From the NCBI GenBank assembly GCA_029287915.1, contig JARFQE010000123.1, positions 1-51,894 of the forward strand: a DNA stretch of 51,894 nucleotides. The letters are read 5' to 3'. The notes under the pieces were generated by a model. The model saw only the letters and a program-made list of their open reading frames with translations, was not told the origin of the DNA and searched no databases. Origin of the DNA: Arenicellales bacterium. GTDB taxonomy: Bacteria; Pseudomonadota; Gammaproteobacteria; BMS3Bbin11. Every line of letters starts with the position of its first letter. Position 1 is the first letter of the stretch. This document shows positions 1 to 51,894 of the stretch, piece by piece. A program made the position numbers and the translations under genes.

Positions 1-221
1 AGCGAATCTTTGTCTATGCGTGAAGTATCGCTGAGTCCAGTTGTGCCATCGTCACCTGTGCGTGTGTAAATTTTTGTTAGTCGGTAACCCATATGTCTAC
101 GTTAAATACCTATTATCCTGATGTTATAAACCATAGCAGAATGCGGTTTAATAACGAATAGTTTTACATGATACGTCCCATGTTTTAAGAAATTCAGCTA
201 AAGATAAATCTAATACTGATC
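1..221. other. Left-edge stretch without a recognisable gene
   Basis: This AT-rich leading stretch lies downstream of the minus-strand tonB-like gene. I see no open reading frame with a ribosome binding site, no strong hairpin followed by a T-run and no RNA gene. It may hold the 3' end of the B12 transcript or the promoter of a gene outside the window. Confidence 0.3.
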
Positions 222-962
222 TTAGTCTGCTAAACGATACAGCACTTCAATCTCGGTATCGACAGGCTGTATTTGCAGATTGGAAGCTACTTGAATGCGC
301 CCGATACCCTGTATTGTTTTTCGTGCGTTCTCATCTAGTATTTTGTGTCCGGATGAGCGGGCGATGCGTATCGTATTTAGAGAGCCGTCATTTTCTATGT
401 GTAATGACAGGCCCACAAGTCCTTCCCAACCCATGCGTCGTGCCATGCGTGGATAAGTGAAACGTGCCTTGATAGTTTCTTTAAGCTTTTGTCTTAGGTG
501 GTTTAGCGGAACATTTTTTACCCTGGCAGTTGCACTATTGAGTTTTGAGGCTTCAGTGAATGTTTGAGTACTGGTACGGTTTACAGAAGTCTTTACAGTA
601 TTTTGCCTGATTAATGTGCCTGTTTCAGGTGCAGCACTGCTGGCGCTATTGTTGTTACCAGTATCAGGTTTTCCGGTTGTTCTAACGGATTGCGGCAGAG
701 CAATAGTTTTTGTAGCAGTGGCAGATTTTTGTAGAGAAGTGGCTGCCTCTTCTTCAACTGCGATTGCCTGATTTGAACTTGAGGCTGATGTTGATGAAGC
801 TACAGTAACCTGTAGAGGGCTGGACAGGCTTACATACAGATTATTATCAGGATTATCACCAGGTATGGTTAGAAAAAGCCCATGCGCTAGCACGGAAAGC
901 AGTATAAACCACCCCAGTAAGATGCCACGCTTTGCTGACTTTTTGCTATTGTTTATTTGCAT
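222..962 (-). CDS. tonB: TonB-family energy transducer
   Basis: The 246-residue protein probably links the inner-membrane proton-motive force to an outer-membrane TonB-dependent receptor. It has one N-terminal membrane segment (about residues 13–31) carrying the S23-x3-H27 pair that matches the conserved Ser/His pair of TonB. A low-complexity Ser/Thr/Ala periplasmic linker follows, then a C-terminal TonB domain (about 155–246) with the YPRMARRMGWEG motif. The gene starts 5 bases after the btuB stop, so the two are very likely co-transcribed under the cobalamin riboswitch. No exbB or exbD is next to it, so it would have to use ExbBD encoded elsewhere. The linker lacks the long Pro-Lys/Pro-Glu repeats of E. 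coli TonB, so 'TonB-like' is the safer name. Confidence 0.85.
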   Translation of the reverse strand: MQINNSKKSAKRGILLGWFILLSVLAHGLFLTIPGDNPDNNLYVSLSSPLQVTVASSTSASSSNQAIAVEEEAATSLQKSATATKTIALPQSVRTTGKPDTGNNNSASSAAPETGTLIRQNTVKTSVNRTSTQTFTEASKLNSATARVKNVPLNHLRQKLKETIKARFTYPRMARRMGWEGLVGLSLHIENDGSLNTIRIARSSGHKILDENARKTIQGIGRIQVASNLQIQPVDTEIEVLYRLAD

Positions 963-967
963 TCTAT

Positions 968-2806
968 TTAACGCCTGTTTATGTAACGTATGTTGAAGAA
1001 TGCTGAACGACCCGCTGTATTAAACCCATCGGCAAGCTGATAATCTTCATTGGTAATATTTTGCAGACGCAGTCCAATATTAATTACTTTGCCAAATGTT
1101 TTTGTCGCTGACAGGTTGAGTAGGGTATAGGCACCAAGAATGATGTCACTGAAAGCCGAATCAGGACGTTCGCCAGTGTAGCTTAACTCGGCACTGGCAG
1201 AATAATCACTACCTAGATATCGCCCGGTAAGACTATATTTTTCCTTTGCCCGTCTGGCTAATTGCCTGTCGGTAGTCAGGTCTCTGGGATCCTGGTAGGT
1301 AAGGCCTGCATCGATAACATAAGGCCCTCTGCGAAACCCATAAGTGAGTTCAATACCTCGTGTTCGGGTTTCATCAATATTTTCATTCTGTCCTGGTGCC
1401 GGGCCATTGAATCCATCCGGGTCTACGAAGTTGATCAGATTTTCTATTTCATTCTGGAATAGACTGATTCGTGTGCGGTGAACAGATGATGGATTGTAAC
1501 GCATACTGAGCTCCAGACTTTTTGACGACTCTGGCACCAGCTCTGGGTTGCCACCAAAACCGAAGCGGTCTGTGCTGCCCGGAGCACGGAAGCCGGTGGC
1601 AAAGGAGGCAATCAGTTTTGTTGTCTGGCTGGCCTGAAAACCATAACTTAATTCACCAGTTGTTTTGCCATCAAATGAACTATGGTCTGTGTAACGCAGT
1701 CCCGCAGTCAATTGATTCGGGCCAGACTCAAACTGGTCCTGCACATAGAGACCTACGGTATCTGTGTCTTCATCAAATCCGCTACCAAATGATATCGATT
1801 CGGCATTTTCTCGATAGGTCTGCACGCCAGCTGTTACAAGATTTGCAGCACCGATGACAATATCATTCTGCCAGTCTAATTCATAACGGCTTGTCTTCAG
1901 GAAATCGGTCGACTGCCTTTGCTGGATATCATCGTTGAAATAGCTGAGCTTGATCTTGCTTACCCAGTTTCCCACAGTATTGATTCTGAAATTCAGAGAC
2001 GCGATAGAATTCGTGTAATCCTGAGCGACTGGGGCTAAAAAGAAATCATAATAATCTGTCCGCCCTCGACTGCCCATATACTGGAAATCAAGTTCTGTGT
2101 TACCGAAGGAATTGCCCAGTTTCAGGTTGATGCTGTCATTTTTATACGGGCTGTCATCACTGGCTTCAGCGCGGGCGGGAAAGCCATCTGTACGTTCGCC
2201 AGATAAATCAATTCCAACGCGAACATCTCCATCATTACGATGATAGCTGGCCGAAAGTTCCTGTGTATTGAAGCTGCCAAACCGCCAGCCAGCTTCAGTA
2301 GTTTGACCGCGGCGGGTAAAAATTTGGATGACACCACCCAGCGCATCAGAACCATAGAGTGTGGAACGAGGCCCCATAATGACTTCAATACGGTCAATCA
2401 TATTCAGTGGAATATTCTGTATCGCAGCCACACCGATAGTACCAGGGTTAATCTTTACACCATCTATCATGATCAAACTGTGGTCACTCTCGGCACCGCG
2501 GATAAAAATTGAAGATGTCTGGCCTGGACCTCCATTACTGGCAATATCAATTCCGGTAATTGTCCTTATTGCATCAGTGACAGAAAGGTCCTGATTTTTC
2601 ATGATTTCCTGTCGGCTTATCACAGTGCTCGTCGCCAGTGCCTGATCAACGCTGGTTGCAGTGCGTGTTGCGGTCACGATTATCGGGCTATCGCTAATGT
2701 CACCTGTATACGACTGATTTTGAACGGCCACAGAGCTGGCTGGCAAGAGAGCGAAAAGAGTAGAGATTGATGCAGCAACAGCTGTGATACGGGTAGTGTT
2801 TTGCAT
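968..2806 (-). CDS. btuB: TonB-dependent vitamin B12 receptor (BtuB)
   Basis: This is a 612-residue outer-membrane receptor, almost the size of E. coli BtuB (614). A signal peptide ends near residue 27, and a TonB box (DSPIIVTA, about 39–46) follows. The plug domain contains IFIRGAESDHSLIMIDGV and the MGPRSTLYGSDALGGVI motif. The rest is a 22-strand-type barrel ending in alternating aromatic residues near the C-terminus. The cobalamin riboswitch upstream makes cobalamin, or another corrinoid, the likely ligand. The start is supported by the sequence AGGGA just upstream. The mRNA hairpin next to that site probably takes part in control. The tonB-like gene follows 5 bases downstream. Confidence 0.92.
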   Translation of the reverse strand: MQNTTRITAVAASISTLFALLPASSVAVQNQSYTGDISDSPIIVTATRTATSVDQALATSTVISRQEIMKNQDLSVTDAIRTITGIDIASNGGPGQTSSIFIRGAESDHSLIMIDGVKINPGTIGVAAIQNIPLNMIDRIEVIMGPRSTLYGSDALGGVIQIFTRRGQTTEAGWRFGSFNTQELSASYHRNDGDVRVGIDLSGERTDGFPARAEASDDSPYKNDSINLKLGNSFGNTELDFQYMGSRGRTDYYDFFLAPVAQDYTNSIASLNFRINTVGNWVSKIKLSYFNDDIQQRQSTDFLKTSRYELDWQNDIVIGAANLVTAGVQTYRENAESISFGSGFDEDTDTVGLYVQDQFESGPNQLTAGLRYTDHSSFDGKTTGELSYGFQASQTTKLIASFATGFRAPGSTDRFGFGGNPELVPESSKSLELSMRYNPSSVHRTRISLFQNEIENLINFVDPDGFNGPAPGQNENIDETRTRGIELTYGFRRGPYVIDAGLTYQDPRDLTTDRQLARRAKEKYSLTGRYLGSDYSASAELSYTGERPDSAFSDIILGAYTLLNLSATKTFGKVINIGLRLQNITNEDYQLADGFNTAGRSAFFNIRYINRR

Positions 2807-2818
2807 TTTTTAGTCCCT

Positions 2819-2837
2819 AGTGTACCCGCCGTACACT
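2819..2837 (-). promoter_or_regulatory. Hairpin just upstream of the btuB ribosome binding site
   Basis: A perfect 7-bp inverted repeat (AGTGTAC / GTACACT, 5-base loop) lies in the btuB leader, directly 5' of the AGGGA ribosome binding site at about 2813–2817. There is no U-run after it, so it does not look like an intrinsic terminator. It is placed to act as part of a translational expression platform of the cobalamin riboswitch. That role is inferred from its position. Confidence 0.5.
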
Positions 2838-2887
2838 TGAAGAAGTGAAATTAGCCTTATTAAGCCAAACCCAATTGACTTATCAGA

Positions 2888-3085
2888 GCAGGTGTTTCAG
2901 GTTGGTCTCCGGGCTTGTGAGCATTAAAGTCTTCCGCCTTCCCACGCTATTGAATGAATATAATCATTGCTACTGCGCAGTGGCTGATTGGAAGACTTCC
3001 CTCACTTACCGTTGCGGGGGCAGCGCCGGACTTGTCTGACATTCGCATTGAGCCTGTATATCAAATGCACCGGCTTCCCATTTCA
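2888..3085 (-). promoter_or_regulatory. Cobalamin riboswitch
   Basis: Read on the minus strand, the leader begins with GGGAAGCCGGTGCA (around 3068–3081). It continues through a conserved core with GCTGCCCCGCAACGGTAA (about 3004–3026) and ends with the B12 box AAGCCCGGAGACCAACCTG (about 2898–2917). These are the hallmark blocks of the AdoCbl-class cobalamin riboswitch, in the right order and spacing. The gene below is a BtuB-type receptor, the classic target. Binding of cobalamin would lower btuB–tonB expression. The weak plus-strand reading frames across this stretch are shadows of the RNA. Confidence 0.95.
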
Positions 3086-3126
3086 TTCCGCTGGTTGGCT
3101 TGCAGCTGGAAATCCTGAAGATGGCG

Positions 3127-3155
3127 ACTTTAAGGGATCGAGGGTCAAGTATCAA
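3127..3155 (-). promoter_or_regulatory. Candidate sigma-70 promoter of the B12 uptake unit
   Basis: On the minus strand a TTGATA −35 box (3150–3155) is separated by exactly 17 bases from a TAAAGT −10 box (3127–3132). Transcription would start about 35 bases before the riboswitch core. The position and spacing fit, but the −10 box matches only four of six consensus bases. Confidence 0.4.
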
Positions 3156-3292
3156 GTTTCAGCACGAAAGAAAGCTGCTTGTATCTCGTAGCCTTGATCA
3201 CAAGCTTTAATCACAAACATTTGATAATAATAGGGTGGCAGAGAATGTAGAGTCGCGGCATAATTCATACAAGCTTTTGTTGGGAGACTGCC

Positions 3293-3817
3293 ATGTCACG
3301 AATAAATCAGATACAAATTCGTTACACTCCGATTGAGGACCGTATTTTGCTTCGCCTCAATACCGAAGATGCCTCTGAATTTCGTTTCTGGATAACACGC
3401 AGCTACGCGAAAATTCTTGCAGCTTCATTGCTGGAGTTATTGCGCTCTACTGATGAGATCCAGCAGCAGCAGGAGAATGTGCAGAAAGCCATAGTTTCAT
3501 TCCAGCATGAAGAGGCCCTGTCAAAAGCAGATTTTGCAAAGACTTTTCAGGACCAGCCGAAGAACCTGCCGCTCGGTGATGTACCCATCCTGTTAAGCAG
3601 GTTTACAGTAAAACGCACAGCAGATGGTAATCCGATGTTGTGCATGTACCCAGAGCAGGGCCAGGGTATTGACCTTGCACTGCAGCAACAGCTTCTTCAT
3701 TCAATCAGCAAGCTTTTTGCAGATGCTTTGGCTGAGTCAGAATGGGGTGTGAATTTCACCTTGTCTGACAACAATCATGTCCAGAAAGAGACAGAAAAAC
3801 CTCTATTTCTGAATTAG
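3293..3817 (+). CDS. Conserved hypothetical protein
   Basis: The 174-residue protein is probably cytosolic: it has no signal peptide and no membrane segment. Its N-terminal part (MSRINQIQIRYTPIEDRILL, then FRFWITRSYAKIL) resembles a proteobacterial family of unknown function that I recall only as 'hypothetical'. A Gln/Glu-rich, likely helical middle follows. A beta-rich second half begins around residue 100 and includes CMYPEQGQGIDLALQQQLLHSI. The start is well supported by GGGAG six bases upstream. The gene diverges from the B12 uptake unit and stands alone. I cannot assign a function. Confidence 0.75.
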   Translation: MSRINQIQIRYTPIEDRILLRLNTEDASEFRFWITRSYAKILAASLLELLRSTDEIQQQQENVQKAIVSFQHEEALSKADFAKTFQDQPKNLPLGDVPILLSRFTVKRTADGNPMLCMYPEQGQGIDLALQQQLLHSISKLFADALAESEWGVNFTLSDNNHVQKETEKPLFLN

Positions 3818-3878
3818 ATTTACCAGCAATGCACGGCTGCTTTTGCAGAACTCATTTTAGATGAGCCACGCAATACAT

Positions 3879-3902
3879 CAGACCGTTGAATTGTCAGGTC
3901 TG
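3879..3902 (+). terminator. Weak terminator-like hairpin
   Basis: A 6-bp inverted repeat (CAGACC / GGTCTG, 12-base loop) lies between two convergent genes, about 60 bases after the stop of the 174-residue gene. A short CGTTTT follows a few bases later. The stem is short and the T-run is poor, so this is a tentative call. Confidence 0.25.
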
Positions 3903-3969
3903 GACTCCGTTTTCATTGCGCTAATTTCAAAATGGTGACTAATAACAGGTTTTCCTGGCTAAACTTTCA

Positions 3970-4335
3970 CTATCTCCGGCAAACCTTAAATTGGGGTGAG
4001 TTATTATAACGGTGCTTTTCCTTGCTCAGGATCGCTGTTGCTACTTCACACAGCTGGTTCATCAATCTAACCCTGCATATGTCAGCATCCTCTTTGGCCA
4101 GTAAAGTTGCTCGCATCATTGCTAAAAGTGTCATGGTTTTTTCTGAATCAATCACTGCATCAAGGTGGCCGCAGTTGTTTTTTTTGTAAATGTCTCTGAC
4201 AAGTTTCGTTATCAGTTGATGGTGGACGGCATCCTCGGCGATGAAATATCGGATTTCATTGGCATTGGTAACGACAGGGATCTGGTGAAGGCCGATCTTT
4301 TCTGACAGCAGTTGGATGAATTGCCTGAAAGTCAT
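3970..4335 (-). CDS. Hypothetical protein, 121 residues
   Basis: I do not recognise this gene. The product is mainly helical by appearance, with no signal peptide or transmembrane segment. It opens with MTFRQFIQLLSEKIGLHQIP and ends in a basic tail. Leu, Met and Ala repeats around residues 65–100 could form two amphipathic helices. It is convergent with the gene at 3293–3817 and divergent from the membrane protein at 4690. No clear Shine–Dalgarno sequence precedes the start, so the reading frame is plausible but not certain. Confidence 0.5.
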   Translation of the reverse strand: MTFRQFIQLLSEKIGLHQIPVVTNANEIRYFIAEDAVHHQLITKLVRDIYKKNNCGHLDAVIDSEKTMTLLAMMRATLLAKEDADICRVRLMNQLCEVATAILSKEKHRYNNSPQFKVCRR

Positions 4336-4689
4336 TTTTTAGTCTTTGGAACCCGTTTGTCTATGAAGTCTGCTTTAATTGATTAAGTTTAATTTCTTCA
4401 TCATCCGTTTTTCAAGAGCTACTTGTTCAAATTAATCGAAGCTTACAGGGTCAGGCGAATTTTTGTTGTTTGAATGAATTCTTACCTGCGTTTTAGAAAA
4501 ACTGCCAGCTTACATTAGTAGTGAATATTCCAAGTCTAAACCTATGCAAAGGGTTTTCAAGTGTTGATTTCTCAGTTACCTGATTAATCATGAAATAAAT
4601 GTGCTATTGCGATAATAATCCGATAAATAAGATATCATGTAAGTTAGTATTCTGATGCAAATGAAAAATTCTGCAAAAAATTCGTCCTG
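4336..4689. other. 354-base divergent intergenic region
   Basis: This AT-rich gap separates two divergent genes and should contain both promoters. I could not find a convincing −35/−10 pair. Near its right end there is a 10-codon reading frame (ATG at 4661, stop TGA at 4691–4693) whose stop overlaps the TTG start of the next gene. This could be a translationally coupled leader or chance. Confidence 0.3.
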
Positions 4690-5754
4690 TTGAATTCGAG
4701 CACCCAAAACACCATCGAATTAAAAGACCCTTCGCTGAAATGGCGAGTTGCAATCTCGGGCGTGATCTCGATCCTGATCCTGATTATGCTGTGGTGGCTT
4801 GTATCCTCGGGAAGCCGGGTAGATGATTCGAGCTCATTTACAGAAATACTGCAGAACACAGCCTGGTGGCTGGCCTCCCTTTACATAATCACTACCATCA
4901 TGCAAACCTTGCTTAGAGCGTTGCGCTACCGTTCTTTGCTGAAGGCAGATGGAATCAGTCAGGTGCCGGGTACATGGTATATGTTTCTGATTACTTTATG
5001 TCGAAATATGTTCGTCGATATGGTCCCTGCACGCATTGGTGAAGCGAGTTATGTAATAATGTTGAATCGTGGTTACCGCGTCCCTGTTTCTGCCTGCCTT
5101 TCAACGCTGTTTATCAGTGTTGTACTGGACATACTGGCACTGGCGGCCATCCTGATTGCTCTGGTGCTGGCAAGTTTGCTTTCAGCCAGCCAGTTCGAGG
5201 TCTCGATCAGTAATGCGCTGGTAGGAACATCGCTGATTGTGCTTATATGTGGGTTTTTGATCTATGCTGCTGTACCAGTAAGTCAATGGTTTGCGCGTGT
5301 AATGGATTTTACAGGAATCAGGATACTACAGCGGCTTGCGCAATTTCTTGTTGATGTGGCACTTTCAATCAGGCGAGTGCAGAGACGCGAAATATTATCG
5401 CTGACCTTATTACAATCTCTCGGTATTCGTATACTAAAATATGGCGGCTTGTATATTCTATTTATAGCCGTAACCACAGGCAGTTTTTACGAGTTTTCTA
5501 CGTTACCATGGTGGCAGGTATTACCGGCTTTTATATCTGCAGAAGCTGCAGCCAGTCTGCCCGTGCCTACATTCATGAGTTTCGGTACCTATGAAGGAGG
5601 CGGTGTGCTGGCTTTTTCAGTTCTGGGTTTTTCTGCTGCAGATATATTAATGCTTATGTTTGTTATCCACCTGATCAGCCAGGTGGTTGACTATAGTCTC
5701 GGCGGCCTGGGCCTGCTGGGCTTTGTTATGGTGGTGAAGAAAGATGAAGGATGA
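4690..5754 (+). CDS. YbhN/LPG-synthase-like integral membrane protein
   Basis: The 354-residue protein has about eight hydrophobic segments, the first at about 20–40 and the last at about 325–348. It resembles the membrane part of lysylphosphatidylglycerol synthase (UPF0104/YbhN family), which in other proteins is a lipid flippase module. The catalytic aminoacyl-transfer domain of MprF is absent. Family marks are RALRYRSLLKADG, then DMVPARIGEASYV, and PTFMSFGTYEGGG near the C-terminus. The only start in frame near the beginning is TTG at 4690, with no clear ribosome binding site. Its stop overlaps the start of the TolB-like gene (ATGA), so the two form one unit. The substrate is unknown; a lipid-linked carrier is an inference. 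Confidence 0.75.
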   Translation: MNSSTQNTIELKDPSLKWRVAISGVISILILIMLWWLVSSGSRVDDSSSFTEILQNTAWWLASLYIITTIMQTLLRALRYRSLLKADGISQVPGTWYMFLITLCRNMFVDMVPARIGEASYVIMLNRGYRVPVSACLSTLFISVVLDILALAAILIALVLASLLSASQFEVSISNALVGTSLIVLICGFLIYAAVPVSQWFARVMDFTGIRILQRLAQFLVDVALSIRRVQRREILSLTLLQSLGIRILKYGGLYILFIAVTTGSFYEFSTLPWWQVLPAFISAEAAASLPVPTFMSFGTYEGGGVLAFSVLGFSAADILMLMFVIHLISQVVDYSLGGLGLLGFVMVVKKDEG

Positions 5755-6773
5755 AGAATATGAGTAAGAAAAGAATTATCCTGTTGATTCTGTTGAGCGT
5801 AGTGATTGTTGCTATGCTGACAGCGGCTTATATGCGTTGGCAACTCAAGCAGGGGCGAAGCACACCGCCACCAGCGGGCGTAGCCCTGCTCGCAGAGGGG
5901 ATCGCACATGATGCTGCTCTACCAAATGGGTTTGTGGTCTGGAGCTCAAATCGTTCCGGCAATCACGATATATGGAAGATGACGCTACCGGATAGGGTCA
6001 TTACGCCTTTGACAACCAATCCCCACACTGAATATTTTCCACGTATCTCACCCGATGGTCGCCAAATTGTATTCGCCCGTTCACAAAAGCCCTGGGTTTC
6101 ACAACGAAACCAGGAATTGTGGGACGTCATCCTGCTTGATCTAGAAACAGGGAAAGAGAAACTGCTGGCTAAAAATGCCAATACACCGACATGGTCTATT
6201 GACGGCAAAAAGGTCTATTTTCAACGCAATGTGTTCAGTATGGCTGAAATTGATGTCCGCTCGGGGAAAGAGCGAATCCTGTTTAATAGTGGCACCGGTG
6301 ATGTTAAAAAGAGGGCGGGATTGCAAACTCCTGCGTATCATCCAGACAAGAATAAGATAGCTGTGACACTTCGCTATACACAGCATATGACAGCAATTGT
6401 GGATATGGATGGCAAGCTGAAAGAGATTTCTGATGGCTGTCAATTAACCTGGAGTAAAGATGGCGAGTTTCTCTACTATGTCGATTATGGCGGCAAGATG
6501 AAGAATGCCTTCTATCTATATGATCCTGGAACAGGAAAATCAAAAAAATGGCTGGATCTCCCCGGTGACTATAGCCACGAATATTTTCCCCGCTTATCAA
6601 ATGATGAAAAATACCTGGTTTTTGCGGCTAGCAAGGGGGGGCATGAGCACGATAGCGCAGACTATGAAATATTTCTCTGGCAGGTGGGTACAGCAAACAC
6701 TACGGCAACGCGTTTGACTTTTCATACTGGCAATGACAATTGGCCAGATGTTTATCTGTATGATGAATCTTAA
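5751..6773 (+). CDS. Membrane-anchored TolB-like beta-propeller protein
   Basis: The 340-residue protein has an N-terminal membrane anchor or uncleaved signal (about residues 7–27). The rest is periplasmic and made of PD40/WD40-like blades. Repeated signatures include SSNRSGNHDIWKMTLPD, FPRISPDGRQIVFARS, TPTWSIDGKKVYFQRN and YFPRLSNDEKYLVFAASKG. Such propellers resemble the C-terminal domain of TolB and bind proteins or glycans. It overlaps the upstream flippase-like gene by four bases (ATGA), so the two are probably made together and may act together at the inner membrane. It is not TolB itself: the TolB N-terminal domain and the tol-pal genes are missing. Confidence 0.75.
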   Translation: MKNMSKKRIILLILLSVVIVAMLTAAYMRWQLKQGRSTPPPAGVALLAEGIAHDAALPNGFVVWSSNRSGNHDIWKMTLPDRVITPLTTNPHTEYFPRISPDGRQIVFARSQKPWVSQRNQELWDVILLDLETGKEKLLAKNANTPTWSIDGKKVYFQRNVFSMAEIDVRSGKERILFNSGTGDVKKRAGLQTPAYHPDKNKIAVTLRYTQHMTAIVDMDGKLKEISDGCQLTWSKDGEFLYYVDYGGKMKNAFYLYDPGTGKSKKWLDLPGDYSHEYFPRLSNDEKYLVFAASKGGHEHDSADYEIFLWQVGTANTTATRLTFHTGNDNWPDVYLYDES

Positions 6774-6791
6774 TACGCCTGTGTGAAGATT

Positions 6792-7658
6792 TCAGATACT
6801 GTCAAGCAGCTTGATCATGGCCTTTGTAGCATTAGATAAGGTCATGTCATGATGCGTTACATAACCTAGTATTCGGCGTAGATGGATATTTTTAATTTCA
6901 ATTTTCCTTACACTATCATCTAGCATGGTTTCGGGGAGGATAGTCCATCCAAGGCCGATGCTTGCCATCATTTTGTTGGTTTCGAGGAAGTTCGTTGACA
7001 GGCCAACGTTAAGTTTGTGTCCAGATAATGCCAGTTTTTCTTCCAGTAGTGCCCGGGTATAGGTGCTGACACCCGGTAGTATTGCCTCGTAGGCAACAAG
7101 TTCCTCCACTGTTATGGCGGTTTTTTTTGCCAGCTCGTGCATGTTACCTACGACAACGGTCAATGGATCATCCCACACCGGTGTAGCAGATATCGATTTT
7201 GGCGGCATGGTCGGCAGGGTGATGATTGCCATTTCCAGTTGACCTGACTCAACTCCGTTAACGCCATCTTCTGAATCAACAAAATGCAGCGCCAGTTCCA
7301 CATCAGGATACTGATCTGTGTACTGGCGCAACACCGGTGGCAAACGATGCAGGCCGACATGGTGAGAAGTACCCAGGCTCAGACCTCCACTTACCTGTTG
7401 TTTCATGTTGTCAGCACTTTGTCGAAGATTAGCGAAAGATAAGAGCATTTTCTCTACCAGGGGCAGCAGTTGATGCCCGCTTTCAGTCAATCTCGCATTT
7501 CTTCCAATTCGATCAAAGAGGGGGGTGCCGAGTTGTGACTCAAGTGCAGCAATTCGTTTGCTGATGGCTGGCTGAGTTATATACAGGCTATCTGCAGCAG
7601 CGGTAAAGGAGCCATAGCGATTGATAGCGACAAAGGCCTTTAATTGTGATTCATCCAT
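6792..7658 (-). CDS. LysR-family transcriptional regulator
   Basis: This is a 288-residue LysR-type regulator of typical length. The winged helix-turn-helix occupies residues 1–60 (LKAFVAINRYGSFTAAADSL, then TQPAISKRIAALE). The rest is the periplasmic-binding-protein-like effector domain. It is transcribed away from leuCDB with about 127 bases between, so by the usual LysR logic it may control that operon. The effector is unknown; a leucine-pathway intermediate such as isopropylmalate is a guess. It differs in context from LeuO, which sits by leuABCD in enterics. I give no gene symbol. Confidence 0.88.
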   Translation of the reverse strand: MDESQLKAFVAINRYGSFTAAADSLYITQPAISKRIAALESQLGTPLFDRIGRNARLTESGHQLLPLVEKMLLSFANLRQSADNMKQQVSGGLSLGTSHHVGLHRLPPVLRQYTDQYPDVELALHFVDSEDGVNGVESGQLEMAIITLPTMPPKSISATPVWDDPLTVVVGNMHELAKKTAITVEELVAYEAILPGVSTYTRALLEEKLALSGHKLNVGLSTNFLETNKMMASIGLGWTILPETMLDDSVRKIEIKNIHLRRILGYVTHHDMTLSNATKAMIKLLDSI

Positions 7659-7785
7659 ACCTGACTGCCACTAGCTGACGTTCTATCATACATTCCGAAA
7701 AGTAATTAAATTAATAAAAATGATGAATATATGTAATTTATAACCTGTGACATACTTATCTGCAACCGTAACAGGAGAAAACTCT
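7659..7785. promoter_or_regulatory. LysR–leuC divergent control region
   Basis: This AT-rich intergenic region should hold the divergent promoters. At 7703–7713 it contains the inverted repeat TAATT-A-AATTA, which could be part of a LysR-type box. I see no leucine-rich leader peptide and no attenuator, so control is more likely by the regulator than by attenuation. Confidence 0.35.
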
Positions 7786-9195
7786 ATGGCTGGTAAAACT
7801 TTGTACGACAAATTATGGGATAGCCATGTGGTGCGTCAGGAAGAAGATGGCACCACGCTAATTTATATTGATCGTCATCTGGTACATGAAGTGACATCTC
7901 CTCAGGCCTTTGAGGGTTTACGCCTTGCTGGACGTTCATTATGGCGTCCAGCGGCAAACCTGGCGACACCTGATCATAATGTACCGACCACTGAGCGTGA
8001 GAAAGGGATCGTAGATCCTGTTTCCCGGATACAGGTTGAGACGCTAGATCATAATTGTGTCGATTTTGGCATTACTGAATTTGGTATGGATGATCCACGC
8101 CAGGGCATCGTTCACGTTATCGGGCCAGAACAGGGCGCAACCTTGCCGGGAATGACAGTGGTGTGTGGTGATTCTCATACGTCGACGCATGGTGCGTTTG
8201 CTGCTTTGGCCATGGGCATCGGCACGTCTGAGGTTGAGCATGTACTGGCCACACAATGCCTGATTCAGAAGAAGGCGAAAAATATGCGAGTGACAGTAGA
8301 TGGTGCATTGTCTGCTGGTGTCACGGCCAAGGATGTCATCCTTGCCATCATTGAGAAAATCGGCACCGCAGGAGGCACCGGGCATACTATCGAATTTGCT
8401 GGTTCTGCCATTCGCGGGCTCACTATGGAAGGCCGAATGACGCTATGTAATATGGCTATCGAAGCGGGTGCCCGCGCTGGATTGGTGGCAGTTGATGAGC
8501 AGACCATCGAATACGTGCGCGGTCGGCCATATTCACCAGCAGAAAGTCATTTACCCCAGGCTGAAGCTTACTGGCGTGGGCTGAAATCTGATGCGGATGC
8601 CAGTTTTGACAGCGAAGTCCTGTTACGGGCAGAAGATATAAGACCCCAGGTGAGCTGGGGTACATCACCAGAAATGGTTGTTTCAATAGATGATGCGGTA
8701 CCGGACCCACAACAGGAAAGTGACCCGGTTAAACGGGAAGGCATGATCAATGCATTGAATTACATGGGACTGGAAGCTGGAATGGCTATCACTGATATCC
8801 AGCTGGACAAGATTTTTATTGGATCATGCACTAACTCACGTATTGAAGATATTCGGGCTGCTGCCGCAATTGTCCGCGGCCATAAGGTTGCTGGCACTAT
8901 CAGTCAGGCAATGGTGGTGCCCGGTTCAGGTCTGGTTAAAAAACAGGCAGAGGAAGAAGGGCTGGACACGGTGTTTATCGATGCCGGTTTTGAATGGCGA
9001 GACCCTGGTTGCTCGATGTGCCTGGCGATGAATGCAGACCGCCTTGAAGAAGGGGAGCGATGTGCTTCCACATCCAACCGAAATTTTGAGGGCCGTCAGG
9101 GGCGTGGTGGCAGGACGCACCTTGTATCACCGGTGCTGGCGGCAGCGGCAGCAATTGCGGGACATTTTATTGACCCGAACAGACTGGAGAACTGA
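7786..9195 (+). CDS. leuC: 3-isopropylmalate dehydratase large subunit
   Basis: LeuC is the 4Fe-4S subunit of isopropylmalate isomerase, which converts 2- to 3-isopropylmalate in leucine synthesis. The protein is 469 residues, normal for the family. Cluster ligands are visible at C348 (FIGSCTNSR) and C409/C412 ([11 protein letters not shown]), and HNVPTT and [15 protein letters not shown] are present. I start it at ATG 7786 because AGGAG lies 8 bases upstream and [16 protein letters not shown] is the family N-terminus; the frame is open further back to 7747. leuD follows after one base, so the subunits are translated together. Confidence 0.97.
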
Positions 9196-9196
9196 T

Positions 9197-9850
9197 ATGG
9201 AAAAATTTACTATGGTAGAGGCCATTGTTGCACCATTGGATCGTCCAAATGTTGATACCGATGCAATTATTCCAAAGCAGTTTCTGAAATCAATCAAGCG
9301 TAGCGGTTTTGGTCCGAATCTGTTCGACGAATGGCGTTATCTGGATGTCGGTGAGCCCGGACAGGATAATAGCAAACGGCCTTTGAATGAGGACTTTGTG
9401 CTAAATCAACCTCGCTATCAGGGTGCCAGGATATTGCTGGCGCGTGAAAATTTTGGCTGTGGCTCGTCACGCGAGCATGCACCGTGGGCGTTGGAAGACT
9501 TTGGAATCAAGGTAATAATTGCGCCAAGTTTTGCCGATATATTCTACAACAACTGCTTTAAAAACGGGATCTTACCGATTGTTCTTAATGAAAAAACTGT
9601 TGATGATTTATTTACAGCAGTTGAGCAGAATCCAGGCTATAAGCTGATTGTAAATTTACCAGACCAGGTTATTACAACACCTGATGCTACAACGATAAAT
9701 TTTGATGTTGATAGTTTTCGTAAACACAGTCTTTTGCAGGGGCTCGATGATATCGGCCTGACCTTGCAACATGTAAATGATATCAGGGCCTATGAGCAAA
9801 GAAGCTGCAAGTTAACCCCCTGGTTGTTCAAGGACATGCAATGTAAATGA
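9197..9850 (+). CDS. leuD: 3-isopropylmalate dehydratase small subunit
   Basis: LeuD forms the active isomerase with LeuC. The start at 9197 sits one base after the leuC stop and gives the usual N-terminus [20 protein letters not shown]. The motif [15 protein letters not shown] and the [10 protein letters not shown] block are intact. At 217 residues it is longer than the 201 of E. coli LeuD: the C-terminus continues past the usual IRAYEQR region with [13 protein letters not shown]. The last codons fall in the second copy of an imperfect direct repeat, which may have extended the gene. Confidence 0.96.
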
Positions 9851-9882
9851 AGTCAGGGCTACTGCACGAGCAAAAAAAGCTT
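9771..9882 (+). repeat. Imperfect direct repeat across the leuD 3' end
   Basis: Two copies of ATGTAAATGA–(2)–TCAGGGC, followed by GAGCAAA and AGCT, begin at 9771 and 9841, exactly 70 bases apart. The first copy lies in the leuD coding sequence. The second spans its stop codon and the intergenic spacer. This looks like an old tandem duplication of the gene end, with four extra bases in the second copy. Confidence 0.6.
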
Positions 9883-9919
9883 GTTTCAAAAAACCAGGAA
9901 ATTGATGAGGTAGAAATAA

Positions 9920-11002
9920 ATGAGTAAAGAGATACTAGTGTTGCCTGGCGACGGCATTGGCCCGGAAATCATTGAGCAGGCAGTGCGTGTGCTAGAGCAT
10001 TTGCGAGAAAAAGCAGGGCTGGATGTCACTATTTCACAGGCGCTGGTGGGAGGTGCTGCTTATGATGAGACAGGACATCCTTTACCCGATACAACACTAG
10101 CACAGGCTCGACAGGCAGATGCAATCCTGTTGGGGGCGGTAGGAGGACCTGAATATGAGTCTGTTGAACGGGAATTAAGGCCTGAGCGAGCACTACTGGG
10201 TCTCAGGTCTGAACTGCAATTGTTTTCCAATTTGCGTCCAGCATTGATGTATCCAGCGCTGACCGATTCTTCAAGCCTGAAAGCTGAGGTTGTTTCCGGC
10301 CTCGATATCATGATCGTCCGTGAACTGACAGGCGGTATATACTTTGGTACTCCGCGGGGTATCCGTACTCTGGACAATGGTCAACGGGAAGGGTTCAATA
10401 CTCTGGTCTATAATGAAGCTGAGATTGAACGAATTGCACGGTCCGCTTTCGATATTGCAATGAAACGTGACAAGCGCCTGTGCTCTGTCGACAAGGCTAA
10501 TGTGCTGGAAGTATCCGAGCTCTGGCGCGAAGTAGTGAACCGGGTTGGCAAACAGTATCCGCAGGTTGAGCTGTCTCATATGTATGTCGACAACGCAGCC
10601 ATGCAGCTTGTACGTGAGCCGAAGCAGTTTGATGTGATAGTAACCCAGAATATGTTTGGTGACATACTTTCAGATGAGGCGGCCATGCTAACAGGGTCCA
10701 TCGGTATGTTGCCATCAGCATCACTGGATGCGCAGGGTAAGGGTATGTATGAACCAATTCATGGTTCCGCTCCCGATATTGCAGGCCAGGGTGTTGCTAA
10801 TCCATTGGCGACTATCCTGTCGGTCGCTATGTTGTTGCGCTATAGCCTTGATGAAGCTGGTTTCGCTAATCGGATTGAGCAGGCGGTAGAAACTGTGCTG
10901 GATGGCGGCCTGCGCACCCCGGATATCAGTGACAATGGCGAAACAATTGGAACTAATGCCATGGGTGATGCAGTGATAGAGAGATTACTATTAACCAGCT
11001 GA
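9920..11002 (+). CDS. leuB: 3-isopropylmalate dehydrogenase
   Basis: LeuB oxidises and decarboxylates 3-isopropylmalate with NAD to give 2-oxoisocaproate. The 360-residue protein has the family N-terminus [14 protein letters not shown] and the active-site block [22 protein letters not shown] carries the catalytic Lys, [14 protein letters not shown] the metal-binding Asp residues, and [20 protein letters not shown] the NAD-binding region. It sits 69 bases after leuD in the same direction, and GAGGTAG precedes the start. The stop codon lies in the loop of a hairpin. Confidence 0.97.
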
Positions 11003-11012
11003 AGTGCTGGTT
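10993..11012 (+). other. Intercistronic hairpin at the leuB stop codon
   Basis: A perfect 7-bp stem (AACCAGC / GCTGGTT) with a 6-base loop encloses the leuB stop codon. The bases after it are A-rich rather than T-rich on the coding strand, so it is not a standard terminator here. It could stabilise the leuCDB message or reduce read-through into asd. Confidence 0.4.
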
Positions 11013-11041
11013 GAAAAATTTAAAGTGTTCGGTACAGATTT

Positions 11042-12064
11042 ATGAGTAGAAAGTTTGATGTTGCAGTTGTCGGGGCCACTGGTGCGGTCGGTGAGACCAT
11101 GCTCAGGGTGTTGCATGAAAGAAAATTTCCAGTTGGCAGAGTTTACCCGCTGGCTTCCAGCCGTTCCGCTGGCAAGCGAGTAGATTTTGGTGGAAAAATG
11201 CTGATGGTTGAGGATCTGGACAACTTTGATTTCAGCCAGGTACAAATTGGGCTTTTTTCTGCTGGTGCTGGTATCTCTGAAAAGTATGCACCGATAGCTG
11301 CTGCAGCTGGCTGTGTGGTAGTCGATAATACCTCACAGTTTCGCTATGACGATGATATTCCCCTGGTTGTCCCAGAAGTTAATTCACAGGAGATTGAGAA
11401 CTATACTTCTCGTGGCATTATTGCCAACCCAAATTGTTCCACAATTCAGATGCTGGTAGCGCTGAAGCCAATTTATGATGAAGTGGGTATCAGCCGCATC
11501 AATGTCTGTACCTATCAGGCGGTATCGGGTACCGGTAAACCAGCTATTGAAGAACTTGCAGCGCAAACAGCAGCATTACTGGGTGGCAAAAATATTGAAG
11601 CTAAAGTCTATCCAAAGCAGATCGCTTTTAATGTTTTGCCTCATATCGATAATTTTGAAGACAATGGCTATACGCGTGAAGAGATGAAAATGGTCTGGGA
11701 AACACGCAAGATATTTGCTGATGACAGCATAATGGTGAATCCGACCGCCGTGCGGGTACCTGTTTTCTATGGCCATTCCGAGGCAATACACGTAGAAACG
11801 CATGAAAAAATCACTGCCGACCATGCACGCGAACTGCTTGAGAGAGCCGAAGGTATAATTGTCGTTGATGAACGTGAAGACGGGGGGTATCCGACTGCCG
11901 TAACAGAGGGTGTGGATACTGATCCTGTGTATGTGGGTCGAATCAGGGAAGATATTTCACATCCAAAAGGTCTGGATATGTGGGTAGTCGCCGATAATGT
12001 GAGAAAGGGAGCAGCAACTAATAGCATACAAATTGCTGAAATACTGGCAAAAAAATATTTGTGA
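11042..12064 (+). CDS. asd: Aspartate-semialdehyde dehydrogenase
   Basis: Asd reduces aspartyl phosphate to aspartate semialdehyde, the branch point to lysine, diaminopimelate, threonine and methionine. The 340-residue protein shows the NADP-binding VVGATGAVGETMLRVL and the active-site Cys at 132 (ANPNCSTIQ). Other family blocks are YQAVSGTGKPAIEEL and the substrate-binding region with GHSEAIHVETHEKIT. It follows leuB by 39 bases and may share its message. The leuCDB–asd–fimV–truA order is common in Gammaproteobacteria. Confidence 0.96.
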   Translation: MSRKFDVAVVGATGAVGETMLRVLHERKFPVGRVYPLASSRSAGKRVDFGGKMLMVEDLDNFDFSQVQIGLFSAGAGISEKYAPIAAAAGCVVVDNTSQFRYDDDIPLVVPEVNSQEIENYTSRGIIANPNCSTIQMLVALKPIYDEVGISRINVCTYQAVSGTGKPAIEELAAQTAALLGGKNIEAKVYPKQIAFNVLPHIDNFEDNGYTREEMKMVWETRKIFADDSIMVNPTAVRVPVFYGHSEAIHVETHEKITADHARELLERAEGIIVVDEREDGGYPTAVTEGVDTDPVYVGRIREDISHPKGLDMWVVADNVRKGAATNSIQIAEILAKKYL

Positions 12065-12178
12065 GCTATTGTTAGTTGCGAAACATAAAGAACTTTCGTA
12101 GTATTAATCTATAACTATAAGCGATATAAGGAAAAATCGTTTCTTTAACTAAGCACCGCCATTTATGAAGAGAAGATC

Positions 12179-15118
12179 ATGCAGAAGGTAAAAGGGATTA
12201 AATTAGCGTGTTTGGCAGCATTTGCCATATTACCGGTTCATGCCTACGCACTAGGCATTGGCAAGCTAACTATGAATTCGGCGCTCGATGAGCCACTGAA
12301 TGCGACGATAGAATTAACTGCTGCAACGGAGACGGAATTACAGACTCTGGAAGTCACACTGGGTTCTGCCGGGGTTTTCAAGATGGCGGGCATAGAGCGC
12401 AGTGAACAGCTAAAGGCCATCGACTTTTCTCTGGCAAAGGTAAATGGTAAAAATATAATACGATTAAAGACGGAACAACCATTTCGTGACCCCTTTCTGC
12501 ATTTAATTATCAATGCCTCATGGGCCAACGGATCAACGCTGCGTGAATATACTGCGCTGCTTGATCCACCGTCCTATCTCGCTGGCGCGCCGGCCATAGT
12601 ACAGGCTCCTGTAGTGACCAAAGCGGCTGATGTAAAACCAGCCCCAGCATCTGTCACAACAACCACTGTAGCGACTGGAACATCTGTCCAGACGAAAACG
12701 GCTGATACTCAAAAACTGGGTCCCGATGTCGCTGGTAGTGAAACTTATTCTGATTTACGTCCAGGCAGTACCTATGGACCGGTTAAAAAAGGTGATGTGC
12801 TATGGAATATTGCCGATGATGTCAGGGCAGGCACTGACTATGCCAACAACCAGATTATGGTTGCGATATTCTTGCAGAATCCAGATGCCTTCATGCAGAA
12901 CAACATTAATTTGATTCGTGTTGGCAAAACCTTAAAGATTCCATCTAACGAAGAAATATCTGCGATATCAAGATCTGCTGCTGAGAAAGAAATGCGTGTG
13001 CAAATGGAAGAATGGCAGCGATACAAGGATGGTCTCGCCGGTAGTAGAAGGATAGCCAGCGCAGAAGCTAGCGATGTTAGTTCACAGACAGCTGTCAGTG
13101 CAGTGAAAGGCGCAGACGCAGACGCTGAAAAAACTGATAGCAGCGGCGAAGCAAAGGCAGCAGAATCAGTCAGTGCCGGTGAAACTGATGTGCTGGAAAT
13201 TGTTCGTGCCAAAGTTGATGGTGCTGAACCTTCAGGTACAGGTGCCAGCATAAAAGATAGTGCCAGTTATGAGTCAGAAATTGCTGCATACAAGGAAAAC
13301 ATTAGTATGCTCGAAGAGTCATTGGCTTCCTCAGAACTGGAAAGGAAAGAGCTTAGTGACAGAATTGTTTTATTAGAAGAACAAATCGACAAAGCAAACA
13401 AGCTAATCGATTTGCAAAATACAGATCTTGCGCGCATGCAAAGCCAGGGACAGCAAGCAGGAGTTACCGTTACACCGCAAGAAGCCGTGCCTGAAACGGC
13501 TATGCTAGGACCGGATATTTCACCTATTCAGCCGGTAGCACCAAAAGCTCAGAAACCGCAAGTTGCGGCAACAACAGAAGTCGTAAAAAAACCCCCTGTT
13601 ACCGAGAAAAAACCAGCAACAACTCGTGTAAGAGCAGAACCCACCGAAGAGAAAGGCATGCTGGGGTCGATAGTAGATGCTGTCACCAGTAGCTGGATCA
13701 CAATGATGGGCGCGGGGCTTGCACTATTGCTGGTTGTGGTTGGTCTATTCGTAGTGCTCCGACGCAGACGCTCTATTGCAGAATTTGAGGACAGCATAAT
13801 TTCAGGCACTGCGGTGCTTGATATTTCAACAGCCGAATCAACTCAACCTGCTGCTTCAACTTCTGAGACGTCATTCCTCAGTGATTTTGTTCCTGGCATG
13901 GGTAATATGCAGGCAGATGAGGTTGACCCACTTGCTGAAGCAGAAGTCTATATGGCCTATGGGCGCGATGAGCAGGCTGAAGAGGTACTAAAAGAAGCAG
14001 TATCGAAAAACCCTGATCGTCATGAACTTAAGTTGAAATTGCTGGAAATCTATCAAGGGCGTAAGGATGTCTCTTCATTCGAAACCCTGGCAGAAGAGCT
14101 CTATCCTGCAGATGGTAACGTACCGATGGATGTCTGGAGCAAAGTGGCTGAAATGGGCAAAATAGTTAACCCGGATAATCCTTTGTTCCAGGGTGACATA
14201 AAAATACAGGAAGATACACTATTTGGAGATAAGGACAGGAAGGAAGACGTTGAGTTAAGTGAACTTCTGGATGCTGACACTGTAGATAACGAAGACATAA
14301 CTGCGGGAGACACTGAAGAACTGATTGAGCAGGCAGAGGAAGAGATAACAGAAGAGATGTTTTCTGGCACTGACACGAGCGATCTGGAGGCCATGGAGGG
14401 TTTAGGATTAGATGAAGATACACAGGAAATACCTGAGCAAAGGCTGGCTGGTGAAGAGAACATAGAAAATATTGACTCTAAAAATAAGGCCGATGACTTT
14501 CCAGTCCCTGATGAGGAAGTGCTAGATCTTGATCTGGGTGATTTCACACCGGATGAAGCACACGAAACAGATACTCTTGATCTCGACAGTATTAATCTGG
14601 ATCTGGAGGAACTCGAAGAGGGTGCCGAAGAGTCTGAAGAAATAGAAGAAGCAAAGATTGATCTCAATCTGGAAGGAATAGACCTGGATATGGACGATAC
14701 ATCCGAGGATCTAGAGTCAAAACTGGAAGGCATTGAAGATATCGATCTTGATCTAGGGTCAGAAGAAAGCAGAAAAGATGTCAATATTGAAGATTCCAGA
14801 ATTGAGACTGATACTGCAGAGACATCACTACAGGATGAAACACTGGAATTTGCAGATCTCGGAGATCTCACACTGGCAGATGCGGATATCGACTCTGGCA
14901 TTGCTGAAGCAGAATTAGGTGCTGGTGAAGGCTCATCAGAGATGCCTGAAAGTGCCAATGAAACCTGGGATGAAGCTGGAACAAAACTGGATCTGGCTCG
15001 GGCATATATGGAAATGGATGATAAGGAAAGTGCTCAGAGCATACTCGAAGAAGTTGCAAAAGAAGGTACTGATGATCAGAAAAATGAAGCCAGAGATCTT
15101 ATTAGCCAGTTGAATTGA
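12179..15118 (+). CDS. fimV: FimV/HubP-family polar pilus assembly protein
   Basis: The 979-residue protein anchors type IV pilus assembly and polar organisation in relatives. A signal peptide (cleavage near residue 24) precedes the FimV N-terminal domain (GIGKLTMNSALDEPLNA). A LysM-type peptidoglycan-binding region lies near residues 197–260 (TYGPVKKGDVLWNIADD). A coiled coil (about 365–420), a membrane segment (about 505–530) and a TPR-like block (about 585–640) follow. A very acidic Asp/Glu-rich stretch comes next. The conserved C-terminal FimV domain is about 930–979 (KLDLARAYMEMDDKESAQSI). It stands alone after asd with 114 bases between. The large antisense Ser-rich frame inside it reflects the repetitive acidic codons. 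Confidence 0.93.
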   Translation: MQKVKGIKLACLAAFAILPVHAYALGIGKLTMNSALDEPLNATIELTAATETELQTLEVTLGSAGVFKMAGIERSEQLKAIDFSLAKVNGKNIIRLKTEQPFRDPFLHLIINASWANGSTLREYTALLDPPSYLAGAPAIVQAPVVTKAADVKPAPASVTTTTVATGTSVQTKTADTQKLGPDVAGSETYSDLRPGSTYGPVKKGDVLWNIADDVRAGTDYANNQIMVAIFLQNPDAFMQNNINLIRVGKTLKIPSNEEISAISRSAAEKEMRVQMEEWQRYKDGLAGSRRIASAEASDVSSQTAVSAVKGADADAEKTDSSGEAKAAESVSAGETDVLEIVRAKVDGAEPSGTGASIKDSASYESEIAAYKENISMLEESLASSELERKELSDRIVLLEEQIDKANKLIDLQNTDLARMQSQGQQAGVTVTPQEAVPETAMLGPDISPIQPVAPKAQKPQVAATTEVVKKPPVTEKKPATTRVRAEPTEEKGMLGSIVDAVTSSWITMMGAGLALLLVVVGLFVVLRRRRSIAEFEDSIISGTAVLDISTAESTQPAASTSETSFLSDFVPGMGNMQADEVDPLAEAEVYMAYGRDEQAEEVLKEAVSKNPDRHELKLKLLEIYQGRKDVSSFETLAEELYPADGNVPMDVWSKVAEMGKIVNPDNPLFQGDIKIQEDTLFGDKDRKEDVELSELLDADTVDNEDITAGDTEELIEQAEEEITEEMFSGTDTSDLEAMEGLGLDEDTQEIPEQRLAGEENIENIDSKNKADDFPVPDEEVLDLDLGDFTPDEAHETDTLDLDSINLDLEELEEGAEESEEIEEAKIDLNLEGIDLDMDDTSEDLESKLEGIEDIDLDLGSEESRKDVNIEDSRIETDTAETSLQDETLEFADLGDLTLADADIDSGIAEAELGAGEGSSEMPESANETWDEAGTKLDLARAYMEMDDKESAQSILEEVAKEGTDDQKNEARDLISQLN

Positions 15119-15127
15119 GGGTAATAT

Positions 15128-15802
15128 GTGCCAGTTTTTGCAAATTCAGCCTCACGAATACTTTCACTGGCGCTACTGACAATACTGGTTAATACACAGG
15201 GTTGGTTCGGGCTTCTAATTTTTCTGATACCACTGGTATTCCTGTATTATAAAAATCCAAAACCAGGTAAGCAGATTGTTCTATTAGCAAGACGCTTACG
15301 CTGGTTTTTTTTATCCATTGTTATCCTGTATTTCTGGTTTTATCCCGGCACTGAATTGATTCCACTATTGGGTAGATATTCACCGACTATAGAAGGTATT
15401 AATCAGGCAGTTTTACGAATCTCCTCACTGTTAGTCATTATCTCTTTTAGTGTTTTTCTTTTGCGATTAACACCGCGTGAGGAAATTATCTCTGCTATAC
15501 AACTTCTTTTATCGCCACTGGCTTACCTTGGCATCGATTGCAGTCGCTTCGCCTTGCGTCTTGGCCTGGTACTTTCCATTGTCCCTGAAATGACCAGTAT
15601 GCAACCTCTAGCGCAAGATAAGAAAAAGAAAAAAAACTTGTCAGCAGTAATTGATCATGCTGCAGAAATGGTAAAAAAGGCAGATGAGCAGACAATTGTG
15701 TATGAATTTAAAGGACCTGTTGTAGCTAAACTTGCACGCCCCGGCATTATTGATATCCTTGTTCCGCTATTCCTTTTTATCTGGTTACTCAAATCTTTCT
15801 GA
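15128..15802 (+). CDS. EcfT/CbiQ-like membrane protein
   Basis: The 224-residue protein has about five hydrophobic segments and resembles the T component of energy-coupling factor transporters. The family-like stretch runs from RRLRWFFLSIV through TIEGINQAVLRISSLLVII to LTPREEIISAIQLLLSPLAYLGI, then a helix with RFALRLGLVLSIVPEM. No ATPase (EcfA) or substrate subunit (EcfS) lies nearby, so transport is unproven. The GTG start has GAGGG 6–10 bases upstream. It lies 9 bases after fimV and overlaps truA by one base (TGATG). Confidence 0.65.
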   Translation: MPVFANSASRILSLALLTILVNTQGWFGLLIFLIPLVFLYYKNPKPGKQIVLLARRLRWFFLSIVILYFWFYPGTELIPLLGRYSPTIEGINQAVLRISSLLVIISFSVFLLRLTPREEIISAIQLLLSPLAYLGIDCSRFALRLGLVLSIVPEMTSMQPLAQDKKKKKNLSAVIDHAAEMVKKADEQTIVYEFKGPVVAKLARPGIIDILVPLFLFIWLLKSF

Positions 15803-16587
15803 TGAAAATTGCACTCGGCATTGAATATGACGGCTCGGCCTATTGCGGGTGGCAATATCAGGATGGTGTAAACACGGTGCAAAGCGTTGTTGAAGAAGCA
15901 CTGTCCAGAATTGCCGACACACCGGTTCGAGTCATTACTGCTGGCCGTACAGATACGGGTGTTCATGCTACTGGACAGGTAGTACATTTCGAGACCAGCG
16001 TAAAACGCAGTGACTATTCCTGGTGCAGAGGTACTACTCGATATTTACCAGAAGATGTTTCAGTATTATGGGCTAGACATGTTGATGATGATTTTCATGC
16101 CAGATTCTCAGCGCTGGAACGTCGTTATCAGTACCTGATTCTTAATCGTCATGAGCGACCTGCTGTTTTACATAAAAAGGTTACCTGGGAATATCGGCCG
16201 CTGGATACATCATTGATGCAACAGGGGGCAAACCATCTAGTTGGTAAGCATGATTTTAATGCCTATCGTGCAATCGCGTGTCAGGCGAAATCAGCAGTTC
16301 GCGACTTGCGAGAACTTTCTGTTGAAAGACATGGTGATTTTGTCGTGATCACCGCCAGGGCAGACGCCTTTCTTCATCACATGATTCGAAATATTGCCGG
16401 TGTGTTGTGTAGTATCGGGGCTGCGGAGCGATCACCAGCATGGGCAGAGGCGGTGCTGCAATCTCGTGATCGGACTTCCGGGGGAGTTACCGCACCGCCT
16501 GATGGTCTATATTTAACTGAAATAAGCTATCCGGAGAAATTCGCAATACCATCAGGCAGGAATAGATCATGGATGTTTGGCTTATGA
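15802..16587 (+). CDS. truA: tRNA pseudouridine synthase A (positions 38–40)
   Basis: TruA converts uridines 38–40 of the tRNA anticodon arm to pseudouridine. The 261-residue protein starts MKIALGIEYDGSAYCGWQ and carries the catalytic D51 in AGRTDTGVHATGQVVHF. Family blocks HDFNAYRA and FLHHMIRNIAGVL are present. Its start overlaps the stop of the EcfT-like gene, and its stop overlaps the start of trpF as ATGA, so the three genes are likely translated from one message. Confidence 0.96.
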   Translation: MKIALGIEYDGSAYCGWQYQDGVNTVQSVVEEALSRIADTPVRVITAGRTDTGVHATGQVVHFETSVKRSDYSWCRGTTRYLPEDVSVLWARHVDDDFHARFSALERRYQYLILNRHERPAVLHKKVTWEYRPLDTSLMQQGANHLVGKHDFNAYRAIACQAKSAVRDLRELSVERHGDFVVITARADAFLHHMIRNIAGVLCSIGAAERSPAWAEAVLQSRDRTSGGVTAPPDGLYLTEISYPEKFAIPSGRNRSWMFGL

Positions 16588-17213
16588 ACAGAACGCGTGT
16601 GAAAGTATGTGGAATTTGTACATCTGCTGATGCAGAGCTTGCCATCACTGCTGGAGTGGATGCAATCGGCATGGTTTTTTATTCGAAAAGCCCACGCCAT
16701 GTTTCGATGGCTACTGCCAGAGTTATTGCTTCTGCAATACCCCCGTTTGTTAGTACAGTAGGACTTTTTGTTAATAGCAGTCAGCAGCATATTCGAGAGG
16801 TGCTATCGGAAGTTCAGCTCGACCTGCTGCAGTTTCATGGTGATGAAGATGAAGCCTTCTGTAGCAGTTTTAATCTCCCATATATAAAAGCTATCAGGGT
16901 GAAAGCGGATACAGATCTTGTGCAGGTGTTTCATAGCTATGCGTCTGCCAGGGGAATTCTCCTCGACAGCTACAAAAAAGACACGCGAGGTGGCACAGGA
17001 GAGACCTTTGACTGGAATATCATCCCCCAGGATCTTCCGCTGCCCGTGATACTTGCCGGAGGCTTAGATGGTAATAACGTAGCGCAGGCAATATCTGTTG
17101 CGAAGCCCTGGGCCGTTGATGTCAGTAGTGGTGTGGAAGGATTACCCGGTAAAAAAGATCAGAAAAAAATTGAGCAATTTATGGATGCGGTGGAAAGTCT
17201 TCGCCGGAAATAA
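16584..17213 (+). CDS. trpF: Phosphoribosylanthranilate isomerase
   Basis: TrpF isomerises phosphoribosylanthranilate in tryptophan synthesis. I choose ATG 16584, which overlaps the truA stop and gives MNRTRVKVCGICTSADAELA, the usual N-terminus; the frame is open back to 16569. The 209-residue TIM barrel shows GMVFYSKSPRHVS, LLQFHGDE, LDSYKKDTRGGTGETFDW, VILAGGLDGNNV and VDVSSGVEG. No trpC, trpD or trpE is nearby, as is usual where the trp genes are split. Confidence 0.95.
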   Translation: MNRTRVKVCGICTSADAELAITAGVDAIGMVFYSKSPRHVSMATARVIASAIPPFVSTVGLFVNSSQQHIREVLSEVQLDLLQFHGDEDEAFCSSFNLPYIKAIRVKADTDLVQVFHSYASARGILLDSYKKDTRGGTGETFDWNIIPQDLPLPVILAGGLDGNNVAQAISVAKPWAVDVSSGVEGLPGKKDQKKIEQFMDAVESLRRK

Positions 17214-17469
17214 TTCCCGTTCGGTAAAACCTCAAGACAATATAGCGAAGTAGATTCTAGCTTTTACAATCCAGGACACACTGATCAGTTTGCTTCATAG
17301 TGTCCTGGCGGTTAGATATTTGTCGCTGTCGCCTGTTTATTTTACAAACGTGATAGATGCAATAAGATCAAAAGATCGGTAAAATCATCTGTCACACAGC
17401 CTGTGTATCTGCTCGATTCGTTTATTGTCCGGATATACTTTTTCTCATACTTTACAGTCGGATTTTTAA
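17214..17469. promoter_or_regulatory. trpF–trpB intergenic region with inverted repeat
   Basis: This 256-base gap interrupts an otherwise compact cluster. At 17271–17308 it holds a perfect 9-bp inverted repeat (CCAGGACAC / GTGTCCTGG) with a 20-base loop that itself contains the palindrome ACTGATCAGT. No T-run follows. It may be an operator or leader structure of trpBA, or a weak terminator of the upstream message. No Trp-rich leader peptide is visible. Confidence 0.45.
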
Positions 17470-18666
17470 ATGTCAGCCTATTCCATGCCGGATAAAAAAG
17501 GCCATTTTGGCCGCTTTGGTGGTATTTTTGTTGCCGAAACATTAATGCGTCCATTAGAGGAGTTAACGAATGCCTATGAGAAATACATAAAGGATCCCGA
17601 TTTTCTGCAGGAATTTGATGATGATCTAAAATACTATGTTGGCCGACCATCACCACTCTATTATGCTGCGGGTTTAAGCCGGCAGTATGGTGCTCAAATC
17701 TATCTTAAAAGAGAAGACCTGAATCACACCGGCGCTCATAAAATTAATAATACAATTGGCCAGGCCTTGCTTGCAAAAAGACTGGGCAAGTCGCGTATCA
17801 TTGCTGAAACAGGTGCAGGACAGCATGGAGTAGCGACCGCCACCGTTGCTGCAAGATTAGGGCTTGAGTGCGTAGTCTATATGGGGGCCGACGATATTGA
17901 ACGGCAGGCGCCCAATGTATACAGAATGAAGTTACTGGGCGCATCGGTGGTAGCCGTTGAGTCAGGCTCGCGTACATTAAAAGATGCGCTGAACGAAGCC
18001 ATGCGTGACTGGGTCACCCATGTCGACAATACCTTCTATATTATAGGTACTGTGGCAGGGCCTCATCCCTATCCGGCTATGGTGCGCGACTTTCAGGCTG
18101 TCATTGGCAGAGAAGCCCGCCAGCAGATACTCGAACAGGCTGGTCGACTGCCGGATGCACTGGTTGCATGTGTCGGTGGTGGATCAAATGCGATTGGTCT
18201 TTTTTATCCATTTATCGATGATGATGCTGTCGCTATGTATGGAGTGGAAGCAGCAGGTGATGGTTTAGCTACCGGTCATCATGCGGCACCATTATGCAAG
18301 GGTAAGGTGGGTGTGCTTCATGGTAACAGAACCTATTTGATGGAAGACACAAACGGGCAGATAACGGAAACGCATTCGATCAGCGCCGGCCTCGACTACC
18401 CGGGTGTAGGACCTGAGCATGCCTGGCTAAAAGATTCAGGTCGAGCTAACTATGTGGCAGCAACTGATAGCGAGGCGATGAGTGGTTTTCATGATATCAC
18501 TCGTCTGGAAGGAATCATTCCGGCACTGGAATCCAGTCATGCCGTGGCCTATTCGAAAATACTGGCAGCGGAGCTGGGAAAAGAAGGAATAATGATTATT
18601 AATTTATCAGGCCGTGGTGATAAGGATATACAGACGATAGCCCGGATTGATGGAGTAGAGATCTGA
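17470..18666 (+). CDS. trpB: Tryptophan synthase beta subunit
   Basis: TrpB joins indole and serine to make tryptophan and uses PLP. The 398-residue protein carries the PLP lysine K91 in HTGAHKINN, the phosphate-binding glycine loop GGGSNAIG, and GRPSPLYYA with [11 protein letters not shown]. The C-terminus reads [13 protein letters not shown], as in the family. It overlaps trpA by one base (TGATG), which is normal for the alpha2beta2 complex. Confidence 0.98.
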
Positions 18667-19481
18667 TGTCACGAATTGAAAAGCGCTTTGAATCTCTTGG
18701 CAAAAGTGGACGAAAAGGCCTCATCCCGTTCATCACCGCGGGAGATCCAGTCACTGACATTACAGTACCTCTAATGCATGCTATGGTTGATGCAGGAGCT
18801 GACCTGATCGAACTTGGAATACCATTTTCAGATCCCATGGCAGATGGGCCGGTCATCCAGAAGGCTAACCAGCGCGCACTGGCGCATGGAACCAGTTTGC
18901 ATGATGTCCTTGATATGGTGAAACAATTTCGCCGAAAGGACGCGACGACACCAGTAATCTTTATGGGTTACCTAAATCCAGTTGAAGCCATGGGCTATGA
19001 TGAATTTGTCGAAGCTGCACAGCAGGCAGGCATAGATGGCCTGCTTGTTGTTGATCTGCCACCAGAGGAAGCTGGTGAACTTAATGAGTTGCTATATCAA
19101 AGAGATATCGATCCGGTATATTTGCTGTCGCCGACTACTACACCGCAGCGCATGGAAATAGTTTCCCTGGAGGCACGTGGCTTTGTCTATTATGTTTCAA
19201 TTCGCGGTGTCACCGGTTCTGCAGAACTGGATTATGATGAAATACAACAGAGTATCAATGAAATTCGGCAGCATACGCGCTTGCCAGTAGGTGTTGGATT
19301 TGGCATAAATAGCCCTGAGCGCGCAGTAAAAATTGGTCAACATGCAGATGCTGTTGTCATCGGCAGTGCTATTGTTAAGATGATGGAAAACTACAATGGT
19401 GACAAGCAGAGAGTAATCAATGCTGTCAGTGGTTTTCTGCACAGTGTCCGTGATGCACTGGATGCCATTAGTAAATCATAA
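18666..19481 (+). CDS. trpA: Tryptophan synthase alpha subunit
   Basis: TrpA cleaves indole-3-glycerol phosphate and passes indole to TrpB. The 271-residue TIM barrel shows LIPFITAGDP, ELGIPFSDPMADGPVIQ with the catalytic Glu/Asp residues, GLLVVDLPPEE, YYVSIRGVTG and VGFGINSPERA. It starts within the trpB stop codon and is followed 54 bases later by accD. Confidence 0.97.
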   Translation: MSRIEKRFESLGKSGRKGLIPFITAGDPVTDITVPLMHAMVDAGADLIELGIPFSDPMADGPVIQKANQRALAHGTSLHDVLDMVKQFRRKDATTPVIFMGYLNPVEAMGYDEFVEAAQQAGIDGLLVVDLPPEEAGELNELLYQRDIDPVYLLSPTTTPQRMEIVSLEARGFVYYVSIRGVTGSAELDYDEIQQSINEIRQHTRLPVGVGFGINSPERAVKIGQHADAVVIGSAIVKMMENYNGDKQRVINAVSGFLHSVRDALDAISKS

Positions 19482-19535
19482 CAATCGCAAGGGGTAATAA
19501 GAAGAACGGTTAGTTGTTAAATAAGGGTAGAGTTT

Positions 19536-20405
19536 ATGAGCTGGTTTGAGATGCTGTTGCCGCCAAAGATTAAAACCAGCGGTGGCTTTGGGAAAAAGGA
19601 TATCCCGGAAGGGTTGTGGAAGAAATGTCCTGCATGCAGCGCTGTTTTATACCGCGCTGAACTGGAACGGAATCTTGATGTCTGCCCGAAATGTAGTCAC
19701 CATCTACGCATAGGAGCCCGGCGTCGTCTGGCAATACTTCTCGACGACTCCCCACAGGAGGAAATTGCTACCAATCTCAAGGCAACAGATCCGTTAAAGT
19801 TCAAGGATTTAAAAAAATACAGAGATCGACTGACTGATGCTCAGAAAAAAACCGATGAATCTGATGCCCTGATAGTTATAAAGGGTGAACTTAAAGGTGA
19901 TCCTATAGTTGCTGCTGCTTTTGAATTTGGCTTTATGGGTGGCTCTATGGGGACTGTAGTGGGGGAAAAATTTCTTCGAGCTGCAGATCTTTCTATGGAG
20001 CAAAATATCCCGTTGGTCTGCATTTCAGCCAGTGGGGGTGCACGTATGCAGGAAGCTCTGTTCTCGCTGATGCAAATGGCGAAAACAAGTGCGGTACTGA
20101 GGAGGATGTCTCACATGGGTGTGCCCTTCGTCTCGATTTTGACTGATCCAACGATGGGTGGAGTTTCTGCCAGCCTGGCTATGTTGGGAGATATCATTAT
20201 CGCCGAACCTGATGCCCTGATTGGCTTTGCTGGCCCACGCGTTATTGAGCAGACGGTAAGAGAAACATTGCCCGAGGGTTTTCAACGCTCTGAATTTCTA
20301 CTTGAAGCAGGCGCGATTGATATGATCGCAGATCGACGTGATTTGCGTGAGGTGCTTGCCTCAACCCTGGGCATGCTGACCGGGAAAAGAACTGTCGCAT
20401 CCTGA
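19536..20405 (+). CDS. accD: Acetyl-CoA carboxylase carboxyltransferase beta subunit
   Basis: AccD, with AccA, moves the carboxyl group from biotin to acetyl-CoA to make malonyl-CoA for fatty acids. The 289-residue protein has the N-terminal four-Cys zinc finger (C31, C34, C50, C53). A crotonase-like domain follows with [23 protein letters not shown] and [15 protein letters not shown]. The gene is 15 bases before folC, the common accD–folC pair. Confidence 0.97.
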
Positions 20406-20420
20406 CCGCACTGCACCCTG

Positions 20421-21704
20421 ATGACTGAGATGTCCGGAGCAGATCTTGCCGCCTGGCTTGATTACATATCTACACAGCATGTTAGTGAAATCGAACTGGG
20501 ACTGGCCAGGTTACGGCAGGTTGCAGATCGGCTCGAGCTTAAGTCTTTTAGCTGCCCGCTCATTACCGTAGCAGGTACCAATGGTAAAGGCTCCAGTATT
20601 ACCGCCTTGGAGAAATTTTACACTGCATCTGGTTATCGAACGGGCTGTTATACTTCACCACACCTGACTGTTTTTAATGAGAGAATTCGCGTAAACGGAA
20701 ATTTCGCATCCGATGACAGGATATGTGATGCATTTTCACAAATTAATTCGGCACGTGGCGATATTTCGCTGACCTATTTTGAATTTGCCACACTTGCAGC
20801 CTTCATTATATTCACTCAATCAGGTCTTGATGTTGTTTTGCTCGAAGTGGGTCTCGGTGGGCGACTAGACGCAACTAATCTTTTTCCAGCCGATGTCGCG
20901 TTGATTACCAGCATAGGTATCGATCATACGGACTGGCTAGGTGGGGACAGGGAATCCATCGCTGCAGAGAAGGCGGGAATTATCCACACCGGCAAGATTG
21001 CTGTCATTTCTGATCCGGAGCCGCCGCAAAGTCTGCTAAAGATAGCAAAACAGAAGGCTGATAAAGTTTATTTGCTCAATCAGAATTTTACCTATGGGCG
21101 ACAGCAAGCAGGCTGGTGGTGGAAGTCAGAACAGAAAACATTGTCAAACCTTCCCCTCTCCGGCATGCGTGGAGTTCCGCAATTCAACAATCTTGCTGGT
21201 GTGTTAATGTGTATGGAAGCTTTACAGAGCCAATTACCGGTAGCTGATGAGACAATACAAAGGGAGCTCCCGAATATTAGTCTGCAGGGCAGGTTTCAGG
21301 TTATAGATAGTCGACCTGTGATTATTCTTGATGTTGCACATAACCCCGATTCAACAGCCCTGCTGGCTGAAAATCTGCAACAGAAGCCTGTACCGGGTAT
21401 GACACATGCGGTGGTAGGAATGCTAAAAGATAAAGATATCAGTGAATCACTGGCAAATTTACTTTCGTCTGTCGATTACTGGTATCTTACCGGGCTTCCT
21501 GTCAGCAGAGGTGAAAAACCTGAGACGTTACAGTCGATGTTGCAAAAAATTGATCCCTTTGCCAGCAGTCAGGTGTTTGCTGAAGTTGATCAGGCCTGGG
21601 AGTATGCGCTCACGCAAGCCAGTATCAATGACAGAATTGTAGTATTTGGTTCTTTTCACACAGTAGGTGCTATAATCAGCATTTCGTCTTTAAGTGATCG
21701 ATAA
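20421..21704 (+). CDS. folC: Folylpolyglutamate synthase / dihydrofolate synthase
   Basis: FolC adds glutamate to dihydropteroate and to folates. The 427-residue Mur-ligase-like protein has the P-loop VAGTNGKGSS, the YTSPHL and FNERIRVNG region, LLEVGLGGRLDATN, ITSIGIDHTDWLG and the DVAHNPDS block of the C-terminal domain. Its end overlaps the open frame of the next gene, and a SPOR protein follows, as in the folC–dedD–cvpA–purF order of other Gammaproteobacteria. Confidence 0.95.
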   Translation: MTEMSGADLAAWLDYISTQHVSEIELGLARLRQVADRLELKSFSCPLITVAGTNGKGSSITALEKFYTASGYRTGCYTSPHLTVFNERIRVNGNFASDDRICDAFSQINSARGDISLTYFEFATLAAFIIFTQSGLDVVLLEVGLGGRLDATNLFPADVALITSIGIDHTDWLGGDRESIAAEKAGIIHTGKIAVISDPEPPQSLLKIAKQKADKVYLLNQNFTYGRQQAGWWWKSEQKTLSNLPLSGMRGVPQFNNLAGVLMCMEALQSQLPVADETIQRELPNISLQGRFQVIDSRPVIILDVAHNPDSTALLAENLQQKPVPGMTHAVVGMLKDKDISESLANLLSSVDYWYLTGLPVSRGEKPETLQSMLQKIDPFASSQVFAEVDQAWEYALTQASINDRIVVFGSFHTVGAIISISSLSDR

Positions 21705-21765
21705 CCAGCCATATATACTTTTTCCCAACGTATTAGCGATAAAACGTAAGCAAACTATCCTCACT

Positions 21766-22458
21766 ATGACTGCTGCCATGAAAAACAGTATTCAGGAATA
21801 TGACCCTCGCCACCGTTTGACTGGTGCGGTGGTGCTGATATTGCTGGCCATAATTCTATTGCCAATGTTGCTGAGCAAGAAACCTGATGTGCAGACATCT
21901 GACACAGATCCGGTGGTAATGGAGATTACAAAAGAAGGAAAGAAAGTCTTTGTCTCCCGTATTTCATCTGTTACTGCCAAAGACTCTTCTGAATCAGCTG
22001 CAGTTAAGTCGTCCAGTGATGAGAATGAGAAATCAGATAAAAAGGAAAATACCGATCAGCCAACTTCAGTATTATTTAAACCCCTGCCTTCTACAACAGT
22101 AAAAAAATCATCTACTGAAAAAGTACAGTCACCTGCTGCCAGTCAGCCACCGGCAAAAGAAGTGACTACAAAACCTTCCTCATCAAAACCATCTCCATCG
22201 AAAAAAACTACAGCCGCTGCCGCTGATGTTGGATGGATACTCCAGGTCGGCGTATTTTCTCAACCAGAAAATGCGAGCAAGAAAGTTTCTGAACTAAAAA
22301 AGAAAGGTTTCAATGCAAACTCTGGCAAAGTAACAACCACTAAGGGGATCGTTACGAAAGTCTGGTTAGGGCCATTTAAAGATCGCAATTCTGCTGAAAA
22401 AATGCAGGAAAGGTTGCAACATAAAACGCGACAGCGTGGCATGGTTGTGAAAAAATAA
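21766..22458 (+). CDS. dedD: DedD-like SPOR-domain cell-division protein
   Basis: The protein (230 residues from ATG 21766) has a short cytosolic N-terminus (YDPRHRLTGAVV) and one membrane segment (about 20–40). A Ser/Lys/Pro-rich linker follows. The C-terminal SPOR domain (about 155–230) begins at GWILQVGVFS and includes KVWLGPFKDRNSAEKMQ. SPOR domains bind denuded peptidoglycan at the septum. The position between folC and cvpA matches dedD. The frame is open back to a GTG at 21694 inside folC; I prefer ATG 21766 or 21778 because the family starts near the membrane segment, though neither has a strong ribosome binding site. Confidence 0.85.
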   Translation: MTAAMKNSIQEYDPRHRLTGAVVLILLAIILLPMLLSKKPDVQTSDTDPVVMEITKEGKKVFVSRISSVTAKDSSESAAVKSSSDENEKSDKKENTDQPTSVLFKPLPSTTVKKSSTEKVQSPAASQPPAKEVTTKPSSSKPSPSKKTTAAAADVGWILQVGVFSQPENASKKVSELKKKGFNANSGKVTTTKGIVTKVWLGPFKDRNSAEKMQERLQHKTRQRGMVVKK

Positions 22459-22482
22459 ATCCACTAGATATTCTCTTTAACT

Positions 22483-22980
22483 TTGTTAAATATTCTCGAT
22501 ATTGTCATTGTTTCAATTATCGCAATTTCTAGCCTGATTGGAGTTTTTCGTGGTCTAGTTCGAGAACTGATGTCACTGGTTGGCTGGATTGTTTCAGCCT
22601 GGCTCGCATGGCGCTATGCATATGTCTTTGCCCCAGTTTTTGATTCGGTGATTGAGTCATCAGATGTACGGAAGGCAGCTTCTTTTATTACAATTTTCCT
22701 TGTATCTCTTGTATTGTTTGCACTGCTTTCCTACTTTATAAGCAAAATCATGAGCAAATCTGCATTGAAAGGAATGGATCGAACACTGGGTATGCTATTT
22801 GGTTTGCTGCGGGGTGTAATCATAATTGCCGTAGTGGCAATATTGATTCAGTCCACACAGTTTGCCAAAGAGACCTGGTGGACAGAGTCAATGTTAAAAG
22901 ATTACTTCCTTCTCATTGCTGCTTATGGCATGTCAATAATGCCAGCAGAAGTTTCACGTTTTTTCGGGCAGAAGGTATGA
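22483..22980 (+). CDS. cvpA: CvpA family membrane protein
   Basis: The 165-residue protein has four hydrophobic helices and the CvpA N-terminus LDIVIVSIIAISSLIGVFRGLVRE. The loop with DRTLGMLFGLLRGV is also characteristic. CvpA is needed for colicin V production in E. coli and for envelope tolerance; its exact action is unknown. The start is TTG (22483), as no ATG precedes the conserved N-terminus. It precedes purF by 66 bases, the classical cvpA–purF pair. Confidence 0.9.
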   Translation: MLNILDIVIVSIIAISSLIGVFRGLVRELMSLVGWIVSAWLAWRYAYVFAPVFDSVIESSDVRKAASFITIFLVSLVLFALLSYFISKIMSKSALKGMDRTLGMLFGLLRGVIIIAVVAILIQSTQFAKETWWTESMLKDYFLLIAAYGMSIMPAEVSRFFGQKV

Positions 22981-23046
22981 TATGACCGCTGTCATTAACA
23001 TTGGATATTCTTAATTCATGTAGCATGCTGGCGAGGCAGATGTGGA

Positions 23047-24552
23047 ATGTGTGGGATAGTCGGGATTTTTTCCCAGGGAAGTGTCAATCAACCTTTGTAT
23101 GATGGGCTGACTGTACTGCAGCACCGTGGTCAGGATGCTGCCGGGATAGTCACCAGTGATGGTCACCGTCTTTACATGCGTAAAGATAATGGACTGGTGC
23201 GCGATGTTTTTCACACGCGGCATATGCTTGGACTTGAAGGTAATATGGGTATCGGGCATGTCAGATATCCTACTGCTGGATGTGACTCGCGTTCAGAGGC
23301 GCAGCCCTTCTATGTTAATTCACCCTTTGGTGTCGCTCTGGGCCATAATGGCAACCTGACTAATGCCATGGAGCTACAGAATGAGTTGTTCAGGGATGAT
23401 CTGCGTCATCTTAATACCAACTCTGATTCTGAAGTGCTACTGAATGTTTTTGCCCATGAATTGCACCAGGCGACAACTCTGCAACCGGGGCCACAGGAAA
23501 TTTTCGAAGCAGTATCTGCTGTTCACAAGCGAGTCAGAGGTGCCTACGCGGTTGTTGCACTGATTGTCGGGCAGGGGATACTGGCATTTCGTGATCCATA
23601 CGGAATTCGCCCTCTTATCTATGGTTGTCGTAATTCAGCAAGGGGTCCTGAGCATATGGTTGCATCTGAAAGTGTTGCCCTTGATGTTCTGGGCTATGAG
23701 GTAGTTCGTGATGTAAAGCCGGGGGAAGCTATCTTTATTGATATGCAGGGGATTATTCATCACCAGCAATGTGCTGAATATACTCAAACCTCACCCTGTA
23801 TTTTTGAGTTTGTCTACATGTCACGTCCCGACACCTTGATGGATGGTATATCGGTACATAAAACACGGCTTCGTACCGGTGTTTACCTCGGCAAGAAGAT
23901 CAAACGAGAGTGGGCCGATACAAAGATTGACGTAGTAATCCCTATACCGGATACCAGCAGGACATCAGCGATCCAGCTAGCGAAGCAGTTGAAAGTGACC
24001 TACAGAGAGGGGTTTATCAAAAACCGTTACATTGGCAGAACTTTTATAATGCCGGGCCAGGAAGCGCGTAAACGTTCGGTCAGAAATAAGCTGAACGCGA
24101 TAGATCTCGAATTCAAGGGCAAGAATGTCCTACTTGTCGATGACTCGATAGTGCGAGGTACGACTTCAGGCCAGATAATAAAAATGGCACGGGAAGCCGG
24201 TGCGAAACGGGTCTATTTTGCCTCCGCAGCACCACCCGTTAGATATCCAAATGTTTATGGCATTGATATGCCTTCGCCATCAGAACTGGTTGCTCATAAT
24301 CGAAATGCACAACAGATATGCAACAAGATTGGTGCAGACAAGCTCATCTATCTTGATCTGGAAGATTTAATCAAGGCCGCTCATAAGGGGAACAAGGAGA
24401 TCACACAGTTTGATACTTCATGTTTCAATGGTGAATATATAACCGGTGATATAGACGATAATTATCTTGAGATGATTAATGAGCTACGTAATGATACAGC
24501 CCGTACCAAAGTAAATAATACTAGCCAGACAGAGTTAAGTTTTAGCGATTGA
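23047..24552 (+). CDS. purF: Amidophosphoribosyltransferase
   Basis: PurF catalyses the first committed step of purine synthesis, making phosphoribosylamine from PRPP and glutamine. The 501-residue enzyme starts MCGIVGIF; the Cys after the initiator Met is the glutaminase nucleophile and fixes the start. The glutamine-binding GHVRYPTAG and the PRPP-binding [14 protein letters not shown] are present. A GAGG lies about 12 bases upstream. metZ begins one base after the stop. Confidence 0.97.
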
Positions 24553-24553
24553 A

Positions 24554-25753
24554 ATGCAAGACAACGATGATGAAAGGTTTTCAGGCAGCAAGCTGGCAAC
24601 TCGTGCGGTACGTGCGGGTCAGGTTCGTACCACCGAAGGTGAACATGCAGAACCAATATTTCTGACCTCAAGTTATGTATTCAATAGTGCTGCAGATGCC
24701 GCAGCAAGATTTTCTGGCGAACAGGCTGGTAATATATATACTCGTTTCACCAATCCAACAGTTCGTACTTTTGAAGAACGTCTAGCCGCAATGGAAGAAG
24801 GGGAATGCTGCGTTGCCACGGCAACCGGCATGAGTGCAATCCTGGCCTGCTGTATGGGTCTGCTGGCAGCTGGCGATCATGTTGTTGCAGGGCGTGACCT
24901 GTTTGGTTCAACCATCATTCTTTTCAATAACATACTGACAAAGTTTGGTTTAACTTTTACCTACGTTGATTCAGCGGATCTGACGCAATGGGAAGATGCG
25001 ATCCAGGCCAATACAAAAATGCTGTTTCTGGAAACCCCGTCAAATCCGCTGTGTAATGTCTCTGATATTCGTGCAGTGGCAAAAATAGCACATGACAACT
25101 CTGCATTACTCGTGGTTGACAATACTTACTGTACACCCGTGCTACAGCAACCACTAAAGCTGGGCGCGGATGTGGTCGTCCATTCTTCGACGAAATATAT
25201 AGATGGCCAGGGCAGAACCATGGGTGGTGCAGTTGTGGGTGATAAAAAGCATGTGGGTGAGGATGTGTTCGGTTTTCTTCGTAGTGCTGGGCCATCATTA
25301 AGCCCATTCAATGCGTGGGTACAGTTAAAAGGACTGGAGACGCTGTCAATTAGAATGAAAGCACATAGCCAGTATGCACTGGAGATGGCAGGCTGGCTTG
25401 AGACACACCCTTCTGTAGAACGCGTTTATTACCCTGATCTGCCTTCTCATCCTCAGCATGATCTTGCTCAGCATCAACAAAATTCGGCAGGAGGGGTAAT
25501 TGCCTTTCTGGTGCAAGGGGGACAGGATCAGGCCTGGTCAGTGATCGATAGTACTGAACTGTTTTCTATCACTGCAAATCTTGGAGATGCAAAGTCGACC
25601 ATAACCCACCCCGCAACAACCACACATGGACGACTGACAGTCGAACAGCGTGAAGAAATGGGTGTGCTTGATAACCTGCTTAGGATCTCGATTGGCCTGG
25701 AAGATGTTGATGACCTTAAAAAGGATCTTCAACGTGGGCTTGACCGAATCTGA
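24554..25753 (+). CDS. metZ: O-succinylhomoserine sulfhydrylase
   Basis: MetZ makes homocysteine directly from O-succinylhomoserine and sulfide using PLP. The 399-residue Cys/Met-metabolism enzyme has TSSYVFNSAADAAARF, IYTRFTNPTV, the PLP lysine K214 in HSSTKYIDGQGR and the C-terminal SLGDAK-like region ANLGDAKSTITHPATTTH. The purF–metZ pairing is typical of Pseudomonas-like genomes and supports MetZ over MetB or MetC. Confidence 0.93.
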   Translation: MQDNDDERFSGSKLATRAVRAGQVRTTEGEHAEPIFLTSSYVFNSAADAAARFSGEQAGNIYTRFTNPTVRTFEERLAAMEEGECCVATATGMSAILACCMGLLAAGDHVVAGRDLFGSTIILFNNILTKFGLTFTYVDSADLTQWEDAIQANTKMLFLETPSNPLCNVSDIRAVAKIAHDNSALLVVDNTYCTPVLQQPLKLGADVVVHSSTKYIDGQGRTMGGAVVGDKKHVGEDVFGFLRSAGPSLSPFNAWVQLKGLETLSIRMKAHSQYALEMAGWLETHPSVERVYYPDLPSHPQHDLAQHQQNSAGGVIAFLVQGGQDQAWSVIDSTELFSITANLGDAKSTITHPATTTHGRLTVEQREEMGVLDNLLRISIGLEDVDDLKKDLQRGLDRI

Positions 25754-25767
25754 ATCAGGTTAAAAAA

Positions 25768-27111
25768 ATGATGGCTCTGGTAGAAAAGGCTAAACAATTC
25801 GCTACCACCGCACACAAGCGCATAAATCATCGGCGTAAATATAGTAATCAACCCTACACCGTCCACCTGTCATCAGTGGCAAACATTGTTGCAACAGTAA
25901 CCGATGATGAGGAAATGATTGCAGCTGCATGGTTACATGATGTCGTAGAGGATACGCCAGCAACACTTTACGATGTGGAAATGGAGTTTGGCAAGGGCGT
26001 CGCTGAACTTGTCGAAAACCTGACAGATATCAGCAAGCCCGGTGATGGCAACCGCCAAATACGAAAAGCGATTGACAGGCAGCATATCAGCAGAGCAAGT
26101 CGTCGTGCGAAAACGGTCAAGCTTGCTGATTTAATCGACAATGCAAATGATATCTGCAGGCATGACAGGGAATTTGCAGCGCTGTACCTGCAGGAAATGG
26201 GCGCATTACTCGAAGTGCTCGATGAAGGTGATACTGCACTTTATAAGCGGGCATGGAAAGCACATCATAAATGCACACAAAAACTGGCCAGGAGTAAAAT
26301 ATCGGAAGCTTCTCTGGCTGATGGTTATCCTCTTTTAAAGCCTGAACAGAATGGTAATCAGCATCTGTACAGACTTTTTTCTGAAGCTTTTACTGCGCAC
26401 CATATCGCCGAACCAGTTAGATCTTTCGATGCTTCTCGTCCCTGTAAGGAGGTACAGGCAATAATGGAACTTCATCAGCTCGACATCATCTGTTTGAGGG
26501 AGCAGGGCGTAATCATCGGTTATGCGCGTCATCAAGACCTGGTCGGGCACACATGCCGGGAAAATATGCGTGAATTCAGAGAGGGGCAGGTCGTATCCGG
26601 AGACAGCCCTTTTTCTGATATTATTCATGTGCTTACCCTGCAGCAGTATGGTTTTATCTCAGTTCTTGGAGAAATAGCAGGTGTCTTCTGCCGCGAAGAC
26701 ATCAATAAGCCGGTCGTCAGGATGTGGTTGTTTGGCATCATTACTTTTATTGAAATGGAAGTAATGAAGGTGATCGCCCGTTATTTCCCTGATGATTCCT
26801 GGCAGACGTCTATCTCTGAAGAAAGATTACGTCAGGCAAAAAGCTTGCGTGAAGAGCGAATACGTCGTGGACAACACTGTAATCTACTTGAATGTATACA
26901 GTTGTCTGATAAAGGAAAGATTATTATCAGTAATCAAGAGACGATGAAAATAATGGGCCTGGAGTCAAGAAGATCAGCAAAAAAAGTGATACGTGAACTG
27001 GAATCTCTACGAAACAATCTTGCACATGCTCAGGATATCGTGACTTACGACTGGGGGCAGATCGTCAGACTTACGCATCGCCTGGAAGATACATTGAATA
27101 GCAGGGCCTAG
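25768..27111 (+). CDS. HD alarmone-hydrolase-like protein with CBS and HEPN-like regions
   Basis: This 447-residue protein appears to be a three-part fusion. Residues about 1–180 match the HD hydrolase of the SpoT/MESH1 type: H33, H57-D58, E61-D62 and D121/N125 are all in place (QPYTVHLSSV, WLHDVVEDTPATL, TVKLADLIDN). No synthetase or TGS domain is present. Residues about 215–330 look like a CBS pair (IICLREQGVIIGYARHQDL, then FISVLGEIAGVFCREDI). Residues about 330–447 are helical and end with R415-N-x3-H420 (LRNNLAHAQDIV), the Rx4H signature of HEPN domains, many of which are RNases. It starts 14 bases after metZ. A role in (p)ppGpp-type nucleotide turnover or stress/defence is inferred; no activity is shown. 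The start may be either of two adjacent ATGs. Confidence 0.85.
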   Translation: MMALVEKAKQFATTAHKRINHRRKYSNQPYTVHLSSVANIVATVTDDEEMIAAAWLHDVVEDTPATLYDVEMEFGKGVAELVENLTDISKPGDGNRQIRKAIDRQHISRASRRAKTVKLADLIDNANDICRHDREFAALYLQEMGALLEVLDEGDTALYKRAWKAHHKCTQKLARSKISEASLADGYPLLKPEQNGNQHLYRLFSEAFTAHHIAEPVRSFDASRPCKEVQAIMELHQLDIICLREQGVIIGYARHQDLVGHTCRENMREFREGQVVSGDSPFSDIIHVLTLQQYGFISVLGEIAGVFCREDINKPVVRMWLFGIITFIEMEVMKVIARYFPDDSWQTSISEERLRQAKSLREERIRRGQHCNLLECIQLSDKGKIIISNQETMKIMGLESRRSAKKVIRELESLRNNLAHAQDIVTYDWGQIVRLTHRLEDTLNSRA

Positions 27112-27816
27112 AAGATAAAAGGTGACAGGAATAAGAAGGAGAAAAATCCTTTTCATTCCAGGATAGTCCTTTGTTGTCCAGACAGGTCAAAATCAAACAG
27201 CGTTGTTAGCCGAGGTTAAGCGTAACCATTACAACAGCTAATGACAGTAATCTGCTAGCAGTTCAATTTGAAGGCAGAAACGAATAAACATCGCGTAGAG
27301 ATAGTCCTGTTTTATCACTGGTGAAAGTGACTGGTATTGGAAATGACTGGTTATCACTACAAGAACCTGCGGCTTCAGCCAGGTGTCCAAATCTAGAATC
27401 CCGCTGTTGAAAAAATTATCTTGTTTAACTGAATATCGGCAGTGCGATTGATGGTCGCCATATGTAGTTGCCTGCATCAACATGCAATCTGGTAAATGTC
27501 AAACAACTGAATGTGCTGTTGTTTCCCCAGCAGAGAGTACGTCGTTGTTGCCGGTTGAGACAATACTGGATGGCAAATCAAATGCAGTATAAAACTTGCT
27601 GATATGACTATTTAGCCCCTTATTTTGCCGATAACAACACTTAGGACTTTGTCCGCTTTTAATTTCTATTTACTTTTTATATAATTTACTTTAGATTACA
27701 TTAATAACATATTGATAAATATAATAATGGAATGAGTGTGACGGACCGTAGTTCTTAACATCAGGATCACCACCTCACAAAAACAAGAAAAGCTGGCGAA
27801 GGATAAGGAAGAGACC
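27112..27816. other. 705-base region without a convincing gene
   Basis: After the hairpin at 27128–27159 I see no well-supported gene. A minus-strand frame of 81 codons (27238–27483) and a plus-strand frame of 36 codons (27482–27592) both lack ribosome binding sites. The right part (27650–27740) is very AT-rich and includes TATAAT at 27680–27685, which could be a −10 box for the small gene at 27817, but a good −35 box is missing. Confidence 0.4.
27128..27159 (+). terminator. Strong hairpin after the HD–CBS–HEPN gene
   Basis: A 13-bp stem with one mismatch and one G·U pair (GGAATAAGAAGGA / TCCTTTTCATTCC) encloses a 6-base loop, 17 bases after the stop. It is a likely transcript end or mRNA 3' stabiliser, although no T-run follows directly. 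Confidence 0.45.
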
Positions 27817-28011
27817 ATGGAAACTCTATTAAGCAGAAAGACCTCTGCGCTACTGGCGAGCGAGGTAAAAGACTTTATGGATAAGTATGATCTAACATTT
27901 GACCAGGCCGTCAAGGTGGTTCACCTGAATCATAAGCTACCCGGCAGCTGGGACAGGCTCTCAATGGCAATTAATAGCCTTGCTGATAAGCCTGTCTATG
28001 CAGTTGATTGA
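27817..28011 (+). CDS. Small hypothetical protein, 64 residues
   Basis: This small soluble protein reads METLLSRKTSALLASEVKDF and continues with likely helices through DLTFDQAVKVVHLNHKLPG. The start has a good purine-rich ribosome binding site (AAGGAAGAG) 4–5 bases upstream. I do not recognise a family. A DNA- or protein-binding helix bundle is possible. It stands alone in the small-gene stretch, and codon use looks normal. Confidence 0.55.
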   Translation: METLLSRKTSALLASEVKDFMDKYDLTFDQAVKVVHLNHKLPGSWDRLSMAINSLADKPVYAVD

Positions 28012-28092
28012 AGTTTACCTGTACTGGGACAAAGTGCTTTTCAATATCAGTTCAATTTGTACAGTTATTTCATTGCATCAGCTGTAAAAAGC

Positions 28093-28416
28093 TTAGATAT
28101 TTGGAAAGGAATGACTGCTATCAGACTGCGCACCTTGACCATCGGTTACCTGTAAAATTTCGCGCAATGTGCGTCGGGTGGCCAGTCTTGGGTTTATCGT
28201 AAAAGCCCCATCCTGCTCGATTACACCGATACGTGTACCCATGCCGTTTTTCAAAACCACGGTGGGCTTTCGTAATAGGGGCCTGCGGATAAAATGCATT
28301 TGCCAACCAAGCGTTTGCATATGAATATACGTATTCAGCTGATCTGCATTGAGGTATTGCCCGTAGTCGGGTTGGATCAACGGCTTGCGTTTGCGCCTTT
28401 CAATAAACCTTATCAT
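28093..28416 (-). CDS. Hypothetical basic protein, 107 residues
   Basis: The basic N-terminus (MIRFIERRKRKPLIQPDYGQ) leads into YLNADQLNTYIHMQTLGWQMHFIRRPLL. A short beta-rich half follows (PTVVLKNGMGTRIGVIEQDG, then INPRLATRR). The pattern resembles small conserved hypothetical proteins of Gammaproteobacteria, but I can assign no function. There is no signal peptide or membrane segment. A weak GTGGG precedes the start. It is convergent with the 64-residue gene at 27817. Confidence 0.6.
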   Translation of the reverse strand: MIRFIERRKRKPLIQPDYGQYLNADQLNTYIHMQTLGWQMHFIRRPLLRKPTVVLKNGMGTRIGVIEQDGAFTINPRLATRRTLREILQVTDGQGAQSDSSHSFPNI

Positions 28417-28531
28417 CCCACTAATTCTGGTTGTTATTTATATGCCTTAATTCAATTAAACCCCTCATAAATTTATCAGCAAAAATCGTTCCACATATTT
28501 ATCTCTTTGATATCATGGAGAAAATAAAAAC

Positions 28532-28711
28532 ATGGCTTTTGCATGTGTAAAGTTAGCTGACATGTTTGATAAGATATCATCAATGAAACCAATCCATTAT
28601 TTTGCACCGATCAATCATAAAAAAATAAAATCAGTGATTGCTGAATCTCTCAGTAACGTCGATAGCACTATTTTCATTGCTGATAGGCAGGATAGTGGCT
28701 CACGTCCATGA
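28532..28711 (+). CDS. Small hypothetical protein, 59 residues
   Basis: A short frame starts MAFACVKLADMFDKIS and ends SRP. GGAG lies 11 bases before the ATG. Its TGA stop overlaps the ATG of the next small frame (ATGA), which suggests translational coupling and argues that both are expressed. The product is mildly basic with no signal or membrane segment. I do not recognise it. Confidence 0.4.
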   Translation: MAFACVKLADMFDKISSMKPIHYFAPINHKKIKSVIAESLSNVDSTIFIADRQDSGSRP

Positions 28712-28905
28712 GCGGCCATTCATCTAGTAGTCATTCATCTAGTAAAGAACGACCATTCCTGGAAGGTGATTTCATCGAGTTGATTATAAAAGGTGCATTC
28801 ATTAGACTCTCGCGTTTTGCAAAATCCTTTCAGGGCGTTGTCGGTTTCGATACCAGCAGGGGGTGCATTTTTTATATCCGCCTTCGTGCGCAACTGCGCA
28901 ACTAA
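28708..28905 (+). CDS. Small hypothetical protein with Ser/His repeat, 65 residues
   Basis: This frame begins MSGHSSSSHSSSKERPFLEG; the Ser/His run is encoded by a 13-base direct repeat with a 15-base period. The rest (FIELIIKGAFIRLSRFAKSF, then DTSRGCIFYIRLR) is hydrophobic and basic. It overlaps the upstream 59-residue frame by four bases and is followed by a hairpin. No function is recognised. A minus-strand frame covers the same stretch, so coding status is uncertain. Confidence 0.4.
   Translation: MSGHSSSSHSSSKERPFLEGDFIELIIKGAFIRLSRFAKSFQGVVGFDTSRGCIFYIRLRAQLRN
28717..28744 (+). repeat. Short in-frame tandem direct repeat
   Basis: CATTCATCTAGTA occurs at 28717–28729 and again at 28732–28744, a 15-base period that equals five codons. 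It produces the repeated HSSSS/HSSS motif in the small gene and is a likely site of slippage. Confidence 0.6.
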
Positions 28906-28906
28906 G

Positions 28907-28937
28907 TGCCAGTTTTTTTCTCGCACTGGCAATTTTG
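28907..28937 (+). terminator. Candidate terminator after the small-gene pair
   Basis: A 7-bp stem (TGCCAGT / ACTGGCA) with an 11-base T-rich loop is followed by ATTTT. It begins two bases after the stop of the 65-residue frame. The stem is short and most of the T-run lies in the loop, so confidence is moderate. Confidence 0.4.
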
Positions 28938-28996
28938 CTCAGCAACAATTTACATAATTAATTTTAAGTATTATTCATCACTTATGGGTGTTATTA

Positions 28997-29581
28997 ATGG
29001 AAATTAGGAATAAAAAAAGGAAGTCATATGGTAGATTGGCTGCATTTGGATTTACTGCCATGATGCTGGTAGCGTGCGATTCGTCCGTGGAGACCAGTAG
29101 CAGCGGTGGGGGTGGGGGCAATGACAGCAATGAGCCTCAAACAGCGTTAACGCTCAACCTTGATGCCTTTAATGATTTCCAATGCACACCTAACTGGGCC
29201 AATCGTGATGGCGGACGGGGTCTAACGGTGGGCAGTGGTAGTGGCACCTGCCAGACTTCCTTCGCCGGAAAGTCTGGTGTCTACCAGATAACGCTCCTTG
29301 CACAAACGGAACGTGAAGGACAGTCTCCGTACCGAATAAGTATTAATGGTAATGTAGTAAGCACAGGTAAATTTCCTTTTTCACAGGGCAGAGTGATATG
29401 TGAATGTCACGCTCAGCCCTGGACTGTTCACTGTCCCGACGTAGTGGTGAATCTGGATGGAGGGACACACCAGATTAACTACGGAGATACCATTGAATAT
29501 TATGGTGAAGAAGAGTATCTGTGCGGGAAACATGGTGCCTACTCAAAATGGCGTGGCATGATTTTTACTCCAGTTAACTAA
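28997..29581 (+). CDS. Putative lipoprotein with a Cys-rich beta domain
   Basis: From ATG 28997 the protein is 194 residues. The signal ends in the lipobox LVAC with C27 as the lipidated residue. Asp at +2 would favour inner-membrane retention under the E. coli Lol rule. A Ser/Gly-rich linker follows, then a beta-rich domain (about 50–194) with six Cys residues. Blocks such as GVYQITLLAQTEREGQSPYR and GGTHQINYGDTIEYYGEEEY suggest a carbohydrate-binding-like beta sandwich; this is inferred from appearance only. The frame is open back to a GTG at 28988, but the ATG with GGGTG upstream is preferred. No partner gene is evident. Confidence 0.7.
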   Translation: MEIRNKKRKSYGRLAAFGFTAMMLVACDSSVETSSSGGGGGNDSNEPQTALTLNLDAFNDFQCTPNWANRDGGRGLTVGSGSGTCQTSFAGKSGVYQITLLAQTEREGQSPYRISINGNVVSTGKFPFSQGRVICECHAQPWTVHCPDVVVNLDGGTHQINYGDTIEYYGEEEYLCGKHGAYSKWRGMIFTPVN

Positions 29582-29711
29582 TGTTGTTAGTTAGCCCTGA
29601 GTTAGTCAATGAGTTAGCCAAATAGTTTAATGACATCTGATATTCCCTGAGTCTTGCCCATATTTTTCATTATTGTGCATCTCCTTACGGCAAGCGGCGA
29701 AGTTCTACCAG

Positions 29712-29746
29712 TCGATAGCAATTATAGGAGATGTAATTGCTATCGA
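29712..29746. repeat. Long perfect inverted repeat between convergent genes
   Basis: The arms TCGATAGCAATTA and TAATTGCTATCGA pair perfectly over 13 bp and can extend inward by a G·U and an A·T pair around the loop GGAGA. It lies between the lipoprotein and the convergent acetyltransferase gene. No T-run follows on either strand. It could be a bidirectional transcript end, a regulator site or the remains of a mobile-element end. Confidence 0.55.
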
Positions 29747-29781
29747 TAAATCGACAACAATGCATAGCAGAATTAATATTT

Positions 29782-30261
29782 TTACCCAACAAGCTTCCAG
29801 TACTGGTTTTCATACTCACGATCAGGATCATTAACTGCGAGCTTTTTCAGGCCCTTCGCCTTGAAAAACTCCTCAGCGTCTTTTTGTACCTTTACAATCA
29901 AAGCATCCACTTTATATTCGCGGATGAGATCCTCAGCGTGTTCAAGCAACTGACTACCAATTCCACTACGCTGGCGCGCTGGATCTATGAATATACCGTG
30001 TAACAGCAAGGCACTGTAATTACCCTCGACTCGTTGTGACTGGGTGTCCAGAGACGCAACACCGATAATGGAATCAGTTTCTGCCGCTACAAATATTAAA
30101 AAGTGTTCAAGATCCACTTCATCGTAGAAATAACTCGGTAGCACGAGGCGTTTTACACGATCGGGTAATTTCCAGGTCATTAACGCTTTTTCAATGACCT
30201 GATTGATGGATCGAAGATCATCTTTGTTAGCAGGCCTTATTGTTATACCTTGATTGCTCAT
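29782..30261 (-). CDS. GNAT-family N-acetyltransferase
   Basis: The 159-residue protein has the GNAT fold: an N-terminal strand and helix (ITIRPANKDDLRSINQVIEKAL), then strands with IIGVASLDTQ, motif A with IFIDPARQRSGIGSQLLEHAE, and a C-terminal AEEFFKAKGLKKLA. The RQRSGIG loop binds the acetyl-CoA pyrophosphate. The acceptor substrate cannot be told from sequence. A DUF3846-like gene lies upstream in the same direction, with 32 bases between, so they may share a message. Confidence 0.85.
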   Translation of the reverse strand: MSNQGITIRPANKDDLRSINQVIEKALMTWKLPDRVKRLVLPSYFYDEVDLEHFLIFVAAETDSIIGVASLDTQSQRVEGNYSALLLHGIFIDPARQRSGIGSQLLEHAEDLIREYKVDALIVKVQKDAEEFFKAKGLKKLAVNDPDREYENQYWKLVG

Positions 30262-30293
30262 TTGCCTGATGAAATAGATCTACAATATGATTT

Positions 30294-30599
30294 CTACAGA
30301 TACTTTATGCGTCTGTTTATATTTTCAATGTCGGCAGTGACATCATGTAGTGTTTCCCCGTCGTCGGACGATCCAACAATCACACCCACACCCGACACGG
30401 GTATGATGGCATCGATCTGAAAACGACCGCTAGTTCCGCGCAGGAAACATTCTTCATCGAAAAATAAACGATCGCCAGCAGGCCCTATTTCATCAGAAAT
30501 AACTGTGTCATAGCCGATCAGCTTTGCTATGTGATGATGATCTGAAATTTCTATTTCTTTAATGGACTGAGTTTCAGGATTAACTAACAAAGCTTTCAT
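30294..30599 (-). CDS. DUF3846-like small protein
   Basis: The 101-residue protein begins MKALLVNPETQSIKEIEISD and has the layout of DUF3846 proteins: a first strand with the 'LLVNP' start, then GYDTVISDEIGPAGDRLFFDEECFL and a beta-rich end with GVGVIVGSSDDGETLHDV. DUF3846-type proteins are known from phages, plasmids and accessory regions, and their function is unknown. A 9-bp inverted repeat lies 27 bases before the start. It may be co-transcribed with the acetyltransferase gene that follows. Confidence 0.6.
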   Translation of the reverse strand: MKALLVNPETQSIKEIEISDHHHIAKLIGYDTVISDEIGPAGDRLFFDEECFLRGTSGRFQIDAIIPVSGVGVIVGSSDDGETLHDVTADIENINRRIKYL

Positions 30600-30950
30600 T
30601 TGATTGCCCTCGAGTATGTACAGTTCATTTGCACGGGTTCACAAAAACACCAGTGCAAATGGTAGATGAGGTAAATTAATTAGTAAAATTGAATGATATG
30701 ATGGTGACGATCTATTTTATCAATCATAATGCACTCAATTAAAAATTGCGCTCAGGCTATTGAGATTGAGCATATTGGTGACTAAGAAGAGTGAAAAAAG
30801 TGGAGACCCTTGATGTCGGCTCAGGGTCGTCGTGAGAGGTCATTGGTGTTGGTTCAACCAAAATAACAAACTGTGTGTGCGTTATCGGCCGCCAACAGAT
30901 ATGTTGAGAATTGCAGCAAAACTGCGCGAAGGTGCTTTATCACCGCATGG
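30600..30950. other. 351-base gap with two inverted repeats
   Basis: I see no gene here. Besides the operator-like repeat at 30626–30661, a shorter hairpin (GACCCT / AGGGTC, 12-base loop) lies at 30805–30828 without a T-run. The region separates two minus-strand genes and likely contains the promoter of the DUF3846-like gene. Confidence 0.35.
30626..30661 (-). promoter_or_regulatory. Operator-like inverted repeat upstream of the DUF3846-like gene
   Basis: CATTTGCAC and GTGCAAATG form a perfect 9-bp inverted repeat with an 18-base spacer, ending 27 bases upstream of the start at 30599. The place and symmetry suit a regulator binding site or a leader hairpin. The binding protein is unknown. 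Confidence 0.4.
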
Positions 30951-31334
30951 TCAGCCTGAGCAGCTTTTCATTGCCTTGCGATGTGCTTGACCTATTGCGT
31001 TAGTCTGCATGAGCAATTCGGCAAAGCCTGTTCCACGTTTGTTTGATTCGGCTCTGACCGCAGCATCCCAGGCATCGCCCATATTCATGCCTTTATTCAG
31101 ATTAGCCATATATGCCACACCTATTGTCTCATAGAGATCGTACTTATCATTCCCCACCTCAGACTTCAATTTCCTGGCAGTGCATGCGCAAATCTCATCA
31201 GTTTGCTTGCACATGTCTTCAACCGAATCTGCAGCCGCATTAACGACACCCAATAGTGATGTTGTGACAGCTGCCGCTGTCCATGCACAAATAGCCCTTA
31301 ACAGTGGACGATGGACGCCTGCTTTCATGTTCAT
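30951..31334 (-). CDS. Hypothetical secreted protein with four Cys
   Basis: The 127-residue product has an N-terminal signal peptide with probable cleavage after VNA (near residue 33). The mature part starts AADSVEDMCKQTDEICACTA and ends KSCSG, giving four Cys that could form two disulfides in the periplasm. The middle is helical and Met/Asn-rich. A good ribosome binding site (AAGGAAG, spacing about 5) supports the start. I do not recognise the family. Confidence 0.65.
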   Translation of the reverse strand: MNMKAGVHRPLLRAICAWTAAAVTTSLLGVVNAAADSVEDMCKQTDEICACTARKLKSEVGNDKYDLYETIGVAYMANLNKGMNMGDAWDAAVRAESNKRGTGFAELLMQTNAIGQAHRKAMKSCSG

Positions 31335-31419
31335 TATTTCTTCCTTATAAGTTGGATTAGTAATTAGCGCGACATATATTACACAGACATTTTTTGAGTG
31401 TCATTTGTCGATGAGAGCT

Positions 31420-31698
31420 CTAACTCTCATCCAGCGAACCTGCTTTGCGCGGGTAAGGTATAGATGATAGCCAGGATATGGCGTTTTTGTCGCTCAGCGA
31501 TCGTACATAAGGCTTCATGTCGAAAGGCTCAATGAAAGTCCATTGACGACGAAAGTACTGCACAACGAGATCACGCCTGGCTGCCATCGCCATAATCTTC
31601 TTCTGATTGAATTTATGCTCGGCCAGTGACTCTCTGTCACTTACATGCCTGTCGACTCGCTGGTATATGGTAGCCATGTCGGCTGGTGCTGGTCGCAT
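31420..31698 (-). CDS. Hypothetical protein, 92 residues
   Basis: This small basic protein begins MRPAPADMATIYQRVDRHVS and contains an Arg-rich helix (IMAMAARRDLVVQYFRRQW). It has no signal or membrane segment. A strong ribosome binding site (AAGGAGA, spacing 5) precedes the ATG, which is the main evidence that it is real. It lies upstream of the secreted Cys protein in the same direction with 85 bases between. Function unknown. Confidence 0.6.
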   Translation of the reverse strand: MRPAPADMATIYQRVDRHVSDRESLAEHKFNQKKIMAMAARRDLVVQYFRRQWTFIEPFDMKPYVRSLSDKNAISWLSSIPYPRKAGSLDES

Positions 31699-32061
31699 AG
31701 TTATCTCCTTTTTATATACACAAAAATCTACAATGGATTAGTGAATAGGCAAAGATTATTTGATGGCATTTCGGTGGCGATTATTTGGGGAAGTTATGCA
31801 GACGACAGAAAGTGAACTGCTACTTAAGCAAATAGCCGCCGCTGGCAATAATCTTGTCTACGAACTTCAAGCACCAAGGGTTCAAGGCAATTACTACATA
31901 ACCCGTTGATTCTTATGATTTATTGAATGGCTGCCATGGGTGGTAGTCTCGATAAAAGACCTTAAAACAATGTACTGTCAGGCCATATCCTGAACAGAAT
32001 TTATCCTGTCAATTGAGCTCTCAATTGAACGCCCTGATTTTTAGTCTATGTTTTTCAGTTG
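31699..32061. other. 363-base gap with one possible very small frame
   Basis: A plus-strand frame of 48 codons runs from ATG 31763 to 31909. A second ATG at 31796 follows GGGGAAG closely and would give 37 residues starting MQTTESELLLKQIAAAG. This may be a small gene, but nothing else supports it. The rest holds no visible gene or clear terminator. Confidence 0.3.
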
Positions 32062-33450
32062 TTAAATTACCTTCGAAAACTGGTTTTTCTGCTTGTTCTT
32101 CAGGTATGCATCAAATGTCATGCAAATATTTCTAATCAATAGTCTTCCGGGAGGCAGTATCGTTATCGTATGTTGATCAATCTGTAACAGTCCGTCCTCT
32201 TGCATGATCTTGAGCTGTGCTATTTCATCCTTGAAATAGTGTGCGAAATCTATTTCATATTTTCCAGTGAACTGCTTTATATCAAGCTTGAAATTACATA
32301 TAAGCTGGGTAATCAGGTCACGACGAAGCAGATCGTCGCCTGTCAGTTTCATGCCCCGCATCAACGGTAATCTGCCTTCATCAATCATCTGATAATAGGT
32401 ATCTTCATCACGTACATTTTGACAATAGATATTATCAACCTGAGAAATAGCGGTAACTCCCATTGCCACCATGTCACAATCAGCATGTGTTGAGTAACCC
32501 TGGAAATTTCTGTGCAACATGCCCTTATCCTGCGCAAGAACCAGTTCATCATCGGGACGGGCAAAATGATCCATGCCGACATAAACATAGCCCTGATCGG
32601 TCAGATAACCGATGACAGCCTGTAAGATTTCAAGCTTTTCCGCTGCTGATGGTAAATCTTCCTCATTGATGCGCCGCTGTGGCATGAATAGCGTGGGCAG
32701 GTGGGCATAGTTGAAGACAGAAAGTCGGTCAGGACTGACTTCCATTATTTTATCCAGTGTTAACAGAAAGCTATCAACCGTTTGAAATGGCAGGCCATAG
32801 ATCAGATCAACGCTAACAGATTTAAACCTGGCAACCCGCGCGGCATTAATTGCAGCGAAGGTGATTTCTTCACTTTGAATGCGATTCACAGCTTTCTGCA
32901 CTTTCGGGTCAAAATCCTGAATCCCGAGGCTGATGCGATTAAAGCCGATGTCGCGCAGGAAATGAACGCCATCAGGAGTAATTTCTCTAGGGTCGATTTC
33001 TATTGAATACTCCCCTGTGTCGTCATCCATCAAAGAGAAATGTTGACCGGTTTTATCCATCAACGACCGCATCTGTTCATGACTGAGGAAAGTGGGTGTA
33101 CCTCCGCCCCAGTGTAATTGATCTACCGGGCGGGAGTTTTCATACAAATCCGCCTGCATTTCAATTTCACGGTAAAGGTGTTTCAGGTAGGGTGTGGCCC
33201 GGTCACGTCGTTTGGTGACAATTTTATTACAGGCACAGTAGAAACAGACCGTGTCGCAAAAGGGGATATGGAAATACAGCGAAAGCGGCTTTGGTACTGC
33301 TTCTCTGTTACTACGCTCAGCTGCTGACCGGTAATCTTCATACGAAAAGCTGTCATTAAAGAGGTTTGCTGTTGGGTACGAAGTATAGCGAGGCCCGGCT
33401 TTGTCATAGCGTTTGATCAAGTCAGGTTTGAATTCGATTTTCTGTTCCAT
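32062..33450 (-). CDS. hemN: Oxygen-independent coproporphyrinogen III oxidase
   Basis: HemN is a radical-SAM enzyme that oxidatively decarboxylates coproporphyrinogen III to protoporphyrinogen IX without oxygen. The 462-residue protein carries C65xxxC69xxC72 plus C74 (HIPFCDTVCFYCACNK), matching the E. coli HemN pattern. It also has the DQLHWGGGTPTFL region and the HemN C-terminal domain. Full length and the extra Cys distinguish it from HemW. It is divergent from the periplasmic protein at 33600. No clean FNR box was found upstream. Confidence 0.95.
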   Translation of the reverse strand: MEQKIEFKPDLIKRYDKAGPRYTSYPTANLFNDSFSYEDYRSAAERSNREAVPKPLSLYFHIPFCDTVCFYCACNKIVTKRRDRATPYLKHLYREIEMQADLYENSRPVDQLHWGGGTPTFLSHEQMRSLMDKTGQHFSLMDDDTGEYSIEIDPREITPDGVHFLRDIGFNRISLGIQDFDPKVQKAVNRIQSEEITFAAINAARVARFKSVSVDLIYGLPFQTVDSFLLTLDKIMEVSPDRLSVFNYAHLPTLFMPQRRINEEDLPSAAEKLEILQAVIGYLTDQGYVYVGMDHFARPDDELVLAQDKGMLHRNFQGYSTHADCDMVAMGVTAISQVDNIYCQNVRDEDTYYQMIDEGRLPLMRGMKLTGDDLLRRDLITQLICNFKLDIKQFTGKYEIDFAHYFKDEIAQLKIMQEDGLLQIDQHTITILPPGRLLIRNICMTFDAYLKNKQKNQFSKVI

Positions 33451-33599
33451 TCTTACTACCCGTCAGGTATCTGTCCCTGAATATCGTTTAGTGGTTGATG
33501 ATAAGATTAATAACAAGGATTATATCTCTATTTTCACAGGGAATAATTTTGAAATAACCGATAAATTCACCCAACTTAAATTTTGAGGAAGTTACCGTT

Positions 33600-34313
33600 A
33601 TGTTCAGATTCGTAAGAATACTCTTTTGTACAATTTTAGCCATGTCAGTGACGAGGGCTATGGCCGTTGAGACTGAGGTAACTCTGCTGATGTTTGAAGA
33701 CCAGGATTCGTTGAATGAACCAGCCTATATGACACGTTTGCTGTTAACAACGGACTATCTGCGTATGGATGATGGTGAAGACCATGGGGATTTCGCGTTA
33801 CTGGACAGGTCCGACGGTACAGTTTTTAGTGTTAGTCATGAGGACCAGCGTACACTGGTCATCCCTCTTCAGCCTGTGGTTGCAGCACCACCAAAGCCCT
33901 TGAGGCATGACATCGAAGAACTGGATGCTGGTGGTGTGCCTGAGGTCGGGGGCAACAAGGTTTCAAGGTATTACATGTTTACCAATGGCAAGCGCTGTAT
34001 GGAGGTCTATGCCGTAACGGGATTTTATGATGATGCCGTCAATGCACTGAGAGAATTATCAGAAACCCTGGCAGGCCAACATGCGAAGGGACTAGAATTA
34101 ATCCCGGATGAAGCGCGTTCTGACTGTGACCTGGCGAATAATATTTTTGTGCCAGACAGGCATTTGAGCAAGGGCTTCCCAATCAGGCAGAAGGACTTTT
34201 CTGGACGGAGTCGCAAACTGGTAACAGTCAAGGACGATGTGAAAGTTGATTCCAGTATTTTTGAACTACCCGAAGGCTATGAAAGATTTATGCCTGGAGC
34301 CTTGTCACAGTAA
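33600..34313 (+). CDS. Hypothetical periplasmic protein
   Basis: The 237-residue product has a signal peptide with likely cleavage after AMA (about residue 22). The mature part is rich in beta strands with TRLLLTTDYLRMDDGEDHGDF and a DGTVFSVSHEDQRTLVI block, resembling DUF4412-type periplasmic proteins. Two Cys (KRCMEVY and RSDCDLAN) could pair. A GAGGAAG lies upstream of the ATG. It is divergent from hemN and convergent with lpxH. Function unknown. Confidence 0.75.
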   Translation: MFRFVRILFCTILAMSVTRAMAVETEVTLLMFEDQDSLNEPAYMTRLLLTTDYLRMDDGEDHGDFALLDRSDGTVFSVSHEDQRTLVIPLQPVVAAPPKPLRHDIEELDAGGVPEVGGNKVSRYYMFTNGKRCMEVYAVTGFYDDAVNALRELSETLAGQHAKGLELIPDEARSDCDLANNIFVPDRHLSKGFPIRQKDFSGRSRKLVTVKDDVKVDSSIFELPEGYERFMPGALSQ

Positions 34314-34322
34314 TAGTAAGTA

Positions 34323-35090
34323 TCAGGATAGCTGTGCATTATCCAATGTAGCGAGAACTGAGTCTCCAGGATAGCTCAGTAGTCTGAACCCCTGCTGATC
34401 ATGAATCAGATAATTGCCTTCCTTGTACCAGTCACCGAGGACGATTCTATGAGCTGTTTTGCCCATCAATTGAAAGTTATGGATAGCAGTACGGTGTGTG
34501 TGGCCATGAATCAATAGACTGACATGGTTGTCTTTCATCACTGATCCAACGGCGGCATGATTAACATCCATGATTGATTCAGGCTTGTCCGTATTACCCT
34601 TTTTACTGTTCATACGTAACTGCCTGGCGAACTCTTCCCGTTCGGCAATGCTTTTTGAAAGAATGTTCTGCTGCCACTCCCTGCTTCGTGTCTGTTCACG
34701 GAATTTTTGATGAGCAACATCATCTGTGCAGAGGCTGTCTCCATGCATTAGAAGGACGTCGATCTCACCCAATCTGAACTTCGAAGGATCTGGCAGCAAG
34801 CAGCCGCCAATGCTTGACGCAAAATCCTTTCCCACCAGAAAATCCCGGTTGCCGTGCATGAAATAGACCCTGGTCTTTTTGCATACCAGGTTAGCAAGGC
34901 ATTCTATAATGATCTGATAACCACAGTGTTCACTTGCGTCATCACCTAACCAGTATTCAAAAAGATCACCGAGGATAAAAATCTGCTCGGCGTCTACCGC
35001 TTTGTTGCGGATAAAATCGTCAAATAAGCGAATGCCCTCGGGACGTTCTGGATCCAGATGCAGATCCGAGATGAATAAACTGGTCGCCAT
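34323..35090 (-). CDS. lpxH: UDP-2,3-diacylglucosamine diphosphatase
   Basis: LpxH hydrolyses UDP-2,3-diacylglucosamine to lipid X in lipid A synthesis at the inner-membrane surface. The 255-residue metallophosphoesterase has D9-x-H11 (FISDLHLD), FILGDLFEYWLGDD, FMHGNRDFL, LLMHGDSLCTDD and LIHGHTHR, the two-metal site of the family. It follows ppiB by 21 bases on the same strand, the usual gammaproteobacterial pair. Its presence implies lipopolysaccharide. Confidence 0.95.
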   Translation of the reverse strand: MATSLFISDLHLDPERPEGIRLFDDFIRNKAVDAEQIFILGDLFEYWLGDDASEHCGYQIIIECLANLVCKKTRVYFMHGNRDFLVGKDFASSIGGCLLPDPSKFRLGEIDVLLMHGDSLCTDDVAHQKFREQTRSREWQQNILSKSIAEREEFARQLRMNSKKGNTDKPESIMDVNHAAVGSVMKDNHVSLLIHGHTHRTAIHNFQLMGKTAHRIVLGDWYKEGNYLIHDQQGFRLLSYPGDSVLATLDNAQLS

Positions 35091-35111
35091 CGCTGGAGGA
35101 AATAGAAAAAA

Positions 35112-35621
35112 TCAGCTATCGGTATCTTCAACTTTTAAGATGACCACATCATTGACGGGGACATCAGCATGGCCAGCGCTATTACCTGTGGCGACCGCTG
35201 CAATTTTGTCTACCACATCCATGCCTTCAGTGACTTTGCCAAATACACAATATCCCCAGCCCTGAGGATTCTTGCCGCTGTGATTCAAAAAAGCATTATC
35301 TTTTAAGTTGATGAAAAACTGGGCAGTCGCTGAATGCGGGTCATTGGTACGAGCCATTGCAATGGTACCGCGGTCATTTCCCAGGCCATTATCTGCTTCG
35401 TTTTCAACAGGATCCAGTGTCTGCTTCTGAGTCATGCCAGGGTTGAATCCACCTCCCTGAATCATGAAGTTCGGAATAACGCGATGAAAGATTGTGTTGT
35501 TGTAAAAGTCATCAGCAACATATTTTTTGAAATTAGCCACGGTTAGCGGGGCTTTGTCGGCATCCAGCTCTATAGTGATGGTGCCAAAGTTTGTATCCAT
35601 TTTGATCATTTTTATATTCAA
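35112..35621 (-). CDS. ppiB: Cyclophilin-type peptidyl-prolyl isomerase
   Basis: The 169-residue cytosolic cyclophilin speeds cis–trans isomerisation of prolyl bonds. It shows [36 protein letters not shown] and the [16 protein letters not shown] end of PpiB. No signal peptide is present, so it is the cytosolic form. It is transcribed toward lpxH and is divergent from cysS, the same cysS/ppiB/lpxH grouping seen in many relatives. Confidence 0.95.
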
Positions 35622-35824
35622 CCTGTGTAAAAACGATGAATTATATCATGACATTGTCGAGCAAGAGCGAATTGGCTACTACGATTTGTGCGTAATAGAT
35701 TGCCCCAGTAAGAACTATTTCTGTTTGTCCAGTTCATTAGCACCAATATCTCTGCTGTGTCTATGAGATTCCATTTCCGGTAAAATCCACAGCATTATAT
35801 CCATCACAAATTCCATACATTGCT

Positions 35825-37222
35825 ATGCTTGAAATCTACAATAGTCTGTCTCGCCAGAAAGAGCCTTTTACTCCTATAGTGCCTGGTAAGGTTGGTATTT
35901 ATGTCTGCGGCATGACGGTATATGACCTGTGCCATATTGGTCATGCCAGGGTAATGGTAGTCTTTGATCTCGTGACACGGTATATGCGTAGCAGGGGATT
36001 TGAGGTCAATTACGTAAGGAATATTACAGACATTGATGACAAAATTATCGCCAGGGCTGCTGAGAACAACGAAAGTATAGAAGAGCTAACAGGGCGTTTT
36101 ATCGATGCCATGCATGAGGATACAGATCGCCTCGGTGTATTACGTCCCGATCATGAACCCCGTGCAACCCAACATATGGGTGCAATTATTTCTCTGATTG
36201 ACCGTCTGATGAAAAACGGCTTTGCCTACCGGACCAAATCAGGTGATATATGTTTTCGGGTTCGTAAGTTTGAACAATATGGACGATTATCAGGTGAGTC
36301 ACTGGATGATTTACAGGCTGGTGCACGTGTGGAAGCGGTATCAGGCAAGGACGATCCCCTCGATTTCGTGCTGTGGAAACTCGCCAAGCCTGGCGAGCCA
36401 AGCTGGAAATCCGAGTGGGGCGATGGGCGTCCCGGCTGGCATATTGAATGTTCAGCCATGTCCATGGAATCTCTCGGTGAACATTTTGACATCCATGGTG
36501 GGGGACAGGATCTGCGCTTTCCTCACCATGAAAATGAAATAGCTCAGTCCGAATGTGCTACTGGCCACACCTTTGTGAATCTCTGGATGCACAATGGTTT
36601 CGTCCGAATCGATGATGAAAAAATGTCAAAGTCGCTGGATAATTTTTTCACGATCCGTGATGTACTGAACAGTTATCATCCGGAAATTCTGCGCTACTTC
36701 ATTATCAATAGTCATTATCGCAGTCCTCTGAATTACAGCGATGACACACTGGATCAGGCAAAAGCGGCGCTCGAGGGCTATTATCTGGCACTGGATGGAC
36801 TTGATATTGATGAAGATGCCGAGCTTGATGCGGAAATTTCAACACCCTTCTTTACTGCCATGGATGATGACTTTAATACCCCTGAGGCCCTGTCAATCCT
36901 GTCAGCTCTACGACGAGATATCAATACTGCCCGGCAATCGGGTGAGCATGAGAAAGCGCAGTTCCTGGCAGGACAACTTAAGGCACTGGGAGCAATCCTT
37001 GGGCTGTTGCAGCTACAACCGATCGAGTTCCTGCGAGGCGTCTCGGGAGATAGCCGGCCAGGGGGGCTTAGTGATGCAGAGGTCGATGCACTGGTCAATG
37101 AGAGAAACCAGGCAAGAATCGAAAAAAACTGGGCGCGGGGGGATGAGATACGAGATATCCTGAATGCCGCTGGCATCGTGCTTGATGACAGTGCAGGCGG
37201 AACGAGGTGGCGCCGGGCTTAA
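35825..37222 (+). CDS. cysS: Cysteinyl-tRNA synthetase
   Basis: CysRS charges tRNA-Cys. The 465-residue class I enzyme has the zinc ligand C28, the HIGH motif at 37–40, ECSAMS and [15 protein letters not shown], and KMSKS at 266–270, the same positions as in E. coli. The start [15 protein letters not shown] is the family N-terminus. It is monocistronic here or shares a message with the barrel protein that follows after about 110 bases. Confidence 0.97.
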
Positions 37223-37333
37223 AACCTTCGTTTGCTGGTGATTTTATGTATAATGCGGCGCAAGCTGTCGGCGCTGTCTATGCTCTCAATACCAGCCGAA
37301 CATACCTTATACATGCAATAACCGGTCTCAATA

Positions 37334-38689
37334 ATGAAAAAAAATATTACTTTATCAGGTTCATCAAAAAGAACACTTCTTCCTTTTATACTGCTCTTGA
37401 CTATCGCATTACCGGTGCAGGTGTCCGCACAGGACATAGCACTCGACAGGGGACAGTCGCCAGACGAAAAAAGGACCGGCTGGCTACCGTATATCTTTGC
37501 GACTGATGCACTGGGATGGGCAGTCGGTGTCGGCGGGTTTTCAGTCAGTGGAAAAAAACAGCCGCAGGAAAGCCTGTTCGGTACCGCTTTTATTACGTCG
37601 AATAAATCCGCGCTGGTTTCCGGGGCATGGAACGACCACCGAATTGGCAAATCTCGTTTTTTTGTTGATTCATTCATTCTCGCTGATCACTTTACCGACC
37701 AGCGTTTCTATCTCGGGCCGGATATTGATCCGAACCAGCCTCGGGCAGGAGCCAACGATTCCGACGAGGAGAATTATGTAACTGGAGTCAGCAATGAAGT
37801 AACATTTACCGCTGCCCTGAAGTATCGATTACCGATTGGTTCTATCAAAGATGATCCGGTGGCGACCTATCGCCTGTACCAGGGACTGCTTGAATCGGGA
37901 CCCAAAGGGGGTGCTACCTGGAACCCGATGACCAGCGGCCAGACCACGCTGGCAGCCAAGTTTTTCTATACCTACCGTGATCTCAGTGATTTCGTTTTTA
38001 ACCAGAGAGAAAATGATCCAGTAAATGAAGAGCTGTTTGCCAAAACCAACGGCCTCGAGTTCTGGCTTGAATATGACAATACTGATTTCCCGCGCAACCC
38101 GTCTATAGGCAGTCGCCAGTTGCTGAAAGTAACCAGTGATTTCGGCTGGGGAGAAAGCCGGGATAGCTGGACCAATCTTGAAGCCGATTTTTCCAAGTAT
38201 TTCAATCTCGGCGACTCAGACTGGTTCCGCCAGAAGGTCGTGGCACTCAATTTCTGGACGTCTAATACAACGGACTGGGAGGTCAATGCTGATGGGACAA
38301 TTAGTCATCAGCCGCCACCAAGTTATGGCTCCAGTCTCGGCGGCTTTGACAGGATGCGAGCTTATCCTTCCGGACGCTTCCAAGACAAGTCAGCTGTTTA
38401 CTATTCTGCAGAACTTCGGTTGATCCCTCAAACCCAGCCGCTGCGTGATTTGCCATTGCTCAACTACTTCGAAATCGACTGGTGGCAGCTAGTTCCATTT
38501 ATCGAGGTAGGCAGGGTCAGTGATGAATACAATGGCGATCTTTTCTTCAAGGATCTCAAGGTTGATGGTGGTATTGGTCTACGCTTCATGACCTACCGTG
38601 CGGTGGTTAGGCTCGACTGGGCCGTGTCAGAAGAAGGCAGCTCTGTCTGGGCCATGATCTCGCAGCCATTCTCACGCCAGGGAAACTGA
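37334..38689 (+). CDS. Outer-membrane beta-barrel protein (Omp85-barrel-like)
   Basis: The 451-residue protein has a signal peptide cleaved near VSA-QD (residue 32). The rest alternates beta strands and aromatic residues, as in BamA-type or surface-antigen barrels: FILADHFTDQRFYLGPD, WLEYDNTDFPRNPSIGSRQL, FDRMRAYPSGRFQDKSAVYY and DGGIGLRFMTYRAVVRLD. POTRA domains are absent, which sets it apart from BamA and TamA. The function is unknown; related 'BamA/TamA family' proteins are annotated only by fold. Confidence 0.75.
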   Translation: MKKNITLSGSSKRTLLPFILLLTIALPVQVSAQDIALDRGQSPDEKRTGWLPYIFATDALGWAVGVGGFSVSGKKQPQESLFGTAFITSNKSALVSGAWNDHRIGKSRFFVDSFILADHFTDQRFYLGPDIDPNQPRAGANDSDEENYVTGVSNEVTFTAALKYRLPIGSIKDDPVATYRLYQGLLESGPKGGATWNPMTSGQTTLAAKFFYTYRDLSDFVFNQRENDPVNEELFAKTNGLEFWLEYDNTDFPRNPSIGSRQLLKVTSDFGWGESRDSWTNLEADFSKYFNLGDSDWFRQKVVALNFWTSNTTDWEVNADGTISHQPPPSYGSSLGGFDRMRAYPSGRFQDKSAVYYSAELRLIPQTQPLRDLPLLNYFEIDWWQLVPFIEVGRVSDEYNGDLFFKDLKVDGGIGLRFMTYRAVVRLDWAVSEEGSSVWAMISQPFSRQGN

Positions 38690-38904
38690 TTTAAGCTAAT
38701 AAAACCCTTCTCCACAGTAGTCAAAGGGGCATTTTTGCCTGATTCTATTGTTGTAGCCGAAAATAGTGCAAAAAAGCCCAGTTTATCTATTGACCACGCA
38801 GGGTCTTATTAGTAAGTTCTAATGCTTCTTATTTCTCTAGAGGGTTCAGAGAGTTACAAACCTGATGACTTAGGATCAAGCATAATTCAATTGAGGGTAA
38901 ATTA
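38690..38904. promoter_or_regulatory. ilvI leader region
   Basis: This 215-base gap precedes the ilv genes and should contain their promoter. I looked for a leader peptide rich in Ile, Leu and Val codons and an attenuator and found none. A short CCCTT…AAGGG hairpin with ATTTTT after it (about 38704–38743) could end the barrel-gene transcript. Confidence 0.3.
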
Positions 38905-40638
38905 GTGGAATTAACCGGTGCAGATATAGTGGTAAAGGCGCTGGCAGATGAGGGGGTCGAATATATTTTCGGCTACCCAGGTGGTGCTGCCCTGCATATT
39001 TACGACGCACTTTACAGGCAGGACACCGTAAAGCATATTCTGGCCCGCCATGAGCAGGGTGCAGGTCATGCCGCAGATGGCTATGCCCGTTCCTGCGGCA
39101 AGCCCGGTGTGGTCTTGGTAACATCAGGTCCAGGCGCGACAAATGTCGTCACCCCTGTTGCGACAGCACATATGGATTCAATCCCACTGGTTGTTATTAC
39201 TGCACAGGTTCCATCCCACCTGATTGGTGATGATGCATTCCAGGAAGTAGACTCGATTGGAATCACTCGACCCTGTGTAAAGCATAATTTCCTGGTCAAG
39301 GATGTTCGAGATCTTGCTACCACAATCAAAAAGGCCTTCTATGTCGCCACTTCTGGTAGACCTGGTCCGGTCGTGATAGATATTCCGAAGGATATAACTG
39401 CAGAAAAGGCAGAGTATATTTACCCTAAAAGCCTCAGCATGCGATCCTATCAGCCGGTTACACAAGGGCACAGCGGGCAGATACGTAAAGCGGTACAGGT
39501 ACTGCTTGCGGCTAAACGACCTGTTATTTATACAGGCGGCGGGATTATTTTGTCTGATTGCAGCGACAAGTTAGCAGAATTAGTGCGCCTGCTCGGTTAT
39601 CCCTGTACCAATACATTGATGGGTCTCGGTGCTTACCCGGCAGATGATCCTCTGTTTCTAGGTATGCTAGGCATGCATGGTACCTATGAGGCAAACCTGG
39701 CCATGCATGAATGCGATGTCATGCTTTGTATCGGTGCTCGCTTCGATGACCGGGTAACCGGTGATACAAATAAATTCAGTCCCTATGCAAAAATAATCCA
39801 CGTTGATATCGATCCTTCATCGATCAGTAAGACGATTTCTGCTGATATACCCGTGGTAGGTCCAGCCGGTGTAATCCTTGAAGAGATGATAAGCCAGATA
39901 AAGGATTCTGGTCGCAAGCCGGATGCCGAAGCAATGCAGAAATGGTGGCATCAAATAGATGGCTGGCGCAAGATAGATTGCCTCGATTATGATCGCGAAA
40001 GTGAGCTTATCAAGCCGCAGTTTGTTGTTGAGAAACTATACGAAGTGACAAAGGGAGATGCCTTTGTCACTTCGGATGTCGGTCAGCACCAGATGTTTGC
40101 AGCGCAGTATTATAAATTCAGCAAACCACGGCGCTGGATTAATTCCGGTGGTCTTGGAACCATGGGGTTTGGTCTGCCAGCGGCTATGGGCGTTCAGTTA
40201 GCGCATCCTGATGAAACAGTTGCCTGCGTTACAGGGGAAGGCAGCATTCAGATGTGTCTGCAGGAACTGTCGACCTGCAAACAATATGATTTGCCATTGA
40301 ACATCGTCAACCTGAACAACCGTTATCTGGGTATGGTCAGACAATGGCAGGAATTTTTCTACGACCGTCGATACTCACACTCCTATATGGATGCACTACC
40401 GGATCTGGTTAAGCTGGCAGAAGGCTATGGTCATATTGGTATCAGGATAGAAAAGCCCGCTGATGTGGAAGGTGCGTTGAAGGAAGCGCTGTCGGATAAG
40501 TCCCGCCTGTATTTCCTCGATTTTATTACCGATCAGACAGAGAATGTCTATCCAATGATTGCTGCCGGGAAGGGGCATCATGAAATGCACCTGTCCCCTA
40601 GAAATAATGGTGATGATGAAGAAAGGGAGCTGGCCTGA
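38905..40638 (+). CDS. ilvI: Acetolactate synthase large subunit
   Basis: Acetolactate synthase makes acetolactate or acetohydroxybutyrate in branched-chain amino acid synthesis and needs TPP, FAD and Mg. The 577-residue catalytic subunit has YPGGAALHIYDAL, the catalytic Glu in RHEQGAGHAADGYAR, and TPP binding at EGSIQMCLQEL with LNNRYLGMVRQWQEFF. The start is GTG with GAGGG upstream. ilvH begins one base after the stop, so both subunits are coupled. ilvB is an equally valid name. Confidence 0.96.
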   Translation: MELTGADIVVKALADEGVEYIFGYPGGAALHIYDALYRQDTVKHILARHEQGAGHAADGYARSCGKPGVVLVTSGPGATNVVTPVATAHMDSIPLVVITAQVPSHLIGDDAFQEVDSIGITRPCVKHNFLVKDVRDLATTIKKAFYVATSGRPGPVVIDIPKDITAEKAEYIYPKSLSMRSYQPVTQGHSGQIRKAVQVLLAAKRPVIYTGGGIILSDCSDKLAELVRLLGYPCTNTLMGLGAYPADDPLFLGMLGMHGTYEANLAMHECDVMLCIGARFDDRVTGDTNKFSPYAKIIHVDIDPSSISKTISADIPVVGPAGVILEEMISQIKDSGRKPDAEAMQKWWHQIDGWRKIDCLDYDRESELIKPQFVVEKLYEVTKGDAFVTSDVGQHQMFAAQYYKFSKPRRWINSGGLGTMGFGLPAAMGVQLAHPDETVACVTGEGSIQMCLQELSTCKQYDLPLNIVNLNNRYLGMVRQWQEFFYDRRYSHSYMDALPDLVKLAEGYGHIGIRIEKPADVEGALKEALSDKSRLYFLDFITDQTENVYPMIAAGKGHHEMHLSPRNNGDDEERELA

Positions 40639-40639
40639 T

Positions 40640-41131
40640 ATGCGTCATATTATTTCCATATTACTGGAAAATGAATCAGGGGCTCTTTCGCGTGTTGCCG
40701 GACTGTTTTCAGCGCGCGGTTACAATATCGAGTCATTAACCGTCGCACCAACAGAAGACCCATCTCTGTCTCGCATGACGCTAGTAACGAGTGGCACGGA
40801 TAAAGTCGTAGAGCAAATCAAGAAACAACTGAACAAGCTGATCGATGTAGTAAAGCTTGTTGACCTTGTTGAGAACGAGCACGTTGAACGGGAAATAAGT
40901 TTGATCAAGGTTCGTGCAGCAGGGAACTTGCGTGATGAGGTCAATCGTATGGTTGAGATCTTTCGAGGTCGTATCGTTGATGTTACAGACACGAGCTATA
41001 CCATCGAATTGACCGGTAGCTGTGATAAAATCGACGCTTTTTTGAAAGCGGTACCCAATGACACCATTATAGAAGTTGTACGCTCCGGAGTGCTGGGAAT
41101 AGCCCGTGGCGAAAAAGGCTTACGACTTTAA
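40640..41131 (+). CDS. ilvH: Acetolactate synthase small (regulatory) subunit
   Basis: The 163-residue subunit has an N-terminal ACT domain (ISILLENESGALSRVAGLFS, RGYNIESLTV) that binds valine for feedback control, and a C-terminal domain (FRGRIVDVTDTSYTIELTG). I choose ATG 40640, one base after ilvI, because MRHIISILLENE is the family N-terminus; the frame is open back to 40559. Confidence 0.96.
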   Translation: MRHIISILLENESGALSRVAGLFSARGYNIESLTVAPTEDPSLSRMTLVTSGTDKVVEQIKKQLNKLIDVVKLVDLVENEHVEREISLIKVRAAGNLRDEVNRMVEIFRGRIVDVTDTSYTIELTGSCDKIDAFLKAVPNDTIIEVVRSGVLGIARGEKGLRL

Positions 41132-42223
<1,092 letters not shown>

Positions 42224-42259
42224 TCAACAATACTATTTTAACAGCAGGAACATTTGGTA

Positions 42260-42910
42260 ATGGCTTCCCACCCAATACTGGCACGTGAAGGATGGCCATT
42301 CATCACGGCCAGCCTTGCGATTGCGATAGGCATTACATTTGCCTGGGGCTGGCTTTGGGCTTCTCCGTGGTGGCTGATTGCTTTTTTCTGTATCCAGTTC
42401 TTTCGTGACCCGGTTCGCCATTTAGATGCTGGTCCAAATGATGTCGTTTGTCCTGCAGACGGCAGGGTGATCTTCGTCGGCAAGATGAAAGATCCTTATC
42501 TTGACCGTGAAGTAACAAAAATCAGCGTTTTTATGAATATATTCAATGTGCATTCAAATAAATCCCCTGTTAATGGGCTGATTAAAAAACGCTGGTATCG
42601 TCCTGGTGCTTTTATCAATGCTAACTTCGACAAGGCAGCGGAAGAAAACGAACAAAATGCCCTGTGGATAAAGACCAACAACGGGCTGGACATTACCTGT
42701 GTTCAGATTGCTGGTCTCGTTGCCAGGCGCATACTCTGTTATGTAGATGAAGGGGATACACTGCAGGCTGGACAGCGATACGGCTTTATTAGATTTGGGT
42801 CGCGGGTGGATCTCTATTTGCCTGACGGCACAGAAATATTGGCAGGTATTGGTGACACGGTAAAATCTGGTCAGGATATTCTTGCTGTTCTGCCGGAACA
42901 AGCAGCCTGA
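42260..42910 (+). CDS. psd: Phosphatidylserine decarboxylase (short form)
   Basis: Psd makes phosphatidylethanolamine from phosphatidylserine after self-cleavage that forms a pyruvoyl group. The 216-residue protein has two N-terminal membrane segments (about 12–45), VVCPADGRVIFVG, FMNIFNVHSNKSPVNG and the cleavage site G180-S181 in FIRFGSRVDLYLP. ATG 42260 has AGCAGGA upstream; the frame opens at a TTG two codons earlier. ilvC–psd–pssA is a known order, but pssA is not here. An archaetidylserine decarboxylase-like role is possible for the short form. Confidence 0.9.
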   Translation: MASHPILAREGWPFITASLAIAIGITFAWGWLWASPWWLIAFFCIQFFRDPVRHLDAGPNDVVCPADGRVIFVGKMKDPYLDREVTKISVFMNIFNVHSNKSPVNGLIKKRWYRPGAFINANFDKAAEENEQNALWIKTNNGLDITCVQIAGLVARRILCYVDEGDTLQAGQRYGFIRFGSRVDLYLPDGTEILAGIGDTVKSGQDILAVLPEQAA

Positions 42911-42976
42911 TCAACAATCCGGTTATTTTGATTCTGCGGGCCTCTCGCGACTGATCGTTGCCATAAAGTTATTCTT

Positions 42977-44152
42977 ATGAAAGCTATTTTCCTAAAAAGC
43001 AAAGCAGGTAGACGTTTCAAACACGGCCACCCATGGATATTCAGCAACGAGCTGGAGAAACCGGCTGACCGCCCGGAAGCCGGGGATATCGTTGCCCTGC
43101 GCCAGCAGGATGGGATGTTTCTTGCGTATGGATTTTATCATCCACACTCATTGATTGCGTTTCGCGCATTGACAGGAAATGAGCAGCAACCCGATAAGGC
43201 ATTTTTTTCTGAACTGCTGGAGCAGGCAATTTTACTGAGAAACAAGGTCTATCCAAAGTCAAATGTCAGGCGTCTGGTACATTCAGAAAGTGATGGCCTG
43301 CCAGGGCTGATTGTGGATCAGTTTGATGATGTACTAAGCGTTCAGGTCAATTCAGCAGGGATGGAGGGAATCCTGGATATGCTGCTCAATCTGCTTAGCG
43401 AGAAACTGTCACCAGCGACTATAGTGACCAGGAATGATTCCTCGTTACGAAAGCTGGAAGGCCTCCCGCAATACACAGGAGTCTGGCGCTCCGCAGATGA
43501 AGACGTCAAAGCGCATATCACGGAATATGGAATCGACTATCAGGTCGATGTGATAAATGGTCAAAAGACCGGGTTCTTCATAGACCAGCGAGAAAACCGT
43601 TATGCCTTCAGACGTTTTATTGACAATGCAGACCGTGTCCTTGATGCCTTTTGTAATGATGGCGGCTTTGCCCTCAATGCACTTGTTGCCGGCGCCTCTC
43701 ATGTCGACGCGGTTGATATCTCTGAATCAGCGCTTGCACGTGCTGAAAACAATGCCAGCATTAATAAGCTCAGCGAAAAGATAAAGTTTATTAAAACAGA
43801 TGTGATGAAGTGGCTGCCGGGTTTGAAACCTGACAGGCTTTATGATGTAGTCAACGTTGATCCTCCTGCCTTCGCTTCAAATCGAAAATCGATACCCGTC
43901 GCTCGCAAGGCCTACCGAAAATTACATGGTTCAGCAATGCAGGTGTTGAAGAACGGTGGCATACTCGCAACGTCCTGCTGTTCGCATCATATCTCAGAAG
44001 AAGATTTTCTCGATTCCATTCAGCAGGCGGCACTACGTAATGGACGCCAGTGTCAGATGTTATTTCGTGGAGGGCCACCTGCTGATCATCCGGTATTGCT
44101 GGCAATGCCGGAATCAGGTTATCTGAAATTCAATATTTTCCGTGTTCTTTAG
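42977..44152 (+). CDS. rlmI: RlmI-like class I rRNA cytosine methyltransferase
   Basis: The 391-residue protein has an N-terminal PUA domain (KSKAGRRFKHGHPWIFSNEL) and a Rossmann SAM-dependent methyltransferase domain. Its motifs include DAFCNDGGFALNALVAGA, DAVDISESALARAENNA and VDPPAFASNRKS, then LATSCCSHHISEEDF with the Cys pair of the family. E. coli RlmI methylates C1962 of 23S rRNA. Substrate identity here is inferred from the family. Confidence 0.88.
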   Translation: MKAIFLKSKAGRRFKHGHPWIFSNELEKPADRPEAGDIVALRQQDGMFLAYGFYHPHSLIAFRALTGNEQQPDKAFFSELLEQAILLRNKVYPKSNVRRLVHSESDGLPGLIVDQFDDVLSVQVNSAGMEGILDMLLNLLSEKLSPATIVTRNDSSLRKLEGLPQYTGVWRSADEDVKAHITEYGIDYQVDVINGQKTGFFIDQRENRYAFRRFIDNADRVLDAFCNDGGFALNALVAGASHVDAVDISESALARAENNASINKLSEKIKFIKTDVMKWLPGLKPDRLYDVVNVDPPAFASNRKSIPVARKAYRKLHGSAMQVLKNGGILATSCCSHHISEEDFLDSIQQAALRNGRQCQMLFRGGPPADHPVLLAMPESGYLKFNIFRVL

Positions 44153-44191
44153 AGACTCCATTTACCCCGTTATACTGCGAGGATAATAGTT

Positions 44192-44569
44192 TTGATTAAT
44201 CCAGTACTTACTGTCCATGTTTCAACTGTTCTATTAAGTATTTCCGGTTTTATCTTTCGGGGCATTCTCCATTTCAGAGGGTCTGATCTTGTCAATAGAA
44301 AGTGGATAAAGATTACCCCGCACGTCATTGATACGGTGTTGATCATCAGTGCCATCATACTGCTTATTCAAAGCGGTCTGAACCTGCTGACGACACCGTG
44401 GCTGCTGGCCAAGGTAATTGCACTGATTTTATATATCGCGCTTGGTCTGATCGCTTTTCGTTTTGGCAAAACAACATATGTAAGGATGCTGGCATGGAGT
44501 GCGGCAATTCTGTTGTTTGCTTATATTTGCGCAGTAGCCGTGACGAAGAATCCACTGCTGTTGTTTTAA
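44192..44569 (+). CDS. SirB family membrane protein
   Basis: The 125-residue protein has four hydrophobic segments and resembles the SirB2/invasion gene expression up-regulator family: HVSTVLLSISGFIFRGI, PHVIDTVLIISAIIL, WLLAKVIALILYIALG and a final helix. Its biochemical role is unknown. The start is TTG, with GAGGA 8 bases upstream. It is 39 bases after the RlmI-like gene and 140 before ribF. Confidence 0.75.
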   Translation: MINPVLTVHVSTVLLSISGFIFRGILHFRGSDLVNRKWIKITPHVIDTVLIISAIILLIQSGLNLLTTPWLLAKVIALILYIALGLIAFRFGKTTYVRMLAWSAAILLFAYICAVAVTKNPLLLF

Positions 44570-44709
44570 CAAGGATAAAGGATGGGAGATGAAGGATGAA
44601 AGAAAAGTTATCATGCTCCTTTGCCCTTGATATTCTATTTCAATGCCGGCTCCTTTATGAAATATGAATTCGTTGGCTAAACAAATTTCTCAGTTGGGGA
44701 TTCGCTAAC

Positions 44710-45639
44710 ATGGAGCTGATTTTTGGATTCCATAATCTGCAACCCGCTGTAACGCCATGTGTTGCGACTATTGGCAATTTTGATGGGGTACATCTCGGGC
44801 ATCAGGCTGTCATCGGTCAATTAGCTGAAAAGGGCGCTGCGATGGGTCTGCCAACGACCTTGATTACCTTTGAACCAACACCGGCAGAGTATTTTACCCG
44901 TGACAGGGCACCGGCACGTTTAACAACGTTTCGAGAAAAATATGTCACACTAAAGCGTTTTGCTATCGACCGCATACTGGTGCTGCCATTTAATCAAAGA
45001 CTGGCTTCGATGGCGGCTGAAGATTTTATTACCAGGACTCTCATTGAGGGCCTGGATGTGCGCTATCTTGTGGTGGGTGATGACTTTCGATTTGGCAAAG
45101 ATAGATCAGGTGATTTCCAGTTACTGGAAAAGACAGGAAAAGAAAATGATTTTATGGTTGTTTCCATGCCAAGCTTCCGCGTTGATGGCGAACGGGTAAG
45201 CAGCTCGGGAATACGCTCTGCGCTGGCAGATGGTGACTTCGATCGGGCAGAGCGTCTGTTGGGTCGACACTACCACATGACCGGTAAGGTTGCTCATGGT
45301 GATAAACGTGGTCGACAGTGGGGCTTTCCGACTGCAAACATCAATATGAAGCGTAAAGTTATTCCGTTACGTGGAATATTTGCCGTTGAGGTATTTGGTC
45401 TGGATCACGAGCCGGTATTTGGTGTCGCCAATCTTGGTACACGTCCAACTGTTTGTGGTATACGCACGCTGCTGGAGGTTCATTTGTTTGATTTTGATGA
45501 GCAAATCTACGGTCGTCGTATTAACGTTGTTTTTCGCCACAAAATTCGCGATGAACAGCGTTTCGATTCCTTTGATGAGCTGAAGCAGCAGATTGGCCGC
45601 GATGTAACAAGTGCAAGACAATATTTTTCAGCTATTTGA
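44710..45639 (+). CDS. ribF: Bifunctional riboflavin kinase / FAD synthetase
   Basis: RibF makes FMN and then FAD from riboflavin. The 309-residue protein has the FAD synthetase nucleotidyltransferase domain first (TIGNFDGVHLGHQAVI, VVGDDFRFG, SSSGIRSALADGD). The riboflavin kinase domain follows from about residue 185 (GFPTANINMKRKVIPLRGIF). No FMN riboswitch is visible. It opens the classical ribF–ileS–lspA–fkpB–ispH cluster, with 124 bases before ileS. Confidence 0.96.
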   Translation: MELIFGFHNLQPAVTPCVATIGNFDGVHLGHQAVIGQLAEKGAAMGLPTTLITFEPTPAEYFTRDRAPARLTTFREKYVTLKRFAIDRILVLPFNQRLASMAAEDFITRTLIEGLDVRYLVVGDDFRFGKDRSGDFQLLEKTGKENDFMVVSMPSFRVDGERVSSSGIRSALADGDFDRAERLLGRHYHMTGKVAHGDKRGRQWGFPTANINMKRKVIPLRGIFAVEVFGLDHEPVFGVANLGTRPTVCGIRTLLEVHLFDFDEQIYGRRINVVFRHKIRDEQRFDSFDELKQQIGRDVTSARQYFSAI

Positions 45640-45763
45640 CCGGCTATTACAAACGATTGATCCTAACACTGTGAAAAAAACATAGTCCATGTTAATTTTC
45701 GCTATTGCCATACGAATATCCACATTTAATTCTCATTTTGAAAGAACCTAAAAGAACCATTGT

Positions 45764-48601
45764 ATGACCGATTACAAAAAAACTATTAATCTGCCAAATT
45801 CGGGTTTCCCGATGAAAGCCAATCTGGCAAATCGTGAGCCCGAATTTCTAAACAAATGGGGGCAGGATTTATATCAGCGTATTCGCGATGAACGTGCAGC
45901 TGCGCCCAAATATATACTTCATGATGGGCCGCCGTATGCGAATGGGGATATCCATATTGGTCATGCTGTCAACAAAATACTAAAAGATATCATTGTTAAA
46001 TCTCGCACCCTGGATGGATATGATGCGCCATACATTCCCGGCTGGGATTGTCATGGGCTACCTATAGAATTACAAGTTGAGAAAAAATCAGGCAAAGCGG
46101 GGGTCAAGATTGATGCGAATGTCTTTCGCCGTAAATGTCGTGAATATGCGTTGAAACAGGTAGACCGCCAGCGTGAGGATTTCAAGCGACTTGGTGTAGT
46201 GGCCGACTGGGATAATCCCTATCTGACAATGGCACCGGAAAATGAAGCAGAGATCGTTCGTTCACTGGGGCGCATTATTGAACAGGGTCATCTTTTTCAG
46301 GGTGCTATGCCTGTGCACTGGTGTACCGACTGTGGTTCTGCGCTGGCCGAGGCCGAAGTTGAGTACCAGGACAAGGAATCGCTGGCGATTGATGTTGCCT
46401 TTCTTGCAGTCGATGGGGAGACTGTCTGCAATGCATTTTCGCACGAATACAGTGATGAACCGGTTTCCTTCGTCATCTGGACAACAACGCCATGGACTCT
46501 ACCGGCTAACCAGGCCGTAGCGCTACATCCGGAGCTGGAATATGTCCTTGTCAGATTTAATGACAGGCACCGCGGCCTCTATGTGCTCGCTTCAGATTTG
46601 CTTGAATCAGCACTAGCACGCTATCAAGTAGAGGACTATATCCAGCTTGCTAGTGTCAGTGGCCAGGCTCTGGAAGGAATAGCTCTGGAGCATCCTTTCT
46701 ACGACCGCGTGGTACCAGTTATCCTCGGTGAGCATGTAACAACTGAAGCAGGTACCGGTGCTGTACATACTGCTCCCGGACACGGGCAGGAAGATTTTAT
46801 TGTTGGCAGGAAATACAATCTGAAAGTTGATAACCCAGTCGCTGCCAACGGACTCTTTATTGACGGTACGCCGCTGTTCGCCGGTGAGCATGTGCTGAAG
46901 GCAAATTTACATGTGGTCGAAGTCCTCAAAGATCAGAAAGCGTTGTTATTTTCCGAATCTATCACTCACAGCTATCCACACTGCTGGCGCCATAAAACGC
47001 CCATTATCTTCCGCGCTACGCCGCAGTGGTTTATCAGTATGGATCAGGCAGGGTTGCGCGATAGCGCACTGCAAGAGATTAACAAGGTGCGCTGGCTACC
47101 AGAATGGGGGCAGGCCCGGATAAAAGGCATGATAGAGAACCGCCCAAACTGGTGTATCTCCCGTCAACGACACTGGGGTTCACCCATCGCCTTGTTTGTT
47201 CATAAGCAGACCGGAGAATTGCACCCACGTAGTAATGAAATTCTGATGCAGGTAGCCGATCACATCGAGCAGGGAGGGATAGAAGTCTGGTTTGAAATGG
47301 ATAGCGCTGAGCTGCTCGGTGATGAGGCTGATGACTACCAGAAAATTACTGACACCCTGGATGTCTGGTTCGATTCCGGCGTCTCTCATGCCTTCGTGCT
47401 CGATAAACGGGATCGTCATTCATCGCCAGCTGATCTCTATCTGGAAGGTTCTGATCAGCATCGGGGCTGGTTTCAGTCATCGTTGTTAAGTTCAGTTGCT
47501 ATGAAGGGCAGTGCACCATATAAAACAGCATTAACGCATGGATTTACCGTCGATGCGGATGGCAACAAGATGTCCAAATCAAAGGGTAATGTTATTGCAC
47601 CGCAGAAAATCATCAATTCTCTGGGGGCAGACATTATCCGTTTATGGGTGGCTGCGACAGATTATCGCAATGAGATGAGTATCTCGGATGAGATCCTAAA
47701 AAGGACAGGTGATGCATACCGTCGCATCCGTAACACCAACCGTTTTCTGTTAGGAAATCTGGATGGTTTCGATCCATCGACTGATGCCATAGATATGTCA
47801 GAGCTGATTGAGATCGATGCCTGGGCGATTGCACGCTGCCAGGAACTCAACCAGATGATTATCAAGGCCTATGAGGATTTTTCCTTTCATCATGTCTATC
47901 AGACGGTGTTGCAGTTTTGTGTCAACGACATGGGCGGGTTCTACCTGGATATCCTGAAGGACCGTCTATATACCACACCAGCTGCAGGTCAGGCTCGTCG
48001 TTCTGCACAGACTGCCATGTACCATATACTGGAGTCACTGGTTCGCTGGATGGCGCCGGTATTGAGTTTTACTGCTGAGGAGGTCTGGTCATATATGCCC
48101 GGCAACAGAGGTGACAGTATATTCCTTGAGCAGTGGCATTCATTGCCCGAGATCGAGAATAAACTATCAATACTGCAGCGTTGGCAGGCTATTACCGCAC
48201 TTAGAGAACGTGTGTCTCAGTCACTTGAAACATTGCGCAAGGAAGGTGTCATCGGCTCGCCACTTGATGCAGAAGTTACCATTTACGCGGAAGGCAGCAC
48301 ACTTGAATTATTACAGTCCTTCGAGGAAGAATGCCGCTTTATTTTTATTACCTCTTATGTCCATGTTTTTCGAATGGATGATAGAGCAGGACGTGGCAGT
48401 GAACTTAAAGACTGGGCGCAATCTCTGGATAACTGGGACAATGACATTGTAGCAATAGATGTCAGCGTTACTGACAAGGAAAAATGCATACGTTGCTGGC
48501 ATCACAGGGAAGATGTAGGTAGTAATCCTGATCATCCGGAAGTATGCGGCCGTTGTGTGGAGAATATCGAAGGTAATGGCGAGGTCAGGCATTTTGTCTG
48601 A
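45764..48601 (+). CDS. ileS: Isoleucyl-tRNA synthetase
   Basis: IleRS charges tRNA-Ile. The 945-residue class I enzyme has HIGH at 64–67, the editing domain ([18 protein letters not shown]), and KMSKS at 602–606, the same position as E. coli. The C-terminal zinc finger reads [20 protein letters not shown], then CGRC. This bacterial form is complete. lspA overlaps its end. Confidence 0.98.
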
Positions 48602-49124
48602 TAGTCGATTGACCGAAACAAAGCTGTCGGACGATGACCGGGCAATCCGTCGCGGTGCATGGCTAGCCTTGTTGATTATTACCATCGACCAGGCAACTAA
48701 ATTTCTGGCTGAACAATTTCTTATTTTGCACCAGCCGGTAGAAATAATCCCGTTTCTGAATTTTACTCTTGCCTACAATACCGGTGCTGCATTTAGTTTT
48801 CTTCACCAGGCAGGTGGCTGGCAGAATACTTTTTTTATCATTATCGCACTATTAATGTCACTGGTGTTGCTGGTGATGCTGTACAGGACGCCGCGAAAGG
48901 AGATACAGTTTTCCATTGCTCTCTGGTTGGTGCTTGGCGGAGCAATAGGCAATGTCATCGATCGTTTGCGTTTGCAGAAAGTCGTCGATTTCATTGATTT
49001 CTATGTAGGCCAATGGCATTTTGCCACCTTCAATGTTGCAGATATGGCCATCAGTATCGGGGCTTTCCTGCTGATACTGGATAGCCTTAATATTCATCTC
49101 TTCAGAAGCAGATCGAAACAATGA
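48594..49124 (+). CDS. lspA: Prolipoprotein signal peptidase II
   Basis: LspA cleaves the signal peptide of lipidated prolipoproteins in the inner membrane. It has four membrane segments and both catalytic Asp blocks: NTGAAFSFL and [11 protein letters not shown], then [10 protein letters not shown] and [16 protein letters not shown] prefer the TTG start at 48594 with GAGG 9 bases upstream; it overlaps the ileS stop by 8 bases and gives 176 residues. Other choices are ATG 48576 or GTG 48555, which have weaker sites. The start is uncertain, the identity is not. Confidence 0.93.
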
Positions 49125-49564
49125 CAAAAGATTCAGTTATAAAAGCGGATAGTAAGGTGACCCTGAGATATGCCTTATCGCTGGCGGATGGGACTGTTAT
49201 CGAGGAAGCGGAAGACGCTCCAGAAACCATTAAGCTGGGCCAGGGCGAGTTCATCAATGAACTGGAACAGAAACTATATGGCATGCGTGAGGGTAGTACC
49301 GATGATATCATTATCCCCGCACTGGAAAATCTGTTTGGAGCGTATGATGAGTCACGTGTCCAGCAGGTCGAGCTCTCAGTTTTTGATCAAGATGCTCCTC
49401 CACAGCTGGGACATCTCATAGAATTTACATTACCTAACGGTTCCACAGTACCCGGCATCATCCGTGAAGTAACTGAAGCAAATGTTCTGGTCGATTTCAA
49501 TCATCCACTCTGTGGTCGTGACGTTATGTTCGCAGTTGAGATTGTATCAGTAGAGAATGACTGA
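49121..49564 (+). CDS. fkpB: FKBP-type peptidyl-prolyl isomerase (FkpB/SlpA)
   Basis: The 147-residue SlyD/FkpB-type enzyme starts KDSVIKADSKVTLRYALSLA and includes the FKBP core and an inserted IF domain (GAYDESRVQQVELSVFD, IIREVTEANVLVDFNHPLCG). It lacks the His-rich tail of SlyD, which fits FkpB. Its start overlaps the lspA stop (ATGA). The lspA–fkpB–ispH order is well known. Confidence 0.93.
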   Translation: MTKDSVIKADSKVTLRYALSLADGTVIEEAEDAPETIKLGQGEFINELEQKLYGMREGSTDDIIIPALENLFGAYDESRVQQVELSVFDQDAPPQLGHLIEFTLPNGSTVPGIIREVTEANVLVDFNHPLCGRDVMFAVEIVSVEND

Positions 49565-49582
49565 ATTGAGTGATAGTTGCTT

Positions 49583-50503
49583 ATGAAAATTCTACGAGCC
49601 AGTCCACGTGGTTTTTGTGCAGGCGTTGATCGTGCCATAGAGATTGTGGAACGTGCACTGCAGCAGATTGGTGCGCCTATCTATGTTCGGCATGAAGTTG
49701 TTCATAATCGTTTTGTAGTGGGTCGACTTAGAGAAGCAGGCGCTATATTTGTTGATGAGCTGGAAGATGTGCCGGATGGTCAGACAGTCATCTTCAGTGC
49801 TCACGGTGTGCCACGTTCAGTCAGGGAGGAAGCTGAACGGCGTAATCTAAGAGTGTTTGATGCCACCTGTCCACTGGTGACAAAAGTCCACAGGGAAGTC
49901 ACTCGCCATCATGCGAATGGTTATCAGTGTGTCCTTATTGGCCATGCCGGCCATCCTGAAGTAGAGGGTACAATTGGCCAAATTTCAACCGGCATTTATC
50001 TTGTGGAAACACCTGAAGACGTAGCCAGGCTTGATCTCGGCAATGTAGAAAAACTGGCTTATGTAACCCAGACCACCCTGTCGATTGACGATACGGCAAA
50101 CGTGATTGCGGCCTTGAAACAGCGTTACCCGAACATACAGGGGCCACGTAAAGACGATATCTGCTATGCCACCCAGAACAGGCAGGATGCAGTTAAAAGA
50201 CTGGCAGAAAATTGTGATATGGTTTTTGTTGTTGGCTCAACGAACAGCTCAAACTCCAACAGGTTAAGAGAGCTCGCTGAAAAAAAAGGTGTACGCTCAT
50301 ACTTGATCGATGATGCGGATGAAATTAAACAAGAATGGCTGGATGATGTATCGGTACTCGGTATTACTGCTGGTGCATCTGCACCGGAAGTTCTGGTAGA
50401 AGGGGTTATCAACCGCTGTAAAGAACTGGTTCCAGCAACAGTCAGTGACCTGCTGGGCCCGGAAGAAAATGTTACTTTTGCATTACCAAAATCACTGCGC
50501 TAA
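49583..50503 (+). CDS. ispH: 4-hydroxy-3-methylbut-2-enyl diphosphate reductase
   Basis: IspH performs the last step of the MEP isoprenoid pathway, making IPP and DMAPP with a 4Fe-4S cluster. The 306-residue protein has the three cluster Cys: C12 in [13 protein letters not shown], one in [13 protein letters not shown] and one in [13 protein letters not shown]. The start at 49583 ([12 protein letters not shown]) is the family N-terminus; the frame opens two codons earlier. It is followed 21 bases later by a ThiO-like oxidase. Confidence 0.97.
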
Positions 50504-50524
50504 ACAACCGGCTAATTAGATTTG

Positions 50525-51655
50525 ATGGAAAAGAAAACTGATACTATTGTTATTGGCGGCGGAATTATTGGTCTATTAACGGCACGTGAACTTGTCATGT
50601 CCGGCCAGTCAGTTACCATCCTCGAACGAAACCCCGGTGCCGGCCTGGAGTCGTCCTGGGCTGGTGGCGGCATTCTTTCTCCTCTATATCCGTGGCGCTA
50701 TCCTGAGGCAGTTACTGATCTGTCAGTGATAGGCCATAATGAATACCCGGAACTTGCCGCTGATTTGTTTCAAGCAACTGGGATTGACCCTGAATTTATA
50801 CGTTCGGGACATCTTGTTCTTGATACCGAGGAATATGAACAGGCCAGGTTGTGGGCCATGGAGTTCAGTAAGAAGATTTTACTGGACAGCAAGGTCAAGT
50901 TTCTTTCTCGTATTGGATGCGAGGAAATTGCTTTGATCGAGCCTGAATTATCTGAAAATTTTCTCAATGCAATGTGGTTGCCTTTAATCGGGCAGGTACG
51001 CAATCCACGTTTGGTAAAAGCCCTGATCAAGGATCTTATTCTGAAAGGCGTAAAAATCAAAACAAGAACGTCTGTTGAAAGAATTAATTCACGGGCAGGA
51101 AAAGTTATAAGCGTAGAAACCAGTGATGGAAAATGGTCAGCAGATAATTATCTTGTCACTGCAGGCGCCTGGTCTGCTTCATTGTTGAAAGAGACAGGCA
51201 TGTCGCTTGATGTCGAACCTGTGCGGGGCCAAATGATCCTCTTTAAAACAGACCCGGAAAGGTTGCGCCGAATAATAATGAATAATGGCAAATATCTGAT
51301 ACCAAGAAGAGACGGGCATATTCTCGCCGGCAGTACACTGGAATATGTTGGCTTTAATAAAGAAACGACCGATTCTGCTTATCAGGAACTCTGGCAGGCG
51401 GCGGTAAACATGGTGCCTTTCCTGAAGACTACACCTGTTGTTAAACACTGGGCAGGTCTAAGGCCAGGATCAACTAATGCTGTTCCAACTATTGACAGAC
51501 ATCCCGAACTTGAAAACCTTGTCATTTGTTCAGGACATTTCAGGAATGGAGTAATTCTCGGCTTAGGGTCGGCACAACTTGCTGCTAAACTCGTTACGAA
51601 CGGTGATTTATTGTTATCAAACAAAATAACAGCCAGTTCCTATAGTGCGCTGTAA
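50525..51655 (+). CDS. thiO: ThiO-like FAD-dependent glycine oxidase
   Basis: The 376-residue flavoprotein belongs to the DAO family. It begins with the dinucleotide-binding fold TIVIGGGIIGLLTARELVMS and continues with LESSWAGGGILSPLYPW, VEPVRGQMILFKTD and GHILAGSTLEYVGF. The C-terminal region is HWAGLRPGSTNAVPTID. ThiO oxidises glycine to the imine used for the thiazole of thiamine. No other thi gene is near, so a different amino-acid oxidase role is possible. The frame opens one codon earlier at TTG. Confidence 0.82.
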   Translation: MEKKTDTIVIGGGIIGLLTARELVMSGQSVTILERNPGAGLESSWAGGGILSPLYPWRYPEAVTDLSVIGHNEYPELAADLFQATGIDPEFIRSGHLVLDTEEYEQARLWAMEFSKKILLDSKVKFLSRIGCEEIALIEPELSENFLNAMWLPLIGQVRNPRLVKALIKDLILKGVKIKTRTSVERINSRAGKVISVETSDGKWSADNYLVTAGAWSASLLKETGMSLDVEPVRGQMILFKTDPERLRRIIMNNGKYLIPRRDGHILAGSTLEYVGFNKETTDSAYQELWQAAVNMVPFLKTTPVVKHWAGLRPGSTNAVPTIDRHPELENLVICSGHFRNGVILGLGSAQLAAKLVTNGDLLLSNKITASSYSAL

Positions 51656-51753
51656 GAGTCGACATCTGAATATGCTTGTTTCAAATTCCTAACTCCAGTA
51701 AAGTCCTGCATCCTCGCGGTTACCGTTATCTGTAGTAGCAGTTTTAAATAAAG

Positions 51754-51829
51754 GCCGAGGTAGCTCAGTTGGCAGAGCAACTGATTCGTAATCAGTAGGT
51801 CGGCGGTTCGATCCCGCCTCTCGGCACCA
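51754..51829 (+). tRNA. tRNA-Thr (anticodon CGT)
   Basis: A full cloverleaf can be folded: acceptor GCCGAGG / TCTCGGC, D arm GCTC / GAGC, anticodon stem ACTGA / TCAGT with loop TTCGTAA, and T arm GGCGG–TTCGATC–CCGCC. CCA is encoded at 51827–51829. Anticodon CGT reads ACG, threonine. It stands alone, 98 bases after the ThiO-like gene. Confidence 0.97.
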
Positions 51830-51894
51830 ATTCCTTTCTAATAATTATATTCTGAGCAAATCACTGATATAGCGATAACCACCTGCTTTATGTC

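What the first reader, a model, noticed from the sequence alone, without database searches (positions are those of the whole stretch)
25768..27111. Fusion of a MESH1/SpoT-type HD hydrolase with CBS and HEPN-like domains
Seen: all HD-type residues expected of a (p)ppGpp-hydrolase fold (H33, HD57–58, ED61–62, D121, N125) with no synthetase part; a middle region with two CBS-like half-sites; and a C-terminal LRNNLAHAQD with R-N-x3-H spacing. Known: MESH1/SpoT HD domains hydrolyse alarmones; CBS pairs bind adenine nucleotides; HEPN domains with Rx4-6H are often RNases in toxin–antitoxin and phage defence. Inference: one protein could sense nucleotides through CBS, remove an alarmone and control an RNase. 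It sits just after purF–metZ, which are purine and methionine genes.
Basis: partly seen in the sequence, partly recalled or inferred. Interest (0 to 1): 0.72.

Follow-up and report, generated by a model that had tools for sequence, protein, structure and literature searches.

The report
Alarmone-hydrolase, CBS sensor, HEPN RNase fusion
This gene encodes one protein that joins an enzyme predicted to destroy a stress nucleotide, a nucleotide sensor and a predicted RNA-cutting domain; many environmental bacteria carry relatives, and it looks like an RNA-cutting switch with a built-in signal eraser.

Summary
In detail: 25768-27111 (+) is an intact 447-aa gene. Residues 1-178 are a MESH1-type small alarmone hydrolase (predicted structure: Z 22.8 to human MESH1, rmsd 2.0 A over 166 residues), 204-313 a CBS pair, 314-447 a HEPN bundle (top structural matches AbiF, HEPN toxins, Csm6). 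In 78 aligned sequences every listed HD catalytic residue and R415/N416/H420 are invariant. The fusion is a recurrent family (79 other loci, mostly sulfur-metabolising Gammaproteobacteria). The fused HD domains form one clade, grouped with phage-encoded alarmone hydrolases and a few chromosomal ones, away from SpoT/RelA. The CBS-HEPN half has HD-less homologues beside a type I restriction gene and on haloarchaeal plasmids. The architecture is not new: a 2013 survey lists HEPN fused to CBS and HD, and a CBS-HEPN protein (DS-11) was shown in 2026 to block phage through both domains. New, as far as the held literature shows: the HD is an alarmone hydrolase related to phage enzymes. Most likely it is a nucleotide-gated RNase with an in-chain eraser of its signal, resembling Csx1-Crn2; coupling and substrate are inferred. 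The purF-metZ neighbourhood is lineage-local.

The parts
25768..27111 (+). Whole gene: HD-CBS-HEPN protein, 447 aa
   Evidence: ORF; 79 full-length or near-full-length relatives without stops; AF2 model pLDDT 90.5, pTM 0.85
25768..26301 (+). Residues 1-178: MESH1/SAH-type HD hydrolase domain
   Evidence: HD_4 1.7e-16; MESH1 3nqw 2.3e-16 by sequence; VIA Z 22.8, rmsd 2.0 A, 166 residues to human MESH1
25864..25866 (+). H33, metal ligand
   Evidence: 78/78 invariant
25936..25953 (+). H57 D58 ... E61 D62, metal ligands and catalytic ED pair
   Evidence: 78/78 invariant
26128..26142 (+). D121 ... N125, metal ligand and substrate-site residue
   Evidence: 78/78 invariant
26305..26352 (+). Residues 180-195: flexible linker between HD and CBS
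   Evidence: pLDDT below 50 only here
26377..26706 (+). Residues 204-313: CBS pair (two CBS motifs, one Bateman module)
   Evidence: Pfam CBS in 29/78 members; VIA Z 9.5, rmsd 3.3, 118 residues to 2yzi and Z 9.5, rmsd 2.6, 116 residues to CBSX2
26707..27108 (+). Residues 314-447: HEPN helical bundle, Abi2/Swt1-like
   Evidence: HEPN_Swt1 in 73/78 members; VIA rows 1-8 are all HEPN proteins: AbiF Z 8.4 (rmsd 3.5, 129 residues), HEPN toxins, Csm6 Z 6.8
26725..26727 (+). W320 in RMWLFG at the CBS-HEPN junction; Y in most HD-less CBS-HEPN homologues
   Evidence: 78/78 W; Y in L129 and in L131-L133, A in L130
27010..27027 (+). R415-N-N-L-A-H420, HEPN Rx4H RNase motif
   Evidence: R415, N416, H420 78/78 invariant
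24554..25753 (+). metZ-like gene upstream (context only)
   Evidence: ORF; adjacency kept only in close relatives
23047..24552 (+). purF (context only)
   Evidence: ORF; adjacency kept only in close relatives

Best explanation
The protein is a stand-alone, nucleotide-gated RNase with a built-in eraser. Shown here by sequence and predicted structure: an intact MESH1-type hydrolase, a CBS pair and a HEPN domain with its full Rx4H motif are kept together in one chain. Inferred: an adenine-type nucleotide that rises under stress or phage attack binds the CBS pair, the paired HEPN domains are switched on and cut RNA to slow the cell, and the HD domain removes the 3' (pyro)phosphate of that nucleotide or of a competing alarmone such as (p)ppApp or (p)ppGpp, so that the RNase stays off in healthy cells and shuts off again. 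It would work like the Csx1-Crn2 fusion of type III CRISPR, with CBS in place of CARF and an alarmone hydrolase in place of the ring nuclease.
For: Catalytic residues of HD and HEPN both invariant in 78/78 sequences, i.e. both enzymes are kept together. Structure: MESH1 Z 22.8, CBS pair Z 9.5, HEPN top rows AbiF, HEPN toxins, Csm6. HD-less CBS-HEPN homologues lie beside an HsdM-like gene (L130) and an integrase (L129) and on haloarchaeal plasmids. CBS-HEPN protein DS-11 stops phage; both its CBS Y157 and its HEPN catalytic residues are needed (PMC13092281). The fused HD domains are one clade (100/98; 95/97 after long rows were dropped) grouped with phage SAHs and five chromosomal SAHs, apart from SpoT/RelA. 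Patchy within the genus: intact, broken and cleanly absent, as for an accessory stress or defence gene. SAHs prefer adenine alarmones in one tested case (PMC9765508). Precedent of effector and eraser in one chain, the eraser being a host homologue of a phage anti-CRISPR enzyme (PMC7293037).
Against: No biochemical data. The HD-fused genes are not in defence islands: neighbours are varied housekeeping genes, and PADLOC hits among them are generic families such as PLD, OmpA/MotB and patatin. The CBS ligand is unknown, and nothing shows that the HD substrate and the CBS ligand are the same molecule. The second CBS motif's Asp (D311) is kept in only 54 of 78. The relation to DS-11 itself was not tested, because its sequence is not at hand.
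Confidence: 0.42

Rival explanations
1. A regulated alarmone hydrolase. The HD domain is the output and tunes (p)ppGpp/(p)ppApp or NADPH; the CBS pair senses energy charge, and HEPN serves as dimerisation or RNA-binding part or as a minor RNase.
For: HD is the best-matching domain and highly conserved; a CBS protein, DarB, binds the Rel enzyme of B. subtilis (PDB 8acu, listed); housekeeping neighbourhoods; orphan SAHs tune NADPH and alarmones (PMC9765508).
Against: Strict conservation of R415/N416/H420 in 78/78 points to catalysis by HEPN; the genome already has two long RSHs and another SAH; HD-less CBS-HEPN proteins exist on their own.
Confidence: 0.25
2. A sulfur-linked version of the switch: the HD domain dephosphorylates PAPS or PAP, the CBS pair senses an adenylyl nucleotide of sulfur assimilation or oxidation, and HEPN cuts RNA when it builds up.
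For: Human MESH1 is reported as a PAPS phosphatase (cited in PMC12934728) and crystallised with PAPS (9chy). Carriers are mostly sulfur oxidisers or sulfur symbionts by title; genomes with the full gene have aprA over cut-off in 9 of 14 against 94 of 355 without (Fisher p = 0.004).
Against: The association is confounded by kinship and by few independent lineages; three full-length carriers show no strong aprA match (G184, G297, G307); Accumulibacter and Methylothermaceae also carry the gene; the metZ neighbour is lineage-local.
Confidence: 0.12
3. The HEPN part is no longer an RNase and works as an RNA-binding or dimer scaffold, as proposed for eukaryotic Swt1.
For: HEPN_Swt1 is a family with inactive members (PMC3710099); sequence scores for HEPN are modest.
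Against: R, N and H of the motif are invariant, unlike in inactive members.
Confidence: 0.12
4. Artefact: two genes joined by assembly or a chance motif.
For: The window genome is a draft in 139 contigs.
Against: 79 further loci from many projects, including strains DSM 6210, DSM 11080, DSM 19078 and DSM 21303, have the same fusion without stops.
Confidence: 0.01

Closest known systems
HEPN fused to CBS and HD (alr3009 of Anabaena; gi 118580987 of Pelobacter propionicus), Anantharaman et al. 2013 (PMC3710099)
   Same: Same three domains; same HEPN family (Abi2/Swt1), called active; same proposal that CBS ligands regulate RNA stability
   Different: That survey calls the HD only a phosphohydrolase and mentions neither SpoT nor ppGpp; whether its HD is of the MESH1 type was not tested here, since those sequences were not fetched
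DS-11, CBS-HEPN one-protein antiphage system (DefensePredictor, PMC13092281)
   Same: CBS and HEPN in one chain; both parts needed for defence
   Different: Described there with CBS and HEPN only, no HD; direct homology to the window protein not tested, sequence not at hand
Small alarmone hydrolases (MESH1, RelH, PaSAH) and phage SAHs
   Same: Fold and all catalytic residues; phage SAHs up to 53% identical
   Different: Those are single-domain; here the hydrolase is fused to a sensor and an RNase
Csx1-Crn2 of type III CRISPR (PMC7293037)
   Same: Sensor plus HEPN RNase plus enzyme that destroys a nucleotide messenger in one chain; the eraser has phage relatives
   Different: CARF and ring nuclease instead of CBS and HD; no cyclase or CRISPR seen here; not homologous outside HEPN
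PADLOC PDC-M34B candidate defence family
   Same: Weak match over the HEPN part, E 0.00019 in the window, 22 of 78 members at E <= 0.01
   Different: No system described; match is weak and partial

Membership tests
Small alarmone hydrolase (MESH1/SAH) HD domain | HD metal ligands H33, H57, D58, D121 and catalytic E61, D62 plus N125 | tested here: met
   78/78 invariant
Small alarmone hydrolase (MESH1/SAH) HD domain | SAH fold and no synthetase domain | tested here: met
   Z 22.8 to MESH1; no RelA_SpoT match in the protein
Small alarmone hydrolase (MESH1/SAH) HD domain | Hydrolysis of a 3'-pyrophosphate alarmone | not testable with these tools
   needs enzyme assay
CBS-pair proteins | Two CBS motifs forming a Bateman module | tested here: met
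   AF2 model and VIA Z 9.5 over 116-118 residues; Pfam CBS in 29/78 members, not in the window protein itself
CBS-pair proteins | Binding of an adenosyl ligand | not testable with these tools
   ligand unknown; D311 conserved in 54/78
HEPN superfamily (Abi2/Swt1 branch) | Rx4-6H motif with polar residue after R | tested here: met
   R415 N416 H420 78/78
HEPN superfamily (Abi2/Swt1 branch) | HEPN helical fold | tested here: met
   VIA rows 1-8 all HEPN proteins, AbiF Z 8.4 rmsd 3.5 over 129 residues; Foldseek alone gave no significant match; HEPN_Swt1 73/78
HEPN superfamily (Abi2/Swt1 branch) | Dimer and RNase activity | not testable with these tools
   needs assay or complex prediction
CBS-HEPN antiphage system (DS-11 type) | Sequence homology to DS-11 | not tested
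CBS-HEPN antiphage system (DS-11 type) | Placement among defence genes or mobile elements | tested here: not met
   HD-fused loci lie among housekeeping genes; HD-less homologues do lie near HsdM, integrase or on plasmids
HEPN/MNT or other toxin-antitoxin pair | Conserved adjacent antitoxin gene | tested here: not met
   no conserved neighbour in 69 loci

The most novel reading that the evidence does not exclude
A new class of self-limiting immune or stress effector outside CRISPR: the CBS pair is switched on by a phosphorylated adenine alarmone, the HEPN RNase arrests the cell, and the fused HD erases the alarmone; phages carry free copies of the same hydrolase as counter-defence, and the host took up one of them as the built-in off switch.
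Probability: 0.2. Interest if true: 0.85.

Novelty: new member of a known kind. Interest (0 to 1): 0.58.

Why it matters
If the reading is right, alarmone hydrolases link stringent-response-type nucleotides to an RNase effector in one chain, in many environmental bacteria. It would give a direct way to find the unknown activator of CBS-HEPN defence proteins (what the HD destroys is the first candidate), and would give phage-encoded alarmone hydrolases, found in 169 phage records here, a testable counter-defence role.

Tried and rejected
Viral contigs: one relative only, a phage SAH without CBS-HEPN (L005). Order-level search gave the same 8 genomes as the family-level one. Foldseek with the HEPN model alone found nothing significant; only the VIA second look did. 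PDB sequence search with the HEPN profile found nothing relevant. Phage collection searched with the CBS-HEPN part: no match. Toxin-antitoxin operon rejected: no conserved neighbour. purF-metZ functional link rejected: lineage-local. Defence-island placement of the HD-fused gene not supported. Literature searches for HEPN with Mesh1, or HEPN with CBS and ppGpp, returned nothing, within an open-licence library only. The sister relation of fused HDs to phage SAHs was strong with all rows (96/99), but the order within the fused-phage-SAH group was unresolved once long rows were dropped, so only the wider grouping is claimed (92/95).

Full report
What is there. The gene at 25768-27111 (+) encodes 447 aa, starts 14 bases after metZ and has an ordinary start codon. 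Pfam sees HD_4 at 1.7e-16 and a sub-threshold HEPN_Swt1 (0.0018, 19 bits against a cut-off of 27.5); CBS is not seen in the single sequence. NCBIfam sees only the hydrolase end of RelA/SpoT. The own genome also holds two long RelA/SpoT proteins and a second small HD_4 protein, and no stand-alone synthetase.

It is a family. A search of 369 gammaproteobacterial genomes with the C-terminal 303 residues found the same protein in about a dozen genera. A scan of the GTDB species genomes gave 540 related stretches of all kinds, of which the best 80 were kept; 79 of these were read through and none has a stop. The 80 were ranked by similarity to the query, so the count of true three-domain proteins is at least about 79 and not known above that. 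By record title the carriers are mostly Chromatiaceae, Sedimenticola, Thiodiazotropha, tubeworm symbionts, Ectothiorhodospiraceae and Acidiferrobacteraceae, with Accumulibacter and Propionivibrio, three Nitrospirota and one Desulfosarcina.

Conservation. In 78 aligned sequences H33, H57, D58, E61, D62, D121, N125, D128, R415, N416 and H420 never vary; R23 never varies and K24 varies once. The scan pattern contained H57, D58 and E61, so those three are partly chosen for. The 14-sequence set, found through the C-terminal part only, shows the same invariance, so it is not an effect of the search. The stretch RMWLFG at the start of the HEPN domain, E329, W345, R353, C376, D381-K382 and W429 are also fixed or nearly so.

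Structure. AlphaFold2 on the 78-row alignment gives pLDDT 90.5 and pTM 0.85, with one floppy linker at 180-195. Residues 1-172 match human MESH1 at Z 22.8, rmsd 2.0 A, 166 residues; the next rows are other small alarmone hydrolases, then Rel/SpoT. Residues 204-325 match CBS pairs at Z about 9.5. The C-terminal domain folded alone (pLDDT 86.9) has as its first eight structural rows only HEPN proteins: AbiF bound to ncRNA (Z 8.4, rmsd 3.5, 129 residues), HEPN toxins of HEPN-MNT pairs, and Csm6 (Z 6.8). Z values of this size are weak for helical bundles taken singly; the run of eight HEPN rows together with the invariant motif and HEPN_Swt1 in 73 of 78 members makes the assignment sound.

Neighbourhood. 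No gene is a regular neighbour: in 69 loci the commonest cluster after the gene itself occurs in 8, and that one belongs largely to related sulfur symbionts. Pfam and PADLOC scans of 78 flanking proteins show porins, kinases, amino-acid enzymes, and no defence set beyond generic families. The purF-metZ context is confined to the window's genus and one close relative. Within that genus the gene is intact in three genomes, disrupted by a frame-breaking internal deletion in G001 (residues 131 to 360 missing) and cleanly absent in G002, where metZ is followed after about 100 bases by the next conserved stretch. So it is dispensable.

Relatives without HD. CBS-HEPN proteins without HD are found in G279 and G567 (L129, L130) and on haloarchaeal plasmids. 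L130 lies directly before an HsdM-like gene and L129 near an integrase. The haloarchaeal ones keep the RNDxAH motif and a divergent small gene of about 118 aa.

Origin of the HD part. In the sampled class, hits at E <= 1e-20 to the HD domain are the fused family (53% identity and up) and only two others at 41-44%. In a wider phylum sample five free-standing enzymes of about 198 aa from one family reach 44-50%. Phage SAHs reach 53% over 90% of the domain, with hits in 169 phage records, and plasmid ones similar values in 271 records. A tree puts the 20 sampled fused HDs in one clade (100/98), grouped with seven phage SAHs (96/99) and then with those five chromosomal SAHs, far from RelA/SpoT and from the genome's other SAH. 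After dropping long rows the fused clade holds (95/97) and the wider group has 92/95, but the order inside it is open. Thus one fusion event within a subfamily shared with phages is the simplest reading.

What is known. The 2013 HEPN survey lists CBS and HD fusions to Swt1-like HEPN as active and proposes nucleotide control of RNA stability (PMC3710099). The 2026 DefensePredictor paper shows that a CBS-HEPN protein, DS-11, protects against phage and needs Y157 of CBS and the HEPN catalytic residues; its ligand is unknown (PMC13092281). MESH1 and bacterial SAHs act on (p)ppGpp, (p)ppApp and NADPH (PMC9765508), and MESH1 on PAPS (cited in PMC12934728). Csx1-Crn2 is the model of an effector fused to the eraser of its messenger, the eraser being a host relative of a phage anti-CRISPR enzyme (PMC7293037). 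No held paper joins HEPN with Mesh1, or with CBS and ppGpp.

Mechanism. Shown: three intact domains kept together, one fusion origin for the sampled HDs, separate existence of CBS-HEPN, phage kin of the HD. Inferred: CBS ligand turns on HEPN (by analogy with DS-11), HD removes the ligand or a related alarmone (by analogy with Csx1-Crn2 and from SAH chemistry). I give the whole chain 0.42, because domain identities are near certain and coupling is untested. A hydrolase-first reading gets 0.25 and a sulfur-nucleotide version 0.12. The association with aprA (9 of 14 against 94 of 355, Fisher p = 0.004) is confounded by kinship and is only a lead.

Verdict. The value lies in the identity of the HD, its phage kin, and a sharp test: an HD-dead mutant should be toxic through HEPN.

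Noticed in passing
L131-L134, L146 (haloarchaeal plasmids, e.g. L132:7302-7658 and 7770-8603): CBS-HEPN gene with a conserved divergent gene of about 118 aa next to it in the four loci translated, and an equal-length gene at the same place in L146; a possible antitoxin or regulator.
   Followed up: partly
L130 (G567:C12:313230-313937): HD-less CBS-HEPN gene directly upstream of an HsdM-like type I methyltransferase gene.
   Followed up: partly
L011, L014 (G001:C4:88274-88940): Same gene broken by a frame-shifting internal deletion in a relative of the same genus; G002 has a clean empty site after metZ.
   Followed up: yes
L166-L171, L005 and phage records: Phages and phage-plasmids carry free-standing small alarmone hydrolases up to 53% identical to this HD domain; in Komagataeibacter phage phiKM1 it follows a hicA-hicB-like pair.
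   Followed up: partly
L004 (G000:C55:39713-40096): The window's genome has a second small HD_4 hydrolase, from a different SAH branch.
   Followed up: no
genomes: Carriers are enriched for aprA (9/14 against 94/355), i.e. sulfur oxidisers; confounded by kinship.
   Followed up: partly
L039 (G269:C20:24665-25354): A stretch (IAESLFSFDI...VASIR) is repeated in the predicted protein, near the CBS part and again near the C-terminus; likely an assembly artefact or a recombined repeat.
   Followed up: no
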